Part shown: in pieces, positions 1-64,000 of the stretch
Position numbering within the stretch: the stretch's first letter is position 1
Layout: each line of letters opens with the position of its first letter
From: an uncultured Bacteroidales bacterium
GTDB lineage: Bacteria > Bacteroidota > Bacteroidia > Bacteroidales > Paludibacteraceae
Assembly (NCBI GenBank): GCA_902800525.1
Contig: CADCEV010000002.1
Span: 190,545-254,544 of the forward strand
DNA: 64,000 bases
Direction: 5' to 3'
Translations under genes and position numbers: made by a program
The notes under the pieces: generated by a model
Seen by the model: only the letters and a program-made list of their open reading frames with translations
Database searches by the model: none
What the model was told of the DNA's origin: nothing

Positions 1-2057
1 CGGTGATCAAACAGGGCAACGACACCATTGCTTGTCTCAAGACCGTTCCTAACGGCGAGTTCGGTTCGGTGCGTTTGGGCAACTGGGCAACGGGCAGCGA
101 GTATGAGTCGATGACTTTCCATTACACGGTAGAGTCCAGTTCGATGGCCGTATTGTTGATTCATTATGCGATGGTATTGGAAAATCCGGACCATAGCGCA
201 GAGAGTCAGCCTCGTTTCACGCTGGATGTGTTGGACGAAGATACGGTGCCGATAGACACCAAATGCGCGAGTGTAGATTTCCACGCGCCGGCTCCCAAGG
301 AATGGGAAGATCCGGAAGTGAAGGCGTTATGGCATGTCAATAACTGGGTAGGTAATGCAAGCGGTTCTTCCTCCAACAGCCATGTCATTAACTGGCAGGA
401 TTGGAAGACGATTGGTATCAGTGTGGAGGATTATGTAGGTAAGACGCTGACGATCAAACTGACTTCGTACGATTGCGATCAGGGCGGGCACTTCGGTTAT
501 GCTTATTTTATGCTGAACTGCGTTCGCAGCGATGTGGACGGTCTGCCGTGGGGTGAGTTCTCAACGACGCGTATGTTCACTGCGCCGGAAGGTTTTGACT
601 ATGCATGGTTTGATAGACGTGATACGGAATTCAAAGATACGATAAACAACACGGATGAAAGGTATTCTCCGTATATTGCGGAGGGCGGTCGGTATCTCTA
701 TGTGCAGGAGAGTGATACGAATACCTATATGTGCCATGTGACGTATCCGACGAATGCGGAATGCGGTTATTGGTTCGACGCGAGCGGCAAACCGCATACT
801 CCAAAGGCGGAGTTGAAACTGCAATGGGAGCCGAAAGACTGCGAGAACGGTTACCGTTATTGGAACCGCTGCCATGTGCTGCTGACGAACCAGTTGACGG
901 GAGAGGAAGAGCACCGGTATGACAAACAATTAGATAACTGCTTTATCATTTTACCGGATGGTACGGAGGAGGCAATCGGTTATGATGACGAGGGCGTGTT
1001 TGTACCGATGGACCAAGAGGGCGGTACGGTTCGTTACGGCATACGAACCGTTATCTACGTCAACGACGAGTTGTTTGAAGACACGGAATGGTATGAACTG
1101 AAAATACCGGCCATCGGTCCACTGGAGACGCATCTCTATGACTCTGTTTGCAAGGGTCAGTCGGTTATTTTCCCCGAGAACTCGCGCTACAAACGCTCGG
1201 AACCGGGTATCTATTACGACTCGCTCTACTCGCTCGTGACGGGATGCGACAGCGTGGTAATGCTCCATCTCTTTGTGCATCAGCCTATAGAGGTGACGGT
1301 CTTTGATACCATCTGCCCGGGAAGCACTTACACTTTTGCCGGAAAGGATTGCACCCTGCCCGGCGTCTATAAAGGACTCTTTACCAGCGAGGTAACCCAC
1401 TGTGACAGCCTCGTGACGCTCCAACTTCATGTGGCGCCAACCCCCTCGGTGAAACTCCTTTCCGAACAACTCTGCTCCGACGCGCCGCTAACGTATATCC
1501 TCACGGACGGATTCTATGTGGACAGTATGCGTATCCGGATAGAAGACCGACTGGACACTTGCGCGTACATGCGCAGAGACGATGCACAGATGCTGATTAA
1601 CCTTAGAAACAAAGATATAGGCACGCATACTTCTATCGTCCAATGGACCATGCCTTGGTGTGAAACCGTCTGGACCGATACCCTCAGTTTCGGCGTCAGC
1701 CTCTCTTCCAACGTCGTGGAACTGCACTTCGAAGACATGCTGGTGTTCTATAGCGCGGACTATAACGGCGGTCTGGAGGTCGTTTCCTATCAATGGTATC
1801 GCAACGGAGAACTCATACCCGGAGCTACCAAATCGTATTACCAGGAGGACGGACTCGATGTCAATGCGGAATATACGATCCGGGTAACGCTTGCCGATGG
1901 TTCGGAAACGTGGGTATGTCCTTTTGTGCCGGCTACGCTGGATGTGGAACTGCTTGGCCCGCCGGATAGGCAAACTTACAAAGTGCTCCGGAACGGACAA
2001 CTCACCATCGTCTGTCACGGACGCGGATATGACCTCTTGGGCAGACCGGTAAAATGA
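1..2057 (+). CDS. Large secreted protein, 5' end missing (T9SS cargo)
   Basis: The reading frame is open from the first base and has no credible start, so the gene begins upstream of the window. The visible part closely parallels the second half of the next gene (shared pattern LKTVP..., then FGYAYF, then APxGFxYxW), so the two are tandem paralogs. Around 1120-1440 lie two short Cys-containing repeats of the form CxGxxYxF...GCDSxVxLxLxV. An Ig/PKD-like module with a SYQWYRNG motif lies near 1735-1900. The last 26 residues (about 1975-2054) form the short tail (K-V-L-R-N-G, then a Y..LG..VK ending) shared by six proteins of this window. It is inferred to be exported by the T9SS; no enzymatic motif was seen. 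Confidence 0.8.
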   Translation, partial: VIKQGNDTIACLKTVPNGEFGSVRLGNWATGSEYESMTFHYTVESSSMAVLLIHYAMVLENPDHSAESQPRFTLDVLDEDTVPIDTKCASVDFHAPAPKEWEDPEVKALWHVNNWVGNASGSSSNSHVINWQDWKTIGISVEDYVGKTLTIKLTSYDCDQGGHFGYAYFMLNCVRSDVDGLPWGEFSTTRMFTAPEGFDYAWFDRRDTEFKDTINNTDERYSPYIAEGGRYLYVQESDTNTYMCHVTYPTNAECGYWFDASGKPHTPKAELKLQWEPKDCENGYRYWNRCHVLLTNQLTGEEEHRYDKQLDNCFIILPDGTEEAIGYDDEGVFVPMDQEGGTVRYGIRTVIYVNDELFEDTEWYELKIPAIGPLETHLYDSVCKGQSVIFPENSRYKRSEPGIYYDSLYSLVTGCDSVVMLHLFVHQPIEVTVFDTICPGSTYTFAGKDCTLPGVYKGLFTSEVTHCDSLVTLQLHVAPTPSVKLLSEQLCSDAPLTYILTDGFYVDSMRIRIEDRLDTCAYMRRDDAQMLINLRNKDIGTHTSIVQWTMPWCETVWTDTLSFGVSLSSNVVELHFEDMLVFYSADYNGGLEVVSYQWYRNGELIPGATKSYYQEDGLDVNAEYTIRVTLADGSETWVCPFVPATLDVELLGPPDRQTYKVLRNGQLTIVCHGRGYDLLGRPVK

Positions 2058-2107
2058 AAGAATTAGTTGTTAAAAGGTTAATTAGTGAACAAAAAACTGA
2101 ACCCCGA

Positions 2108-5100
2108 ATGTTGAAGAAATTATCATACATATGGATTGCGCTGGCAATAACTGCTACAGCTGCTGCTCAACTGCCGCATAATTATTATTGCGACTTTGAG
2201 AACGAGGCGGAGAATGTCCTTTGGACACTCAACAAGCCCAAGAATGAAAACTACGAATGGTCTAACCAATGGGCTATTGGTACCGCAGAAGCCGAATCCG
2301 GTTCAAATAGCATGTATATATCTACGGACGGAGGAGCGACGTCCGGATATGTAGCCACTTCCAGTATCGTGATTGCATGGCGTGAACTTACTTTGGATGC
2401 CGGTGAGTATGATCTGACTTTTGATTGGAAAAACGTAGGTGACTCCATGCGCGCTACAATGCTTGTGGCTTGGGTTCCGGAAAGCGATTTTGATGATGTA
2501 TGGTGCTCTAAAAACACTAACTATAAGGTGCAGAAATGGATAAATAACAATATGCTTCGATGCTACGGTTCGGAGTTGTTCGGCGGAGCTTCCGTTTGGA
2601 CGCATTCTCTCACACATCTCACGTCTGATGGTAAACCTCACCGCTTGGTATTTCTATATTTGACAAGTGTAGGTGTGCAGTGTAACCCTCCGGCCGCATG
2701 TGTAGATAATATCCATATCGCATCCAACGCATGTGGAGAACCTAAGAATAGGAGAATCGGTTTAGTGGATCGTATTGTATCTCTTTCATGGGAGAGTACC
2801 GCAGAGAAATTCAATATCAAGTTTATTAAGATTGGAGATGCGCAAGCCAAACCGATTGTCTTCACCGGTGTGACCGGGAATAGTGCGACTTATTCTATCG
2901 AGACGGGAGTATATAACGTGTATATCCAATGTGTCTGCAACGGAGAGGAAAGTGTATGGTATGAATTCCCAGTTGTCATTGTTCAGGACCATTTGTGTTT
3001 CAATTATCTAAGTCTAACCGACGAGCGTTGCTCGTTTTCCATGGAGACGGCGAGTGATTACCACGATAACGATCCTCTTATGCAACCTGGGAAAATAGAC
3101 TATGGTTTTACTTCCATGTATAGTCGTCATACGCTCCATTATCGTCCGGAGGAATACGATGCGCGTACGATAGGTTCCATTGATAGCAAAGGCAATCCGG
3201 TAGGACCGCTTAAGACTGTGCCCGCGGATGCTTTAGCATCCGTTCGTATCGGCAGCTGGGAGAACGCGGCACGAGTAGCACGAATCGAATATGAATTCAC
3301 GGTGGATGCTAAAGAGGCCAGTGTTCTGATGTTGCAATATGCTTTGGTTTTGCAATCTTCCGGTCATGGAGAGCAAGACCGTCCTCGTCTGACCATCGAT
3401 ATCATAGATGCCGCTACAAAAAAAGCACTCAGCACATGTACAACGGTCGATCTGGCGGCGCAGACCAGTGGTGACGGATGGTATCGCGTTCCGATGGATG
3501 CCAACCCGATTATTGAAACCGCCCAGGATGTATGTTGGCGTGATTGGACAACGCTGGGACTCAACCTTGCTGACTTTGACAAGAAACAGGTGAAAGTGAT
3601 TATCACCGCTATCGGTTGTACCGCTTCTGTGCACTACGGCTATGCCTATTTCACGCTCACCTGTACTACCGGTCAGATACGTGGACTCCAGTGCGGATGG
3701 ACTCCGACGAACGAGTTCATCGCGCCGGATGGTTTCAATTATAGATGGTATCTCGTAGAAGATCCTACAACCACTCTGAGTACCGAACAGGTGTATCCGG
3801 TGGATTACCGCGACACGCGTGATTATGCCGTGGATGTGATCTATAAGTCGAATGACCAATGCAGATTCACGCTGACGGCGAATGCTATTCCGCGTTTCCC
3901 TATTCCGCAAGCTACCTACAAATTGGAACAGCACGATTGTGGCAATTATATCACTTTCACGAATACCAGCCATATCCGTACACGCAACTGGGTTACGGGA
4001 CAGGAGACGGATACGCCCTTCCCGCCGGAGTATATCGTTTGGGATTTTGGCGGTTTGGACCCGGAAGGACTGAATACCGCGGAGACTTTATGGAATCCGT
4101 CATTCCAACTGCCGGACGAAGAAGCCGACTACCATTTCCGGCTGTACGCAGGTGTGGGCTTATGCGACAGCGTGCAGGAGTTTCATATCCATGTGCCGCG
4201 TGTCGGTGTAGATTCCGTCTTTGGCACCAAGCAGTTATGCGAGGGAGATATCTATCAGCATCAAGGGAAATATTTCTCCACCGACACGGTTTTGGTTGAA
4301 AAAGATGTGAACGTAGCCGGATGCGACAGTTTCTATATCATGACTCTGCGTTTCGTGGATGCCATCCGCGATACGGTGGACGCTATCATTCAGGATGGAG
4401 ACACCTTTACCGTAGGTCCGCAGCAGTTTACGCAAACGGGCGACTATATGGTTACGATGCGGTCTCTATCCGGATGCGACAGTATCGTAACCCTGCATCT
4501 GATAGTGAACGAACGTCTGGAGATGGAACTTCTCTCCGTAGAGAGCCCTTGCCCCGAAGATCCCTCTTTCCTTATAGAAGCGCACGCGCGTAAAGGGAAA
4601 CCGGATTCTTATACACTCACTTTTGCCGAACCGGCTCAAGAGCAGGGACTGATGCCTCAGACCGGAAAACTAACCGGCGGACCCGACTACACCATCACCG
4701 TTCCGCTTCCTAAAAACCTCCAACCGGGCTATTACCCCTTCACCTTGCGCTTTGACAGTAAGGATAACGGGCCGGTCGAACTGACCTCAGAAATGGCGCT
4801 CCGCTATTCCGCTACCCTCATTCAGCAGCGGTGGGATGATGTATTGGGCATCCTCAATGCGGACTACAACGGCGGACTGACTTTCGCTTCATACCAATGG
4901 TACAAGAATGGCATTTTGATTGAAGGCGCAACGGAACCCTTCCTCTATGAGGAGAACAAACTGAAACCTAACGACGAATATACGGTCGAACTGTTGCAAC
5001 AGGGAGAAGAAAGACCCCTCGCAACCTGCGCCTATAAAATCCCTCAAACTTCAATCCCGCAGGCTCCGACAAGACAGAAAGTGATACAAAATAACAATAT

Positions 5101-5164
5101 ATACATCATAATCGATGGGCGGACTTATAATGCCCAGGGTGTATTAGTGAACTTTATTTATTAA
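2108..5164 (+). CDS. Secreted multidomain protein, tandem paralog of upstream gene
   Basis: About 1018 residues. An ATG at 2054 overlaps the previous stop, but the ATG at 2108 is preferred because it starts directly with a signal peptide (MLKKLSYIWIALAI, cleavage near AAAQ). The N-terminal module resembles a jelly-roll/MAM-like fold (YYCDFENEAENVLW, DLTFDWK) followed by an FN3-like stretch. The middle repeats the module seen in the upstream gene, and a PKD-like stretch precedes two GCDS-type short repeats near 4230-4510. An Ig-like SYQWYKNG module and the short C-terminal tail (QKVIQNN...YNAQG) close the protein. The next gene starts 17 nt downstream, which suggests one transcript. Function is unknown; an extracellular structural or adhesive role is an inference from the modules only. 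Confidence 0.85.
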   Translation: MLKKLSYIWIALAITATAAAQLPHNYYCDFENEAENVLWTLNKPKNENYEWSNQWAIGTAEAESGSNSMYISTDGGATSGYVATSSIVIAWRELTLDAGEYDLTFDWKNVGDSMRATMLVAWVPESDFDDVWCSKNTNYKVQKWINNNMLRCYGSELFGGASVWTHSLTHLTSDGKPHRLVFLYLTSVGVQCNPPAACVDNIHIASNACGEPKNRRIGLVDRIVSLSWESTAEKFNIKFIKIGDAQAKPIVFTGVTGNSATYSIETGVYNVYIQCVCNGEESVWYEFPVVIVQDHLCFNYLSLTDERCSFSMETASDYHDNDPLMQPGKIDYGFTSMYSRHTLHYRPEEYDARTIGSIDSKGNPVGPLKTVPADALASVRIGSWENAARVARIEYEFTVDAKEASVLMLQYALVLQSSGHGEQDRPRLTIDIIDAATKKALSTCTTVDLAAQTSGDGWYRVPMDANPIIETAQDVCWRDWTTLGLNLADFDKKQVKVIITAIGCTASVHYGYAYFTLTCTTGQIRGLQCGWTPTNEFIAPDGFNYRWYLVEDPTTTLSTEQVYPVDYRDTRDYAVDVIYKSNDQCRFTLTANAIPRFPIPQATYKLEQHDCGNYITFTNTSHIRTRNWVTGQETDTPFPPEYIVWDFGGLDPEGLNTAETLWNPSFQLPDEEADYHFRLYAGVGLCDSVQEFHIHVPRVGVDSVFGTKQLCEGDIYQHQGKYFSTDTVLVEKDVNVAGCDSFYIMTLRFVDAIRDTVDAIIQDGDTFTVGPQQFTQTGDYMVTMRSLSGCDSIVTLHLIVNERLEMELLSVESPCPEDPSFLIEAHARKGKPDSYTLTFAEPAQEQGLMPQTGKLTGGPDYTITVPLPKNLQPGYYPFTLRFDSKDNGPVELTSEMALRYSATLIQQRWDDVLGILNADYNGGLTFASYQWYKNGILIEGATEPFLYEENKLKPNDEYTVELLQQGEERPLATCAYKIPQTSIPQAPTRQKVIQNNNIYIIIDGRTYNAQGVLVNFIY

Positions 5165-5181
5165 CTAAAACCAAAAAGCTT

Positions 5182-8100
5182 ATGAAACGATTTTTTACTC
5201 GTTGGCTGTTGATGACAGCGCTTATGGTAATGAGCATCACGACAGCGGTAGCACAAAAATCTGTGCTCGACGAGAGTTTCGAAAGTGGCAACAAGCCGGC
5301 AAATTGGACGGCAGGCGAGTACTGGGATTTCAGTGTAGGCTCTGTCCGGTTCAATGCACCGTTCTTAGACGGTGTAGACACCTTGTTTAGCCCGATGCTG
5401 AATATCAGCAGTTTGGACAACAAACCGTCTGTTGCTATCTCTTATTCACTGGCTCTAAACGGAGATAAGGTGAATGAACTCCAAATCCTGTATCGTACAG
5501 CGCAAAACGAAGCATGGTCTAAATTGACCACTTTTGATGCTGCTACGGACGGTAGTGTGAATTGGAAGGGTGAACTTCCTACCGGTCTGGAAAACGTGCA
5601 AATCGCTATCGTCGGTGCGTATAAGTTGGGTGGTGAAACTCACGTCTATCGTTTGGCTGTAGAGAATAAAACGGAAGCTGCAGCTACTCCGACAGGTCTG
5701 AGAATCGAAGACTTGACGACGACAAGCACGACCATCTATTGGGATGATTGTAAAAGCGTTATGTTCGTTCAGTACAATCTTTTGGTCAGCAGTACTCCTT
5801 TGACTGCATTTGATGCAGGTGCGGACATCGTAAATGAAAAGGGTACGGGATGGAAGAAAAAGTACTACGAATTGGAGGATTTGAATCCCAACACCTCTTA
5901 TTATGTCTACCTGCAATATGATTGCGGTGACGGCGATGTATCGCCTTGGGCAGAGATGAATTTCCGTACCCCGTGCGAAGCTGTCAGCATACCATATGCA
6001 GAGAATTTCGAATCCGGCGAAGCAAATTGTTGCACGTTGATAGGTACTTCCGTTTCGGCAGAGTACCCGTACAACAGTACCAAGTCCCTTAAATCCTATT
6101 CGGCTAAGGGCGAGAGTAACTACTTTATTTTGCCGGAACTGAGCAGTGCTATTGATGTCAAAGGTTGCCAGATTTCGTTCATGGCAGCAGCTTTGGATGG
6201 TGGTAATACCTATGCACGCACCGTAACAATCGGTGTTTGTACGAGTCCTGACGGAGAGAGTTTTACGGCGGTAAAAACGCTTGATTTGCCGAAAGGCCGT
6301 ACATGGGAATCGATCGTTGTATCGCTTAGCGGTTATGCCGGAACGGGTAAGTGTGTCGCTCTGCGCTTCGGCAATGATGACAAAGCCAACCGACTCTTTG
6401 TGGACAATATCCGTATTGAGAATGCAACGGAATGTCCCAAACCCATATTTACCGAAGCGTGTGAGATTACTTCGAATTCTGCGAAACTGAAATGGAAAGA
6501 AGCGGGCAATGCCTCGGAATGGAATCTTGTTCTATCCACCAAGCCGCTTTCCGATCCGGAAGACTTATTAGGCAAAGCAGATGCATCGAAAGGTGAGTAT
6601 GCCGGTTCCGCCGCTACTAATCCTTATACGGCTACTAACTTGCTGCCCAATACAACGTACTATGCCTATGTAACTGCAGGTTGCGGTAGTAGCGAATGGA
6701 CCAGTGCCATTGAATTTACCACAAGCAAATCGGTCACGATACCTTTCTCTGAGAACTTCGACCGTTTTGATGCAGATTTCTATACCAATGACGTGAATGC
6801 CATTCCGGAAGGATGGTTGGCAGGAGCGCGCGGTATGAATCCGAATCATTCATCCGATAAACCGGAATATTCATACTATGATAAAGAAAGAGATGTCAAT
6901 GTTCCTTTCGTAAGCACTGCTTATGGACATGGAGAATCAGCGTATAAGTCTGCTTCCTTGAAGTTAATAACGGATCTATTGTCTACAACTACTGTGCAGA
7001 ACGGAGGTTATGTTATGTTACCGGCTATGCCGCAAACTCTCAAGGATCTAAAGATAACTTTCTGGGCATATATGCCATCCAAGGCAGGTGTATATGTTCG
7101 TGTTGGAGCCGCAAAGTCTCAAACCAAAGATTTGGATAAAGGCAAACAATTTGGCGAGAATATTACGCTGATTGACTCTGTGCTGGTTACAACTCCCGAT
7201 GTATGGACGAAATATACCATCAAGTTGGATAAATATACAGGCACTGCACGTTACCTTGTCCTCAATCTGATGCCTACGGCAAGCACCGATAATAATGATG
7301 GAGCAGGCTCTTCTGTGTGCGTAGCATACATTGACGACATCTCGATTGACGAGATTGGAACCTGCGGTGAAGTTCATAATCTTACTACCGAGACCACTTC
7401 CGGTTCTATCAAACTGACATGGGAAACTACGTCAACTGTTACGAATACTTTCCGTGTAAAAGTAGCAACAAAGCAAATTGATCCTACAACCGAGAACGGC
7501 GATGTAGTGGCGAATAAGAGCGTAACGGGTAAGAGCTTTAATGCAACCGGTCTGAAAGTAGCTACGGATTATTATTTCTATGTCACTCCTGCTTGTGAGG
7601 AGATATGGGAAGAGAATATAGCAACCACCAATAGCACGTTGTCTGTACCATTCTTCACGGATTTCTCCGGTGAAGTGATCGGCAAAGTGGCAACTCGTGG
7701 TCCTAAGGGATGGACAAAAGGTAATGTCAATCAAACTTCCATAGGAACATATGCGTATGTGCCCTATCTGACCGTAGATAAAAGTGATACTATCGCAAAC
7801 CCGCCATATGGAGTATCTGCTCCGCAATTGTATTTCTATCAGACAAACACTTTAGCGCAAAACGGTGGTTATGTGATTACGCCCGAACTGGAAGGAGTGG
7901 ATGCTAAGGATGTGACGCTCACTTTCACTGGATATTATAATAGCACTTCTACCGGTGCTAACTATCCTGTTGATAATAGCAAATATGGTCGTTTGCAGAT
8001 AGGTGTAGTGAGCAATCCTTCGGATATCAAAGCAACATCCGCGAAACGTGTAGATGGTGTACAGAGAGTGGCTTCCGTTCGTTGCTCTGCTGGGAAGACT

Positions 8101-11100
8101 CCTGAAACGTTTATCGTTAAGATGCCGGCAGGTGTAACGGGTAAGTACATTGTCTTCTATTCTGACTCTACCAAGACGACAATAGCCGGTTTGAACAACT
8201 ACTTCAGTATTGACAATCTCTATATAGTAAAGAGCAGTGGTCCGCAAGTGATAACCGGTCTTTCTATATCAGAGATTTCGCAGACATCTGCTAAACTGAG
8301 TTGGACGGAGAATGGTAGCGCAACCAAGTGGAATGTCAAAGTATTTACATCCAAGCCCAATGACCCGGATGTAGATGAGCCGTTCAAATCGTTAACGGTA
8401 ACCTCAAAACCGACTACCATTACCGGTTTAACTCACTCTACACAGTATTTTGTATATGTGCAGGCGCAGGTAGGTGAGGAAAAAGGTTTCTGGGCATCGG
8501 ATGCTTTCTGGACCGCTACCGGTACATGGTCGCTGCCGTTTGTTGAGACCTTCAACAATTACGAAAAAGGTAGTGACACGAAAAATACATTGCCTGCATA
8601 TTACTCTATCGCCGGCTCTACCTCTCAGCCGTATGTAGAGAATGTACAGAGCAGTGCAGCAGGAGCATTGGATGGTCTTGCATTCCAATTGAAGACAACT
8701 ACTTCCAAGAAAATCAGCCAGTTGATATTCCCGGTCTTCAATCAACCTGTTAAGAATTTGCAATTGAGTTTATATGCACAGGGAACCGGATATATCAACT
8801 ATCAGACCTTTACCCTTGTTGGCGTAATGGAAGGCGATAACTTCATTGCTATCGATTCGTTCATGGTAAAGACGAAGACCGATTGGTACGAGTTCCAGTT
8901 TGACTTTAGCAAATACACTGGTTCGGGAACACAGATTGCCATTCAGCAGAATAGCGATGCAAGTAATCTAAATAAGAAAGAGGCTACATATATAGCTATT
9001 GACAATGTGAAGATTTCTGCTATTCCTGATTGCGGTCGTGTGAAAGATATTACGTTCAATAGTGTATCCGACAAGTCAGCTGTTGCTACATGGCAAGCCG
9101 TAAACGGCGAAAACGAATGGCGTATCAAGGTTAGCAACGGTATCTTGAAAGATCCTCAGACGCAAGATGGTAACATCCTTCCGGCAACAACCGTTACAAC
9201 GAATAGTCATTTGTTGGACGGCCTATATGACGATACGGATTACTATGTGTATGTACAGTCGAAGAAAGGTGATAATGTAGGTCAGTGGAGTGTGCCGACA
9301 TTATTGCATACAGCGTGCTCGCCTTTGGCATTGCCGGCTACATGGAACTTCGATAATTACAGTAATAACGATGTTATTCCTGGTAACGAGTGTATCTCCT
9401 TCGTGGGAGACTCCCGCGACTTGAAACAAGCAGCGTTCTCCTATAAGGTATCACCGCCGATGACAACACAAGGCGTAGCTCTTGCACAGGAAAAGGTTGC
9501 GGACAACAACTATCTGATCTTGCCGCTATTTGCAGAAGAAGACATGTCCAAACTGCAAGTTTCCATGAAGATTAGGACTGGCGGTACTACAGCATCGAAG
9601 AAGGACAATTTTGAAATAGGTATCATGTTGGATCCTACCGATGCTGCAACCTTCTTCCCGGTTCCGGATTGCTCCGAATCATTGACGCAACAAACCGCTA
9701 TTTATGACCGCACATATCCGCTGTCGAAATATGCTGGTGATGATAAGGGACGGTTTGGTCGATATATTGCAATCCATATATTGCCTACTACATCTGGAAC
9801 AACTTCTTCTGTTGGTAAGATCTACATCGATGACCTTTGCGTCGATTATATCCCGGCATGTGCAAAACCGGTTGATGTAGAAGCAAGCAATATCGATGAA
9901 GACGGCGCTACGCTGTCGTGGACGGCAGATGCAACCGATGCATCGTTTGACGTGCGTCTGCTGGCTTCGCCGGACGGCGATATCGACGAACCGCTTGTTC
10001 AGCAAATAGTCAACGGTGCAACAACCGTAGATTTGACGCTGAATAGCAATACGCAATACTACGCATTCGTGCGCAAGATATGCGATGTAAGCACCTTCAG
10101 CGATTGGAGTTTGGTATATTCGTTCCGCACCAGTTGCGGTACCGCACAAACCCTGCCGTACTCGGATGATTTCGAGGCGTATGCGACTAGTAAAGTACCG
10201 AATTGTTGGACGCAATACCTTGGTGATGGTAAAAAGGGAGGTCCTGTAGTATCCACATCTGCTAAACTCGATGGTGCTAACGGGTTGTCTGTAACGTACT
10301 CTACTGCAAGTACGGGTACTCCCCCGAAACAATACCCTGCCGGTATTATCACACCCAAACTGGATATCACCAGTCCGAGGGAATTGACTATCATTTTTGA
10401 TATGAAAGGATCTACGGCCGGAGCACAATTGCAAATAGATGCTGTTAAAACTCCTACTTCAACGGCAGCCGAGGATGTGGTAACCATCAAAACATTTACT
10501 ACAACCACTGCATGGGAAAAAGTATATTTGAAAGTATCCGAAGTTGAAAGTTATACTTCTAATAATGAGTTCCAATATATCCGGTTCATGCAACCGGCTA
10601 CGGGGAAGACCGTCTATATTGATAACTTGATTATTTCCAAAGATGCAATAGTTACTCTCCCTGTTTCCGGTTTAGCTCCTGTAGCTGTTTCGGATACATC
10701 GATATCGATCACCTTCCAAGAAGTAACTCCGGGTGTTGAGTCATGGCAAGTAGCGTACGGCAAGCATGGTGAGTTTGATAAACCGGCTAAGTCATATACG
10801 GGTACTATTATTGATGCGCAGGTATATACCATAAAAGGTTTGGCCGGCAACACGGAGTATGACATCTATGTTCGTGCCAACACTGCGACTGCGGCATGGG
10901 TAGGACCTGTTTCTGCCAAGACAGCAAATGCTCCTGCTTCTATACCGTATAGTTATGACTTTGCGGATGCAAATGAGAATGCAAACCTTTGGAGTTTTGT
11001 TAGCAGGAGTTCCGGCAATGACTTTATCATCGGTGATGCTGCGGCTTGTGGTGCAACCGGAGAGAAAGCACTGTATGTAACTAATGATGGTGCTTCGTAT

Positions 11101-14100
11101 GCATATAACCTGAAATCCGGTTACGCATGGGCGCTGCGGGATGTGCGTTTCAGCAAGACAGGTAATCATACCGTATCTATTCGTGTCAAGAGTCCGGGTA
11201 ATGCAGAAGAAAATCAGACACAAGATGCTTTGTATGCTATTTTGGTTCCGGCCGGAAGTGTAGTAGGCGGCAATAGTACGTCCAGTTTTGATTATAAAAA
11301 CATCTATCTCCTCAACGGAAAATCGTATCAGTATAGCACAGGTAATAATGCGACGGATAATGTATACCGCGTATTCTACCAAGTGCAGAAAGAAGCCGAT
11401 TGGACGACTCTTGAGACGAAAGTCAATATCGCTCAAGCGGGTGATTATACCTTGGCATTCATATGGTATAACAATGCGTTTGGTACGGCAGGTAAACCTG
11501 CGGCTATTGATGCGATAGAGATTAAGGAGTACGAATGTACTGCTGTATCGAATCTCAAACAGGAGAGTGTTGCTTCCGATCAAGCATCGTTCAGCTGGTT
11601 CGCAGGTGAGTGCAAGAACTTCGAATATGTTGTTTCGCGTTATGCACAGCTCAACAACCCTGCCGGCATTGACGATGCCGATAAGGTAGCATATGGCACA
11701 ACCGACCAACAGCAAATCCTAATCAACAGCCTGGAGCCTTCCACGAATTATAGTTTCTATGTTCGTACGCTTTGCGTAGGTGAAGAGACGCCTTGGGAGG
11801 AATGCCGTTTCCGTACACCTTGTGAGTCGGAGAATATTCCGTACACGGAGACCTTTGCTGAGACACCCGAATGCTGGAGATTCTCCAATGCCGCAGTAAC
11901 TACAAAAAGATACCAGGCAGACGGCAGTTCGGATATAGAAGAGTGGTCTGTACTTAAACTTGGTGTCGGTGGTTATGCTATATTACCGGAGGTAAGTTTA
12001 CCGCTCAATCAAATTAATGTGGAACTCGGATTGTTCTGTGGTACTTCGCTTAGTGGTGTTGAATTAGGTGTGATAGATAATATCCTTGACTTCGGTAGTT
12101 TCCATGCATTGGCGCAATTCAATGCAGCGAATAAGTTGTCTTCGGATCGTGATGGAAATCCGTATATCGTTGAGATATTCAACAAGATGCTGAATCTCTA
12201 TAGCGGAACAAGCAAGAACATTGTTATCAGAAACTCTGGTTCCGACGCGATTTACGTTAAGTATGTTTCGCTTACCAAACTGCCGGATTGTATCACTCCG
12301 CAGCAGATTGAGTTCACGCAAGTGAAAGAGAAACAAGCAACCGTTAACTGGCTGGCCGGTACGGAAGACAAGTGGGAAATCAAAGTGGATGACAATGATC
12401 CGTTTGAAGTAACTACCAACCCGTATGTGCTCACCGGTTTGCAGCAAGGTACTCTGTACACGGTATCCATGCGCGCAATATGCGATGAGGAACATAAGAG
12501 CGAATGGTCTAACCCCGTTACCTTCCAAACGGTTTGCGGTGTATATGACTTGCCGTTACTGGAAGACTTCAGTGGTCTGAAGAAAGTCAGCAAGGCTAAA
12601 CTCACCTGCTGGGATAACCTGCGAAGCGATGCTAAAATTGAGGTTGTTTGCGCAGGAGCCTCTGAATTGCAGACGACGGCTTTGGAAACCAATACTTCCT
12701 ATGTATGGAAAGCCAATGATGTTCCGGCCATGGGCGACTATAAACAACTGTTGTCCTATGTGGTTAGTGGTGCATCCGGTTCGATTGTTCCGCCGCACTA
12801 TCGTTGGTTTGTTTCCCCACAATTCAAGATTGAGGGAAAAGCAACGCTCAGTTTCGACGCTCGTCGTTGCCGTCTGGATGGTACTGCCATCAATCCGGTA
12901 GGACGCTTTATGGTAGCCATATCTACGGATAATGGGGCTTCTTGGTCTATGGACAATGTAACCGATTTCTCGGCACAATTGGAGACGGAGTATAAGACCC
13001 TGTCTGTATCCTTAGATGCATATGCCGGACAAAACATCCGCGTTGCATTCTATCATGAGGCAATAAACAATCAAAAATCGGATATCCTCCATTATATCTT
13101 CATCGACAACGTACGTATGAATTGCACGGATGAATATCCTATTTCAGATGGCGCTTGCCAGGGTGTTGATTATAATGATAACGGCTTCAACATCAAAGCA
13201 GAGGATTTACCGATTGCCGGAGGTAAGGATAGTACCTATTATCGCTTTGCAGCTAACACCGCCACCGGTTGTGATAGTATTGTCGCTTTGACGCTGACCA
13301 CGCACAAACCGGCAGATCTTCAACCGATATATGATACGATTTGTCAAGGCGAGGTTTACCATTTCGGAGGACAATCACTGACGAAGTCGAACCCAGAAGG
13401 CAAGCCGTATTATATCTCCGGTAAGACTTCTTATGGTTGCGATAGTACGATTTATCTCTATCTAACCGTTCTGGAGTCGGATACAATAAAAGAGCCTATA
13501 CAGGTATCGAAACTGAATACCGATTCATATGTGGTAGATCCATATTTCACGATTCCTGCCAAAGCTGCTATCGGTGTTCCTTTCGACACCATTGTTAAAG
13601 CAGACGGATGTAACTTCAACCGTTATCATGTGGAGATTAATCAGTGTACCGAACCTTATGCATTCGCGGATAGCATCTGCGACAGCCAGTTGAGTTACAA
13701 GGGTTACGGATTCTCCATTAAGAAAGCGGATATGCCGGAAGCAGGAAGTGCCAAATCCTATGAACGACACGCGATGAACGAAATCGGTTGCGATAGCGTC
13801 ATCACGTTCAGCTTGTTCGTTGTACCGAACGATACAACCGAGATCGACACCGTTGCCGTATGGAACAGCGAGTTGCTGCATGCTGACTATCCGGTGGATG
13901 AGTTCTTTACGATCAAGAAGAATACACCGGTAAGCGCATTTGACACCGTTGTATGGACTGTCGGATGCTCGTACAACCTGTATCATATCGCCGTTAAGCA
14001 ATGTACACGCGATGCGTTCTACGCAGATACGATCTGTGCGAACGAGACAAGTTATGTAGGTTATGGCTTCACGCTTGAGGCAGGCCAACTGCCTGTTCCG

Positions 14101-17100
14101 GGAAACACAAAAGAATTCAAAAACAATGATCGTACCGCCGATGAGTGCGACAGCACGACTACGCTGAACCTATATGTACGTCCGCTCGTTCATAACGACA
14201 AGTATATCACGAAGGAGAATACCGAACTGCCGTTCACTACCGAAGACGGTCTCTTTACCATCAAGGCAGGTACACCGGTCGGCTTATTCGACACCGTGGT
14301 ATATACGAACGTTGGTTGCGACTACAATATCTATCACGTGACGATCGAGCAATGCGAAGAAGAGATCAATCTTCCGTTAGTTACGATCTGTGAGAACGAG
14401 ACGAGTTACAAGGGCTTCGGCTTCTCGATTAATGCTGACGAAATGCCGGCAGTTGGAAGCACCAAGCCGTATGTACGTCACGCGATGAACGAGGCCGGTT
14501 GCGACAGCGTCATCACGCTGCGTTTGAAGGTATTGGAGAATGATACGACGTCTAATCAGGTAACGATATCCAATAACGAGTTGCCGTATGAGGTAGACGA
14601 TTATTATAAGGTACCGGCTGACGCCCTTATCGACACTCCGTTCGACACGATTGTCTGGACAGAAGGCTGCTCATACAACCTCTATCACGTATTGGTAAAT
14701 CGCTGCACCGTACAGAAGAAGTACAATGCAGAGGTTTGCGAAGGGGATGAGGTATATAACGGCTACGGCTTCTCCATCGAGAAAGCACAATGGCCTTCAA
14801 CCGGAACCAGCAAAGATTTTACCAATGTAACCCGTACAGCCGATCAGTGCGACAGTACAACGACCCTGACGCTCATGGTAGTCAAGGCGGATACGAACAA
14901 TATTGATGTTCCTATCGACAATACCATGTTGCCGTACACGGTGGACAACTACTATGAGGTACCTGCCACAACGGCTGTTGGAGCGGACTACTATGAGTTG
15001 GTACGTATCGACGGTTGTGCATTCAACCTCTATCACGTCACCGTAGCTCAATGCGAAAAGCCCATTTCGTATAACGAGACGATCTGTGAGGATGCAGACG
15101 GCTATGTGGGATATGGCTTCTCGATTGAGAAAGCAGACCTGCCTGCGCCGCTTGCTTCCAAGGAGTATGTACGTCATGCGATGGATAACGCTAATTGCGA
15201 CAGTGTCATCACACTGACCCTGACAGCTCACAACGACACGACGAATGTTCCGGTATCGATACTGATTACCAAACTGCCGTTCGAGGTAGATGAATGGTAC
15301 ACCGTACCTGCTGATGCTCAAGTCGGAGAACAGTTCGAAGTAGTTAAGCAGAAGGGTACCGATTGCGCATACAACCGTTACATCGTGATGGTAAGTGCAT
15401 GCGGCAGTCAGATCGAATATAAAGATACTGTCTGCGCAGACCAGACCAGTTACGACGGCTTCGGCTTCTCAATCGAGGCAGCTGACATGCCGGCTCCGGG
15501 TAGCTTCAAGTCGTACTACCGCAATGAGCCGAAGGGTGACGGATGTGATCATATCACGTTCACGCTGACGGTAATGAAGAACGATACGACGAATGTTCCG
15601 GTAACGATACTGAACAACGAACTGCCGTTCGAGGTAGATGCGTTCTACACCGTTCCGGAGAACACACCGCTCGGCTCGTTCGAGAAGGTTGTGAAACTCG
15701 GCGATAACGGTTGCTCGTACAATAAGTATATTGTTACCATCAACCAATGTACCGCTTCGTATAACTTCGCAGATGCTGTTTGTGAGAGCCAGACGAGTTA
15801 CCTCGATAACGGCTTCTCGATTGAGGAAGCTGACATGCCGGCTCCGGGTAGCTATAAAGACTACACGCGTCATGAACTCACCGCACAAGGCTGCGACAGT
15901 ACCATCACGCTGCGTCTGATGGTAACGAAGAACGACACGACGCCTGTACCTGTGAAGATACTGAACAACGAACTGCCGTTCGAGGTAGATGCATACTACA
16001 CCGTACCGGAGAACACACCGCTCGGCTCGTTCGAGAAGGTTGTGAAACTCGGCGACGAGGGTTGCTCATACAATAAGTATATGGTTACCATCAACCAGTG
16101 TACTGCTTCGAGCGTCTTCACCGATGCAATCTGCGAAAGCCAGATGAGTTATGACGGTTACGGCTTCTCGATTGAGAAAGCAGACATGCCGGCTCCGGGC
16201 TTCAGCAAGAACTTCATCCGTCACGAGACGACTGCACAAGGTTGTGACAGTACGATTACGCTCAAGCTGGAGATCATCCCGAATGATACCGCGAAAGCAA
16301 GCGTAACGAAACAGAATACCGAACTGCCGTTCGTGGTAGATGAGTACTTCACGATCCTTGCCGGTACACCTGTCGGCTCATTCGACACCGTGGTTGTCAA
16401 AGACGGTTGCTCGTACAAGCGCTACAGCGTAACTATTATTCAGGAGACCAAAGCGTACAGTGAAGCTTCGGCTGTCTGCGAGGATGCGACCGGCTTCGAA
16501 GGCTTCGGCTTCTCGATTGAGGAAGCTGACATGCCGGCAGCAGGCACGAGCAAGAACTATACACGTCACGCTTTGAACGAGGCCGGTGTGGACAGTGTCA
16601 TCACGTTCACCCTCTCGGTAATCAAGAATGACACAGCGTTCATCAACGACACCGTATTCAACAACGAACTGCCGTACATCGCACAGGGCGAGACGATCGT
16701 TGCTGCCGGTGTTGCCTTCGGCAATCAGCCGACCAAAGTATTGGCGAACAACGGCGCATGCTCGTACACGAGCTACAGCATCTTCGTTGAGCAGTGTACC
16801 GCTTCCTTCGCATCGGTTGATTCGATCTGCGCAGGCTCCGAGTACTCGGGTTACGGCTTCCAGATTGCATTGGCAGACATGCCGGCTCCGGGTAAGAGCA
16901 AGCTCTATGAGCGTCACGAGACGACTCTGGAGGGCTGCGACAGCCTCATCTCTCTGACCCTCAAAGTCATGAAGATGGATACCACCAAGTACGCGATGAT
17001 TGAAATCAAGAACAATCAGCTGCCGTATGAGATCGACCGTTACTACACCGTTCCGGAAGATACTCCGCTCGGCGTACACGAGGCTGTTGTGGTTAATCCG

Positions 17101-18351
17101 GAGAAGGATTGTGCGTTCTATCGCTACCGCTACAACATCGTTCAGTGTTCCGAAGAGTACAAGTTCACCGACATGATATGCATCGGTTCGGACTACGCTG
17201 GCTACGGCTTCGTTGTAGCCAAGGCAGACAAAGATACCGTACTCACGCGTACCAGCATGGGAGCAGGCGGTTGCGACAGCATCATCACGCTCACTTTGAC
17301 CGTTGAGCTGCCGGATACGAATGATATAGTGAAAGAGGTGCTTAATTCCGAACTGCCGTTCATCGCGCAGAACGAGACTATCGTTGCTGCCGGTGCACCG
17401 CTCGGTATCCAACCGGAGGTAATCCTGCCGGCTGGCAATTGCGCTTACAACCGCTATATCATCACCGTAACCCAATGCTCCAATAGCTTCTCGTACAAGG
17501 GTCGCGTCTGCGACGGAGAGGGATATGAAGGCTTCGGCTTCATCCTGCCTGCCGACTCTATGCCGGCTGCAGGCGAGAGCAAGGACTTCTTCCGCTCCAA
17601 CAGAAGCGCTGCCGGTTGCGACAGTCTGATTACCCTCACATTGACCGTAAGCAAACTGGATACGATTGATGTAGAGAAGACGATCCAGAAGAATGAACTG
17701 CCGTTCATCGCTAACGGTGATACTATCATCGCTGCCGGTGCTGCTGTCGGTGTCCAGCCGGAGGTAATCAAACAGGGTAACGGATGTATGTATAACCGCT
17801 ATATCATCACGGTTATCGCATGCGAGATCTATGCGGATCTGACCGATGAGGCTTGTGTAGGCTCGGATTACAAGGAGTATGGCTTTGATATCAAGGCTTC
17901 CGAAATGCCGGTAGCCGGACAAAGCAAAGAGTACACACGTACCTCCAAGGATGCCGCCGGTTGCGATTCGATCATCACGCTGACGCTCACCGTCAAAGGT
18001 GACACCACCTATCTTGACCCGATCGAGATCAACGAGGACCAACTGCCGTATCAGGTGAACGAGTTCATCACTATTCCTGCGGGCACACCGGTAGGAGTAT
18101 ATGAGGAAGTGATTCAGATTCCGGGCGATTGTCAGTTCATCGCGTACACGGTAACGATCCACGAACAAGGCTTCGGTATCATCCACATCACCGATGCCGT
18201 AGAGTCCATCGAGGTATATGATCTCCTTGGCCACAAGATCACGACCATACGTAGTGACAAAGAGGCTAAATCGCTCCCGACCGGAGTATATATGCTTCGC
18301 TCCATTATGAAGAGCGGCCAAATTGTGAATAGCAAGGCGGCGCTGAAGTAA
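5182..18351 (+). CDS. Giant modular T9SS surface protein (4389 aa)
   Basis: It starts with a clear signal peptide (MKRFFTRWLLMTALMVMS, cleavage near AVAQ). Residues about 25-2640 alternate roughly ten jelly-roll modules, resembling the family called 'choice-of-anchor J' (openings such as IPYAENFES, LPFVETFNNY, IPYTETFAE), with nine FN3-like modules (endings such as YYVYLQYDCG...FRTPC). Residues about 2655-2820 hold two transitional GCDS repeats. Residues 2823-4329 are 13 tandem repeats of about 116 residues, each with the cysteine pattern IC, GCDS, GCxYN, QC. The last 60 residues are a type A T9SS sorting domain (IEVYDLLGHKI, then LPTGVYMLR, ending SKAALK). The protein is probably a very long cell-surface fibre, with the Cys-rich half as a disulfide-braced stalk. 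No catalytic motif was found. A hairpin follows the stop at 18364-18389. Confidence 0.93.
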   Translation: MKRFFTRWLLMTALMVMSITTAVAQKSVLDESFESGNKPANWTAGEYWDFSVGSVRFNAPFLDGVDTLFSPMLNISSLDNKPSVAISYSLALNGDKVNELQILYRTAQNEAWSKLTTFDAATDGSVNWKGELPTGLENVQIAIVGAYKLGGETHVYRLAVENKTEAAATPTGLRIEDLTTTSTTIYWDDCKSVMFVQYNLLVSSTPLTAFDAGADIVNEKGTGWKKKYYELEDLNPNTSYYVYLQYDCGDGDVSPWAEMNFRTPCEAVSIPYAENFESGEANCCTLIGTSVSAEYPYNSTKSLKSYSAKGESNYFILPELSSAIDVKGCQISFMAAALDGGNTYARTVTIGVCTSPDGESFTAVKTLDLPKGRTWESIVVSLSGYAGTGKCVALRFGNDDKANRLFVDNIRIENATECPKPIFTEACEITSNSAKLKWKEAGNASEWNLVLSTKPLSDPEDLLGKADASKGEYAGSAATNPYTATNLLPNTTYYAYVTAGCGSSEWTSAIEFTTSKSVTIPFSENFDRFDADFYTNDVNAIPEGWLAGARGMNPNHSSDKPEYSYYDKERDVNVPFVSTAYGHGESAYKSASLKLITDLLSTTTVQNGGYVMLPAMPQTLKDLKITFWAYMPSKAGVYVRVGAAKSQTKDLDKGKQFGENITLIDSVLVTTPDVWTKYTIKLDKYTGTARYLVLNLMPTASTDNNDGAGSSVCVAYIDDISIDEIGTCGEVHNLTTETTSGSIKLTWETTSTVTNTFRVKVATKQIDPTTENGDVVANKSVTGKSFNATGLKVATDYYFYVTPACEEIWEENIATTNSTLSVPFFTDFSGEVIGKVATRGPKGWTKGNVNQTSIGTYAYVPYLTVDKSDTIANPPYGVSAPQLYFYQTNTLAQNGGYVITPELEGVDAKDVTLTFTGYYNSTSTGANYPVDNSKYGRLQIGVVSNPSDIKATSAKRVDGVQRVASVRCSAGKTPETFIVKMPAGVTGKYIVFYSDSTKTTIAGLNNYFSIDNLYIVKSSGPQVITGLSISEISQTSAKLSWTENGSATKWNVKVFTSKPNDPDVDEPFKSLTVTSKPTTITGLTHSTQYFVYVQAQVGEEKGFWASDAFWTATGTWSLPFVETFNNYEKGSDTKNTLPAYYSIAGSTSQPYVENVQSSAAGALDGLAFQLKTTTSKKISQLIFPVFNQPVKNLQLSLYAQGTGYINYQTFTLVGVMEGDNFIAIDSFMVKTKTDWYEFQFDFSKYTGSGTQIAIQQNSDASNLNKKEATYIAIDNVKISAIPDCGRVKDITFNSVSDKSAVATWQAVNGENEWRIKVSNGILKDPQTQDGNILPATTVTTNSHLLDGLYDDTDYYVYVQSKKGDNVGQWSVPTLLHTACSPLALPATWNFDNYSNNDVIPGNECISFVGDSRDLKQAAFSYKVSPPMTTQGVALAQEKVADNNYLILPLFAEEDMSKLQVSMKIRTGGTTASKKDNFEIGIMLDPTDAATFFPVPDCSESLTQQTAIYDRTYPLSKYAGDDKGRFGRYIAIHILPTTSGTTSSVGKIYIDDLCVDYIPACAKPVDVEASNIDEDGATLSWTADATDASFDVRLLASPDGDIDEPLVQQIVNGATTVDLTLNSNTQYYAFVRKICDVSTFSDWSLVYSFRTSCGTAQTLPYSDDFEAYATSKVPNCWTQYLGDGKKGGPVVSTSAKLDGANGLSVTYSTASTGTPPKQYPAGIITPKLDITSPRELTIIFDMKGSTAGAQLQIDAVKTPTSTAAEDVVTIKTFTTTTAWEKVYLKVSEVESYTSNNEFQYIRFMQPATGKTVYIDNLIISKDAIVTLPVSGLAPVAVSDTSISITFQEVTPGVESWQVAYGKHGEFDKPAKSYTGTIIDAQVYTIKGLAGNTEYDIYVRANTATAAWVGPVSAKTANAPASIPYSYDFADANENANLWSFVSRSSGNDFIIGDAAACGATGEKALYVTNDGASYAYNLKSGYAWALRDVRFSKTGNHTVSIRVKSPGNAEENQTQDALYAILVPAGSVVGGNSTSSFDYKNIYLLNGKSYQYSTGNNATDNVYRVFYQVQKEADWTTLETKVNIAQAGDYTLAFIWYNNAFGTAGKPAAIDAIEIKEYECTAVSNLKQESVASDQASFSWFAGECKNFEYVVSRYAQLNNPAGIDDADKVAYGTTDQQQILINSLEPSTNYSFYVRTLCVGEETPWEECRFRTPCESENIPYTETFAETPECWRFSNAAVTTKRYQADGSSDIEEWSVLKLGVGGYAILPEVSLPLNQINVELGLFCGTSLSGVELGVIDNILDFGSFHALAQFNAANKLSSDRDGNPYIVEIFNKMLNLYSGTSKNIVIRNSGSDAIYVKYVSLTKLPDCITPQQIEFTQVKEKQATVNWLAGTEDKWEIKVDDNDPFEVTTNPYVLTGLQQGTLYTVSMRAICDEEHKSEWSNPVTFQTVCGVYDLPLLEDFSGLKKVSKAKLTCWDNLRSDAKIEVVCAGASELQTTALETNTSYVWKANDVPAMGDYKQLLSYVVSGASGSIVPPHYRWFVSPQFKIEGKATLSFDARRCRLDGTAINPVGRFMVAISTDNGASWSMDNVTDFSAQLETEYKTLSVSLDAYAGQNIRVAFYHEAINNQKSDILHYIFIDNVRMNCTDEYPISDGACQGVDYNDNGFNIKAEDLPIAGGKDSTYYRFAANTATGCDSIVALTLTTHKPADLQPIYDTICQGEVYHFGGQSLTKSNPEGKPYYISGKTSYGCDSTIYLYLTVLESDTIKEPIQVSKLNTDSYVVDPYFTIPAKAAIGVPFDTIVKADGCNFNRYHVEINQCTEPYAFADSICDSQLSYKGYGFSIKKADMPEAGSAKSYERHAMNEIGCDSVITFSLFVVPNDTTEIDTVAVWNSELLHADYPVDEFFTIKKNTPVSAFDTVVWTVGCSYNLYHIAVKQCTRDAFYADTICANETSYVGYGFTLEAGQLPVPGNTKEFKNNDRTADECDSTTTLNLYVRPLVHNDKYITKENTELPFTTEDGLFTIKAGTPVGLFDTVVYTNVGCDYNIYHVTIEQCEEEINLPLVTICENETSYKGFGFSINADEMPAVGSTKPYVRHAMNEAGCDSVITLRLKVLENDTTSNQVTISNNELPYEVDDYYKVPADALIDTPFDTIVWTEGCSYNLYHVLVNRCTVQKKYNAEVCEGDEVYNGYGFSIEKAQWPSTGTSKDFTNVTRTADQCDSTTTLTLMVVKADTNNIDVPIDNTMLPYTVDNYYEVPATTAVGADYYELVRIDGCAFNLYHVTVAQCEKPISYNETICEDADGYVGYGFSIEKADLPAPLASKEYVRHAMDNANCDSVITLTLTAHNDTTNVPVSILITKLPFEVDEWYTVPADAQVGEQFEVVKQKGTDCAYNRYIVMVSACGSQIEYKDTVCADQTSYDGFGFSIEAADMPAPGSFKSYYRNEPKGDGCDHITFTLTVMKNDTTNVPVTILNNELPFEVDAFYTVPENTPLGSFEKVVKLGDNGCSYNKYIVTINQCTASYNFADAVCESQTSYLDNGFSIEEADMPAPGSYKDYTRHELTAQGCDSTITLRLMVTKNDTTPVPVKILNNELPFEVDAYYTVPENTPLGSFEKVVKLGDEGCSYNKYMVTINQCTASSVFTDAICESQMSYDGYGFSIEKADMPAPGFSKNFIRHETTAQGCDSTITLKLEIIPNDTAKASVTKQNTELPFVVDEYFTILAGTPVGSFDTVVVKDGCSYKRYSVTIIQETKAYSEASAVCEDATGFEGFGFSIEEADMPAAGTSKNYTRHALNEAGVDSVITFTLSVIKNDTAFINDTVFNNELPYIAQGETIVAAGVAFGNQPTKVLANNGACSYTSYSIFVEQCTASFASVDSICAGSEYSGYGFQIALADMPAPGKSKLYERHETTLEGCDSLISLTLKVMKMDTTKYAMIEIKNNQLPYEIDRYYTVPEDTPLGVHEAVVVNPEKDCAFYRYRYNIVQCSEEYKFTDMICIGSDYAGYGFVVAKADKDTVLTRTSMGAGGCDSIITLTLTVELPDTNDIVKEVLNSELPFIAQNETIVAAGAPLGIQPEVILPAGNCAYNRYIITVTQCSNSFSYKGRVCDGEGYEGFGFILPADSMPAAGESKDFFRSNRSAAGCDSLITLTLTVSKLDTIDVEKTIQKNELPFIANGDTIIAAGAAVGVQPEVIKQGNGCMYNRYIITVIACEIYADLTDEACVGSDYKEYGFDIKASEMPVAGQSKEYTRTSKDAAGCDSIITLTLTVKGDTTYLDPIEINEDQLPYQVNEFITIPAGTPVGVYEEVIQIPGDCQFIAYTVTIHEQGFGIIHITDAVESIEVYDLLGHKITTIRSDKEAKSLPTGVYMLRSIMKSGQIVNSKAALK
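13648..18168 (+). repeat. 13 tandem Cys-rich protein repeats (~350 bp each)
   Basis: Each unit runs from a C-E/D-x-x-x-S-Y-x-G-Y-G-F-S-I segment, through A-D-M-P-A-P-G and GCDSxITLxL, to an ELPFEVDxYYTVP segment and a closing GCxYNxY.VT..QC. Units six to eight are nearly identical at DNA level: 15610-15758 matches 15961-16109 with about nine differences, at a shift of exactly 351 bp. This points to recent duplication or gene conversion. Confidence 0.93.
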
Positions 18352-18363
18352 TGTCTTAATTCG

Positions 18364-18389
18364 GATAGCCCGATTGGTTTCGGGCTATC
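18364..18389 (+). terminator. Hairpin after the giant gene
   Basis: A perfect 10-bp stem (GATAGCCCGA / TCGGGCTATC) with a 6-nt loop lies 12 nt after the giant gene's stop. There is no U-tract behind it, so it may be only a partial terminator or an mRNA 3'-end stabiliser ahead of the protease gene. Confidence 0.5.
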
Positions 18390-18403
18390 TGCCAAATAAA
18401 GTC

Positions 18404-18447
18404 GAAAGTGGATAGTTTAGAGTTGAGAGTTTCAAGTTTATAGAGTT
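18404..18447. repeat. Heptamer array before the C10 protease start
   Basis: Five units of 7 bp (GAAAGTG, GATAGTT, TAGAGTT, GAGAGTT, TCAAGTT) and a 9-bp variant run directly into the ATG at 18448. It is one of eight heptamer-periodic spacers in this window. Confidence 0.7.
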
Positions 18448-21400
18448 ATGAAACGTGAAATCGGAATCATCGGATTATTAGGTATAGCGCTGGCGCTGTC
18501 AGCGGGCGTCCGTACGCCGCAGGAGGCATTGACGATAGCCTCGCAGTTTACAACCCCTCAAGGCGCATCCCGGATGCGTGCGAGAGCAAGCGAAGCCTCA
18601 TCGGTTATCGCAGATTCCGCTGCGGCGTACTATGCCGTTAATACGCGCGGAGGATTCGTGCTTGTAGGAGCGGATGACCGCTTGCCCGAAGTACTCGGAT
18701 ATAGCGATCAAGCCTCTTTTGACCCGGATAACCTCTCCCCTGAGTTCCGATATTGGATGCAATGTTACGAGGAAGAACTGTCTCAAATCACCAATCCCTT
18801 ATTTCCCCCTCTGAGAGGGGGCCGGGGGGGTGTCTCTGTCTCCCCCCTCCTCTCCTCTACGTGGAATCAGTCCTCGCCCTATAACGACCTGGCTCCTCTC
18901 TATAACGAAACAGGCGGAAAGTGCGTTACCGGATGTGTGGCTACGGCTATGGCGCAGGTGATGTATTATCACAAGCACCCCAATATGGGTACCGGCTCGC
19001 ACCAGTACTTATGGGTCTGCACCAACCCCGTCGGCAAATCGGCTACGCTCAGCGCTAATTTCGGTCAGACGACCTATAACTGGGCGTCGATGATCGATTC
19101 CTATAAATCCGGCTATACCACCCAGCAGGCAAGTGCCGTGGCTACGCTCATGTACCACTGCGGCGTGTCCATCGATATGGGCTACGGACAATCCTCCGGC
19201 GCTTATACCGAGAAAGTGCCTGTGGCGCTGAAAGACTATTTCGGCTATGACGCCAACTACCAGCGTATCCAGAAAAAGATGTACCCCGCCGACAGCCTCA
19301 ATGCTATCATTGCGGCAGAGTTGAAAGCCCAAAGACCGGTGATAGTCAGCGGTCATAACGACGAAGGCGGACACGCGTTCGTCTGCGACGGATGCGACAA
19401 CAGAGGCTATTTCCATATCAACTGGGGATGGGGAGGTTCCAACGACGGCTATTACCTCCTCACGGCGCTTAACCCCGGCAAATCGCAGGGTATCGGCGGT
19501 ACGACCAAAGGTTACAACAAAGGTACTTCCTTCTTCATCGGCCTCCAGCCGGCGAAGTCCGGTACGCCGAAAGCCATCCCGCAGTTGGCTACCACGAATT
19601 TTACCGTCAGCAGCGAGTCCTTCAGCCGCAGTACGGCCTTCTCGGTTTCTATCACCCAATTGGAGAACTACGGAATGACGAATTTCAGCGGTTCGTATGG
19701 CGTGGCGCTGTACGACGAGGATGAGACGAAAGTGGTTACGGTGCTCAAGCAGGTGGATAACTATTCACTCAATGCCGGATACCATCGTACCGGTGCTGCT
19801 ACGCTCAGTAGTATCAAAATACCATCCTCTGTGGCTGCCGGTACGTACCATCTTTGCTGCGTCTATAAGGATGCCAACTACGGCTGGATGCGGATGATGT
19901 GTACCGAGGATGATTACTACCGCACACTGATTCTGTCAAGTACGAATGTCTCTTTCATGGCCAACGATGCAGAGCCGGTGTTGACGCTCACGAAGGCATT
20001 GGCTTTCCCGCAAGGCACTAATACGGACTCGATTCCCAAGTCCGGTATCCCCGTTTCGTTTGCTGTAAAAAATACCGGTGGCACATTCCGCGGCGACATA
20101 TCCGCACGTATCTACCAAGGAGATTTCGCGAAAGGACAATATGAAATCAGCGACTCGGTCGTTATCCGCTATAACCAGACATTCAATTCGGCTCTGCAGC
20201 AGACGTTCGCTTCCTCGCTGAAACTGGATACGGAATATAAGATGAAATTATGCTGGCGTGCGGGCTCAAGCGACTCATGGCACGACTTCACACCGGCATC
20301 CTACGGCACCTTGTCATTCAAACTGTATGATCCGGATTACCACCTCTCGCTGACCGATACGATTCACTTCGACCGTAATGACAGTGTACCGCGCCATAAC
20401 GCGAACCTGCACTACGCTATCCGTAATACCGGCGCTGCGTTTGACGGAGAAATACAGCTGTCCTTCTATCAGTCTTCGTTTATCAAAGGACGTATTACCA
20501 AAGCCGTACATGTAGGTACCAACGAGACACTCGAAGGCGCTTTCTCCGGACCACTGGAGCAAGTAGCCGGCACATATACCGTCGAACTGCGTTATCGTGA
20601 GACAGGCGGCGAATGGCAGGAGTTTATCGATGTCAATAATTACAATCTGGGTCTGATCACTGCTGTCGTTGTAGAAGTACCACCTGTGGAAAAGGTGTAC
20701 GTCGATGCGATATGTGAAGACGCAACGAGTTATGAAGGCTACGGTTTCAGCCTCTCCGCCGGCTCCTTACCGGCACCGGGAGGCAGCAAGGATTTCGTGC
20801 GCGCCTCCAAAGATGCTGAGGGACGCGACAGTATCATCACGCTCACATTGAACGTCACCAAAGGCGATACCATCATCGTGCCCGTTGAGGTGGCTTATAC
20901 CGACCTGCCGTACGAAGCAGACACGTACTATACTGTTCCTGCCAATACGCCTATCGGTTTCTACGAACACACTGAAAAAGCAGGAGAGGGTTGCACATTC
21001 CATCGCTACGAAGTGACCGTTACCAACTGCCGGACGCCGTATGCCTTTGCGCAGATCGTCTGCGAAGGACACGGAGGATACGAGGGCTATGGCTTTACCA
21101 TTGCCGCTGATGACATGCCGGCATTATCCAATAGCAAGCAGTATAAGCGTACGGGCATCAATGCTCAGGGCTGCGACAGCGTTATCTCGCTCACGCTGAC
21201 GATGCAAAAGAATGACACTACGGCTAAGTCCACCAAGATATACTTGTCGCGTGACGAACTGCCCTATGAGCAGGATGCGTATTATACCGTACCTGTTGAT
21301 GCGCCGGACGGCATTTTCGATACCGTGGTGAATACGACCGGTTGCTCCTACAAACGATACACCGTTACGATTGAGCGCTGCTCAAAGAACTACAAGTGGT

Positions 21401-21861
21401 CCGACCAAATCTGCGCCGGACAACAGAGCTACGAAGGACACGGATTCTCTCTCTCTGCAAGCGAACTGCCCAATAAACCCGGCAATAGCAAAGCCTTTAA
21501 ACGTGTAGGATTGGCGGAAATAGGCTGCGATAGTACCATTACCCTCACGCTCAGCGTTTTAGCCAGTGACACGATTGATATGTCACCTATCACGATCCAA
21601 GAGACGAATCTGCCGTACCAAGTGGATGATTACTACACCGTACCGGTAGGGGCAATAGATAATGTAATAGCTGTTGTGCCGACAGATGAGACGTGTACAT
21701 TCTATCGCTATTTCATCACCATTCAGAAAGGCTCCGGAACAAAGACGGATAACACAGACGACGCCGTTCCCGCTCGTAAATTCCTTCGCAACGGACAACT
21801 TTATATTCTATACAATGGGATAATGTACAATGTACAAGGAGGTAAGGTCAATGAAAAATAG
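18448..21861 (+). CDS. C10-family (streptopain-like) cysteine protease with Cys-rich repeats
   Basis: 1137 residues. The order is: signal peptide (MKREIGIIGLLGIALALSAG), a propeptide typical of the C10 family (TPQEALTIA..., YAVN.GGGFVLV-like core, FRYWMQCYEEEL), then the catalytic domain. The catalytic Cys163 lies in TGCVATAMAQ and the catalytic His309 in GGHAFVCDG, followed by the family signature FHINWGWGG. Family members such as streptococcal SpeB and interpain are secreted papain-like proteases made as zymogens. After two Ig-like modules come three copies of the Cys-rich repeat found in the upstream giant protein (about 20698-21740), then the short tail RKFLRNGQLYI...YNVQG. A GC-rich palindromic insertion sits at the propeptide/enzyme junction (see 18797-18840). 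The end overlaps the downstream OmpA start by 11 nt. Confidence 0.93.
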   Translation: MKREIGIIGLLGIALALSAGVRTPQEALTIASQFTTPQGASRMRARASEASSVIADSAAAYYAVNTRGGFVLVGADDRLPEVLGYSDQASFDPDNLSPEFRYWMQCYEEELSQITNPLFPPLRGGRGGVSVSPLLSSTWNQSSPYNDLAPLYNETGGKCVTGCVATAMAQVMYYHKHPNMGTGSHQYLWVCTNPVGKSATLSANFGQTTYNWASMIDSYKSGYTTQQASAVATLMYHCGVSIDMGYGQSSGAYTEKVPVALKDYFGYDANYQRIQKKMYPADSLNAIIAAELKAQRPVIVSGHNDEGGHAFVCDGCDNRGYFHINWGWGGSNDGYYLLTALNPGKSQGIGGTTKGYNKGTSFFIGLQPAKSGTPKAIPQLATTNFTVSSESFSRSTAFSVSITQLENYGMTNFSGSYGVALYDEDETKVVTVLKQVDNYSLNAGYHRTGAATLSSIKIPSSVAAGTYHLCCVYKDANYGWMRMMCTEDDYYRTLILSSTNVSFMANDAEPVLTLTKALAFPQGTNTDSIPKSGIPVSFAVKNTGGTFRGDISARIYQGDFAKGQYEISDSVVIRYNQTFNSALQQTFASSLKLDTEYKMKLCWRAGSSDSWHDFTPASYGTLSFKLYDPDYHLSLTDTIHFDRNDSVPRHNANLHYAIRNTGAAFDGEIQLSFYQSSFIKGRITKAVHVGTNETLEGAFSGPLEQVAGTYTVELRYRETGGEWQEFIDVNNYNLGLITAVVVEVPPVEKVYVDAICEDATSYEGYGFSLSAGSLPAPGGSKDFVRASKDAEGRDSIITLTLNVTKGDTIIVPVEVAYTDLPYEADTYYTVPANTPIGFYEHTEKAGEGCTFHRYEVTVTNCRTPYAFAQIVCEGHGGYEGYGFTIAADDMPALSNSKQYKRTGINAQGCDSVISLTLTMQKNDTTAKSTKIYLSRDELPYEQDAYYTVPVDAPDGIFDTVVNTTGCSYKRYTVTIERCSKNYKWSDQICAGQQSYEGHGFSLSASELPNKPGNSKAFKRVGLAEIGCDSTITLTLSVLASDTIDMSPITIQETNLPYQVDDYYTVPVGAIDNVIAVVPTDETCTFYRYFITIQKGSGTKTDNTDDAVPARKFLRNGQLYILYNGIMYNVQGGKVNEK
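18797..18840. repeat. GC-rich palindromic element inserted in frame
   Basis: It contains a perfect stem CCCCCTC-TGA-GAGGGGG (18805-18821) followed by a run of seven G's, unlike the surrounding codon usage. Translated in frame it gives NPLFPPLRGGRGG, directly before the normal family junction SPLLSSTWNQ. It resembles the short palindromic repeats dispersed in some bacterial genomes that tolerate insertion into genes. Confidence 0.65.
20698..21740 (+). repeat. Three Cys-rich repeats shared with the giant protein
   Basis: Each copy is about 115 residues and matches the repeat of the 4389-residue protein (SYEGYGFSL, then LPxPG, DSIITLTL, LPYExDxYYTVP, GCxxxRYxVT). The first copy has Arg793 in place of the Cys of GCDS, and the last copy lacks the terminal Cys. 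Confidence 0.9.
21836..21842 (+). promoter_or_regulatory. Strong Shine-Dalgarno inside the protease 3' end
   Basis: AAGGAGG lies 8 nt before the ATG at 21851 and fixes that start rather than the ATG at 21830. Canonical Shine-Dalgarno sites are uncommon in Bacteroidota. Its position inside the preceding coding region suggests translational coupling. Confidence 0.7.
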
Positions 21862-23494
21862 ATTACTCATAGGATTACTGCTGATGACGCTTCCGCTGGG
21901 GGCGAATGTGAAGCGTGAGAGCCGTCATTTCATCACCGCGGAAGCCGGAGTCGGCTATTCCGCGCTGCTCAATAACTCCGATATAGGGCGCTCGGCAGGA
22001 CTCGTCGGTGGCAAACTGCAAGTCGGATACGAGTGGAATTACCGCAAACTCATCGTCCATACCGGCTTGGAGTTCGCGATGCTTTCCAATACGTCGGTGG
22101 CTAATCCTTTCGTGTTGGAGACCCCTTACACGCAAGGCTTGCCTTCCGGACTCAGCATGACCCAGCATTTCGATTTCCAGTCCTACAAAGCGACTCAGCT
22201 CATGGGACAGGTGAATATACCTATTCAGGCAGGTATGGTCTTCTCCGACCGCTATTATTTCCTTGCCGGCGCGCGGATCGGATTGCCGCTGATGCACTCC
22301 GCCTCCACTACGGCGCAGGTCAATACGTACCTTACCGACCCCTATCTCATCGGTAATATCCATACCGTGCCGGTACACGACGCCTATACATCTACCGAGA
22401 AAGCCTCTTTCCCTTGGGCGTCGAATATCGTCAATGCGCAAGTGTCCGCCGAGTTCGGCGTGGTTCTCAATTCGTTCTTCGACAAGTCCTCCCAAACGAC
22501 GGGCAAAGGAAAGGGAAAAGGCAAAGGTAAAGGCCGTACCTCCAACGCGAAGCGTTCTACCACTTCAAACAAAGGCAAACAAGCTCAAACCACTCCCCAA
22601 ATCCTTTACCGTGTGGGCGTTTTTGCGGACTATGGGGTCACTTCGTGCTTCAAGCAGTCAGCCACGCCGGGCACACTGGTCTCTGTTGCCGAACCCCGCC
22701 AGATGACTTTCAACGACTATTTCGCAGTTGCGAACAAGCCGGTTAATTCACTCCTCGTCGGAGTCAAGTTCGCCGTCCTCTTCCAACTCAACCAGCCCAA
22801 ACCCGAGAAACCGCTGCCGTCGTATTTCGATATCTATATCGCAGATGCTTCTACGGGCAGTCCTGTTCCGGCTTCACTCGCTATCTACGAGCATGCCAAG
22901 AACAAGACAACTACCAAGTCCGTTCGTAATGGCCATCTGAAGTATCGCGCGAAGGATGGCGACTATACCTTCACCGCCACCAACGAGCAATACCTGCCCG
23001 CTTCGCAGGACGCTTCTATCGCCGGAGAAGATGTAACCGAGACGATCCAACTCGCTCTTACGCCCAAACCGCAACCTGTGGTCATCGATACGCCGGTGGT
23101 CGATATACCTATTGCGGTAGGTACCAAAGTGGTACTCCATAACCTCTTCTTTGCTACCAACAAGACGACGATCCTGCCGGAGTCGAAAGAGGCGTTGGAT
23201 GATCTCTCCGCTTTCATGGCATCTCACCCGCAAGTGGGGATCCGTATCACCGGTCATACCGACAATGTGGGTTCCGTTCAGGCGAACCAGATCCTCTCGG
23301 AAGGACGTGCAAACGCTGTGCGTGACGAACTCATCCGGCGTGGTGTAGCCCCCGACCGTATCGAAGCCGATGGTAAGGGTGAATCCGAGCCTATTGCGGA
23401 CAACGCTACCGAAGAAGGACGTGCCAAGAACCGTCGTGTCGAGTTCATCATCATCTCCACCGGCGATGAAGACATCGAACAACTCCGCGAGTAA
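21851..23494 (+). CDS. OmpA-family outer-membrane protein with N-terminal beta-barrel
   Basis: 547 residues from the ATG with a Shine-Dalgarno site. The signal peptide is MKNRLLIGLLLMTLPLGA. An N-terminal barrel-like region (about residues 25-215; alternating strands, GARIGLP motif) is followed by a very basic low-complexity linker (KGKGKGKGKG, about residues 218-250), more barrel-like strands and a short carboxypeptidase-regulatory-like segment. The C-terminal OmpA domain (about residues 425-545) has the peptidoglycan-binding features GHTDNVGS and LSEGRANAVRDEL, ending in NRRVEFII. It should tether the outer membrane to peptidoglycan. It overlaps the C10 protease gene and may act with it. 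The same cargo-then-OmpA arrangement recurs at 30930-36263 on the other strand. A terminator follows. Confidence 0.9.
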   Translation: MKNRLLIGLLLMTLPLGANVKRESRHFITAEAGVGYSALLNNSDIGRSAGLVGGKLQVGYEWNYRKLIVHTGLEFAMLSNTSVANPFVLETPYTQGLPSGLSMTQHFDFQSYKATQLMGQVNIPIQAGMVFSDRYYFLAGARIGLPLMHSASTTAQVNTYLTDPYLIGNIHTVPVHDAYTSTEKASFPWASNIVNAQVSAEFGVVLNSFFDKSSQTTGKGKGKGKGKGRTSNAKRSTTSNKGKQAQTTPQILYRVGVFADYGVTSCFKQSATPGTLVSVAEPRQMTFNDYFAVANKPVNSLLVGVKFAVLFQLNQPKPEKPLPSYFDIYIADASTGSPVPASLAIYEHAKNKTTTKSVRNGHLKYRAKDGDYTFTATNEQYLPASQDASIAGEDVTETIQLALTPKPQPVVIDTPVVDIPIAVGTKVVLHNLFFATNKTTILPESKEALDDLSAFMASHPQVGIRITGHTDNVGSVQANQILSEGRANAVRDELIRRGVAPDRIEADGKGESEPIADNATEEGRAKNRRVEFIIISTGDEDIEQLRE

Positions 23495-23532
23495 TAACAA
23501 CTCCGCGCGTGATTCTCCCTGTCCTTCTCATT

Positions 23533-23572
23533 AAATGAAACAGGGTCCCCGTGTGGAGACCCTTTTTCATTT
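23533..23572. terminator. Bidirectional terminator between ompA-like gene and tRNA-Ser
   Basis: An inverted repeat AAATGAAA-CAGGGTC ... GACCC-TTTTTCATTT has T-runs readable on both strands. It can end the plus-strand surface-protein transcript and the minus-strand tRNA-Ser transcript. Confidence 0.85.
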
Positions 23573-23573
23573 A

Positions 23574-23660
23574 GGCGGAAAGAGAGGGATTCGAACCCCC
23601 GGTACCTTTCAGTACTTCGGTTTTCAAGACCGACGCAATAGACCACTCTGCCATCTTTCC
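23574..23660 (-). tRNA. tRNA-Ser (anticodon UGA)
   Basis: On the minus strand the acceptor arms GGAAAGA and TCTTTCC pair. The anticodon loop reads CTTGAAA (anticodon TGA), there is a long class II variable arm typical of tRNA-Ser, and the T-arm holds TTCGAAT. The discriminator is G at 23576. CC is encoded but the terminal A is not. Its own promoter lies at 23709-23739. Confidence 0.95.
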
Positions 23661-23708
23661 TTTCGCTAAAAAAGTAACATATAAGTTCAATTTTTGCGAA
23701 ATCGGGTG

Positions 23709-23739
23709 CAAAGGTACAACATTTTTTGCACATATGCAA
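23709..23739 (-). promoter_or_regulatory. Promoter of tRNA-Ser
   Basis: On the minus strand the -7 element is TACCTTTG (23716-23709) and the -33 element is TTG (23739-23737), separated by 20 nt: the Bacteroidota sigma-ABfr layout. Confidence 0.8.
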
Positions 23740-23802
23740 GTTTTTAGGCATTTTTTTTTGAAAAAAAGCGATTTTGCTTAATGAACTGTTTTTTTTCTTT
23801 AA

Positions 23803-23860
23803 GTCCAAAACGTTTCAAAATGTTCCAAAATTAATTTTTCTTTTTGGAATATTTTGGAAC
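23803..23860. promoter_or_regulatory. Array of 10-bp half-sites upstream of uxaB
   Basis: Three forward half-sites (GTCCAAAAC, GTTTCAAAAT, GTTCCAAAAT at 23803-23831) face two inverted ones (TTTTTGGAAT, ATTTTGGAAC at 23841-23860). The innermost pair is a perfect inverted repeat with a 19-bp spacer. This could be an operator for the uxaB promoter about 100 bp downstream; that is an inference. Confidence 0.45.
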
Positions 23861-23934
23861 ATTTGATCCCCCCATATCGGCGAGCGTTCATATAAACCGG
23901 GCGATAGTATCGTCCGGCCTCCTAAAAAAATCGA

Positions 23935-23962
23935 GAAAAAGCGCATTTTTTTGCGCTTTTTC
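23935..23962. terminator. Hairpin abutting the uxaB -33 element
   Basis: GAAAAAGCGCA and TGCGCTTTTTC pair around a T6 loop. The 3' arm ends exactly where the -33 TTG of the uxaB promoter starts. The same arms recur in the hairpin at 40663-40691. It may insulate the promoter from read-through. Confidence 0.6.
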
Positions 23963-23993
23963 TTGCATATGTCAAAAAAAAGCAGTACCTTTG
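23963..23993 (+). promoter_or_regulatory. Promoter of uxaB
   Basis: TTG at 23963-23965, a 20-nt spacer, then TACCTTTG at 23986-23993, about 40 nt before the uxaB start. Confidence 0.85.
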
Positions 23994-24033
23994 TAGCCGC
24001 AAAATCATTTAATCATTAAATATACATATCATT

Positions 24034-25569
24034 ATGGCAAAAAAAGCATTGAACAAGTGGACCGCGCCGAAGAGCGTTGCTCCCGAGAAGATCATTCAGT
24101 TTGGCGAGGGTAACTTCCTCCGCGCTTTCGTGGATTGGATTGTATGGAACATGAACGCAAAGACGAACTTCAACGGTTCGGTAGCTGTTGTTCAGCCGAT
24201 CGACAAAGGTATGGTAGAGTGGTTGAACGGACAGGACTGCTTGTATCACGTGAACCTCCAAGGTCGTTTGGACGGCAAGGCAGTAAACTCGTTGGAGCGT
24301 ATTGATGTCATCAGCCGTGCGCTCAACCCCTATTCGCAGAACTGGGCATTCATGGCACTCGCTGAGCAACCGGAAATCCGTTTCGTCATCTCGAACACCA
24401 CCGAGGCAGGTATCACTTTCGATGATTCCTGTAAGTTCACCGACGCACCGGCTTCTTCCTATCCGGGCAAACTCGTTCAGCTCCTCTTCCGCCGCTACAA
24501 GACCTTCAACGGCGATCCGACCAAGGGTCTCATCTTCATGCCGTGTGAGCTGATCTTCCTCAACGGTCACCACCTCAAAGACTGCATCCGCAAGTATATC
24601 GAGCTTTGGAAAGACGATTTCGGAGCAGACTACGAAGGATTCAAAGAGTGGTTTGAGAAATACAACTACGTTTGCGCTACCCTCGTGGACCGTATCGTAC
24701 CGGGCTTCCCCCGCAAAGACATCGCAGAGATCCAGGAGAAAGTGGGCTACAACGACAACCTCGTTGTACAGGCTGAGATCTTCCACCTCTGGGTAATCGA
24801 GAAACCGGAGAATATGTCTATCGCTGAACTCGAGGCGGAATTCCCGGCTAATAAAGCTGGTCTGAACGTCCTCATCGCCGAGAGCGAGAAACCGTACCAC
24901 GAGCGTAAGGTAACCCTCCTCAACGGTCCTCACACCGTGCTTTCACCGGTAACATACCTCTCCGGCGTGAACATCGTTCGCGACGCTTGCAACCACGAGA
25001 TCCTCGGCAAGTATATCCACAAAGTGATGTTCGACGAGCTCCTCGAGACCCTCAACCTGCCGAAAGAAGAGCTGAAGGCTTACGGCGAGAGCGTATTGGA
25101 GCGTTTCAACAACCCGTACGTAGATCACCAGGTAACATCGATCATGCTCAACTCCTTCCCGAAATTCGAGACACGCGACCTGCCGGGATTGAAGACCTAT
25201 CTGGAGCGCAAGGGCGAACTGCCGAAAGGCCTCGTTCTCGGTCTCGCTGCTATCATCGAGTACTACAAGGGCGGTGTTCGTGAGGACGGAGCTCCGATCC
25301 AACCGAACGATGCACAGGAGATCATGGACCTCTTGAAAGAACTCTGGGCTACCGGCGATACCCGCAAAGTGGCTGAAGGCGTGCTCGGCGCTACCGACAT
25401 CATTTGGAAAGAGTCTAAAGAGGACCTCAATAAGATCCCGGGTCTCACCGACCTTGTTGAACTCTACCTCAACTCCATCGAGTCTATCGGCATGCTCAAT
25501 ACCGTGCAGGCTATGCTCGCTGTGGACAAAGTAGATGACGTCATCGCTAAAATCAAAAGCCTCTTTTAA
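24034..25569 (+). CDS. uxaB: Tagaturonate reductase (altronate oxidoreductase)
   Basis: 511 residues, a long-chain polyol/mannitol-dehydrogenase-family protein. It reduces D-tagaturonate to D-altronate with NADH in the cytoplasmic galacturonate pathway. The N-terminal nucleotide-binding stretch has the family motif FGEGNFLRAFVDW. The catalytic signature K-x4-N-x2-H is present as K292, N297 and H300 (RKVTLLNGPHT). Length and end-to-end similarity fit the family. It is followed by altronate dehydratase, the next enzyme of the pathway, which supports the assignment over other polyol dehydrogenases. The isomerase UxaC and KDG kinase and aldolase are not in this window. It has its own promoter, and a possible operator lies upstream. 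Confidence 0.93.
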   Translation: MAKKALNKWTAPKSVAPEKIIQFGEGNFLRAFVDWIVWNMNAKTNFNGSVAVVQPIDKGMVEWLNGQDCLYHVNLQGRLDGKAVNSLERIDVISRALNPYSQNWAFMALAEQPEIRFVISNTTEAGITFDDSCKFTDAPASSYPGKLVQLLFRRYKTFNGDPTKGLIFMPCELIFLNGHHLKDCIRKYIELWKDDFGADYEGFKEWFEKYNYVCATLVDRIVPGFPRKDIAEIQEKVGYNDNLVVQAEIFHLWVIEKPENMSIAELEAEFPANKAGLNVLIAESEKPYHERKVTLLNGPHTVLSPVTYLSGVNIVRDACNHEILGKYIHKVMFDELLETLNLPKEELKAYGESVLERFNNPYVDHQVTSIMLNSFPKFETRDLPGLKTYLERKGELPKGLVLGLAAIIEYYKGGVREDGAPIQPNDAQEIMDLLKELWATGDTRKVAEGVLGATDIIWKESKEDLNKIPGLTDLVELYLNSIESIGMLNTVQAMLAVDKVDDVIAKIKSLF

Positions 25570-25570
25570 T

Positions 25571-25707
25571 TGACGATTGGACGATTGACGAGGTACGATT
25601 GATTGACGATTGAAGGAATTAGATGATTGTCAGCAACGTAAATCGTAAATCCCGCGTAGCGGACAATCGTACATAAATCGTAAATCGTAAATTTGTAAAT
25701 CGTAAAT
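25571..25707. repeat. Heptamer-periodic spacer between uxaB and uxaA
   Basis: The spacer is built from degenerate copies of TGACGAT (25571-25613) and then CGTAAAT (25637-25650 and 25672-25707, mostly in exact 7-bp steps). An inverted pair GATTGTC/GACAATC lies in between. No gene is seen. Confidence 0.7.
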
Positions 25708-25711
25708 TATT

Positions 25712-27193
25712 ATGACTAATGTCTTAAAAATCAATCCGGCGGATAATGTGGTGGTAGCAATACAACCGCAAACCGCCGGTGCGGTTATTGAAGTGGACGG
25801 CAAGCAAATCACAGTCCTCGAGGACGTGCCTGCCGGACACAAAATAGCCATCACCGATCTCGCTGAGGGCGAGAACGTCATCAAGTACGGTTTCCCGATC
25901 GGTCATGCGAAAGAGGCGAAGAAAGCCGGCTCGTGGATGAACGAGAACAACATCAAAACGAACCTCGCGGGGCTCTTGGAATACGAGTATCACCCCAAAG
26001 AGGTCGTTCTCAACATCCCCGACGAGGGACGCACCTTCATGGGCTACCGCCGCAAAGACGGACAAGTGGGTATCCGCAACGAAGTGTGGATCATCCCGAC
26101 CGTAGGCTGCGTCAACGGTATTATCCAGAAATGTGCCGAGCGTCTTCGTCAGGAGACCGGTGCGGACAACATCTTCGCCTTCACCCATAACTACGGTTGC
26201 TCGCAGCTCGGCGATGACCACGAGAACACCAAGAAGATCCTCCGCGACATGATCCATCATCCGAACGCAGGAGCAATCCTCGTCGTTTCTCTCGGTTGCG
26301 AGAACAATCAGCCGGATGTATTCAAACAGTTCTGCGGAGAGATCGACGAAGAGCGCATTAAATTCGTTACGACCCAGAAGATCGAGGGCGACGAAGTGGA
26401 GTACTGCATGCCTATCCTGCGCGAGCTCTATACCAAGACCCAGCACGACAAACGCGAGCCGATCTCGCTGAGCGAACTGCGCGTCGGTCTGAAATGTGGC
26501 GGTTCGGACGGATTCAGCGGTATTACCGCAAACCCGTTACTCGGCATGCTCTCCGACTGGCTCGTAGCACAAGGCGGTACGACCGTGCTGACCGAAGTAC
26601 CGGAGATGTTCGGCGCAGAGACGATCCTTATGGACCGCTGTGCGAACAAAGGCCTCTTCGACCAGACCGTTTCCCTCATCAACGACTTCAAGGACTATTT
26701 CCTGTCGCACGGTGAGCCGGTGGGCGAAAACCCGTCTCCGGGTAACAAAGCCGGTGGTATCTCTACCCTCGAGGACAAAGCACTCGGTTGCACGCAGAAA
26801 TGCGGCAAATCCCTTGTACGCGGCGTGATGCCTTACGGCGAACGCCTCCAGGTGAAAGGTCTGAACCTCCTTTCTGCGCCGGGTAATGACCTCGTGGCTT
26901 CCACGGCACTCGCTTCCTGCGGATGTCACATGGTACTCTTCACCACCGGACGCGGTACACCGTTTGGTACATATGTACCGACCATGAAGATCTCCACCAA
27001 CACGAACCTCTATAAGAACAAACCGAATTGGATTGATTTCAACGCCGGCGTCATTGCCGACGGCGAACCGATGGAGGAAGTGGCAAAGCGTTTTGCGGAC
27101 TTCGTCATCGCGGTAGCCAACGGTACCAGAACCAACAACGAGAAGAACGGCTACCATGAGATAGCTATCTTCAAAAACGGAGTAACATTATAA
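25712..27193 (+). CDS. uxaA: Altronate dehydratase
   Basis: 493 residues, the usual full length. It dehydrates D-altronate to 2-keto-3-deoxygluconate, the step after UxaB. The N-terminal SAF domain (about residues 1-90, VLEDVPAGHKIAI...GENVIKYGFPIGHA) is followed by the UxaA core with the conserved segments TVGCVNGI, FTHNYGCSQLGDDHENT, SLGCENNQPD and KCGGSDGFSGITANP, and by a Cys-rich C-terminal half (GCTQKCGKS). The metal-dependent dehydratase family (UxaA/GarD) shares these. It is co-oriented with uxaB 142 bp upstream and no separate promoter was found, so co-transcription is likely. Confidence 0.94.
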   Translation: MTNVLKINPADNVVVAIQPQTAGAVIEVDGKQITVLEDVPAGHKIAITDLAEGENVIKYGFPIGHAKEAKKAGSWMNENNIKTNLAGLLEYEYHPKEVVLNIPDEGRTFMGYRRKDGQVGIRNEVWIIPTVGCVNGIIQKCAERLRQETGADNIFAFTHNYGCSQLGDDHENTKKILRDMIHHPNAGAILVVSLGCENNQPDVFKQFCGEIDEERIKFVTTQKIEGDEVEYCMPILRELYTKTQHDKREPISLSELRVGLKCGGSDGFSGITANPLLGMLSDWLVAQGGTTVLTEVPEMFGAETILMDRCANKGLFDQTVSLINDFKDYFLSHGEPVGENPSPGNKAGGISTLEDKALGCTQKCGKSLVRGVMPYGERLQVKGLNLLSAPGNDLVASTALASCGCHMVLFTTGRGTPFGTYVPTMKISTNTNLYKNKPNWIDFNAGVIADGEPMEEVAKRFADFVIAVANGTRTNNEKNGYHEIAIFKNGVTL

Positions 27194-27215
27194 TAACTAA
27201 AAAACCATCACGACA

Positions 27216-27461
27216 ATGAAAAAACTTTTAATTGCATGCGTAGTAGCTATGACAGCACTCGCATTTACCTCTTGTGACCCCAATAAGACCCAATGTTGGA
27301 AGATCACTCTCCAGTATGAAAGCGGTCAGACCGAAGAGTTCTATTACTGGGGCTCTGGTGTTGATTCGGATGCCGTGCTTGAGCAATATGCCAGCAGCAT
27401 GCCGGGTACGAAAGCTACCAAGCAGCAGACTTTCCAGAGCAAGGAGAACTGCCGCAAGTAA
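27216..27461 (+). CDS. Small lipoprotein, unknown function
   Basis: 81 residues. The signal peptide has a lipobox (MKKLLIACVVAMTALAFTSC), so the mature protein would start with lipidated Cys20 and be about 62 residues. The mature part is polar (QCWKITLQYESGQTEEFYYWG, ending ENCRK) and has two further cysteines. It starts 22 nt after uxaA, and the ComF-like gene begins 27 nt after it. The family was not recognised. Confidence 0.75.
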   Translation: MKKLLIACVVAMTALAFTSCDPNKTQCWKITLQYESGQTEEFYYWGSGVDSDAVLEQYASSMPGTKATKQQTFQSKENCRK

Positions 27462-27488
27462 TTGCACAACACGCTCGGCTACTCAATA

Positions 27489-28196
27489 ATGGGAGTGATA
27501 GCGAGTCTTATCTATCCTCGTACATGCGCGTTATGCGCGCGATATATAGGAGAATACAACGCAGGCATTCTATGTGACGAATGCCTGCGTTTGTTACCCC
27601 GTACGGAGCAGGCAGCTATCCCGCAAAACGGAACGGAAGGAGCACTCCTCGGAATAACCAACACCCCTTCCGCCGTCCGCAAAACGATGCACCTGGACCA
27701 TGCCGCCGCTTATCTCTTCTATGAGAAAGAGCACCCCATAAGGGACTTGATTCACCGCATGAAATACGCCGACCGGCCGGAGATAGGGTTTCATTTAGGC
27801 AGACAAGCCGCGATGGAGTTCCTGTATGCCGGATTCTTCGATGGCATAGATGTGATCATTCCTATGCCGTTGCACCCCAAACGTTTCCGCGAAAGGGGAT
27901 ATAACCAATCGGAGTTTATCGCCCGCGGAATCAGTGAAGTAACCGGTATTCCGGTGGACACAGACCATGTGTTGCGTGTGCGGGATACACCCAAACAAGC
28001 CTTGCAATCCGGCGAAGGACGCAAGACGAATGTAGCCGACGCGTTTGATGTCCGCTATCCCGAACAGATGTACCATAAGCATATTTTGCTCGTCGATGAC
28101 CTCATCACTACCGGAGAGACATCCAAGGCCTGTCTGAAAGCCATGAAACGCTTCAGAGGTGCTAAATTTTCGGTCTTTGCACTCTGTAAAGCGTGA
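27489..28196 (+). CDS. comF: ComF-family phosphoribosyltransferase-like protein
   Basis: 235 residues from the ATG at 27489, preferred because the conserved N-terminus (IYPRTCALC) starts there. The N-terminal zinc-finger-like pair CALC and CDEC is followed by the conserved ComF segments (LIHRMKYADRPE, PMPLHPKRFRERGYNQSE) and the phosphoribosyltransferase signature LLVDDLITTGET near residues 203-214. ComF proteins are linked to natural transformation, where they are thought to act with the DNA-uptake machinery in the cytoplasm. No other competence gene is nearby. Confidence 0.9.
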   Translation: MGVIASLIYPRTCALCARYIGEYNAGILCDECLRLLPRTEQAAIPQNGTEGALLGITNTPSAVRKTMHLDHAAAYLFYEKEHPIRDLIHRMKYADRPEIGFHLGRQAAMEFLYAGFFDGIDVIIPMPLHPKRFRERGYNQSEFIARGISEVTGIPVDTDHVLRVRDTPKQALQSGEGRKTNVADAFDVRYPEQMYHKHILLVDDLITTGETSKACLKAMKRFRGAKFSVFALCKA

Positions 28197-28212
28197 TAAA
28201 TGGCCAAAAAAC

Positions 28213-28247
28213 ATTAAAAATGAAAAATTAAAAATCAAAAATTTGCG
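28213..28247. repeat. Heptamer array upstream of nadB
   Basis: ATTAAAA, ATGAAAA, ATTAAAA, ATCAAAA and ATTTGCG in exact 7-bp steps. The last unit supplies the -33 element of the nadB promoter. Confidence 0.6.
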
Positions 28248-28273
28248 TATTTGCGCAAAAAGCAGTAACTTTG
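28242..28273 (+). promoter_or_regulatory. Promoter of nadB
   Basis: TTTG at 28242-28245, a 20-nt spacer, then TAACTTTG at 28266-28273, 40 nt before the start codon. Confidence 0.8.
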
Positions 28274-28313
28274 TAGCCGCAATAGGTCTTAATGACCAAA
28301 AGGTATTGATGAA

Positions 28314-29915
28314 ATGACAAAAAGTTATGATTTTTTGATTATCGGCGGTGGTGTAGCCGGTATGAGTTTTGCGCTCAAAGTGGCGCGGTCAGGAAAGTAC
28401 AAAATTGCGCTTTGCTGCAAAACAACCTTAGATGAAGCCAATACTGCGAAAGCACAAGGCGGCATTGCATCCGTCACTAATCTGTTGGTGGATGATTTCG
28501 AGAAACATATTCACGACACGATGGTCGCCGGCGATTGGTTAAGTAACCCCGCAGCTGTGGAGCAAGTGGTGAGAAATGCGCCGCGCGGAATCGAAGAACT
28601 CGTCAATTGGGGCGTTAATTTCGACAAGAAAGAGGACGGCACCTTTGATCTCCACCGTGAAGGAGGACACTCCGAGTTCCGTATCCTTCACCATGCGGAT
28701 GACACCGGCTTTGAGATCCAGCGCGGACTGATGGAAGCCGTCCGCCATAACCCCTATATCGAGGTCTTGGAGAACCATTTTGCCGTGGAGATCATCACCC
28801 AGCATCATTTGGGCGTACGTGTCACCCGACGCACTCCGGATATTGAGTGCTACGGTGCGTATATCCTGAACCCCGAGACCCAGAAAATCGACACCTATCT
28901 GAGCCGTATCACCCTCATGGCTACCGGCGGAACGGGGGCTGTCTATGCTACCACCACCAACCCCGAAATAGCTACAGGAGACGGTATAGCGATGGTCTAT
29001 CGCGCCAAAGGACAGGTAGAGGGAATGGAGTTCGTACAATTCCATCCGACCTCTCTCTTTAACCCCTCCGAGACGCATCCGGCATACCTCATCACCGAAG
29101 CCATGCGCGGCTACGGAGGTATTCTCCGCCTGCCGAACGGCGAGGAGTTTATGCAGAAATACGATCCGCGTCTCTCCCTCGCGCCGCGTGACATCGTTGC
29201 GCGCGCGATTGATAACGAAATGAAGATCCACGCGATCGATCACGTCTGCCTCGACGTAACCCACAAAGACCCCGAGGAGACCAAACATCACTTCCCCAAT
29301 ATCTATGCCAAGTGTCTCTCTATCGGCATAGACATCACCAAGGACTATATCCCGGTTGCTCCCTGCGCCCACTATATGTGCGGAGGTATCAAGGTCGATC
29401 TGGACGGACAGTCCTCTATCCGTCGCTTGTATGCCGTAGGCGAGTGTTCTTGCACAGGTCTCCACGGAGGAAACCGTCTGGCGTCCAACTCCCTTATCGA
29501 AGCGGTGGTCTATGCCGACGCGGCGGCTAAACACAGCCTCTCCGTGATCGAAGACTATGATTTCAACACCGCTGTACCGGCATGGAATGACGAAGGTACC
29601 CTCTCCAACGAAGAGCGTGTCCTCATCGCACAGGACGTCAAAGAAGTGGGGCAGATTATGTCCACTTACGTCGGTATTGTGCGGTCGGATCTGCGTTTGA
29701 GAAGAGCATGGGAACGTCTGGATCTTCTGTACGAAGAGACCGAAGACCTCTTCCGCCGAGTGAAGGCAACCAAAGACATCTGCGAATTGCGTAATATGAT
29801 CAACGTCGGTTATCTCATCACCCGTCAAGCCCTGGAACGCAAAGAGTCCCGCGGTCTGCATTATTCTATCGACTATCCACGGACCGATAATCACCATCCG
29901 CAGGAGGTGTGGTAA
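28314..29915 (+). CDS. nadB: L-aspartate oxidase
   Basis: 533 residues. This cytoplasmic FAD enzyme oxidises L-aspartate to iminoaspartate, which NadA condenses to quinolinate for NAD synthesis. It has the FAD dinucleotide-binding motif IIGGGVAGMSFAL near the N-terminus, the KAQGGIAS segment, the active-site region GGHSEFRILHHADDTG, the YMCGGIKVDLDG segment with GGNRLASNSLIEAVVYA, and the C-terminal helical domain of the succinate dehydrogenase/fumarate reductase flavoprotein superfamily. The HSEFRILHH segment fits NadB better than SdhA/FrdA, and no iron-sulfur subunit gene is adjacent. nadA and nadC are not in the window. Confidence 0.94.
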   Translation: MTKSYDFLIIGGGVAGMSFALKVARSGKYKIALCCKTTLDEANTAKAQGGIASVTNLLVDDFEKHIHDTMVAGDWLSNPAAVEQVVRNAPRGIEELVNWGVNFDKKEDGTFDLHREGGHSEFRILHHADDTGFEIQRGLMEAVRHNPYIEVLENHFAVEIITQHHLGVRVTRRTPDIECYGAYILNPETQKIDTYLSRITLMATGGTGAVYATTTNPEIATGDGIAMVYRAKGQVEGMEFVQFHPTSLFNPSETHPAYLITEAMRGYGGILRLPNGEEFMQKYDPRLSLAPRDIVARAIDNEMKIHAIDHVCLDVTHKDPEETKHHFPNIYAKCLSIGIDITKDYIPVAPCAHYMCGGIKVDLDGQSSIRRLYAVGECSCTGLHGGNRLASNSLIEAVVYADAAAKHSLSVIEDYDFNTAVPAWNDEGTLSNEERVLIAQDVKEVGQIMSTYVGIVRSDLRLRRAWERLDLLYEETEDLFRRVKATKDICELRNMINVGYLITRQALERKESRGLHYSIDYPRTDNHHPQEVW

Positions 29916-29977
29916 TTGTGCATTGTGCATTGTGAATTGTGAATTGTGAATTGTGAATTGTGAATTGTGAATTGTGA
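29915..29977. repeat. Nine-unit heptamer array ATTGTG(C/A)
   Basis: Two copies of ATTGTGC and seven of ATTGTGA follow one another with no spacer, starting at the last base of the nadB stop. The final unit contains the GTG start (29974) of the next gene. Confidence 0.9.
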
Positions 29978-30846
29978 ATTCTCTCTCATTACATAGTATC
30001 GTTCCTGTGCGCTCGGAAGCGCGCGAGGGAGCGGAGCAGGAGACCCAGATGCTCTTCGGGGAGTTGTGCGAGATCATCAGCCGCGAACCGGCGGATACCA
30101 ATCTCCCTCCTAAGTGGTACTACGTGCGCTTGGAGGCGGATGGTCAGGAAGGCTACGTGGATGCGAAGATGATCTCGCCCATCGCCGGCAAGGACTATAC
30201 TGCCTATAAGAATGCGCTCAAAGAGGCGGCGATGGTTGCAATGCCTATGGCGTATGCGGTCAGCGAGAATAACGGGCAGACGATTCCGCTGAGTGCCGGC
30301 ACGAAACTGACCAATTACCGGTCGCAAAACGCCAACGGCGCGCGGATCGGACACTTTGAGGTACTCGGCGTCGGTTTCCGTATCGACCCCGGTATGGTGG
30401 CAGAAAAAACCCTTGAAATGAGTCCGCAGAACTTGATGCAGGTAGTGCGGTTCTTCCTCAATGTACCGTACCTCTGGGGAGGAAAGAACGCCATGGGAAT
30501 GGATTGTTCCGGCTTTACCCAAATCATCATGAGTCTCTTCGGCAAGAACCTGCCCCGCAATGCAAGTCAGCAGGCACGTTGCGGAAAGAACATCGCTTCC
30601 CTCCAAAAAGCCAAACCCGGCGACCTCGTGTTCTTCGACCATGAGGACGGAAAAATCTCCCATGTGGGCATCATCCTTCAATCAGCAGACACCAATGAAC
30701 AATCACCCGTCACCCTCATCCATTGTTCGGGGCGCGTGAAGGTAGAGAAACTGGATGAAACAGGAATCTTCTCCGTCGAACAAGCCGACCCGGATCATCC
30801 ACAAGGCAGATACACACACCATTTGGTTTCAATCCAAAGGATATAA
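29974..30846 (+). CDS. NlpC/P60 (C40) peptidase with SH3-like domains
   Basis: 290 residues. It cleaves peptide bonds in cell-wall stem peptides, as in the dipeptidyl-peptidase VI/YkfC group. An N-terminal bacterial SH3 region (SIVPVRSE..., TQMLFGELCEI) and a second SH3-like stretch precede the catalytic domain, with Cys178 (MDCSGF), His230 (SHVGI) and His250 (IHCSG). There is no signal peptide. The start is uncertain. The first in-frame start after a TGA in the repeat array is the GTG at 29974, and the next ATG (30049) would delete conserved SH3 residues. Every repeat unit carries a GTG. A strong terminator follows. Confidence 0.9.
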   Translation: MNSLSLHSIVPVRSEAREGAEQETQMLFGELCEIISREPADTNLPPKWYYVRLEADGQEGYVDAKMISPIAGKDYTAYKNALKEAAMVAMPMAYAVSENNGQTIPLSAGTKLTNYRSQNANGARIGHFEVLGVGFRIDPGMVAEKTLEMSPQNLMQVVRFFLNVPYLWGGKNAMGMDCSGFTQIIMSLFGKNLPRNASQQARCGKNIASLQKAKPGDLVFFDHEDGKISHVGIILQSADTNEQSPVTLIHCSGRVKVEKLDETGIFSVEQADPDHPQGRYTHHLVSIQRI

Positions 30847-30883
30847 TAATAAAAGCAGTGCTCGCCGCACTGCTTTTATTATT
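30845..30883. terminator. Strong convergent terminator
   Basis: A perfect 17-bp stem (AATAATAAAAGCAGTGC and its complement) with a 5-nt loop overlaps the stop codon of the peptidase gene and has A/T-rich flanks on both sides. It can serve both strands. Confidence 0.92.
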
Positions 30884-30913
30884 GGCGCTTGCTGTTCAAA
30901 ACAGCCGGCACTC

Positions 30914-30930
30914 AGCCGCTCCAAGCGGCT
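30914..30930 (-). terminator. Short hairpin after the minus-strand OmpA gene
   Basis: A 7-bp stem AGCCGCT / AGCGGCT directly after the minus-strand stop, without a clear U-tract. The stronger hairpin at 30845-30883 probably completes termination. Confidence 0.45.
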
Positions 30931-32798
30931 TATTTCTTTTTCTCTTTATTGAGGATCTCCGACAAATCCGGGATGATCAGCTCAATACCTGCCGGCAGTT
31001 CACTCGGATTAACGATCTGATCCTTGTTTGCCTCGTAGATATATACCCAATAGTCGGGGTTGCCGTAGTGACGGCGGGCTATCTGTGCCAGACGAGAACC
31101 CGGACGTACCACCTCAGTCGTGCGATAGGTCGGGATGATCTCCACGCGGCGGTCCTTGGCTAACTGATGCTTACCGTTATATCGGTAAGGTATATCGCTA
31201 CCCATGTGGGCGATGATCATCTGGTCCTCGTGTACGCCTAACTCGCGCAATTTCGCAGCTACCGCTTTGGCGCGACGAAGAGACAGACGTTTGTTGTGCT
31301 CCGGCTTGCCTAACTTACAAGCGTGACCGTTCACATGGATCTTCTTCTCCGGGTGACGTTTGAGCACCTCGGCGATGCGGATCAATATGTCTTTCGGTTC
31401 CAAGATAGGCACGGACTTGTCCAAGTCGAAATAGATCACCGCGCGTTTCAACTCTTCGTCCAGAAGTTGCGCTACCGTGTCCTCTTTGCTGATCACAGGA
31501 ACAATGGTCTCTGTGCCGACATAAACGGTGTCGTGAACCAGTACCGGAACAACGGCGGTTTTCGGGCAGAAGGTCTCGCAGATGTCAATACCGTGCTCGG
31601 CTGCAATTTGTCGGATTTGCTCGATTGCCTCTTCACGCGGATCAATCACCGGAAGGGTGTCAACAGGAATCGTATCAACCGGAATAGTGTCCTCCGGTAC
31701 TGCGAGCGCTGCCAATGCGGCTGCTTCTGCGGCCGCCAATGCTGCGGCTTCTGCCTCCAGACGAGCCACTTCTGCCAACGAGTCAAGCAGTGCCTTCTCG
31801 CGCTCTTTTGCTTCTTTGCGCAGACGTTTCTGCTCGCGGTCAAAGTCGCGCTCGGCTTTCGTCCGGTTAGCATTGATCTGAATACCTACCTTGATACCCG
31901 CTGACCAGGGATGCAAGGTCTTGACCTCGTTCGTCTGCAGTACATTGGTATATTTCTCGGTGTAAGGCTCGGGGTATTCGCCTACCGTTCCGTTTGTGGC
32001 AAAGCCTAAAGCCGTTGACGGATGAGAGGACATGAGATCGGTGAAATAGTAGTTTCCGTACGCCGTGATAGCCAGCTCCACGCGCTGATGCAGACGAATG
32101 AGCATACCTAACTCCACATATGCCGCATAGGACAGCATTTTGAATGCCGAATTAGGCAGCGAGCCTACAGCACTCGGGATATTCTTGTTCTCCACTACGC
32201 CCGGTACATCGTGAATAGTGAGGTCGAACTTCTCGTAATAAACGCTGTTGTTGATCACGCCGTTCGAGCTCAGCTTATAGCTGTTCTTGATCGGCAGACC
32301 GATCTTGGCGCCCAAGGTACCGGTGAAACCTACTACTCCGGGACGAGCACGGAACTTGAGGGCGAGAGGCACCTCTACCAGATACATCTCCTGGCTCTCG
32401 GTCAGTCCCATCGGGTTAGCGGTCATGACGTACGTGTCGTTATATGCGTCCAAGGCATTCACCGTCCACGGCTTGTTGATCGCCGCGTTGTTGGTGTACG
32501 TGCTGATCTGCGCTCCCGTTCCGATACCCATCGCCGGAATGAAATAGTAGTTGATTCCAACTCCTGCTGTCCAGGTCGGGTAGGCTAACTTATTGGTTAC
32601 GTGCGGGCTTGTGTAGTTCGTGAATAGCTGGTCGTATAGATACTGACCTACACCGGCTCCGCCGAAGAACTCAAAATTCCACCCATAGGCGATGTTCGGT
32701 TCTGCAGCGCTGGCTTGACGAACTGAATCCGGACGTTGAACGGCCGAAAGGGAAACGGCGCTCAATACGATAATTGCTGTGATGAATAGTCTTTTCAT
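30930..32798 (-). CDS. OmpA-family protein with barrel, Ala-rich coil and C-terminal LysM
   Basis: 622 residues. Signal peptide (MKRLFITAIIVLSAVSLSA), then a barrel-like N-terminal half (about residues 40-310, including GAKIGLP, also present in the OmpA protein at 21851). Then come a charged, Ala-rich coiled-coil-like stretch (about 315-380) and a Pro/Thr linker with repeated PVDT. The OmpA peptidoglycan-binding domain (about 450-560) has VIYFDLDKSV, NGHACKLGKPEHNKRLSLRRAKAV and DRRVEIIP; the usual GHTD is GHAC here. A LysM-like domain ends the protein (VRPGSRLAQIARRHYGN...IYEANKDQI, then LPAGIELIIP). Two wall-binding domains in one protein suggest a strong outer-membrane anchor. A Shine-Dalgarno AAGGAGG overlaps the stop of the upstream T9SS gene, so the two are likely coupled. 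Confidence 0.9.
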   Translation of the reverse strand: MKRLFITAIIVLSAVSLSAVQRPDSVRQASAAEPNIAYGWNFEFFGGAGVGQYLYDQLFTNYTSPHVTNKLAYPTWTAGVGINYYFIPAMGIGTGAQISTYTNNAAINKPWTVNALDAYNDTYVMTANPMGLTESQEMYLVEVPLALKFRARPGVVGFTGTLGAKIGLPIKNSYKLSSNGVINNSVYYEKFDLTIHDVPGVVENKNIPSAVGSLPNSAFKMLSYAAYVELGMLIRLHQRVELAITAYGNYYFTDLMSSHPSTALGFATNGTVGEYPEPYTEKYTNVLQTNEVKTLHPWSAGIKVGIQINANRTKAERDFDREQKRLRKEAKEREKALLDSLAEVARLEAEAAALAAAEAAALAALAVPEDTIPVDTIPVDTLPVIDPREEAIEQIRQIAAEHGIDICETFCPKTAVVPVLVHDTVYVGTETIVPVISKEDTVAQLLDEELKRAVIYFDLDKSVPILEPKDILIRIAEVLKRHPEKKIHVNGHACKLGKPEHNKRLSLRRAKAVAAKLRELGVHEDQMIIAHMGSDIPYRYNGKHQLAKDRRVEIIPTYRTTEVVRPGSRLAQIARRHYGNPDYWVYIYEANKDQIVNPSELPAGIELIIPDLSEILNKEKKK

Positions 32799-32810
32799 TT
32801 CCCTTCCTCC

Positions 32811-35800
32811 TTATTTTACGATTAGTTTATGAATCTCCGTCTTTCCGTTCACGTCGGAAATCTGGATGTAATACATACCTGTAGTATGCGGTGCGCGGAT
32901 TGTGGTCTTGCCGTCGATATAGGCGGTCTGCATGATCATCTCGCCCGTGAAGGAGACAATCCGTGCTTCGCCTTCACACTCAATAGTGATCTGTTCGCCG
33001 GCGCCTACCGGGATAGGATAGACGGCGCTGTGTTGCGGAGCAGGATTTGACGCGCCTTGCGGCATCGTCACTTCGCAGGAGCGGTAACGGTTGCCTTTTG
33101 TATCGGTTAGCATCACGTAATAAACGCCGTTCAACTGTTTGCCGCCCTCGTGGTAATACTGACCCGTATCGCCTACCTGCATAATACCGTCCTTGTACCA
33201 TTGGTAGGAAACGAACTCTAACTTCTCGGCTATATCCGGCAACAAACCGTTCTTGGGGTTATTGTCCACAAAGAGCACACGGTCGTATTTGCTATATACA
33301 TAGCCGCCCAAGTTGATGTTCAGCTTCATGGCATGGCTCTTGCTCATACAGATACCCTGGTCTGCTCCGCCTTGATAACCTAACTCGAGGAAGAGATGCA
33401 GATCGCCTGTTCCGATATACGGTACGTTCTGGATGAGGATATAGCCCTCGGTGTCCGTAATACCGCTGGTGTCCGGACGACCCATGTAACGGGCTAAGTC
33501 TTTCGAATAGGTGATATGGAACGTGTCGGTTTTGCCTGCGGTCTTGTCATACTCGATACGGATCGTGTTCGCCTCTTGGCAGAGGTTCGCTTCCTCCGCA
33601 AAATTGAACTCCGGCTTCTCGGCTACCTGAATGGTAAAGGTGGTGTCAATAGGACATTTGCCGCGTGTATCCGTCAGGGTCTTGCTGTCTCCGTCCTGAT
33701 AGAACGTATAGGTCTTGCCGTCAACCCATTTGATCTCGTACGGCAACTCGGTGTCGCAAATCACAAACGAAACAGCGGTCTTGAGGTAACTGTCGTAATA
33801 CTGAGTGGCTTTACCTTTGGATTCTAACCATATCTGGCATCCTTTGTTGCGCACTCGGCGGACGTATGTGTAGGTGTTCTCCAATAACTCAGGGTCGAAG
33901 AAACGGTCCAAGTTAGCTTTGTTACCTACCACTATTGTGTCCGTCGTGCCTACTTCGATACGAAGCCATTGGTACTCTAACTCATCGCCGCTCGTTGCGG
34001 GCTCGATCTCGTTGACCTTGACGCGTATATTGTCTGTCGTAACGCAGAAATTATCCAATTCGCCGTCCTCAATGGAGCCAGGATCTACTTCGCTGCGGAT
34101 GCGGACTGTCAACTGGTACTTCGTCCACGAAGCCTCCGTATCCAAGGTGGTGAAACGGGTGTCGTCTTTCACACGGCGGACATAGGTGTAGTTCTTGTTG
34201 TACTCAAACGTCATTCCGCTCAATGCGAGGTTCTGTTTCTGTGCATCCTCACCGCTCAGCAGCGTGGTGTCGCCGTCGGCTGTCAGTTCGTACCATTGGT
34301 AGATATACTTGCCGCTACCGCCTTTGGCGGCTGTAGCCGGGATCGTGTAAGCCTGTGCTTCTTCCGGCGAGCAGAAAGCAATAGTGTCGCTTTTCTTGGT
34401 GATCTCACCCGGATCTACCGGATCAAACACGACTACGGTGTATTGACCTTTGGAGATATTGTTGTTTCCGCAGCATTCGGCACTGTCTTGCGCCATACGG
34501 GTGAAGACATGAACGCCGCTCTTCTTGATCTCGTAGTTCTTCAGAATAGTGTCATTGACACCAATCGACGAACCGTTGTCACGCCATCTGTAGGTGATCG
34601 GACCGCCTCCGCCATGTGCGCTGGAGATCGTATCTACGCTGATGATGACCGGCGAGGTCAGGTAGAACGTATCGATCTTACCGTTTGTGTTGTCCTCTAT
34701 CTCGCCCGGATCGAACTCCTCAAAGACGCGGTAGATAAACTCGCCTTCAGATCGTTTCCAATCGGTCACGCAGTGCTGGTCGCTCGCAAAACGGCGGATG
34801 GTGAACACACCGGCACTGTCCGTCGGAACCGAGGTCTTGTCAAACCAACCGGAATAATCAGGAGTAGTGATGTCGCCTTGCAGGTCTTTGATGAACTCTG
34901 CCTCTTTCGTGCTCTGGTCATACCCGAAGATAGCAACACGGTAGTGGTAATACTCGTTCGTTGCCGGGTTCTCTTTCCAACCGTTCTTGGCGGGTTTGTT
35001 CTCGGATATATTTTCGCTAAGAAGCACTACCTCTTCAAAACAGAACTCTCTTATTATGCCTTCCGGCAGTTTGGGACCATTGAATGAACCGGACTCGAAA
35101 TCCTCTAATCGTCTCGGACGCAGGTATGCTACGCGTTTCTCATCGCCCAACGTCACATCTACCAGCACTTCCGTCTCGGTACACGGGCGGACAACTTTGA
35201 CGTTACTGCCGTTGATCTGGATCCATTCTTCATCGTTGAGGTTCTGACATTTCCAGCTTATACCTCCTGAAACGCTCACCGTAAAGTTCTTCAGCAGGTC
35301 ATTGGCGTGGTCAATTGTATCTTTGTTCTCCTTGTTGACAAAGATCGGAGCAGCGGACAATTTGGCGGCATCGGTGTTCTCAAACGCTTTGAGAACCGGG
35401 TAACGGTTGCTACCCAACGACCAGGTCGTATTGCCTTGGAAGAGCACGAACATCTTCTCCGTCTCGTCTATCGGCACGATTCCTTCGCTCACCGCGCCTG
35501 CCGGCTGATAATAGAGCTTGCGGTCGGTGTAGCACGCGTCGTAATTACCGTTCTTGTCCACACCCACCAACGCCATACCTCTGCGGGCATAGCCGGCGTT
35601 ATAAACACGGCGGAGCGTACCTCCGTTGTTCAGACCTACGATACAACCCATCGTGTCCGTTCCGTTCAGGAAGATACCTACGTGGTAACAGTCGGTCAGA
35701 CTACCGTGCTCTCTCAACTCACCTACCAAACCGCCGGTGATATTTCCCGAGGCCACGATCTGCGCCATACTCCAGCATTGGCTGATAGTACCGTCGCACA

Positions 35801-36263
35801 CACCGGCAATCGCACCGACCTGACGACGACCCTTGGCTTTTGCCATGATCTGACCGCCGCTGATACCTAAGCTCTCGATCTTGCCCTCTTGGGCTACATG
35901 ACCGAAAAGACCGATACCGTCTCCGTCGCCCGCGAACGAACGAATACCTTTGAGCAGGTGGCCGTTGCCGTTGAACGTGCCCTTGAACGGTTTGGCGGCG
36001 GTTCCGATGGACTGCCATACCTTGTTGTTCAGGTCGATGTTCGCCGCAAGAGTAATGGTCTTGCCCGCATAATCATCGTTCTGCGAAGCTATCCATGCCA
36101 ACTCGGAGGCGGTCGTTACGGTATAAACATTACTTGCTGGCGTTACCGCTGTCTTTGCGGTCCCGTCCCACACACTATATACTTCGCCTGATGCATACGC
36201 GCCTAACGGGCACGCATACGCGAGTATTAAAAAGAAAATTGAGGGGAGTATATGCTTCCTCAT
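32811..36263 (-). CDS. T9SS cargo with GLUG-like and PKD-like modules
   Basis: 1150 residues. Signal peptide (MRKHILPSIFFLILAYACPLGAYA). The N-terminal third resembles GLUG-motif repeats (ANIDLNNKVWQSIG, FKGTFNGNGHLLKGI, IGLFGHV, GAIAGVCDG, GGLVGELREHG), a beta-helix-like module common in secreted Bacteroidota proteins. Three PKD/Ig-like modules follow, each opened by a (V/F)DPG(E/S)I motif and carrying YRWRDNG, YQWYEL or YQWLRI. The end is a full type A T9SS sorting domain (VYPIPVGAGEQITI, GMYYIQISDVNGKTEIHKLIVK). Its stop lies 12 nt before the OmpA-LysM gene, forming a two-gene unit. No enzyme motif was seen. Confidence 0.88.
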   Translation of the reverse strand: MRKHILPSIFFLILAYACPLGAYASGEVYSVWDGTAKTAVTPASNVYTVTTASELAWIASQNDDYAGKTITLAANIDLNNKVWQSIGTAAKPFKGTFNGNGHLLKGIRSFAGDGDGIGLFGHVAQEGKIESLGISGGQIMAKAKGRRQVGAIAGVCDGTISQCWSMAQIVASGNITGGLVGELREHGSLTDCYHVGIFLNGTDTMGCIVGLNNGGTLRRVYNAGYARRGMALVGVDKNGNYDACYTDRKLYYQPAGAVSEGIVPIDETEKMFVLFQGNTTWSLGSNRYPVLKAFENTDAAKLSAAPIFVNKENKDTIDHANDLLKNFTVSVSGGISWKCQNLNDEEWIQINGSNVKVVRPCTETEVLVDVTLGDEKRVAYLRPRRLEDFESGSFNGPKLPEGIIREFCFEEVVLLSENISENKPAKNGWKENPATNEYYHYRVAIFGYDQSTKEAEFIKDLQGDITTPDYSGWFDKTSVPTDSAGVFTIRRFASDQHCVTDWKRSEGEFIYRVFEEFDPGEIEDNTNGKIDTFYLTSPVIISVDTISSAHGGGGPITYRWRDNGSSIGVNDTILKNYEIKKSGVHVFTRMAQDSAECCGNNNISKGQYTVVVFDPVDPGEITKKSDTIAFCSPEEAQAYTIPATAAKGGSGKYIYQWYELTADGDTTLLSGEDAQKQNLALSGMTFEYNKNYTYVRRVKDDTRFTTLDTEASWTKYQLTVRIRSEVDPGSIEDGELDNFCVTTDNIRVKVNEIEPATSGDELEYQWLRIEVGTTDTIVVGNKANLDRFFDPELLENTYTYVRRVRNKGCQIWLESKGKATQYYDSYLKTAVSFVICDTELPYEIKWVDGKTYTFYQDGDSKTLTDTRGKCPIDTTFTIQVAEKPEFNFAEEANLCQEANTIRIEYDKTAGKTDTFHITYSKDLARYMGRPDTSGITDTEGYILIQNVPYIGTGDLHLFLELGYQGGADQGICMSKSHAMKLNINLGGYVYSKYDRVLFVDNNPKNGLLPDIAEKLEFVSYQWYKDGIMQVGDTGQYYHEGGKQLNGVYYVMLTDTKGNRYRSCEVTMPQGASNPAPQHSAVYPIPVGAGEQITIECEGEARIVSFTGEMIMQTAYIDGKTTIRAPHTTGMYYIQISDVNGKTEIHKLIVK

Positions 36264-36370
36264 ACGCTAATAATTTAAGAATTAAACGTGCCTTTCAGCT
36301 AAGATTCGTTTTGTTTTAGTACCGCGAGCCGGGGTCGAACCGGCACAGCCATCACTGGCCAAAGGATTTT

Positions 36371-36745
36371 CATACATTCACTGTTGATCACTCAGTGCCT
36401 GCTTGGACTATGTCTTAACCCTATCTTTTCAGACGTAGGTTGCGGGTATATAGTCTCTACACATTTAGGTCGCCTTGAGGCTTCCACTTAGCTCGGCGTT
36501 CTGAACATTTATAAGGCTGTTCCATTCACCGAATTAGCCCGCTTCTACTTCAAACCTTTCGGCTTGAGCACTCTTTACCTTTGTTTTTTCTTGAATTTTG
36601 CGTTTTACGGTATCGTAGTTGCTTCCCGCTATGCGTAGATGTAATTTCTCAATTACTTGTGCATACGAATAACTGCTACGTACTGCTTCTACAAAATCCT
36701 GATCTGTCCATTTTCGTTTACTCATAAACTCCAATGTGTTTGTCA
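36371..36745 (-). mobile_element. Group I self-splicing intron in tRNA-Leu(UAA)
   Basis: 375 nt. The 5' exon end GGACTT can pair with an internal guide GAGTTT (36731-36726), giving the required U-G pair at the splice site (P1). The intron ends in G (36371), the expected omega-G, right before AAAATCC of exon 2. The conserved core has the R-type segment AGAGACTATA (36458-36449) and the S-type segment AAGACATAGTCC (36417-36406), whose GACTA/TAGTC arms form P7. A P8-like stem AACC/GGTT (36441-36438 with 36420-36417) lies between. An ORF starts directly after P1. Confidence 0.92.
36534..36725 (-). pseudogene. Truncated HNH homing-endonuclease fragment in the intron
   Basis: 63 codons from the ATG at 36725, which follows the P1 guide sequence immediately. 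The residues MSKRKWTDQDFVEAVRSS, then QVIEKLHL, GSNYDTVKRKIQE resemble the N-terminal region that precedes the zinc-ribbon and HNH motif in intron-encoded and phage HNH endonucleases. The HNH domain itself is missing, so homing activity is unlikely. The last residues (KSAQAERFEVEAG) do not match the family and run into the intron core. It could still be translated. Confidence 0.7.
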
Positions 36746-36799
36746 AAGTCCTTCGTGTCTACCTATTCCACCATCGCGGCGCGCTAAGCGCAGGTAGTA

Positions 36800-36828
36800 G
36801 CCCTCTCTTGGCACTCCAAAAAGAGGGC
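36800..36828. other. Inverted repeat in the tRNA-Leu leader
   Basis: GCCCTCT and AGAGGGC pair across 15 nt. On the plus strand it is followed by GTTTTT, but no plus-strand gene ends nearby. On the minus strand it lies in the 5' leader of tRNA-Leu. Its role is unknown. Confidence 0.5.
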
Positions 36829-36846
36829 GTTTTTCAAAATCGGCTG

Positions 36847-36877
36847 CAAAGGTACTGCTTTTTTTTCAATTACGCAA
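36847..36877 (-). promoter_or_regulatory. Promoter of tRNA-Leu
   Basis: On the minus strand: TTG (36877-36875), 20 nt, TACCTTTG (36854-36847). Confidence 0.8.
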
Positions 36878-36968
36878 GAAAAAACGCATTTTTTTTGCAC
36901 TTTATTCCACTTTAAAACAAATTTTGCATAAAAAATTCGATATTATAACAATTTTTTACACTTTCTTC

Positions 36969-36999
36969 TTGCGTATATGAAAATATTTTTGTACTTTTG
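36969..36999 (+). promoter_or_regulatory. Promoter of the 37028-40635 gene group
   Basis: TTG at 36969-36971, 20 nt, TACTTTTG at 36992-36999, about 29 nt before the start codon. Confidence 0.8.
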
Positions 37000-37027
37000 C
37001 ATCGTTTTTTTAAATACTATTTGAATT

Positions 37028-38377
37028 ATGAAGAAAGAAATTCTCATTTTGGGCTTGCTGCTGGGCTCTCTTACTGTCTCGGCAGAATGTATGTATCCGT
37101 TTATCAAAGCATATAAGGATACGTTTTATACCAAACAGTGCTTTGACGAAAAGGGTGAGTTCGTGGACTATAAAGGCGAGGGATTTCGTGCCGGTCTGGA
37201 GCAGTGGATTACCACGGTCATGATGACGAAAAAGGACATGCCGGACATGTCTGTTCCCTTTGACACGGCCAATTATCCGATGAACCGTATCATGCGTTTT
37301 ACGGATAAAGACAGTAAAGTTGAGTTCGAACAGGTCGCTTCTTGTTCAGAGAAGCTTGTCAAGCTGGCTAATTCGCTGAAATATATGAGCGGTTCGGATG
37401 CGAAGGTCTTTTATGATATTACTACAGCGATTACCTTGGAGCGAGGAGGTGAATACACGGTGAATTTGGAACTGCAGAATACAACCTTCCATCATACCTT
37501 CGACACTACTTTCTTTGACTATCCGTCGCTCCGTATGTTTACGAACCAGAAGGACACGAAAGTCGGAACGCCCGTGAGTGTGCAAGCGAGGTATAACACC
37601 GGCTATCCTTATGACCCGGCTTCCTACAAGGACGGTCTCTATGGCCAGCTCATTCTGACCGACACCGCTTATAAAGAGATCAAGAAAGTGCGCAAAGACC
37701 TTACCTTCAAAACGAATCCGCTCAATAAGAAAGCCGTTATTGACACCCTCAATATCGAGCAGAAAGATTTGGCTCCGGGCAGTTACCGCCTCATCGCCCA
37801 AACGAACTGGATCTGGCGTGAGGGCGCCCGCGAGAGCGACACAATGATCGTCTTTGTCAACGATACCCTGCGTCTCGAGGCGGCGGTCAACAAAACGAAT
37901 TTCTCCAAAGGCGAAAAGCTGCTGCTTGATTACTCCCTCAACCACGGCTATCCTTATATCCACACCCAGGACTCGATTGCCAAATTGCCGTACGTTCGTA
38001 TCAATGCTAGCTTGGCGGACACAATCTACAACGAGTTCGGCGAGGTAAAGAATATCGAAGCCCTGTTGACGGATACGGTTAAGATCATGCACGACAGCCT
38101 TTCCTCCAAATCCCTTGATTACAAAGGCCAAATGCAGTTCGATCTCTCTAAAGTGCCGGCTGAGAGTTTGGGACGAAACATCTCCGTTAACTTGGAGGTC
38201 TTCTATGACAACCTGACGCAAGGCAAACGTGCCTTCACCATCAAAATTGACAAACCTACCGGCGTGGAGGAAATAGTAGAGGATAAACCGGCTCACCGCA
38301 AATTCATCCAAAATGGCCGTCTTTACATCCGCCGGGAGAACGCGGTCTATGATATTTTAGGCAATAAAATCAAATAA
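37028..38377 (+). CDS. Secreted protein of unknown function with short C-terminal tail
   Basis: 449 residues. Signal peptide MKKEILILGLLLGSLTVSA. The body was not recognised. It contains two similar beta-sandwich-like stretches, each with a motif resembling tGYPYdpasYKDG or nHGYPYihTqDS near residues 195 and 310, so the middle may be an internal duplication. The C-terminal end is the short tail shared by six proteins here (HRKFIQNGRLYIRRE...YDILGNKIK). It heads a likely operon with a lipoprotein and a subtilisin-like protease, all on one strand with short gaps, and has its own promoter. Confidence 0.85.
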   Translation: MKKEILILGLLLGSLTVSAECMYPFIKAYKDTFYTKQCFDEKGEFVDYKGEGFRAGLEQWITTVMMTKKDMPDMSVPFDTANYPMNRIMRFTDKDSKVEFEQVASCSEKLVKLANSLKYMSGSDAKVFYDITTAITLERGGEYTVNLELQNTTFHHTFDTTFFDYPSLRMFTNQKDTKVGTPVSVQARYNTGYPYDPASYKDGLYGQLILTDTAYKEIKKVRKDLTFKTNPLNKKAVIDTLNIEQKDLAPGSYRLIAQTNWIWREGARESDTMIVFVNDTLRLEAAVNKTNFSKGEKLLLDYSLNHGYPYIHTQDSIAKLPYVRINASLADTIYNEFGEVKNIEALLTDTVKIMHDSLSSKSLDYKGQMQFDLSKVPAESLGRNISVNLEVFYDNLTQGKRAFTIKIDKPTGVEEIVEDKPAHRKFIQNGRLYIRRENAVYDILGNKIK

Positions 38378-38404
38378 TATTAACCCTTTAAATTCAATCC
38401 AAGT

Positions 38405-38818
38405 ATGAAAAAGTTATTTTTTGCATTGGTAGCTTGCGTAGCTATGTTGGGTCTCACTTCCTGCAGTGAAACTATCGAGTCTCAGATTTTTGAACTCACG
38501 TATGATGCTGGCTCTTTCGAAAGTGGCGACATCATGTACTATCAAACAGCTTACATGCCGATCTTTGATAAAGAGATCGTAAAGGTGGCTCCGCGCGTAG
38601 GCGAGGACGGTTACACCTATATGATCAACGGTAGCTCGGAGAAGAAAGCGAAAGCTGATGTGCAAGCCGCTTTCAACGAGGCTATTAAGCAAGTTGAAGA
38701 AAAATATGCTAAGGACAACATCATCAGCCTGGAAGGCTTCAAGGTTATTGTGAAGCACTCCACTCCTACAAAACGCGAAAAGGTAGATTTTGTAACTTAT
38801 ACGTTCAAGAAAAAATAA
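38405..38818 (+). CDS. Lipoprotein of unknown function
   Basis: 137 residues. Lipoprotein signal MKKLFFALVACVAMLGLTSC (lipid-anchored Cys20). The mature part is Lys-rich with a predicted helix (KAKADVQAAFNEAIKQVEEKY) between short strands. The family was not recognised. The stop codon lies inside a small hairpin (ATAAACC/GGTTTAT, 38815-38833), and a larger hairpin follows. Confidence 0.8.
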   Translation: MKKLFFALVACVAMLGLTSCSETIESQIFELTYDAGSFESGDIMYYQTAYMPIFDKEIVKVAPRVGEDGYTYMINGSSEKKAKADVQAAFNEAIKQVEEKYAKDNIISLEGFKVIVKHSTPTKREKVDFVTYTFKKK

Positions 38819-38839
38819 ACCCTTTCGGTTTATCCATGG

Positions 38840-38865
38840 ATATGCGCGGCTGATCCCGCGCATAT
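38840..38865 (+). terminator. Hairpin between lipoprotein and protease genes
   Basis: A perfect 10-bp stem ATATGCGCGG/CCGCGCATAT followed by TTTACT, 22 nt after the lipoprotein stop. It is probably a partial terminator, since the protease gene follows after 24 nt without a recognisable promoter. Confidence 0.65.
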
Positions 38866-38889
38866 TTACTATTTAAACATCATCAAACA

Positions 38890-40635
38890 ATGAAACATCT
38901 CAAATTCTTTTCGCTCCTTCTGGGCGCATTGTTCAGCTGGAGTTCGTCTTTCGCCCAAATACAGGCGGATTGGTATTTGACCCTCGATTCGTGCCGTTCT
39001 GTCACTAACACCTCGGCTGTTCATGCCGGTAAAGCGCCTTTGACGCAAGCTTATCAGGGCGAAGGGGTGATCGTGGGCATCATCGACGGAGGTTTGCAAT
39101 ACAACCATCCTGCTTTCCGCGATAACAACGGTCAACTGCGCATTCGTAAAGTGTGGGATTTTGACGAGAACGGCAAACCCATCGTTCTCTCAGACCCACA
39201 AGCCATCTTGGCGCGCAAGTTCAGCTACGGCTCTTGCTACGGATTCGCTACAACGAATCATGCCTCCCATGTGGCGGGGATTGCGGCTTCAAGCGGAAGA
39301 TACAAAGGCATGGCGCCGGCTTCGGAGATCATCTTCGCGGATTTTATTATCCCCATGGAGCGTGACTCGCTCGTCTTCGTCTTCCAACGCCAACTCATCA
39401 AATGTATCCGCGATATGTATGCCTATGCCGATTCCGTCGGAAAACCCATCGTCATCAACATCAGTTTGGGGCAGAACATCGGCTTCTCTACCGAACTGGC
39501 GGCTTTGCAAAAAGAGTTTGAAACGCTCACAAGCCCGGGACATATTCTCCTCTCATCGGCGGGAAATGAAGGAAATGTGAAAGAAGCAGCCCACTATCTC
39601 AATAGTGGTACCAACACTTCGGCGGAGGCTGTTCTATCAATCATGCCCGTGCCTATGGCGAACAAACTCTATGTCCGTTCTGCCGATTCGGTGGAACTGG
39701 CGCTAACTGTTCCCGCGGAGCAAAAAGAGGCGTATCAAACCTCTTATGTCCGTCTGCCCGATGCACCGGATGGTAAGAAAGTCTATCGCCTGGACATCAC
39801 GTCGAAAGCTGCGCCGGCACAGGCTCCTTTCCGAATTGTTGTTAACGCGAATGGAAAGTCGCCTTTCGAATACTTTACCTTGCTCTGTAGTATTGCCGCC
39901 TCGAACACGCCCGGATGTACGATCTCTAATGACTATTCGGTCGGTATTCCGGCCTCGTATCCCAATGTCATAGCGGTGGCAAACTATGCCGTGGAGGGCA
40001 GCGAAATGAAAATGGCGGACGCCTCCTCTTGGGGACCTACTTGGGACGGAAGAAACAAACCAGACGTTACCGCTGTCGGATCGGTCATTAGTGCCGGAAA
40101 CTATTATTCTCCGGAGAATACGCATGACGTGCTTGAGGCTTACCCCATGGACGGAAAAGATTCTTTGGAGACCTGGTGTGGGCAGTTCGGTACTTCGCAG
40201 GCTTCGCCGATGATGGCGGGTATTGTGGCGCTTTGGCTACAAGCTAACCCGAAACTCACACCTGAAGATATCTTTACCGTCATCAACAAAACCGCTAAAC
40301 CCTTGGAGCAAATCCCTAATAATAAATCCGGCGCAGGCATGGTGGACGCTTATGCAGGCCTATTGGAAGTTCTCAAACTGCCGCAAGCCATAGATAATCT
40401 GTCGCTCCATCAGCCCGAAGGAGTTCGTTTTGCAGTAGAGGGGCAGACACTCCATGCGCTCGGCGCTGAACATGGAACGATCCGTGTCTATGATCTCTCA
40501 GGCCGTCTTGTTGCGCAGGGAACACTCCGGGCGGGACATTTCTCGCTCCAAGGCGTCAACTCCGGCATCTATGCCGTACAACTCAACACCGGAGATGCCA
40601 AAACGACCGGCTCTACCTTGATCCGAATACAATAA
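38890..40635 (+). CDS. Subtilisin-like (S8) serine protease, T9SS-secreted
   Basis: 581 residues. Signal peptide MKHLKFFSLLLGALFSWSSSFA. The catalytic triad is Asp66 (VGIIDGG), His124 (NHASHVAG, where most family members have HGTHVAG) and Ser436 (GTSQASPMMAG). The oxyanion-hole region is LLSSAGNEGN. An insert between His and Ser holds a PA-like or beta-sandwich stretch (about residues 240-350). The C-terminal 75 residues form a type A T9SS sorting domain (GTIRVYDLSGRLVAQG, SGIYAVQL, STLIRIQ). It should be an active secreted or surface-attached endopeptidase; the substrate is unknown. Confidence 0.93.
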   Translation: MKHLKFFSLLLGALFSWSSSFAQIQADWYLTLDSCRSVTNTSAVHAGKAPLTQAYQGEGVIVGIIDGGLQYNHPAFRDNNGQLRIRKVWDFDENGKPIVLSDPQAILARKFSYGSCYGFATTNHASHVAGIAASSGRYKGMAPASEIIFADFIIPMERDSLVFVFQRQLIKCIRDMYAYADSVGKPIVINISLGQNIGFSTELAALQKEFETLTSPGHILLSSAGNEGNVKEAAHYLNSGTNTSAEAVLSIMPVPMANKLYVRSADSVELALTVPAEQKEAYQTSYVRLPDAPDGKKVYRLDITSKAAPAQAPFRIVVNANGKSPFEYFTLLCSIAASNTPGCTISNDYSVGIPASYPNVIAVANYAVEGSEMKMADASSWGPTWDGRNKPDVTAVGSVISAGNYYSPENTHDVLEAYPMDGKDSLETWCGQFGTSQASPMMAGIVALWLQANPKLTPEDIFTVINKTAKPLEQIPNNKSGAGMVDAYAGLLEVLKLPQAIDNLSLHQPEGVRFAVEGQTLHALGAEHGTIRVYDLSGRLVAQGTLRAGHFSLQGVNSGIYAVQLNTGDAKTTGSTLIRIQ

Positions 40636-40642
40636 CACCTCA

Positions 40643-40663
40643 TAATTGTCAATTATCAATTAG
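40643..40663. repeat. Short heptamer array after the protease gene
   Basis: TAATTGT, CAATTAT, CAATTAG in exact 7-bp steps between the stop codon and the terminator hairpin. Confidence 0.5.
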
Positions 40664-40691
40664 AAAAAGCGCATTTCTCATGCGCTTTTTC
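40663..40691. terminator. Bidirectional terminator
   Basis: A perfect 12-bp stem GAAAAAGCGCAT/ATGCGCTTTTTC with a TTCTC loop. The T-run lies within the 3' arm on both strands. It has the same arms as the hairpin at 23935-23962. Confidence 0.85.
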
Positions 40692-40755
40692 CGTATTGTT
40701 TTTTGCCATTTTGTGCGAGAAGAAGAAAGTAAGTAGATGGTCTTAACACACAAAA
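40664..40755 (-). ncRNA. Possible small RNA of about 90 nt
   Basis: A minus-strand -7 element TACCTTTG (40769-40762) points away from the AraC gene. About 90 nt later on the same strand is the terminator at 40663-40691. No ORF is evident between. The -33 position has no good TTG, so the promoter is incomplete and the call is tentative. Confidence 0.3.
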
Positions 40756-40897
40756 TCACCGCAAAGGTACTGCTTTTTTTTAATATATTGTATGACGAAA
40801 AGGGATTAAAAGGTGACGAAAAGTCGTATTTGTGCCCAAAAAACGCTAAAAAAGTGCATTTTTATATGTAAAAGAGGCATTTTTGAGCCTTTTCTTC

Positions 40898-40928
40898 TTG
40901 CGTAATTGAAAAAAAAGTAGTACCTTTG
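40898..40928 (+). promoter_or_regulatory. Promoter of the AraC-type regulator
   Basis: TTG at 40898-40900, 20 nt, TACCTTTG at 40921-40928, 40 nt before the start codon. Confidence 0.85.
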
Positions 40929-40968
40929 CACCCGAATACATCAAACATAACACATAATACATCAAACC

Positions 40969-41841
40969 ATGATTTCCTTACAATCTTTTTATGTGTCGTT
41001 ATTCCAAGAGTTGGATCGCTATGGCGTGTGGATCAATCGCAATATTCAGGGCCTTCCGCTATACTTATATGGCTTGGAATTTTCCATCTCGCAAGTGCTC
41101 GTCGTGCTGGTGTCGAAAGGGGTGGTAAACATCCGTTATGACATGAAGGACATGTCGATCCGCAAGAACGAAGTAGCGTTTCTTATACCCGGACACATTG
41201 TTCAAATTGTCAATGCTTCGGATGATTTGGTGTACTCTTGTCTGATGATTTCCCGGCAAATGAGTGAAGATATGAAGTTTCAGGTGTTCAGCCATGACTC
41301 GCAGACATACCACTACCAGCCTGTCTGCCCCTTGAATGACGAGCAGATTGTGCGCCTGAAGGCACTCGGAACGGTCTTTCACGCCATCATCAGCCATGAT
41401 GTTCCCGATCTGTCCCTCCAGCGTAAGATGTTAATGGCGCAACTGGCGGTGGCGTATGAGTTTCTCAATTATTACCGGCGTAAGCATGATCAGCCCCAAA
41501 AAGGCAATAACCGGATTGCGGTTTTTAACCAGTTCTGCGAGCACGTACAGGCGCACTATAAGACCTCGCGCGAGACAAAGTATTATGCTAATTTGCAAGG
41601 CTTGACGCCCAAACATTTTGCCTTGGTTATACGTGAAGTCTCCGGCATGAATCCTTCCGAATGGATAGAACGCTACATCATCACGCAGGCGCGTCAGTTA
41701 ATCGAATCAGACCCAAAAATCACCGTCGATCGCCTTTCTGCCGAATTGGGTTTCTGTGAACCCTCTGCTTTCCATCATTTCTTCAAGCGTGTCACCGGTC
41801 AAACTCCCCGACAATACAAAGAAACTCTTTCCAATTCCTAA
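40969..41841 (+). CDS. AraC-family transcriptional regulator
   Basis: 290 residues. The N-terminal half is a cupin-like sensor domain (SKGVVNIRYDMKDMSIRKNEVAFLIPGH). The C-terminal 100 residues hold the two helix-turn-helix motifs of the family: the first around KYYANLQGLTPKHFALVIREVSG, the second around DRLSAELGFCEPSAFHHFFKR, ending in the conserved TGQTPRQYK. This layout matches one-component AraC regulators of Bacteroidota. The target and ligand cannot be read from the sequence. It stands alone with its own promoter, and a convergent terminator separates it from the next gene. Confidence 0.92.
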   Translation: MISLQSFYVSLFQELDRYGVWINRNIQGLPLYLYGLEFSISQVLVVLVSKGVVNIRYDMKDMSIRKNEVAFLIPGHIVQIVNASDDLVYSCLMISRQMSEDMKFQVFSHDSQTYHYQPVCPLNDEQIVRLKALGTVFHAIISHDVPDLSLQRKMLMAQLAVAYEFLNYYRRKHDQPQKGNNRIAVFNQFCEHVQAHYKTSRETKYYANLQGLTPKHFALVIREVSGMNPSEWIERYIITQARQLIESDPKITVDRLSAELGFCEPSAFHHFFKRVTGQTPRQYKETLSNS

Positions 41842-41929
41842 CGGTCCTATATGCCTTTCCGGAATATTTGTTTCTGTCTGATATACCTTTCCGGCACGTT
41901 TTATTTAGCCTATACTTAGCTATATATCT

Positions 41930-41973
41930 TAGGTTATTCATAGGTTATTTATAGGTTATTCATAGGTCATTCG
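41930..41973. repeat. Four 11-bp tandem repeats
   Basis: TAGGTTATTCA, TAGGTTATTTA, TAGGTTATTCA, TAGGTCATTCG follow one another exactly. Upstream, ATAT(G/A)CCTTTCCGG occurs twice (about 41850 and 41881). The array lies between convergent genes. Confidence 0.85.
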
Positions 41974-42009
41974 AAATGCTAAAAGCTTACATCACCCTAT
42001 CAAAACAAT

Positions 42010-42036
42010 CGGGCGACTCATTTATCGAGCCGCCCG
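42010..42036. terminator. Convergent terminator
   Basis: CGGGCG-A-CTC pairs with GAG-C-CGCCCG around a 7-nt loop, between the ends of the AraC gene and the minus-strand giant gene. Confidence 0.75.
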
Positions 42037-42048
42037 TGTCCTTTCTAT

Positions 42049-42076
42049 GTACTTGGTACTTGTCCCTTGGTCACTT
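42049..42076. repeat. Heptamer array at the 3' end of the minus-strand gene
   Basis: GTACTTG, GTACTTG, TCCCTTG, GTCACTT in exact 7-bp steps, touching the stop codon at 42076-42078. Confidence 0.7.
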
Positions 42077-45000
42077 TATTTGACCTCCTGTCCCGTTATG
42101 GTATAAACCTTCTCCCCGCGGAGGATGAAGATAACATTGTCAATGAGAACCTTACGCGGCGCGGAAGAAGCATTAATGCCGTCGATACCGGTAGAATCAT
42201 ACAGTTTATACAAAGCCGTAACGATCAAGTCCTTCATGACATAACTGAAATCAGTATCCCAACCGGTGAAAACGTATCCTTCTCGCACAGGGTCAGCAGG
42301 CGGTGTAGCGGCTTGACCACGTAGCACTTGCTCTTCTTTGAGCACGGTTTCATCCCAGTCTTTGAAGGTGACAGTGTAATAAATCGGTTCCGCAGGAGCC
42401 GTTTTAATCTTGAAGCTTATATGGGTCTCTATATCATTTACCGTTTTGGCAGTAATACGAACCAAGCGACCAGGCTTTGTTCCCGAAACGGCTGTCACGA
42501 GACCATTCGCATCAACGGTAGCTACAGCTGTATTAGAGGATTCCCATGTAACGTTTTTGTCGGTAGCATTATCCGGCAAAACGGTTGCTGTCAATTGGAA
42601 GATCTCACCCTCGTAGAGGTCGATAGTTTCTCCTTCGTCCTCATTGATCACAATATCTGTTGGTTCAACCGCAGAAACAGTGATCGTCTCAGTGGTAGCA
42701 TTTAGCGTACCATACGTGACGGTGATATATGCCGATCCTTCCGCAAGTGCAGTAAACCGTCCTGTTGCGTCCACGCCTAGAACGGCAGGGTCGGAACTGG
42801 CGAAAGTACACTCCAACAAGTCTACCGGATACGAAGTAGCAGCCGGAGTCGCTTGCACATTAACCATACCGCTTTCTCCTACCCCCAGCGTCGTAGAAGC
42901 AACCGAAGCGGTGATACCTGTCGGTTCATAGCGCAGCACCGTATATGTGCGTTGCGCGGATATACCGTTGTATTTGGGATTGGTAACGGTGACCGTGGCG
43001 GTTCCTTCTCCCACACATTGCACAACAGCCAAGGATGCGCGATAGGTATTGCCGGAAGACACGATGGTGGTATCGTCCTTGTAGGATGCGACTGTCAACA
43101 CCGACTCATCGCTACTCTGCCATGCAAACGGCGCATAGGAAAGAGGTTGGGTTGTATATGCGCCCACGATATATTCCCAGTTAAGGGTATATTTGGCATT
43201 TGCGTCCTTTCCTTCTTGCCATTCCGCATCTCCTATGCGACGAGATTTGAGGACTGCCGGATAGTAATTATTTATGTTCGGTATTTTGATATTCAATGTG
43301 CATTTCTTGGCATAGTTGCCATCTTCGGTAGTCGCAGTAATAACAACCGTAGTGGTATAGCTGATAATACCCACGCGCACAAAGCCGTTTTCATCTACCG
43401 GCGCAATAGTCGGTTTGTTGCTGGACCAAGTAATATTTTGATTAGCGGCATCAGCCGGCACAACGGTTGCATGCAACTGAATACTATCGCCAATCATAAT
43501 ATTTACGCTTGTCTCTTGCAGCGTGATTCCCGTTACCGTTACAGGCTCAGGACTATTCTCTATACTAGGATGGAAGATGCGAAGAACGGGATAGCCGTCG
43601 TTGTAATCGTCGTTCCGTGCCCATACAGTTTCAAAGTCCCAACCGGCATAGTTGCTCATGGTACGCATGGAGAAGGAACTCTTAGCAGAAGTGTCCGTTC
43701 CCGGTTCCGCTACCAATTCTTTGTCGTAATAGCAAGTGCTTGCTGCTTTACCTACACGCGTATTTGAAGCACTGTAGCAGTTGGTGAGCGTGATCGTATT
43801 GTTGCTGTTGTCTGAACCAACCAAACCGCCTCCTTTGAGGGCATAGGGGTATTTGACAGACGGGTATTGTGCAATATTCACACGTGAGTAACAATTGGTC
43901 ATGGTCAGCGTATTCAACCTTGCTCCGGCTAATCCGCCCGCGTACCCGTCATACCAAGCACTTGTGCCGGCTTCATTATCAAAAGCAATAATCTGACCTT
44001 CCGCGAAACAAGTCTCTATGCTACAGCCATTGATTCGACCGGCTATCATACCTACGTGAGAGGCGTTTTGCGTGGCTGCGTTACATTTGGTAAAGAGCCA
44101 TTCTCCCGGATGATTACGTCCGTCTATCACAGAAGCCTTGATTCCCAGATTACGAATAATCGCTCCTGCACCCACACTTCCGAACAAGCCCCAACCATAT
44201 TTACCTCCGTAAACATCTGCCGGAGCAGCGTTCAACTCGCAGTACAGACCATAAATAATATGTCCGTTACCATCGAATGTACCGAGAAAATCCGTACCGT
44301 CTTCATTGGCACTGGGCTGACCAATCGGCTTCCAAGGAACCGCATATGCGTTATTTCCCCAGTTTTGCCAGTTCGCTGTATCGTTGATGAAGATATCATT
44401 ATCCAAAACAACCGTTTTTCCTGCAAAACTCATTGGAGCAACCGTTTGAGTGGGATTAGTGTATCCTCCGCATGACTCAGCATATTGCCATTCCCACAAG
44501 CCGTTTTGCATAACGGCAAAACCTCGCAGTTGAGCGAGTGTCTGGATATGATACGTCGTAGCAAATTCATTTTGGAACGGAGTCAAGTCATATATATTGC
44601 GATCGTCTGCAAGCCATTTCGCATACAAATCCAAATCGGTAAGGATGGTATCTTGGGTAAAATCGTAGAATTGGGTCAATCCGGCATCTTTGAACCAACC
44701 TGCGAAGATGAATCCGTCTTTGTGAGGACGAGTCGGCGGCGTAGGCAGGCTACCCGGATACACCACAGCCGGCAACACCTCCGTGCCTCCGTTGGAGTGA
44801 TAGGTGATCGTTGCGCCCGGATCAAAGGAAGCATCAGGACTGACACGCGGATAGTCATTCTCGCGCCATTCCCAATAGTTCAAACGCAAATCTTCGCCGT
44901 GCGTACGATTCCATTGAGTCACGGCTTCGTTGTATTGGTTCACGCACTCTTTTGACTGCAACCACGCTGTGGTTCGTGACGTTGCATAATTCTGCAAAGC

Positions 45001-47310
45001 ATTCGGATCAACGAATTCTTCTCCGTTGAAGAAATAATTGACCTTATATTCATACGCGTGATTAACAATGGCATATTGGTTTTTTACCGGCATATTACCG
45101 GTAAATAGATAATTCACGCAAGTGTCTCTTTGCCAAGAGTCGTTCGCGCCATAGACGGCTCCGGTATAATGCGTACCGCCACTGTTACCATCCACATACG
45201 CCGAAGAAGAACAGTTGAGCAAGCGTCCGTACCATCCTCTGCCGGCTCCGATGAAAGCACCGGCATCTGCGGCATTTGCTCCGTTGACACGCACATCACC
45301 CGATGTGCGGCATTGAATAAGGATATAACCGTCAGGAACATCACCTGCTAAGATGCCGACAGCTCCTTTGGCCCGTACATAAGCGTCCGTAATGGCCAAA
45401 TTGCGAATAGAAGTGAATACAATATCATCATAGGCTTCATCTATCTGTCCGAAGAAACCTTGCTTGGTCAGTGTATTGCTCAAATACATATTCTGCACCT
45501 CATGGAAACCGCCGTCATAAGTACCTCGGAAATAGTCTTGCGTGGCATGGGAGTAGAATGCATGAGAGTGCTCTGTACCTATCGCTTGCCATTTGACGGG
45601 AGCTATTTCTGCCCATTCGCTCTGCGGCGCATTCAGCGCGATGTCCGCTGTTTGTAAGATATACTCATTACGAAAATCATAGCCGTGGTTCGTCAGCCAA
45701 GATACATTGCGCAACTGTTCCTTGGTTGCCACTTGATACGGATTGTCTTTCGTTCCGTCACCACCGGCAAACAGAACCGTTTTGTCCGTTGTCCGCACGC
45801 CGGTAGCACGCGGTAATTGCCCTGCCCTATATTCCCATTGACTGGTTCCTAAGAAAGAAGCAACCGCATTGAGGGTATCTACAAAGGCTTGACTCTGCAT
45901 ATACGCAACAGTCACCGGATGTCCGCTCCATGACAGATTGTTCTTTTCGGAAGAAGAGGGCAAACCATTGGTATTCCAGTAACAGTTGATTTGTCGGCTA
46001 GGCACGCGTATCTCCCATCCTCCACCGTAATAATCTCCCACGAAGGAACGCGCGCAGGCCATCAAGTTGGCGCTGCTGACATCGGTTAGAGAAACCGTTC
46101 CGGTAGCAAAACTATTCATGATAAATCCGGGTTCAGGAACGCAGGTAGCACAATTACTCGATACACCGTTATTAAACACGAACTGTGCCATCGATATATG
46201 GCTGTCATTGTTACCGTTGGTACCCAGATCCGTAAGATTGCCTGTCGCGTAACAAGATTCGATCAAACCCAGATTCTGATAGCAGAAGCCGGCAATATAT
46301 GCCATCTGACTAAAACCGTCTCCTTGCAGATTACCCGTAGCGACGCACTCACGGATGACACCGGTGGGTCTATTGACTTGTGCAAAGCCGGAAGCCATAT
46401 GGTTTCCTTGATTCGTTTTGAACCACATGTATATGGTGGAGATATCCACGGCAGCCGTGCTTTGCTCGATCAAGCCTTCATTGGCATAAGCCAATCCGGC
46501 AGCACCGCTAACGCCTTGCAGGCTAAGCGTTCCGGTGGCTGAACAATTACGGATGATTCCCGTCTCGTTGTTCTCATAAACCAAACCGCCTATCGCTAAA
46601 CGCTTGGACGAAAGGGAAAGAGTGACACTGCTATTTTCCAACAGACCGTAGTTGTTGGTTACCAATCCCGCAAGAGTTCCGGTAGTAGATTTCAACTCCG
46701 TATTGACGGCATGGCAATTACGAACAATGCCTTCAGGTGCAATTTCTATTGCCAACGGAGCGATATTCACACCACACACGTAGGAATTATTTAATGTCAG
46801 ATTCTCCACACTACCGCTGATAACACCAAACAAGGCACGATACCATGAAGAGAAATCCAATTGTGCCAGATAAGCATCAATATCAAAATCCGGATCTTCG
46901 GGTTCCCAATCATCGCCCCAACCGAGACCATCTCCGTAATACATATTATATACGGTATGCCCGTCTCCATCGAAATAGCCTCTAAAATGGCATGTATCCG
47001 TATCTTCCCCGGCTACCCGCAAAATATGTCCTATCGGTTCCCACTGTGGCCAATTGGCAGTATCAAGGTTGTTAAAGTCCGTGAGATAAATGTCTGCTGT
47101 CAGCTTGATATATTGACCAGCAAAGTCTTCTTTGTCCACGTTGACCCGTTCAGCCAATCCGGCTAACTGTTCCGGCGTACCAATCAAATACGGATCGGTC
47201 TGTGTACCTGAACCACTGAAGGTTTTGTCACTCGTACCGTTCCAGTACGTTTGTGCCTGCATCGTCATGAATGACAGAAATGCCAAGGCGAGCGTTAGAA
47301 TCTGTTTCAT
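42076..47310 (-). CDS. Large T9SS cargo with GLUG, InlB-type and Big_2 modules
   Basis: 1744 residues. Signal peptide MKQILTLALAFLSFMTMQA. Residues about 25-720 and 930-1200 are GLUG-rich beta-helix-like regions (YFDGDGHTVYNMYY, GTFDGNGHIIYGLY, GLFGSVGAG, GGLVGSDNSNN). A Listeria-Bacteroides (InlB B) repeat lies near 835-905 (ITYHSNGGTE, then GFIFAGWF). Three Ig-like Big_2-type modules follow at about 1255-1610 (GDSIQLHATVVPADAANQNI, FQLTATVLPDNATDKNVTW). A second InlB-type repeat (YVFTGWDTDFS) precedes the short tail RKVLIDNVIFILRGEKVYT. No enzyme motif; an adhesin or matrix-binding role is an inference. It lies 75 nt downstream of an even larger gene on the same strand. Confidence 0.88.
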   Translation of the reverse strand: MKQILTLALAFLSFMTMQAQTYWNGTSDKTFSGSGTQTDPYLIGTPEQLAGLAERVNVDKEDFAGQYIKLTADIYLTDFNNLDTANWPQWEPIGHILRVAGEDTDTCHFRGYFDGDGHTVYNMYYGDGLGWGDDWEPEDPDFDIDAYLAQLDFSSWYRALFGVISGSVENLTLNNSYVCGVNIAPLAIEIAPEGIVRNCHAVNTELKSTTGTLAGLVTNNYGLLENSSVTLSLSSKRLAIGGLVYENNETGIIRNCSATGTLSLQGVSGAAGLAYANEGLIEQSTAAVDISTIYMWFKTNQGNHMASGFAQVNRPTGVIRECVATGNLQGDGFSQMAYIAGFCYQNLGLIESCYATGNLTDLGTNGNNDSHISMAQFVFNNGVSSNCATCVPEPGFIMNSFATGTVSLTDVSSANLMACARSFVGDYYGGGWEIRVPSRQINCYWNTNGLPSSSEKNNLSWSGHPVTVAYMQSQAFVDTLNAVASFLGTSQWEYRAGQLPRATGVRTTDKTVLFAGGDGTKDNPYQVATKEQLRNVSWLTNHGYDFRNEYILQTADIALNAPQSEWAEIAPVKWQAIGTEHSHAFYSHATQDYFRGTYDGGFHEVQNMYLSNTLTKQGFFGQIDEAYDDIVFTSIRNLAITDAYVRAKGAVGILAGDVPDGYILIQCRTSGDVRVNGANAADAGAFIGAGRGWYGRLLNCSSSAYVDGNSGGTHYTGAVYGANDSWQRDTCVNYLFTGNMPVKNQYAIVNHAYEYKVNYFFNGEEFVDPNALQNYATSRTTAWLQSKECVNQYNEAVTQWNRTHGEDLRLNYWEWRENDYPRVSPDASFDPGATITYHSNGGTEVLPAVVYPGSLPTPPTRPHKDGFIFAGWFKDAGLTQFYDFTQDTILTDLDLYAKWLADDRNIYDLTPFQNEFATTYHIQTLAQLRGFAVMQNGLWEWQYAESCGGYTNPTQTVAPMSFAGKTVVLDNDIFINDTANWQNWGNNAYAVPWKPIGQPSANEDGTDFLGTFDGNGHIIYGLYCELNAAPADVYGGKYGWGLFGSVGAGAIIRNLGIKASVIDGRNHPGEWLFTKCNAATQNASHVGMIAGRINGCSIETCFAEGQIIAFDNEAGTSAWYDGYAGGLAGARLNTLTMTNCYSRVNIAQYPSVKYPYALKGGGLVGSDNSNNTITLTNCYSASNTRVGKAASTCYYDKELVAEPGTDTSAKSSFSMRTMSNYAGWDFETVWARNDDYNDGYPVLRIFHPSIENSPEPVTVTGITLQETSVNIMIGDSIQLHATVVPADAANQNITWSSNKPTIAPVDENGFVRVGIISYTTTVVITATTEDGNYAKKCTLNIKIPNINNYYPAVLKSRRIGDAEWQEGKDANAKYTLNWEYIVGAYTTQPLSYAPFAWQSSDESVLTVASYKDDTTIVSSGNTYRASLAVVQCVGEGTATVTVTNPKYNGISAQRTYTVLRYEPTGITASVASTTLGVGESGMVNVQATPAATSYPVDLLECTFASSDPAVLGVDATGRFTALAEGSAYITVTYGTLNATTETITVSAVEPTDIVINEDEGETIDLYEGEIFQLTATVLPDNATDKNVTWESSNTAVATVDANGLVTAVSGTKPGRLVRITAKTVNDIETHISFKIKTAPAEPIYYTVTFKDWDETVLKEEQVLRGQAATPPADPVREGYVFTGWDTDFSYVMKDLIVTALYKLYDSTGIDGINASSAPRKVLIDNVIFILRGEKVYTITGQEVK

Positions 47311-47353
47311 ACGTTTGTTTATTAATAGGGTGAATGTTGTTTTTCGGTTTATT

Positions 47354-47389
47354 ACTTTGTACTTTGTACATCGTCCCTTTGTACTTTAC
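47354..47389. repeat. Heptamer array between the two large minus-strand genes
   Basis: ACTTTGT, ACTTTGT, ACATCGT, an 8-bp variant, and ACTTTAC, touching the stop codon of the upstream gene. Confidence 0.65.
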
Positions 47390-50300
47390 CTCACCTCTTG
47401 ACCTGTGAGGGTGTAGATCTTGTCGCCGCGGAGGATGAAGATCTCGCCATCAATGAGCACCTTTGTGCATTGTACTTGGTCACTTTGCAGTTCATCGAGG
47501 CCTTGGCTCTTTTTCGTGGATGTGAACTGCGCGGTGTAGTCGGTATCTGCAAAAGCCGGTAAAATAGCCGGTGACCATCCGCTGAACTCGTAGGTGTAGT
47601 TATCATCTTCGGGTTTGGCGGGTGTTGCGCCGGTGTAAACAGGTCTCTCGCCTTCGAGTACCTGAGTTGACTGTAGCACTGAACTATCGTAGTTCAAGAA
47701 GCGGATGGTGTAGTAAACCGGTTCCGGCGGGGTCTGTCCGCTTTCTCGCTCCACGATATTCGACCGTCCTATGAGGGTGGCTTGCGATGCCGCGGGCGCA
47801 CGCTTTGCAGGTGACGCGGAAGGAGAGGAGGCGAGCACGTATTCCACTACGTAGTATGGCTCGGCATCCAGCGGAGCCTGGTCGGTGTACGAGGTAGCGG
47901 AAGAAGCTACGGAGGCGATCTGCGTAAGCGTCGACGCGGATGAACCACGGAGGATGTTGTATGTTACGATCTCCGCTCCTTCGTATGCGTTCCAGATGAG
48001 GTTATAAGTGCCTTCGCGTACGCCGCGGTTGATGGTGGCGTGTACGGTTTTGTGGATTGCACTCTCGGTCGAATAATCGCCGTTTGCCATCACTCCCTGT
48101 ATCTTGTAACGGTCGGGTTGCTGCGTCGCATCGGAAGTAAGGTCGGTGTACGAACCATTCGTGGCCGGAACAACTGCTACTTCTGCGAACTCGTTGAGCA
48201 CGTTCGTCTCTTTAAGAATGCGCACTTGCGGGAAGTTGGTTGCATCGGCGGTGAAGTGGATCATATTATGCGCGTTGGCATCCACCGTAACGAGGTCGAG
48301 CGTCGGAGCTACAACATCGCCTATTACAGTAACCGATGTATAGAACCTTGCGCTACAACCGTTGCTGTTAAACACTTCCAGATAGATCGTTACTGATTCT
48401 TCGGTGAGCGAAGTTTTGCCGGATACTTCGTGTGCGGTGATCTGCAATTCCTCTGCGGTAAGACGTTTGTCGTAATAAACTCTGGCAGGTGTCGAGAGGT
48501 TGATACCCTTCGGACCCACCTCATAGATAGCATCGGCGCCTATCTTCGCATACCAGATGTAAGAGATAACATCATCCGAAACCACCGCTGTTGCGGCCTG
48601 CTCCATGAGAAGCGTGGTGGGGAGATAAACCTGCATATCCAACGGGTTGCTGATAGAGATGGAGTCCGTATAGGTGACGCCATCCACTGTGATGCTGACC
48701 CGTTTGTCTCCGCCGGAGTTCCACGTGACGGTGTATGGTCCGTATCCGCTACCGGCAACGATGGAACCGCCATCGAAGGTCCAACTCGACGAACTCTGAC
48801 CTACCGCGCCGCGATAACTGATCAGCACCTCGTCGTTGGTACATGCTTCCTCCACCATTTCAAACGGATTCGTACGTGTGTAGGAAACCGTTAAGATTGG
48901 TGTGAAGTCGGAGAAGTGTTGCTGCATATCGAGCGCCTGAAGTTGGATCTCATACGTACCGGTAGTGAGTGCCGAGGATGGGATGAGGAACTGTGTTGCG
49001 CTGATATATCGGTAGTCCGATAGCGGCATCGTACCATTATTAGCACCGTTGAGCGGCGAGATGAGATAGGTAGTGCTTCCCTGCAGACGAACCGCGAGAT
49101 TGTAACGCATCAAAGCTGCAGGTGTATGGTCGTCGGCTGCATCGTTCCATTGAATGAGCAATCCATCATCGGTGGACTGCGCTGTCAAACCGATAGGTAC
49201 TGCCGGTGCAGCATCTTCGTTCTGAGGCAATAGACGATACGAATACGTGGACATGAGATACGACTCACCACATGCCAGATAAGCGCCCTTCGTACCGTAT
49301 GTTGAGGAAGCGACATTATCCATGAACTTACCTCCGATCACAACACCGTTCGGACCCATGAACCATATATAGAGCCCATGTAGTTTGGTTGCAGGGTCTG
49401 TCATGGTAGTAGCAATGTCCGGATAACCGTTGGCATCGATATCCAAGATACTGATCTCATCACCTGCGTTATCAAGCAAATGGACAGGAACCGAGTAGGA
49501 AGTATTGGTCGTATTCCACATCACATATACTGCCTTACCCGATACGTATAGCAGATCAAGGTATCCGTCGCCGTTGAAGTCCACGAGAGACGGTTTGTAA
49601 TAATCGTAACCGAGATCATTGGCAAATGGAATGGATTGGATGTCAAATACACCTCCGCCGCGGTTGTAGGCCACCTTGAGAGCCGACGGGTTCATCAGAA
49701 CGAGATCGATAAAGCCATCGTGGTTCAAGTCCTCGGCAAAACGCTTGTACGTTTCCTCACCATTCATGAACTCATAGAGTGCCATATCGGATGTTTGCGT
49801 AGCGTACGTGCCGTCTTCCTGCTGAACGCGCAGATACAGCACATCTTGGTTTTGCGCATCTCTGTTTTTCTCGAAGACATCGTAACGACCGTTGTGCGTA
49901 AAGTCTCTTTGCAGGCAGACTACTCTACCTATCTCTCTACCCATGTTATCACGGATGAAGTAGCCGAACAGGTTCTCTATCGCATCATCATCCACGCGGT
50001 CAGTCAGCGTCGGTGCATTGGCTGCGTGCGGCAGATAGCTGTACAGATAGTTAGAACCGTAGTTCTCTTGCAGCACGAGATCCACCTGTCCGTCGCGGTT
50101 GTAGTCATACCACATAGACGTCGGATGCCAACTTGGAGTCAGGAAATTGGTGTTCCAAAGTCCCTCTGCCTGCGTCGTGTAGTTGCCGGAATTGGTTCCT
50201 ACCAGCACAGCACTGGAACCTAATACATCCCCGCGACCGTCATAGTTGATATCCGCTTGAGCCTTACCGAACAAGTCATAAGTGAGATAGTTATTTAGTT

Positions 50301-53300
50301 TGCTTACATCCGCAGGCAGTACGCGCATGGTCTGTTCTGAAACAGCTTGTCTACTATCCGGTGATGTAAGCGTATGGGTGATGATTTTTTCTCCGCCGGT
50401 CGGGAAGGAGACCTCTATCTGCGATGCACTTACCTCATTTACGACACCGTCGCCTACCGACCAAGTATGAGTATAACCCTCCGGCATCGGCGTGAAAGTG
50501 ATGGCCAGTTTCTCGTTCAAACGGATGACTTCGCTGCTGAGGATAAATTCAGCCGCCAGTTTCTCATGACGGACGGTCGCTTCAGCCGACCATGCTGAGC
50601 CAACGTGCTGCGCATCGATAGTTTGTACCGCTACGTATATATCACCCGGTGCGTAGGAACTGAGATCAATCGAATAAGAGTGTGCGCGACCTGCATTGCC
50701 GTCAAGGAAGTTACGACGAGAGCCATCGGCATTCGCGTGCGGACGAACGATATCCATTGCGCCGGAGGACGTACCGATACGCAGGGCGTAGGTCAAGTCA
50801 CACGGCATCGTATGATCATCCGATCCGTTGCCCCAAGTGATGGTCAGCAGACCGTCATTGTATTGGAGTTCCGGAGCAGCAGGAGCTGTAGGAGCTGCGT
50901 TCGCTTGTGCAGAAGGATAAGTGTAACTATTCCTTAAGGCTAAAGTAACTGCGGAACTCAGGCCACTCATCCAGATATCTATCTTACCATCGTTATCCAA
51001 GTCTTCTGCCTGGAGCGGATATTCGTACTCTACATTATGAGACGATATAGCACCGATGTTTTGCCGGAACCCTCTGGGGATGATAAACAGCGAATCCGGT
51101 TGTGCAAACTGCAGTGCCGCTTGACCTGGCAACCATACCACTTCCGAGGAGTCAGGAATATTAAAATACCAAGGACCTATCATAGTTTTTCCGGTTGTTA
51201 TATTACCGCGGATAGCCAGCAGATCCAAATAGCCGTCTCCGTTTATATCCTGCAGATTCTCAAACAAGAGGTTGTTGGATCCGTAACTCTGTTCCGGCAA
51301 GCGGGTGAAGTTTCCGTTTCCGTCATTCCGGAAGAAACAGGTATAAGCTGTCTTGGTAGCGTTATTGGCTGCGGTGAAGGTAGCCAAGATATCAATATCT
51401 CCGTCTCGGTCAAAATCATAGGTATAGACGGTCTCATCCACCGCCGCATTGGAATACAGATTGGTCGTTGTAAACGAATTGGTCGTTTTGTTAAAGATCG
51501 ACACGTAGAGGTTACTACCCGGGAAGATAAAGTCGGTCACGCCGTCGCCGTTCAAGTCTGCCGGAATAACGGTTCCGTTGGTGGCGGTCATTACCCATTT
51601 GGCATTGCCCATGTTCGTGTAAATAACACCGTCCTTCTCGTCAACCAAGTCCATCATTCCGTCTGCGTTCAGATCGATCGCCTTGGTCGGAGCCGAGAGG
51701 ATATGTCCGACGCTTTGTGCTTTGCGTGCCGCACGACGTTTCGGTGCGGAAGCCAAGTCTGCACCTACCATGTTATAATAACTAATCGTATAAACATAGC
51801 GTGATACATCACCGAGCGAATAATCACCCGGATTGTTCATTTGTGCCAATTTTTCCGGCGTCATCTGTGCTTGGAACTCAGGCCATGTCATGACCTGCAT
51901 CGTCTCCGAATGGAACGTACCATCTGCCTGCTGGTAAGCAATATCACCATAATAGATATCCGTTCCGCTGCCGATGACTTGGCTTTGGTTAAGGAAAATA
52001 TAATCCTGACGACCGTCGCGGTTGATATCAAAATTGGTGATAATCGACATACTGTCATGTCGGGTATATCCCGCTTCGCCGCTGACCATGGTATAACTAC
52101 TCCACATGGAAATATCCGGCTTACCGTCGTTGTTAATATCTTCTATGAATTTAGGCTCGCACCTGGAGACAGATGAACTTTCTTCGAACAATTCTTTGGT
52201 TGCTCTATACTTACCGTTTTCGGTACGTTCCATCAAAAGATAAGTATAATCGTTGGGGAGCATATAATCTTTGATGCCGTCTCCCGTGAAGTCGTACATA
52301 AGGTGTGCCGGTTTAGTCGGGAACCAGTTACGCGAGTTAAGAATCGCTACGATGTAACCACCCCGCAGGGCATTATAGCTCTTGCTGGAGCCGGGGTATA
52401 GGTACGCATAGACAAGTACGGTATCGCCCTTTTGTAATTCAGAACGTACACGGATGAGAGCCTTGGTGGTATCCACTTGGATTGCCGTGCCGTTGTCCCA
52501 ATTCATCTTGAACGATACGATGGTATCATTTTTAAAGGAGAGATTATCAGACACCACACCTTTCACAAAGTACATCTCTTCCGTTTGTTTGCCCTTCGGC
52601 AGTTGCGAGCAGGTGGTATGTGCTTCATCTACCGTAAGCGGCGTAGTGTGCTCCAAATCTAATTCATAGACAGCGGTGTAGTTGGCATCTCCTTCTACAA
52701 GGAGTGCTGCAACCTGTTCGCTCGTCAATACATCCGCACTGCCTGCTACATACCATCCTACGAAACGATGGAAGGCTACTATCGGTGCTTCCGGTACCGC
52801 TGCGGCTGTTCCGTCCTTTACATAAGTGCTTTGGATCGTATCGCTCTTATTCGTCAGGAACGTGATGGTATGATAGCCATCGGCTCGCTTATACTGCGCC
52901 ACGCAGGTGATGAAATCCGTAACGGGCATGGTAGCAAAATCCGCTACGCTGACGAATGTACCATTCACTACCCATCCGTCGAGAGCGTTGCCTTCCGGCA
53001 AGTCGAATTCAGGCGAAACGGCATACTCGCCTTTATTCACTTTCTGCGTGCCGATGAGACGACCTTCCGCATCGCGGAACGTGACGATAAAGACATTAGA
53101 CGCATACTGCGCCACGCAGGTCGTTGTCTTCATGATCGGCATGGTAGCAAAATCTTCTAAGCTGACAAACGTACCATTCACCAGCCATCCCGTTTGCTCT
53201 TTTTCTGCGATTACCGGTACCGCAGGAGAGGAGACTAAACTACCCACTTCCACTTCCTGTTTGGTGATGAGTGTGCTATCTGCCGCAAGGAACGTCACCG

Positions 53301-55746
53301 TCACTGTCTGAGGCGTGGAGAGCACTTGGATAACCGATATGGATGTGGAGATCACACTCGTACTACGGAAGGTCACTTCATGGCTGACGCCGAACCATAC
53401 ATAGACACCGTTCTCTATCTTTATCGTTCCGACAGAAGGCTTCAAGGCCTTGTCACTGGTGATGCGAATAGTTCGTATCGGCTCTTCTACCGCAGATTTT
53501 ACTTTAATCGAGTCATAGACACTTAAGGACGAGTATCTGGAGTATACCGTAGCATTATTCTCCGTCAGCGATGAATTGTAACCCGCTTCAGATGTAGCTA
53601 CATAATTTTTACTATAATAGGTACTCGTGATGTTCATGTTGATAATCGGCTCCTCTACCGCCTTATAGGTTACATCCTCTACGGCGCGGGTCACGTCCTT
53701 ATCCCAAGTTACATACATACCCGTTTTGGTAGTAGCCGGTGTTGCGGGTGCTGTCACCTTGGAGTGTAACGCCAAGGTCTGCTGCTGCAGGATATTGTCT
53801 TTCTGATCAACGAAAGTAACGGTAGCTGTGGTTCGGTTAACGTCGGATTTGATCTCTATGGTCTGCAACCTGACATAATTCTCATTCTTTGTGTTACAAG
53901 TAAAAGTAATATCTGCGCTGCTGCCTTCCCAGATTAGGTAGGTTCCGCTAACAGACCATTTACCAGGACCGTCTACATAGCCGATTTGCGCATTGCTGCT
54001 GAAAATAAACGAGATCTTATGCATCATGTTATTGGACTTGATGCGAATCGTATTGCCTTTATACAGCGAGCAATAACCGTCTGTATGCCAACCCATGCCG
54101 GTATTGTTCGTGCCTTTGTTGAAGTAAAGGTTTTTGCTGTTCTTCTCATAATCCAATGCATCGAAAGTGTAAATACCAACGGAAGGCGTACTCTGCGTAT
54201 TGAGTACCTCTTTTGCCGTAATGGTCGTTGTCTCATTGAGCACATCGGCATTAAACTGATAATATGCCGTGTACGTTACGTTTGTCCGTACCACTTTGGC
54301 AGACACCTCGGAGGAGCTTATTGCCGTACCATCTTCACTCGTCTTCCATCCCTTAAAAGTCTTATCTTGGATAGTCGGCGGTGTAGGAGGAGTGGCAGAA
54401 GTACCCAGAAGCAGTTTTTGCTTCACCAAAATCTCACCGTCTTCACCACAGAACGTGATATAGTAGTTTTGATTGGTTGTTGCATAACGCACAATGACCT
54501 TGCTGATGGCTACAGCACCTTTCACCGTCACACTCACCTCTTGCGCTATACCTTCCCATACGACTGGAGTAGCCGTATTGGTCAGGACGGAGGTGGCAAC
54601 ACCCGAAGTCCATGTGGCATTCGACCCGCTCACAAGGTAGGTCTTTTGCGAATAGGAACTGGGGTAAATATCGATACCCGTGATCCTATATCCGGCGGGA
54701 ACGCTGAACGTAAGCATATTGCCCGAACTCATCGAAGGCGCACTGCCGTTATAGTTTACGGTCGAACCCGTACCTGCACTAAACGTTATGGTAACAAGCC
54801 CTTTGGTGAACGGATCGACGGGATCTCCCGCTTCCAGTCCTTGTGCAGTCGCTATATCCGACGCGTTGATGGTCTCCGAGGGAGTCTGCGCTTTTACATA
54901 GACATTGACGGTATCGGAAAGGATGATATTATCGTTATCCACACGGATATGCGCAAATATACTATATTCGCCCGAACTGGTGAACTCAATATACGGATTG
55001 GTCGTCGTCCAAGATACCGTACCCGTAGTACGTTGATAAACTAACTCCACAAGTTCCTTCGTCACGGTATTGGTCGTCTCGAACGAGAAATGCACAATAT
55101 CGCCCACTTGGACGGTATCGGCATCGGCAGACAGCGTAGCCGTAGGATCCGGTTGCGGTTCGGGATCAGGATCGGGGTCTATACCGGGATCCGGATCTGT
55201 ACCGGGATCGGTGCCTCCAGCTTCTCCGTAGAATTCCACTTTGCTTACCGTAATAAATCCGTTCGCAGAACCTTTCTGGCAGTCGAACTTGATCTGGTAG
55301 TACAGACCTGCTTCCTGTATATCCACGGGAACGCTCGCCGACTGCGCACCCGTTGCCACCGTGTATGAGGCACGCTCCATATACGTCGTGCCGTCAAAAG
55401 AAGTAAGCAACGTGATACCGTTGACTTTGGAAGCCGTGACAGCATCAATGGTCACCACCACTCTCTCAATTTTAGCAGAAATGGGATTTGCGGTAGTGAT
55501 AGAGCCTACTGAGGCATCGTTCTTGCTACCGAACTTGATGTACTCCCAACCATTGTTATTGTTGTTGGCATTAACAATGGCTACCGTAAAACCATCGGTA
55601 GTATTTGTCCAATTGTTGGTATAGCTGCTAATCTTGCCGCTATTATTGGACGAATTAAACACCGTTTGGCAAAGGAGCTCTTCCGCTCCCGCCTGTACTA
55701 CGACTGCCATCAGCAGTCCTAATACGAAGAAGATTCTCTTTCTCAT
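47386..55746 (-). CDS. Very large T9SS cargo with InlB-type and FG-GAP/VCBS repeats
   Basis: 2786 residues from the ATG at 55746, chosen over the ATG at 55770 because it opens the signal peptide (MRKRIFFVLGLLMAVVVQAGA). After a Pro/Asp-rich linker (TDPGTDPDPG) and an Ig/PKD-like module come several InlB-type repeats (about residues 430-1010; KTFKGWKTSED, then two adjacent copies with VNGTFVS..DFATMP). Residues about 1150-2110 hold at least twelve FG-GAP/VCBS-like segments with calcium-loop patterns (DFTGDGIKD, DINRDGRQD, DLNGDGVTD, DFDRDGDID, DYNRDGQVD, DFNGDGYLD), the signature of beta-propeller or calcium-stabilised surface proteins. FN3-like and PKD-like modules follow, and the short tail TKVLIDGEIFILRGDKIYT closes it. 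Calcium-dependent structure is inferred. Confidence 0.9.
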   Translation of the reverse strand: MRKRIFFVLGLLMAVVVQAGAEELLCQTVFNSSNNSGKISSYTNNWTNTTDGFTVAIVNANNNNNGWEYIKFGSKNDASVGSITTANPISAKIERVVVTIDAVTASKVNGITLLTSFDGTTYMERASYTVATGAQSASVPVDIQEAGLYYQIKFDCQKGSANGFITVSKVEFYGEAGGTDPGTDPDPGIDPDPDPEPQPDPTATLSADADTVQVGDIVHFSFETTNTVTKELVELVYQRTTGTVSWTTTNPYIEFTSSGEYSIFAHIRVDNDNIILSDTVNVYVKAQTPSETINASDIATAQGLEAGDPVDPFTKGLVTITFSAGTGSTVNYNGSAPSMSSGNMLTFSVPAGYRITGIDIYPSSYSQKTYLVSGSNATWTSGVATSVLTNTATPVVWEGIAQEVSVTVKGAVAISKVIVRYATTNQNYYITFCGEDGEILVKQKLLLGTSATPPTPPTIQDKTFKGWKTSEDGTAISSSEVSAKVVRTNVTYTAYYQFNADVLNETTTITAKEVLNTQSTPSVGIYTFDALDYEKNSKNLYFNKGTNNTGMGWHTDGYCSLYKGNTIRIKSNNMMHKISFIFSSNAQIGYVDGPGKWSVSGTYLIWEGSSADITFTCNTKNENYVRLQTIEIKSDVNRTTATVTFVDQKDNILQQQTLALHSKVTAPATPATTKTGMYVTWDKDVTRAVEDVTYKAVEEPIINMNITSTYYSKNYVATSEAGYNSSLTENNATVYSRYSSLSVYDSIKVKSAVEEPIRTIRITSDKALKPSVGTIKIENGVYVWFGVSHEVTFRSTSVISTSISVIQVLSTPQTVTVTFLAADSTLITKQEVEVGSLVSSPAVPVIAEKEQTGWLVNGTFVSLEDFATMPIMKTTTCVAQYASNVFIVTFRDAEGRLIGTQKVNKGEYAVSPEFDLPEGNALDGWVVNGTFVSVADFATMPVTDFITCVAQYKRADGYHTITFLTNKSDTIQSTYVKDGTAAAVPEAPIVAFHRFVGWYVAGSADVLTSEQVAALLVEGDANYTAVYELDLEHTTPLTVDEAHTTCSQLPKGKQTEEMYFVKGVVSDNLSFKNDTIVSFKMNWDNGTAIQVDTTKALIRVRSELQKGDTVLVYAYLYPGSSKSYNALRGGYIVAILNSRNWFPTKPAHLMYDFTGDGIKDYMLPNDYTYLLMERTENGKYRATKELFEESSSVSRCEPKFIEDINNDGKPDISMWSSYTMVSGEAGYTRHDSMSIITNFDINRDGRQDYIFLNQSQVIGSGTDIYYGDIAYQQADGTFHSETMQVMTWPEFQAQMTPEKLAQMNNPGDYSLGDVSRYVYTISYYNMVGADLASAPKRRAARKAQSVGHILSAPTKAIDLNADGMMDLVDEKDGVIYTNMGNAKWVMTATNGTVIPADLNGDGVTDFIFPGSNLYVSIFNKTTNSFTTTNLYSNAAVDETVYTYDFDRDGDIDILATFTAANNATKTAYTCFFRNDGNGNFTRLPEQSYGSNNLLFENLQDINGDGYLDLLAIRGNITTGKTMIGPWYFNIPDSSEVVWLPGQAALQFAQPDSLFIIPRGFRQNIGAISSHNVEYEYPLQAEDLDNDGKIDIWMSGLSSAVTLALRNSYTYPSAQANAAPTAPAAPELQYNDGLLTITWGNGSDDHTMPCDLTYALRIGTSSGAMDIVRPHANADGSRRNFLDGNAGRAHSYSIDLSSYAPGDIYVAVQTIDAQHVGSAWSAEATVRHEKLAAEFILSSEVIRLNEKLAITFTPMPEGYTHTWSVGDGVVNEVSASQIEVSFPTGGEKIITHTLTSPDSRQAVSEQTMRVLPADVSKLNNYLTYDLFGKAQADINYDGRGDVLGSSAVLVGTNSGNYTTQAEGLWNTNFLTPSWHPTSMWYDYNRDGQVDLVLQENYGSNYLYSYLPHAANAPTLTDRVDDDAIENLFGYFIRDNMGREIGRVVCLQRDFTHNGRYDVFEKNRDAQNQDVLYLRVQQEDGTYATQTSDMALYEFMNGEETYKRFAEDLNHDGFIDLVLMNPSALKVAYNRGGGVFDIQSIPFANDLGYDYYKPSLVDFNGDGYLDLLYVSGKAVYVMWNTTNTSYSVPVHLLDNAGDEISILDIDANGYPDIATTMTDPATKLHGLYIWFMGPNGVVIGGKFMDNVASSTYGTKGAYLACGESYLMSTYSYRLLPQNEDAAPAVPIGLTAQSTDDGLLIQWNDAADDHTPAALMRYNLAVRLQGSTTYLISPLNGANNGTMPLSDYRYISATQFLIPSSALTTGTYEIQLQALDMQQHFSDFTPILTVSYTRTNPFEMVEEACTNDEVLISYRGAVGQSSSSWTFDGGSIVAGSGYGPYTVTWNSGGDKRVSITVDGVTYTDSISISNPLDMQVYLPTTLLMEQAATAVVSDDVISYIWYAKIGADAIYEVGPKGINLSTPARVYYDKRLTAEELQITAHEVSGKTSLTEESVTIYLEVFNSNGCSARFYTSVTVIGDVVAPTLDLVTVDANAHNMIHFTADATNFPQVRILKETNVLNEFAEVAVVPATNGSYTDLTSDATQQPDRYKIQGVMANGDYSTESAIHKTVHATINRGVREGTYNLIWNAYEGAEIVTYNILRGSSASTLTQIASVASSATSYTDQAPLDAEPYYVVEYVLASSPSASPAKRAPAASQATLIGRSNIVERESGQTPPEPVYYTIRFLNYDSSVLQSTQVLEGERPVYTGATPAKPEDDNYTYEFSGWSPAILPAFADTDYTAQFTSTKKSQGLDELQSDQVQCTKVLIDGEIFILRGDKIYTLTGQEVR

Positions 55747-55855
55747 ACGCGTGTGTTTTTTGTTTAACAATAAGTTTTCATTTTGGTTTACAATAAGTTT
55801 TTAATAAGTATATATGTAGTAGTTTTTGTGGACATTGTACTTTCTCCGCACGCGT

Positions 55856-55939
55856 CAACTCTCACTTCTCACTTCTATCTTCTCACTTCTCACTTCTAAC
55901 TTTTATCCTCTGACTTCTATCTTCTCGCTTCTATCTTCT
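55856..55939. repeat. Twelve-unit heptamer array (CACTTCT type)
   Basis: CAACTCT, CACTTCT (twice), ATCTTCT, CACTTCT (twice), AACTTTT, ATCCTCT, GACTTCT, ATCTTCT, CGCTTCT, ATCTTCT: twelve 7-bp steps without a break. It directly follows the structured-RNA candidate on the minus strand. Confidence 0.9.
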
Positions 55940-56275
55940 TGACCGACCCGCATAAACAAAGCGCAGACCTCAATTGTTGCTTATCGCAAATCGAGGCCTT
56001 CGCTAACCCATCAAACCATAAACAACAATGAAACCTACGCCGATATGACAAACCAACTGCCAAGATAAGCAGTCCGGTACTAAAGTCATACCCGTAGGCA
56101 TCTATTGTTACTTTGTGCGGGTTTGATAAAGGAAAAGGTTGCGAAGCTTTCGATTTGCCACAACAAAGCGTCAATAAACGCCAATCAATATGTAAATAAT
56201 GATCCCCCCTCCACCGCCAGATGCCGGCTTCGGCGTAGATCCATCTCCCGCTCATACACTACGAGCGTTCAATTC
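55940..56275 (-). ncRNA. Candidate structured RNA (about 335 nt)
   Basis: It follows a good minus-strand promoter (56281-56311). Nested stems are visible: an outer stem pairing 56034-56049 with 56085-56098 (CCTACG/CGTAGG plus TATGAC/GTCATA), an inner hairpin ACTGC/GCAGT (56056-56060 with 56069-56073), and a second hairpin pairing 55966-55971 with 55993-55998 around TTGC/GCAA. In two stems a mismatch on the plus strand becomes a G-U pair on the minus strand, which supports transcription of the minus strand. A 112-codon frame (55917-56255, minus) overlaps it. Its composition (Cys, Arg, Trp-rich) looks non-coding. It may be an independent RNA or the 5' leader of the large gene at 55746. Confidence 0.55.
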
Positions 56276-56280
56276 GGGTG

Positions 56281-56311
56281 CAAAGATACAACAAAAAAAG
56301 GACATATGCAA
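56281..56311 (-). promoter_or_regulatory. Minus-strand promoter for the structured RNA / large gene
   Basis: TTG (56311-56309), 20 nt, TATCTTTG (56288-56281). Confidence 0.75.
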
Positions 56312-56390
56312 ATATTTTTACAAAAAAATCAGAAAAAACATTTCTTTTGAAAAAATTAGGTTCACTTCCTTTCCCTTCTCTACCTGCATT

Positions 56391-56478
56391 TTTTTACCTA
56401 ATCTCTTGCATATTTTTACTTAATCTCTTGCATATTTTTACTTAATCTCTTGCATATTTTTACTTAATCTCTTGCATA
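56391..56478. repeat. Four 22-bp tandem repeats carrying the -33 element
   Basis: Four head-to-tail copies of TTTTTACTTAATCTCTTGCATA (the first has CC for CT), each ending in a TTGCATA box. Only the last box (TTG at 56472) is 20 nt from a -7 element. Confidence 0.95.
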
Positions 56479-56502
56479 TGTCAAAAAAATGTTGTACCTT
56501 TG
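56472..56502 (+). promoter_or_regulatory. Distal promoter of the str operon
   Basis: TTG at 56472-56474 in the fourth 22-bp repeat, 20 nt, TACCTTTG at 56495-56502; about 340 nt upstream of rpsL. Confidence 0.85.
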
Positions 56503-56530
56503 CACTCGTTTTTAAATCAGCTATCTCCAA

Positions 56531-56574
56531 CACAGGATTAACACAGCATTAACACAAGATTAACACAACATATG
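56531..56574. repeat. Four 11-bp repeats between the two str promoters
   Basis: CACAGGATTAA, CACAGCATTAA, CACAAGATTAA, CACAACATATG in exact 11-bp steps, within the leader of the distal promoter's transcript. Confidence 0.85.
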
Positions 56575-56688
56575 CGGACAATCTCCTCGAAACATGCTCA
56601 TTTATCCTCCTTTCTCTCCTTTAATTGTCAAATAAACCTTGCATTTTGAAGAAAAATGAAGATTTTTTGCATTTTCTTGCCAAAATAT

Positions 56689-56719
56689 TTGGTCATGTCA
56701 AAAAAAAGTTGTACCTTTG
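56689..56719 (+). promoter_or_regulatory. Proximal promoter of the str operon
   Basis: TTG at 56689-56691, 20 nt, TACCTTTG at 56712-56719; about 130 nt upstream of rpsL. Confidence 0.85.
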
Positions 56720-56850
56720 CATGCTTTTTCGCGGTATGCCCTGCCTCACACGTACGTATGTGAGATAAAAACAAAAGAAAAATCAAGGGTGGTTCGCGGT
56801 GGAAAGCGCTAAGGAACATTTATAAACAAATTTAATTAACAAACAACAAA

Positions 56851-57231
56851 ATGCCTACAATTCAACAATTAGTTAGAAAAGGAAGAGCAGAACTGGTGGA
56901 CAAATCGAAGAGCCCGGCTCTTGATAGTTGTCCGCAACGTCGTGGCGTTTGTGTACGTGTTTACACAACGACCCCGAAGAAACCTAACTCCGCAATGCGT
57001 AAGGTTGCACGTGTTCGTCTGACCAACGCAAAGGAAGTCAACGCTTACATCCCAGGAGAGGGACACAACTTGCAAGAGCACAGTATCGTAATGGTACGTG
57101 GCGGCCGTGTTAAAGACCTGCCGGGTGTTCGTTATCACATCGTTCGTGGTACGCTTGATACCGCCGGTGTAGCAAACCGCCTCCAACGCCGCTCTAAATA
57201 CGGAGCTAAGCGTCCGAAAGCTAAAAAGTAA
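56851..57231 (+). CDS. rpsL: Ribosomal protein S12
   Basis: 126 residues, complete. This small-subunit protein lines the decoding centre. The conserved decoding loop [16 protein letters not shown] and the segment [17 protein letters not shown] are present. The Lys at the classic streptomycin position (TPKKPNS) and the PGVRYH proline are wild type, so no resistance substitution is visible. First gene of the str operon, with two promoters upstream. Confidence 0.98.
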
Positions 57232-57343
57232 TCAGTTCTGACATCTGTCGATGAAATGTTCTCGATTGAAAACAATCATCGATCATTATTGAAAACTAAC
57301 TAAATGTTCCATATTTGGGACGAAAACAATGGGTTGAGGGTTG

Positions 57344-57368
57344 AGTAAGCGGCCGAAACTCGGCTACT
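57344..57368 (+). other. Hairpin in the rpsL-rpsG spacer
   Basis: AGTA...GCCGA pairs with TCGGC-TACT, with a small internal loop, about 38 nt before the rpsG start. The 174-nt spacer is long for this operon, and an mRNA element for S7 feedback is possible. Nothing else was seen in it. Confidence 0.4.
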
Positions 57369-57405
57369 GAAGAGACAACAACCAAAATTAAAATTATTTG
57401 AAACA

Positions 57406-57882
57406 ATGAGAAAAGCAAAACCGCAAAAACGAGTTATTCTGCCGGATCCGGTGTACGGAGAGGTAATGGTGGCAAAATTTGTGAACCACCTCATGCTCGA
57501 TGGTAAGAAAAACACCGCATATGGTGTGTTCTACAGCGCACTCGGCGCAGTAGAGGCTAAAGCAAAGAACGAAGAGAAGAGCGCGCTCGATATCTGGAAA
57601 CAAGCGCTGGATAACATCACCCCGCTCGTAGAGGTTAAATCGAAGCGTATCGGTGGTGCAACCTTCCAGGTGCCGACCGAGATCCGTGCTGACCGCAAAG
57701 AGTCTATCGCAATGAAGAATATGATCGCATTCGCACGCAAACGTGGCGGTCATTCGATGGCTGAGAAACTCGCTGCTGAGATTATGGATGCTTACAATAA
57801 CCAAGGTGGTGCCTTCAAACGTAAAGAGGATATGCACCGCATGGCTGAGGCTAACCGCGCATTCGCACACTTCCGCTTCTAA
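57406..57882 (+). CDS. rpsG: Ribosomal protein S7
   Basis: 158 residues, full length. This primary 16S rRNA-binding protein nucleates the small-subunit head. The N-terminal RNA-binding segment ([19 protein letters not shown]), [12 protein letters not shown], and the C-terminal region [25 protein letters not shown] are as in the family. In other bacteria S7 is the autoregulator of the str operon. Confidence 0.98.
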
Positions 57883-57914
57883 TTGAAAGCGTACAAAAAA
57901 AGATTGATAAAACA

Positions 57915-60029
57915 ATGGCAAAACATGATTTGAAATTAAACCGTAACATCGGTATTATGGCCCACATCGATGCGGGTAAGACCACTACGTCTGAGCGTAT
58001 TCTGTTCTACACCGGTCTGACCCACAAAATCGGTGAGGTACACGATGGTGCGGCTACCATGGACTGGATGGTTCAGGAGCAGGAGCGTGGTATCACTATC
58101 ACCTCTGCAGCTACTACCACTTTCTGGAACTACGCAGGTAACAAGTACAAGATCAACCTGATCGACACTCCGGGGCACGTGGATTTCACGGTAGAGGTAG
58201 AGCGTTCGCTCCGTATCCTCGACGGTGCTGTGATGGCACTCTGCTCGGTAGGTGGTGTTCAGCCGCAGTCCGAGACCGTTTGGCGTCAGGCAGATAAATA
58301 TAATGTACCGCGCCTGTGCTACGTGAATAAGATGGACCGTTCGGGTGCAAACTTCTTCGACGTAGTACGCCAGATCAAAGAGGTACTCGGTGCTACTCCG
58401 TGTCCTATCCAGATTCCTATCGGCGCTGAGGAGACCTTCAAGGGTGTCGTTGACCTCGTGAAGATGAAAGCTATCCTCTGGCACGATGAGACCATGGGTG
58501 CTGAATACGTTGAGGAAGAGATTCCGGCTAACCTCGTAGCTGAGGCTGAGGAGTGGCGCGACAAGATGCTGGAGACAGTATCCGAGTTCGATGACACCCT
58601 CATGGAGAAATACTTCGACGATCCTTCGACCATCACGGAAGATGAGATCCGCGTAGCTATCCGCAAGGGTACCCTCGCAATGAAGATCTTCCCGGTAATC
58701 TGCGGTTCGTCCTTCAAGAACAAAGGTGTACAGACCATGCTCGACGCTGTCTGCGCTTACCTGCCGTCTCCGCTCGATACGCCGGTGATCAACGGTACTA
58801 ACCCGAATACCGACGCAGAAGAAGAGCGTCATCCGGACGATGCAGATCCGCTCTGCGCACTCGCATTCAAGATCGCTACTGATCCGTATGTAGGTCGTCT
58901 CTGCTACTTCCGTGTTTACTCGGGTCACCTGGATGCAGGTTCATACGTTTACAACCCGCGTTCGGGTAAGAAAGAGAGAATCTCGCGTATATTCCAGATG
59001 CACTCGAACCACCAGAATCCGGTTGAGACCATCCTCGCGGGCGATATAGGCGCGGGCGTAGGATTTAAGGATATACGCACGGGCGATACCCTCTGCGATG
59101 AGAACAAACCTATCGTACTCGAGTCGATCGAGTTCCCGGCACCGGTGATCGGTATCTCTGTAGAGCCGAAGAGCCAGGCTGACCTCGACAAACTGGGTGT
59201 AGGTCTCGCTAAGCTCGCAGAAGAGGACCCGACCTTCACTGTTAAGACCGACGAGCAGACCGGTCAAACTGTTATCTCGGGTATGGGTGAGCTTCACTTG
59301 GAAATCATCATCGACCGTCTGAAACGTGAGTTCAAAGTAGAGTGTAACCAAGGTCGTCCGCAGGTTGCTTACCGCGAGGCTATCTCGCAGGCTGTTGAGC
59401 TCCGCGAGGTGTACAAGAAACAGTCCGGTGGTCGTGGTAAATTCGCAGACATCATCGTTCGCGTGGAACCGGCTGACGCTGACTTCCCGGGCGGTCTGCA
59501 ATTCGAAGACGTTGTTAAGGGTGGTAACGTGCCTAAGGAGTACATCCCGTCGGTTCAGAAAGGTTTCGAGACCGCAATGAAGAACGGTGTGCTCGCAGGT
59601 TATCCGCTTGACAGCTTGAAGGTAACGCTCATGGATGGTAGCTTCCACCCGGTTGACTCCGACCAGTTGTCCTTCGAGATCGCTGCTCAGATGGCATTCA
59701 AAGAGGCTTGCGCTAAGGCTAAACCGCAGTTGATGGAGCCGATCATGAAGATCGAAGTCGTTACTCCGGAAGAGTCTATGGGTGATGTCATCGGCGACTT
59801 GAACAAACGTCGTGGTCAGGTAGAGGGTATGGACACCAGCCGTACCGGTGCGCGCATCGTGAAGGCTAAGGTACCTCTGGCAGAGATGTTCGGTTATGTA
59901 ACCGCTCTGCGTACCATCACCTCCGGTCGTGCTACGAGCTCCATGGAGTTCAGCCACTACGAGGCAGTAAGCTCGAGCATCGCGAAAGCTGTCCTCACCG
60001 AAGTAGGCGGCCGCGTTGACCTCGTCTAA
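57915..60029 (+). CDS. fusA: Elongation factor G
   Basis: 704 residues, full length. This translational GTPase drives ribosomal translocation. Nucleotide-binding motifs: AHIDAGKTT (G1), the [11 protein letters not shown] switch I region (G2), DTPGHVDF (G3) and NKMDR (G4). Domains II-V follow, with the domain IV region [15 protein letters not shown] and domain V ending in [16 protein letters not shown]. It keeps its place in the str operon, 32 nt after rpsG, which supports the canonical translocase rather than a paralog. Confidence 0.98.
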
Positions 60030-60035
60030 GAATGT

Positions 60036-60240
60036 ATCGACCAAGCTTGGTCGATCAAAGATCAAGCTTGGCCGGTCATAATAAATAAGGAACGTACACG
60101 TACACACATGCGTGTGGCTATAAGTACGGCCTGAAAACATAGCATCGACCAATCTAGGTCGATATAGAAAAAACAAACCCCGGTAGGGTAGCGGGTCATT
60201 CAAGCAAATGACTCTTTGGAAGGTCTGCGCTCTACCAAAG
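60036..60240 (+). promoter_or_regulatory. Structured spacer between fusA and rpsJ
   Basis: The spacer holds a perfect 20-bp palindrome (ATCGACCAAGCTTGGTCGAT, 60036-60055), a near copy with the same arms (ATCGACC...GGTCGAT, 60144-60163), then hairpins GTCATT/AATGAC (60195-60212) and CTTTGG/CCAAAG (60214-60240). It may be a leader element for the S10 gene group or an RNA-processing or termination region between str and S10. No promoter match was seen in it. Confidence 0.5.
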
Positions 60241-60271
60241 TATTAACAAAATAAAAACACTATTACTAATT

Positions 60272-60577
60272 ATGAGTCAAAAAATTCGTATCAAACTGAA
60301 GTCTTTCGACCACAACTTGGTGGACAAGTCTGCAGAGAAGATCGTTAAGACCGTAAAGGCAACGGGTGCCGTAGTGAGTGGCCCAATTCCACTGCCGACA
60401 CACAAACGCATCTTTACCGTTAACCGCTCTACCTTCGTTAACAAGAAGAGCCGTGAGCAATTCGAGTTATCGAGCTACAAGCGTCTGATCGACATCTACA
60501 ACTCCAACAACAAGACCGTTGAGGCCCTCATGAAATTAGAGCTCGCATCGGGTGTTGAGGTAGAAATCAAAGTTTGA
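60272..60577 (+). CDS. rpsJ: Ribosomal protein S10
   Basis: 101 residues. Small-subunit head protein, also the NusE transcription-antitermination factor. Conserved [34 protein letters not shown] and the C-terminal [14 protein letters not shown] are present. First gene of the S10 cluster, following a structured 242-nt spacer. Confidence 0.97.
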
Positions 60578-60595
60578 TGAGTATCCGAACCATTT

Positions 60596-60685
60596 CCCAC
60601 GGAGAGTGATACCGGAATATCGGAGATGATCGAGCCGCGAGGCGAGAATATCATCTCAGGGAACCCGAAAACGTTAACCCGTGGG
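60596..60685 (+). promoter_or_regulatory. Multibranch RNA element before rplC
   Basis: A closing stem CCCACGG/CCGTGGG (60596-60602 with 60679-60685) encloses a perfect 8-bp stem GAGATGAT/ATCATCTC (60623-60630 with 60650-60657). That stem carries an inner hairpin GCC-GCGA-GGC with a GNRA tetraloop (60634-60643). A short CCG/CGG arm lies at 60612-60623. It sits 57 nt before rplC. A ribosomal-protein feedback leader (L3 or L4) is plausible but unproven. Confidence 0.55.
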
Positions 60686-60741
60686 CGAGAATGGAGGAGA
60701 AGTAACATTAATTAACATTATTTAAAAAACTAAGCAAAACA

Positions 60742-61359
60742 ATGCCAGGTTTATTAGGAAAAAAGATCGGAATGACTTCCGTCTTTGGTGCCGACGGCAA
60801 AAACATCCCGTGCACCGTTATTGAGGCAGGTCCTTGCGTAGTGACTCAGCTCAAGACCGTTGAGAAAGACGGTTATGCAGCAGCTCAAGTAGGCTTTATG
60901 CACAAGAGCGAGAAGCACACGAACAAGGCAGAAGCAGGCCACTTCAAGGCCGCAGGCGTAGAGCCGATGCGCCACTTAGCAGAGTTCGAGTTCGACGGAG
61001 AACTCACTCTGGGTCAAACAATCACAGCAGCTGACATCTTCGAAGAGGGTATGTTCGTTGACGTCATCGGAACCAGCAAGGGCCACGGTTTCCAAGGTGT
61101 CGTTAAACGTCATGGCTTCGGTGGAGTAGGTCAGTCCACACACGGTCAGGATGACCGTCTCCGCGCACCGGGTTCTGTAGGTGCATGTGCTTACCCGAGC
61201 CGTATTTTCCCGGGTACCCGCATGGCAGGACAGATGGGTGGTGACCGCGTAACGGTTCAGAACCTTGTGATCCTCAAAGTGATCCCTGAGTACAACTTGA
61301 TCATGGTCAAGGGAAGTGTACCGGGTGCAAAAAATTCAATCGTCGTTATTAACAAGTAA
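60742..61359 (+). CDS. rplC: Ribosomal protein L3
   Basis: 205 residues, complete. Large-subunit protein bound near the peptidyl-transferase centre. [15 protein letters not shown] at the start, [16 protein letters not shown], and the conserved segment GRMAGQMG-like ([17 protein letters not shown]) fit the bacterial family, including the Gln methylated in other bacteria. rplD follows 6 nt after its stop. Confidence 0.98.
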
Positions 61360-61365
61360 TTAGTT

Positions 61366-61995
61366 ATGGAACTTAGTATTTTGAATCAAGCCGGTAAAGA
61401 GACCGGAAAGAAGATCGCTCTCAATGACGCTATCTTCGCAATCGAGCCTAACGACCATGCTATCTACTTGGACGTTAAGCAGTTCTTGGCAGCACAGCGC
61501 CAAGGCACAGCAAAAGCAAAACAGCGTAGCGAGAATGCTCACTCGACCCGCAAACTTGGTCGCCAGAAAGGTGGCGGAGGTGCACGTCCGGGTGATTTGA
61601 AGTCTCCGGTTCGCGTAGGTGGTGGTACGATCTTCGGTCCGGTACCTCGTGATTATGACTTCAAACTCAACAAGAAAGTAAAACAGCTGGCTCGCAAGAG
61701 CGCTCTGTCGCTCCGCGCTAAACAGAATGAGTTGCTCGTATTGGACGCTCTGAACTTCGACGCACCGAAGACCAAAGCTATGGTTGAGGTTCTCAACAAC
61801 CTCAAAGTAGAGGGTAAGAAAGTGCTGTTCGTAGTAGCAGACGCTAATCTCAACGCTCGCAAGTCCGCCGCTAACATTCAGCGTGTGAACGTAGTGAACG
61901 TAAACGAGCTCAACACCTACACAATCATGAACTCGAATGTTGTAGTTCTGACCGAAGCATCGGCTGCTGCAATCGAGGCAACTTTAAACGCATAA
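61366..61995 (+). CDS. rplD: Ribosomal protein L4
   Basis: 209 residues. Large-subunit protein whose extended loop ([24 protein letters not shown], then [14 protein letters not shown]) reaches the exit tunnel. In Escherichia coli L4 represses its own S10 operon; the structured element at 60596-60685 is a candidate site for a similar control here. It ends 12 nt before rplW. Confidence 0.98.
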
Positions 61996-62000
61996 GGAGG
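61994..62000 (+). promoter_or_regulatory. Shine-Dalgarno of rplW overlapping the rplD stop
   Basis: AAGGAGG, 7 nt before the rplW ATG, overlaps the rplD stop codon; a strong site for this phylum. Confidence 0.65.
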
Positions 62001-62007
62001 TAGAATT

Positions 62008-62298
62008 ATGGCAATTATTATCAAACCAATCGTCACTGAGAAGATGACCGCCGCCGGCGAGAAACTGAACCGTTACGGATTCGTTGTTGCTCGCAATGCC
62101 AACAAAGTTGAGATCAAGAAAGCGGTAGAAGAAATGTACAATGTTCAAGTTACGGATGTGAATACGTTGATCCGTGCTCCGAAAATCAAACAGCGCTGGA
62201 CCAAGTCCGGTCTGCTCAAAGGTGCACAGCAGGCGTATAAGAAAGCCATCGTAACATTGGCAGAAGGTGAAACAATTGATTTTTATAGCAATATCTAA
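62008..62298 (+). CDS. rplW: Ribosomal protein L23
   Basis: 96 residues, complete. Large-subunit protein at the tunnel exit and docking site for trigger factor and [38 protein letters not shown] and VNTLIRAPK are conserved. rplB begins 2 nt after its stop. Confidence 0.98.
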
Positions 62299-62300
62299 AA

Positions 62301-63125
62301 ATGGCTGTACGTAAATTTAAGCCCACAACACCGGGGCAGAGACACAAAGTTATAGGTGCGTTCGAGACAATTACCGCGAGCGCTCCTGAGAAATCACTTG
62401 TGTTTGGTAAAACCAAAACCGGTGGTCGCAACAACGTCGGTAAGATGACGATGCGCTACATCGGTGGTGGTCACAAACAGAAGTATCGTGTAATTGACTT
62501 TAAGCGCAATAAAGATGGTGTTCCCGCAGTAGTTAAAACGATTGAGTACGATCCGAACCGTTCGGCTCGCATCGCCCTCCTGTTCTACGCTGATGGTGAG
62601 AAGCGCTATATTCTTGCACCGAATGGACTGCAAGTTGGTCAAACTGTAATGTCGGGAGAGAACGCTGCTCCTGAAGTAGGAAATGCACTGCCGATGTCAG
62701 TAATTCCATTAGGAACACTGATTCACAACATCGAGCTTCGTCCGGGTCAAGGTGCCTGCATGGTACGTTCTGCCGGTACGTTCGCTCAGTTGTCGAGCCG
62801 TGAGGACAAGTACGCTATCATCAAGTTGCCTTCAGGTGAGCTCCGCAAGGTACTCGCAGCTTGCAAAGCAACGGTTGGTGTAGTAGGTAACAGCGATCAC
62901 GCTTTGGAGAAGAGCGGTAAAGCAGGTCGTAGCCGCTGGTTAGGCCGCCGTCCGCGCAACCGTGGTGTCGTTATGAACCCTGTAGATCACCCGATGGGTG
63001 GTGGTGAAGGCCGTCAGTCCGGTGGTCACCCACGTAGCCGTAAGGGTCTGCTCGCTAAGGGTTACAAGACTCGTCATCCGAAGAACCAGAGCAACCAGTA
63101 CATTATTGAAAGACGTAAAAAATAA
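62301..63125 (+). CDS. rplB: Ribosomal protein L2
   Basis: 274 residues, full length. A primary 23S rRNA-binding protein needed for peptidyl-transferase assembly. The [23 protein letters not shown] segment and the C-terminal [13 protein letters not shown] with the conserved histidine, ending [16 protein letters not shown], match the family. Confidence 0.98.
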
Positions 63126-63148
63126 CCTATTAAAGTCACATTAACATT

Positions 63149-63418
63149 ATGAGTCGTTCATTGAAAAAAGGACCGTTTATCAACGTTAAGTTGGAAGACA
63201 AGGTGTTGGCTATGAATGAGTCCGGCAAGAAAGAAGTTGTCAAGACTTGGAGCCGCGCATCTATGATCTCCCCTGACTTTGTAGGTCACACAATCGCAGT
63301 TCACAATGGAAACAAATTCATTCCTGTTTATGTAACAGAGAACATGGTAGGACACAAACTCGGAGAGTTCGCTCCGACTCGTACCTTCCGCGGTCACTCG
63401 GGCAATAACAAGAAGTAA
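63149..63418 (+). CDS. rpsS: Ribosomal protein S19
   Basis: 89 residues, complete. Small-subunit head protein that contacts S13. [19 protein letters not shown] at the start, then [22 protein letters not shown] and [14 protein letters not shown] are conserved. Confidence 0.98.
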
Positions 63419-63458
63419 TCCATTGAAATCCAATTAACATTTAAAATTCCAGATTAAA

Positions 63459-63866
63459 ATGGGTGCAAGAAAACATAACAGCGCTGAAGCAATGAAAGCC
63501 GCTCGCAAAGAGCAGTATTTTGCTAAAGCAAACAACATTCCTACCAGCCCGCGTAAGATGCGTCTCGTAGCAGACATGGTTCGCGGCATGGAAGTGAATC
63601 GTGCACTCGGTGCGCTGCATTTCTCCACACGTGAGGCAAGCCGCGCGCTCGAGAAGCTCCTGAAATCTGCTATCGCTAACTGGGAAGTAAAAACCGGTAA
63701 GAAAGCAGAGGACGAAACTCTCTATGTAACGAAAATCATGGTTGACGGCGGTATGGCGATCAAGCGTATGCTTCCCGCTCCTCAGGGTCGTGCTTATCGT
63801 ATCCGCAAACGTTCCAACCACGTTACAATATTTGTAGATACTAAAAATACTAACGCTGAAAAGTAA
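63459..63866 (+). CDS. rplV: Ribosomal protein L22
   Basis: 135 residues. Large-subunit protein with a beta-hairpin lining the exit tunnel. [36 protein letters not shown] and [21 protein letters not shown] (the tunnel hairpin region) are present. The hairpin shows no obvious deletion of the kind that gives macrolide resistance elsewhere. Confidence 0.97.
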
Positions 63867-63874
63867 TTTAGATT

Positions 63875-64000
63875 ATGGGACAGAAAATTAATCCTATAGC
63901 AAACCGTCTGGGCATTGTCCGCGGTTGGGACTCCAACTGGTTTGGAGGCAAGAATTACGGAGATACGCTGCTTGAGGATAGCAAGATTCGCGAGTACCTC
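63875..64000 (+). CDS. rpsC: Ribosomal protein S3, N-terminal part (cut by window end)
   Basis: The first 42 codons are visible ([20 protein letters not shown], then [22 protein letters not shown]), typical of the S3 N-terminus. The rest lies beyond the window. Confidence 0.95.

Follow-up and report, generated by a model that had tools for sequence, protein, structure and literature searches.

The question raised by this locus is how a group I intron came to lie within the anticodon of the tRNA-Leu(UAA) gene of a gut Bacteroidales bacterium, and whether it was inherited there or acquired. The textbook example of an old and stable group I intron is that of tRNA-Leu(UAA), classic in cyanobacteria and plastids, where it belongs to subgroup IC3 and interrupts the gene between U34 and A35. 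Most of what is known of it comes from cyanobacteria and chloroplasts, but in Bacteroidales it looks mobile, since relatives with an intact endonuclease gene and a viral contig carry the same intron. All positions refer to the window, i.e. the whole stretch of 64,000 nucleotides that was analysed, and the gene is arranged on its minus strand as follows.

36847..36854, minus strand: TACCTTTG, candidate Bacteroidota -7 promoter element upstream of the tRNA (sequence match to consensus)
36780-36746, minus strand: 5' half of tRNA-Leu(UAA), ending CUU with U34 as its last base (sequence; ARAGORN on the joined exons)
36745-36371, minus strand: group I intron of 375 nt, with the terminal omega-G at 36371 (covariance models, covariation and rejoined exons)
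36370-36320, minus strand: 3' half of tRNA-Leu(UAA), from A35 to the discriminator base, starting AAAAUCC (ARAGORN on the joined exons)

A sequence-only reading of this DNA had proposed that the two halves form an 86-nt tRNA-Leu, that the break falls between U34 and A35 and that the intron ends in an omega-G, and each of these proposals held. When joined, the exons were intact and formed an 86-nt tRNA-Leu(UAA) with full tRNA pairing and the intron directly after U34, which ARAGORN called as tRNA-Leu(taa) in a default run; the unjoined locus yielded no call. With introns allowed, ARAGORN reported a 375-nt intron in the unjoined locus and labelled the tRNA Phe(gaa), which we take to be the same intron placed one base off; the group I reading, with a break after U and an intron ending in G, gives the anticodon of Leu(UAA). 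In bacterial mode ARAGORN called no tRNA in any of eight split loci and also missed the window's gene, and hence reports such loci as lacking tRNA-Leu(UAA). The candidate promoter matches TAnnTTTG, which we take to be the Bacteroidota -7 consensus, and TACCTTTGCA likewise lies upstream of the tRNA in loci L003 and L048.

Group I ribozyme core

The Rfam covariance search that had been proposed as a check returned a match of the group I model RF00028 to the window over the full model length (36583-36398; E 1.7e-5), at a score of 29.3 bits that lies under the gathering score of 50. Across seven related loci, the same model scored 46.4 bits in L048, 43.8 bits in L186 and 30.1 bits in L003, with no match at E 0.01 in L187, L192 and the Lak phage loci L050 and L051. 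A further RF00028 match of 27.7 bits was found in L049 (genome G162, same order), which gave no match with either of the covariance models R1 and R2, and which was read as lying at the start of a sufB-like coding region and is probably false. The RF00028 match alone was therefore rejected as proof, and a separate covariance test was built because this false-looking match scores close to that of the window. Model R2, constructed from 35 introns with the window's clade left out, matched the window at 85.7 bits (E 2.5e-18 in 98,520 bases, the E-values of such models being rough).

Covariation was assessed in an alignment of 51 cores, that of the window plus 50 selected from the collected tRNA-Leu introns, over a hand-drawn structure of P2, P3, P4, P5, P7 and P8 taken from the window. 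The paired elements are as follows.

36550..36567, minus strand: P2 hairpin UCAAGCC/GGUUUGA with a GAAA loop (7 of 7 pairs with double changes, 92.7% of cells paired)
36538..36542, minus strand: P3 5' strand GCGGG, with its partner CCCGC at 36446-36442 (100% of cells paired)
36533-36527 with 36498-36492, minus strand: P4 (84.9% of cells paired)
36522-36518 with 36507-36503, minus strand: P5 (61.2% of cells paired)
36455-36450 with 36411-36406, minus strand: P7, GACUAU/AUAGUC, enclosing the 3' strand of P3 and P8 (seen in the sequence)
36441-36438 with 36420-36417, minus strand: P8 (covaries)

Standard pairs made up 87.9% of 1721 cells across the 51 cores, against 33-45% when the partners were slid by 1-3 columns, and the covariation score was 0.604 against 0.168 in shuffles. 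Two of the five covariation measures did not stand out against shuffles, namely the pairs with double changes (25 of 34 against a shuffle mean of 22.6, with at least 25 reached by 21 of 500 shuffles) and the further pair types (71 against 73.4, hence no excess). The P7 helix, which had been recognised previously, is conserved, with five of its six pairs invariant in the 51 rows and the sixth pairing in just 18, whilst the low pairing of P5 is, we think, due to the difficulty of alignment across clades. The omega-G column was invariant in 51 of 51 rows, partly by construction, since the pattern used to collect the introns required this G. Within the six aligned rows of the window's own clade, every counted pair was standard and double changes occurred in P2, P3 and P5: one P3 pair, U-A in the five other members, is C-G in the window alone, and in P5 the window shares G-C/A-U with L165, against U-A/G-C in the remaining four rows. 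A P3-P8 catalytic core with a conserved P7 is thus present, and the clade-excluding covariance model, the covariation and the rejoined tRNA together support the original proposal, namely that a group I intron interrupts the tRNA-Leu(UAA) gene of this Bacteroidales genome between U34 and A35.

A decayed HNH endonuclease in the P1 loop

Two further features were located in the intron, the second of which, a decayed HNH open reading frame in the P1 loop, had been overlooked by the sequence-only reading.

36573-36568, minus strand: internal guide and P1 3' strand GAGUGC, pairing with exon ACUU (U34.G), directly 3' of the ORF
36725-36534, minus strand: 63-codon ORF in the P1 loop, the N-terminal part (a third) of an HNH endonuclease with the rest deleted (phrog_10822 match)

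A P1 helix with a U-G pair had been described earlier, and the U34.G pairing does exist, but the 3' strand of P1 is GAGUGC downstream of the ORF; the GGAG near the 5' splice site had probably, at a guess, been taken for it. GAG[TC] occurs within the first 60 nt in just 8 of 26 long introns, and P1 from GGAG was accordingly rejected. Among long introns in which the core match extends to the start of the model, 26 of 26 have GAGUGC immediately 3' of the ORF, a figure partly due to that selection, with seven of 33 long rows, all viral, set aside and some rows representing the same genome twice. As the guide follows the ORF in these introns, the ORF fills the P1 loop. The ACUU exon strand of P1 is invariant across introns and leaves nothing for covariation to score.

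The 63-codon ORF matched the N-terminal part of the HNH family phrog_10822 (E 3.8e-7), with the HNH motif itself deleted. Its stop codon is a UAA in J3/4 of the ribozyme core (tail KSAQAERFEVEAG, 36573-36534), and the ORFs of L213, L217 (the same contig as L254) and L253 were observed to stop at the same place and in the same frame, so that coding and ribozyme sequences overlap. Between common anchors the window is 319 nt shorter than L165, which, like L003, L062 and L155, keeps an HNH ORF of 164 codons; in L213 (G484) the intact ORF runs to 169 codons. In the sister genome G022, L003 is a 688-nt version of the intron with the full 164-codon ORF from its ATG, matching the Pfam HNH family at E 4.5e-6. 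Comparison of the L003 and L165 ORFs (dN 0.056, dS 0.82) shows, at the level of substitutions, strong purifying selection on this HNH protein.

Other introns presented different degrees of decay. The 376-nt introns L065 and L186 carry a deletion, L137 and L191 have an ORF stop after 22 codons, and the 239-nt introns L048 and L120 are without an ORF. The 204-nt cores of L130 (731 nt, ORF present) and L162 (214 nt, ORF absent) are identical, which points to a very recent gain or loss of the endonuclease.

That selection maintains the 63-codon remnant itself as a small DNA-binding protein, one that might repress the locus or shield the anticodon site by competition, was considered and is unlikely. 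Over the first 46 codons, six synonymous and two non-synonymous changes are found in the window only, dN and dS relative to L165 are 0.023 and 0.79, and L065 keeps the same HNH N-terminal part with a deletion junction that, as we read the alignment, differs from that of the window, all of which would fit such a protein. However, the changes are few and the selection may predate the deletion, and in the shortened introns L060, L124, L134, L146 and L152 the longest ORF, if any, is not the HNH N-terminus.

Search for an intact tRNA-Leu(UAA) gene in the host genome

A second, intact tRNA-Leu(UAA) gene had been named as potential counter-evidence, and none was found in the host genome G000 (2.39 Mb in 33 contigs, 92.7% complete), although an intact second copy could lie outside the assembly. 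This genome gave 42 tRNA matches, of which ARAGORN named 41, the partial match C20:2648-2716 being the one without a name. The leucine anticodons named were CAG, GAG and TAG, with neither Leu(TAA) nor Leu(CAA) among the 41, and an intact anticodon arm pattern allowing up to three mismatches gave 0 matches in G000. Nor did the intact arm match in the other intron-bearing genomes G019, G020, G022 and G443. One intron-bearing genome, G027, did have an intact-arm match, but was rejected as a clean intron carrier in that its intron lies on a 10.8-kb contig and the genome has 7% contamination as well as the intact copy.

These results bear on a highly improbable alternative, in which the locus is a tRNA-Leu(UAA) pseudogene with an intron remnant and UUA is read by a gene outside the assembly. 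The HNH ORF is indeed truncated, the window's end branch in the core tree is 0.2 (median 0.06), and the incompleteness of the assembly and the lack of a tRNA-Leu(CAA) call from ARAGORN point in the same direction. Against a dead insert stand the paired double change in P3 that occurs in the window alone among the six clade rows, the intact exons with their full tRNA pairing, and the absence of an intact anticodon arm match from the five genomes listed above.

Distribution among bacteria

Introns were collected by scanning genome contigs with a pattern covering the stretch from P7 to the T arm of the split tRNA-Leu, which fits Bacteroidota-like exons and leaves cyanobacteria out, so that the counts say nothing of cyanobacteria. 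At least 119 matching stretches were retrieved; among the matches listed, 88 were Bacteroidota, 26 Pseudomonadota and 3 Bacillota by title, with two without a phylum, and the intron is thus not isolated in Bacteroidota. A 5' half defining an intron of less than 1,250 nt was present for 108 of the 119 matches listed; for 10 others no 5' half lay within range, and L156 was dropped from the collected introns as spurious. The resulting set of 124 introns comprised these 108 (from the at least 119 stretches), 12 of 15 viral ones and four others, with a few records occurring twice. In this set, drawn from the matches listed, the viral introns and the four others, 82 introns measured 202-289 nt, another 11 measured 305-451 nt, and the remaining 31 had at least 641 nt.

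The intron is rare in the sampled genomes though the matches are many. Within the genus, the intron core was found by model R1 in 8 of 101 genomes, one of them doubtful, and by pattern in 7 of 101. RF00028 matched 3 of 61 genomes of the nearest relatives. At the level of the order, R1 matched 3 of 393 genomes, one of which (G291) is not in tRNA-Leu, and RF00028 matched 4 of 393, including L049; at the level of the phylum, the pattern matched 1 of 395 genomes, the window's own. An intact tRNA-Leu(UAA) anticodon arm was present in 36 of 61 genus genomes, 32 with exactly the window's flanks, the 25 genomes without a match including incomplete ones. The G291 match (L047, positions 1480-1765 of contig 127) is a group I intron of 106.6 bits, which lies after U34 of a gene with the reading of a tRNA-Ile(UAU) and adjoins another tRNA-like sequence.

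The gene neighbourhoods of seven intron-bearing and five intact tRNA-Leu loci were compared with the window's eight neighbouring genes. The NlpC/P60-like gene beside the tRNA was kept in G022 only (of the 12 loci compared), and weak AraC-like matches occurred among the neighbours in G022, G485 and G017, the last of these being an intact locus. A common neighbourhood as proof of one locus was dropped, as synteny neither supports nor excludes much.

Phylogeny of the introns

A core tree was inferred from 123 cores; for both trees constructed the program issued long-branch warnings, so that the deep joins are unsure. The closest partner of the window was L165 (uncultured Bacteroidales RUG454), within a clade of 11 rows, designated A, that comprises members of the genus, records of Paludibacteraceae and three records bearing the title uncultured Bacteroidales, with a support of 100/99 in the careful tree. 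The introns of G019 and G020, which occupy the same site in the same genus, fell into a lineage B together with those of Prevotellaceae and Rikenellaceae, and the Lak phage rows were placed in lineage B tentatively, owing to their long branch and odd base make-up. By their sequences, the introns at this site in the genus represent at least two distinct lineages. A single shared ancestral insertion in the genus was rejected by an AU test on the seven genus rows (p-AU 4e-44), in which rows of identical sequence on both sides were not constrained. Across the tree, the introns switched between the length classes (under 300 nt and longer) at least 20 times.

It is improbable that the intron is a vertical relic, resident in the tRNA-Leu(UAA) of a Bacteroidota ancestor, lost in most lineages and with the HNH gene as a late passenger. 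Long vertical stretches do exist, since the rows of Chitinophagaceae, Rhizobiaceae and Betaproteobacteria grouped mostly by host in the core tree. Such a history is opposed by the sparse occurrence in the phylum and order samples given above, by the two distinct lineages at one site in one genus and by the presence of the window's lineage in a viral tRNA gene. Independent gain and horizontal transfer had both been raised for this intron at the outset; transfer is favoured because of the patchy distribution, the two lineages at one site and the viral tRNA copy.

Viral copies of the intron

A search of viral contigs for the HNH gene retrieved L217, a contig of 166 kb whose tRNA-Leu(UAA) gene is interrupted by an intron of 745 nt that has an A-type core (109.7 bits) and encodes an HNH protein 73% identical to that of L165. 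With two Lak rows left out of the tree, L217 joined clade A (then a 13-row clade, support 100/99) as its outermost row, and as it lies outside all bacterial clade members the direction of exchange may be either way. The viral nature of this contig rests on its IMG/VR class; of five ORFs compared with PHROGs, a clear match was obtained for the HNH only.

A scan with the A-type core returned three viral stretches: L254 (the contig of L217 again), L253 and L255. L253 (3690-4440) carries in a tRNA-Leu the same ribozyme type as the window, at 104.3 bits, but the ORF in its P1 loop, endonuclease-like and 169 codons long, is a different one, and endonuclease swapping on one ribozyme is possible judging by these sequences. 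Phage carriage of L253 is well supported, with a terminase match in its record (E 7.3e-16); no terminase match was found in the records of L254, L255 and L172, which may be fragments. L255 (8560-8000, minus strand) has an A-like intron of 93.7 bits that interrupts an apparent tRNA-Lys(UUU) gene after U34, the exon of which also ends CUU and matches the guide's requirement.

Other viral records showed further arrangements. In the 101-kb viral contig of L172/L218, a tRNA-Leu-like gene has an intron with an HNH protein 66% like that of the window's clade and a ribozyme nearer lineage C, so that HNH and ribozyme may travel apart; a second R1 match of 31.7 bits lies 1.5 kb upstream. In Dulem virus 42 (L251, PP511876.1, approximately 2409-3020), an HNH ORF 66% like the clade's and annotated NinG lies in the anticodon loop of what looks like a tRNA-Leu-like gene, where R1 found no ribozyme core, and this endonuclease seems to have outlived its intron. 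Model R1, which was built without Lak rows, matched twice each in Lak-C1 (L050, MK250029.1; 1160-1288 and 1368-1544, 50.6 and 31.5 bits) and Lak-B1 (L051, MK250020.1; 1475-1604 and 1684-1860, 48.4 and 30.5 bits). With the exons read by eye, the Lak tRNA-Leu(UAA) appears to be interrupted twice by a group I intron, in the D arm following GGT and in the anticodon.

Proposed mechanism and significance

Taken together, we consider it very likely that the window contains a group I intron that spread horizontally, was once capable of homing and was probably exchanged with phages, and that its endonuclease has decayed here. By analogy with the intron family, the guide GAGU of the precursor would pair with exon ACUU (U34.G), a P7-bound guanosine would attack the bond that follows U34, and U34 would in turn attack after the terminal G, restoring tRNA-Leu. 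The HNH protein encoded in the P1 loop presumably cut intronless tRNA-Leu(UAA) genes, as its place suggests, whereby the intron would be copied into them. Spread would have been horizontal, probably by way of phages carrying their own tRNA-Leu(UAA) genes as presumed vehicles. In the window, a deletion of approximately 319 nt has taken away the catalytic HNH domain, so that the intron is predicted to splice still and to be incapable of homing by itself.

At this one site, Bacteroidales and other bacteria harbour several intron lineages, many with HNH and differing in endonuclease decay, which makes the cycle of gain, decay and loss of mobile introns testable within one genus, at a presumably essential gene. 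A bolder and doubtful extension is that the tRNA-Leu(UAA) anticodon is a battleground, at which an intron with a decayed endonuclease is a domesticated shield that selection keeps in the essential tRNA gene and not a dying parasite. If so, phage-borne HNH introns would cut the intronless tRNA-Leu genes of hosts or rival phages, and bacteria that have captured an intron would be immune, their target being split.

Comparison with known systems

The Synechocystis tRNA-fMet intron, likewise a tRNA group I intron with an endonuclease aimed at the anticodon region, reportedly encodes the homing endonuclease I-Ssp6803I, a PD-(D/E)XK enzyme; it differs from the present intron in the tRNA and in having this enzyme instead of an HNH. 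For cyanobacterial tRNA-Leu(UAA) introns, we know of no HNH ORF in P1.

A close counterpart is the tRNA-Leu(UAA) group I intron of cyanobacteria and plastids (PMC4476775). The window's intron has in common with it the gene, the break between U34 and A35 and a compact core of a few hundred nucleotides, but belongs to a host of a different phylum and has relatives with an HNH ORF in P1 and on viral contigs. Outside the cyanobacteria, putative group I introns interrupt tRNA-Leu-TAA in Beggiatoaceae (BOGUAY and Thiomargarita Bud S10), for which the authors state that they did not establish structure or type (PMC4853749); these are Gammaproteobacteria, and the Achromatium row of our core tree (L135, Thiotrichaceae) lay far from the window's clade. 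The Lak megaphages, which also have Bacteroidales hosts, possess tRNA introns called enigmatic in passages that name neither group I nor tRNA-Leu (PMC6784885). The tRNA-Leu introns of Lak-C1 and Lak-B1 lie at the same site as the window's, and group (tentatively) with lineage B, apart from the window's lineage. Phage introns known by 2014 lay in protein genes, according to a review (PMC3984707). Among the papers listed by full-text searches, PMC7886860 included, no prior report of this intron in Bacteroidota was seen, a weak negative as subscription papers lie mostly outside the collection searched. We accordingly rate the site and the ribozyme class as already known, and the HNH ORF in P1, the decay of the endonuclease within one genus and the viral copies as new.
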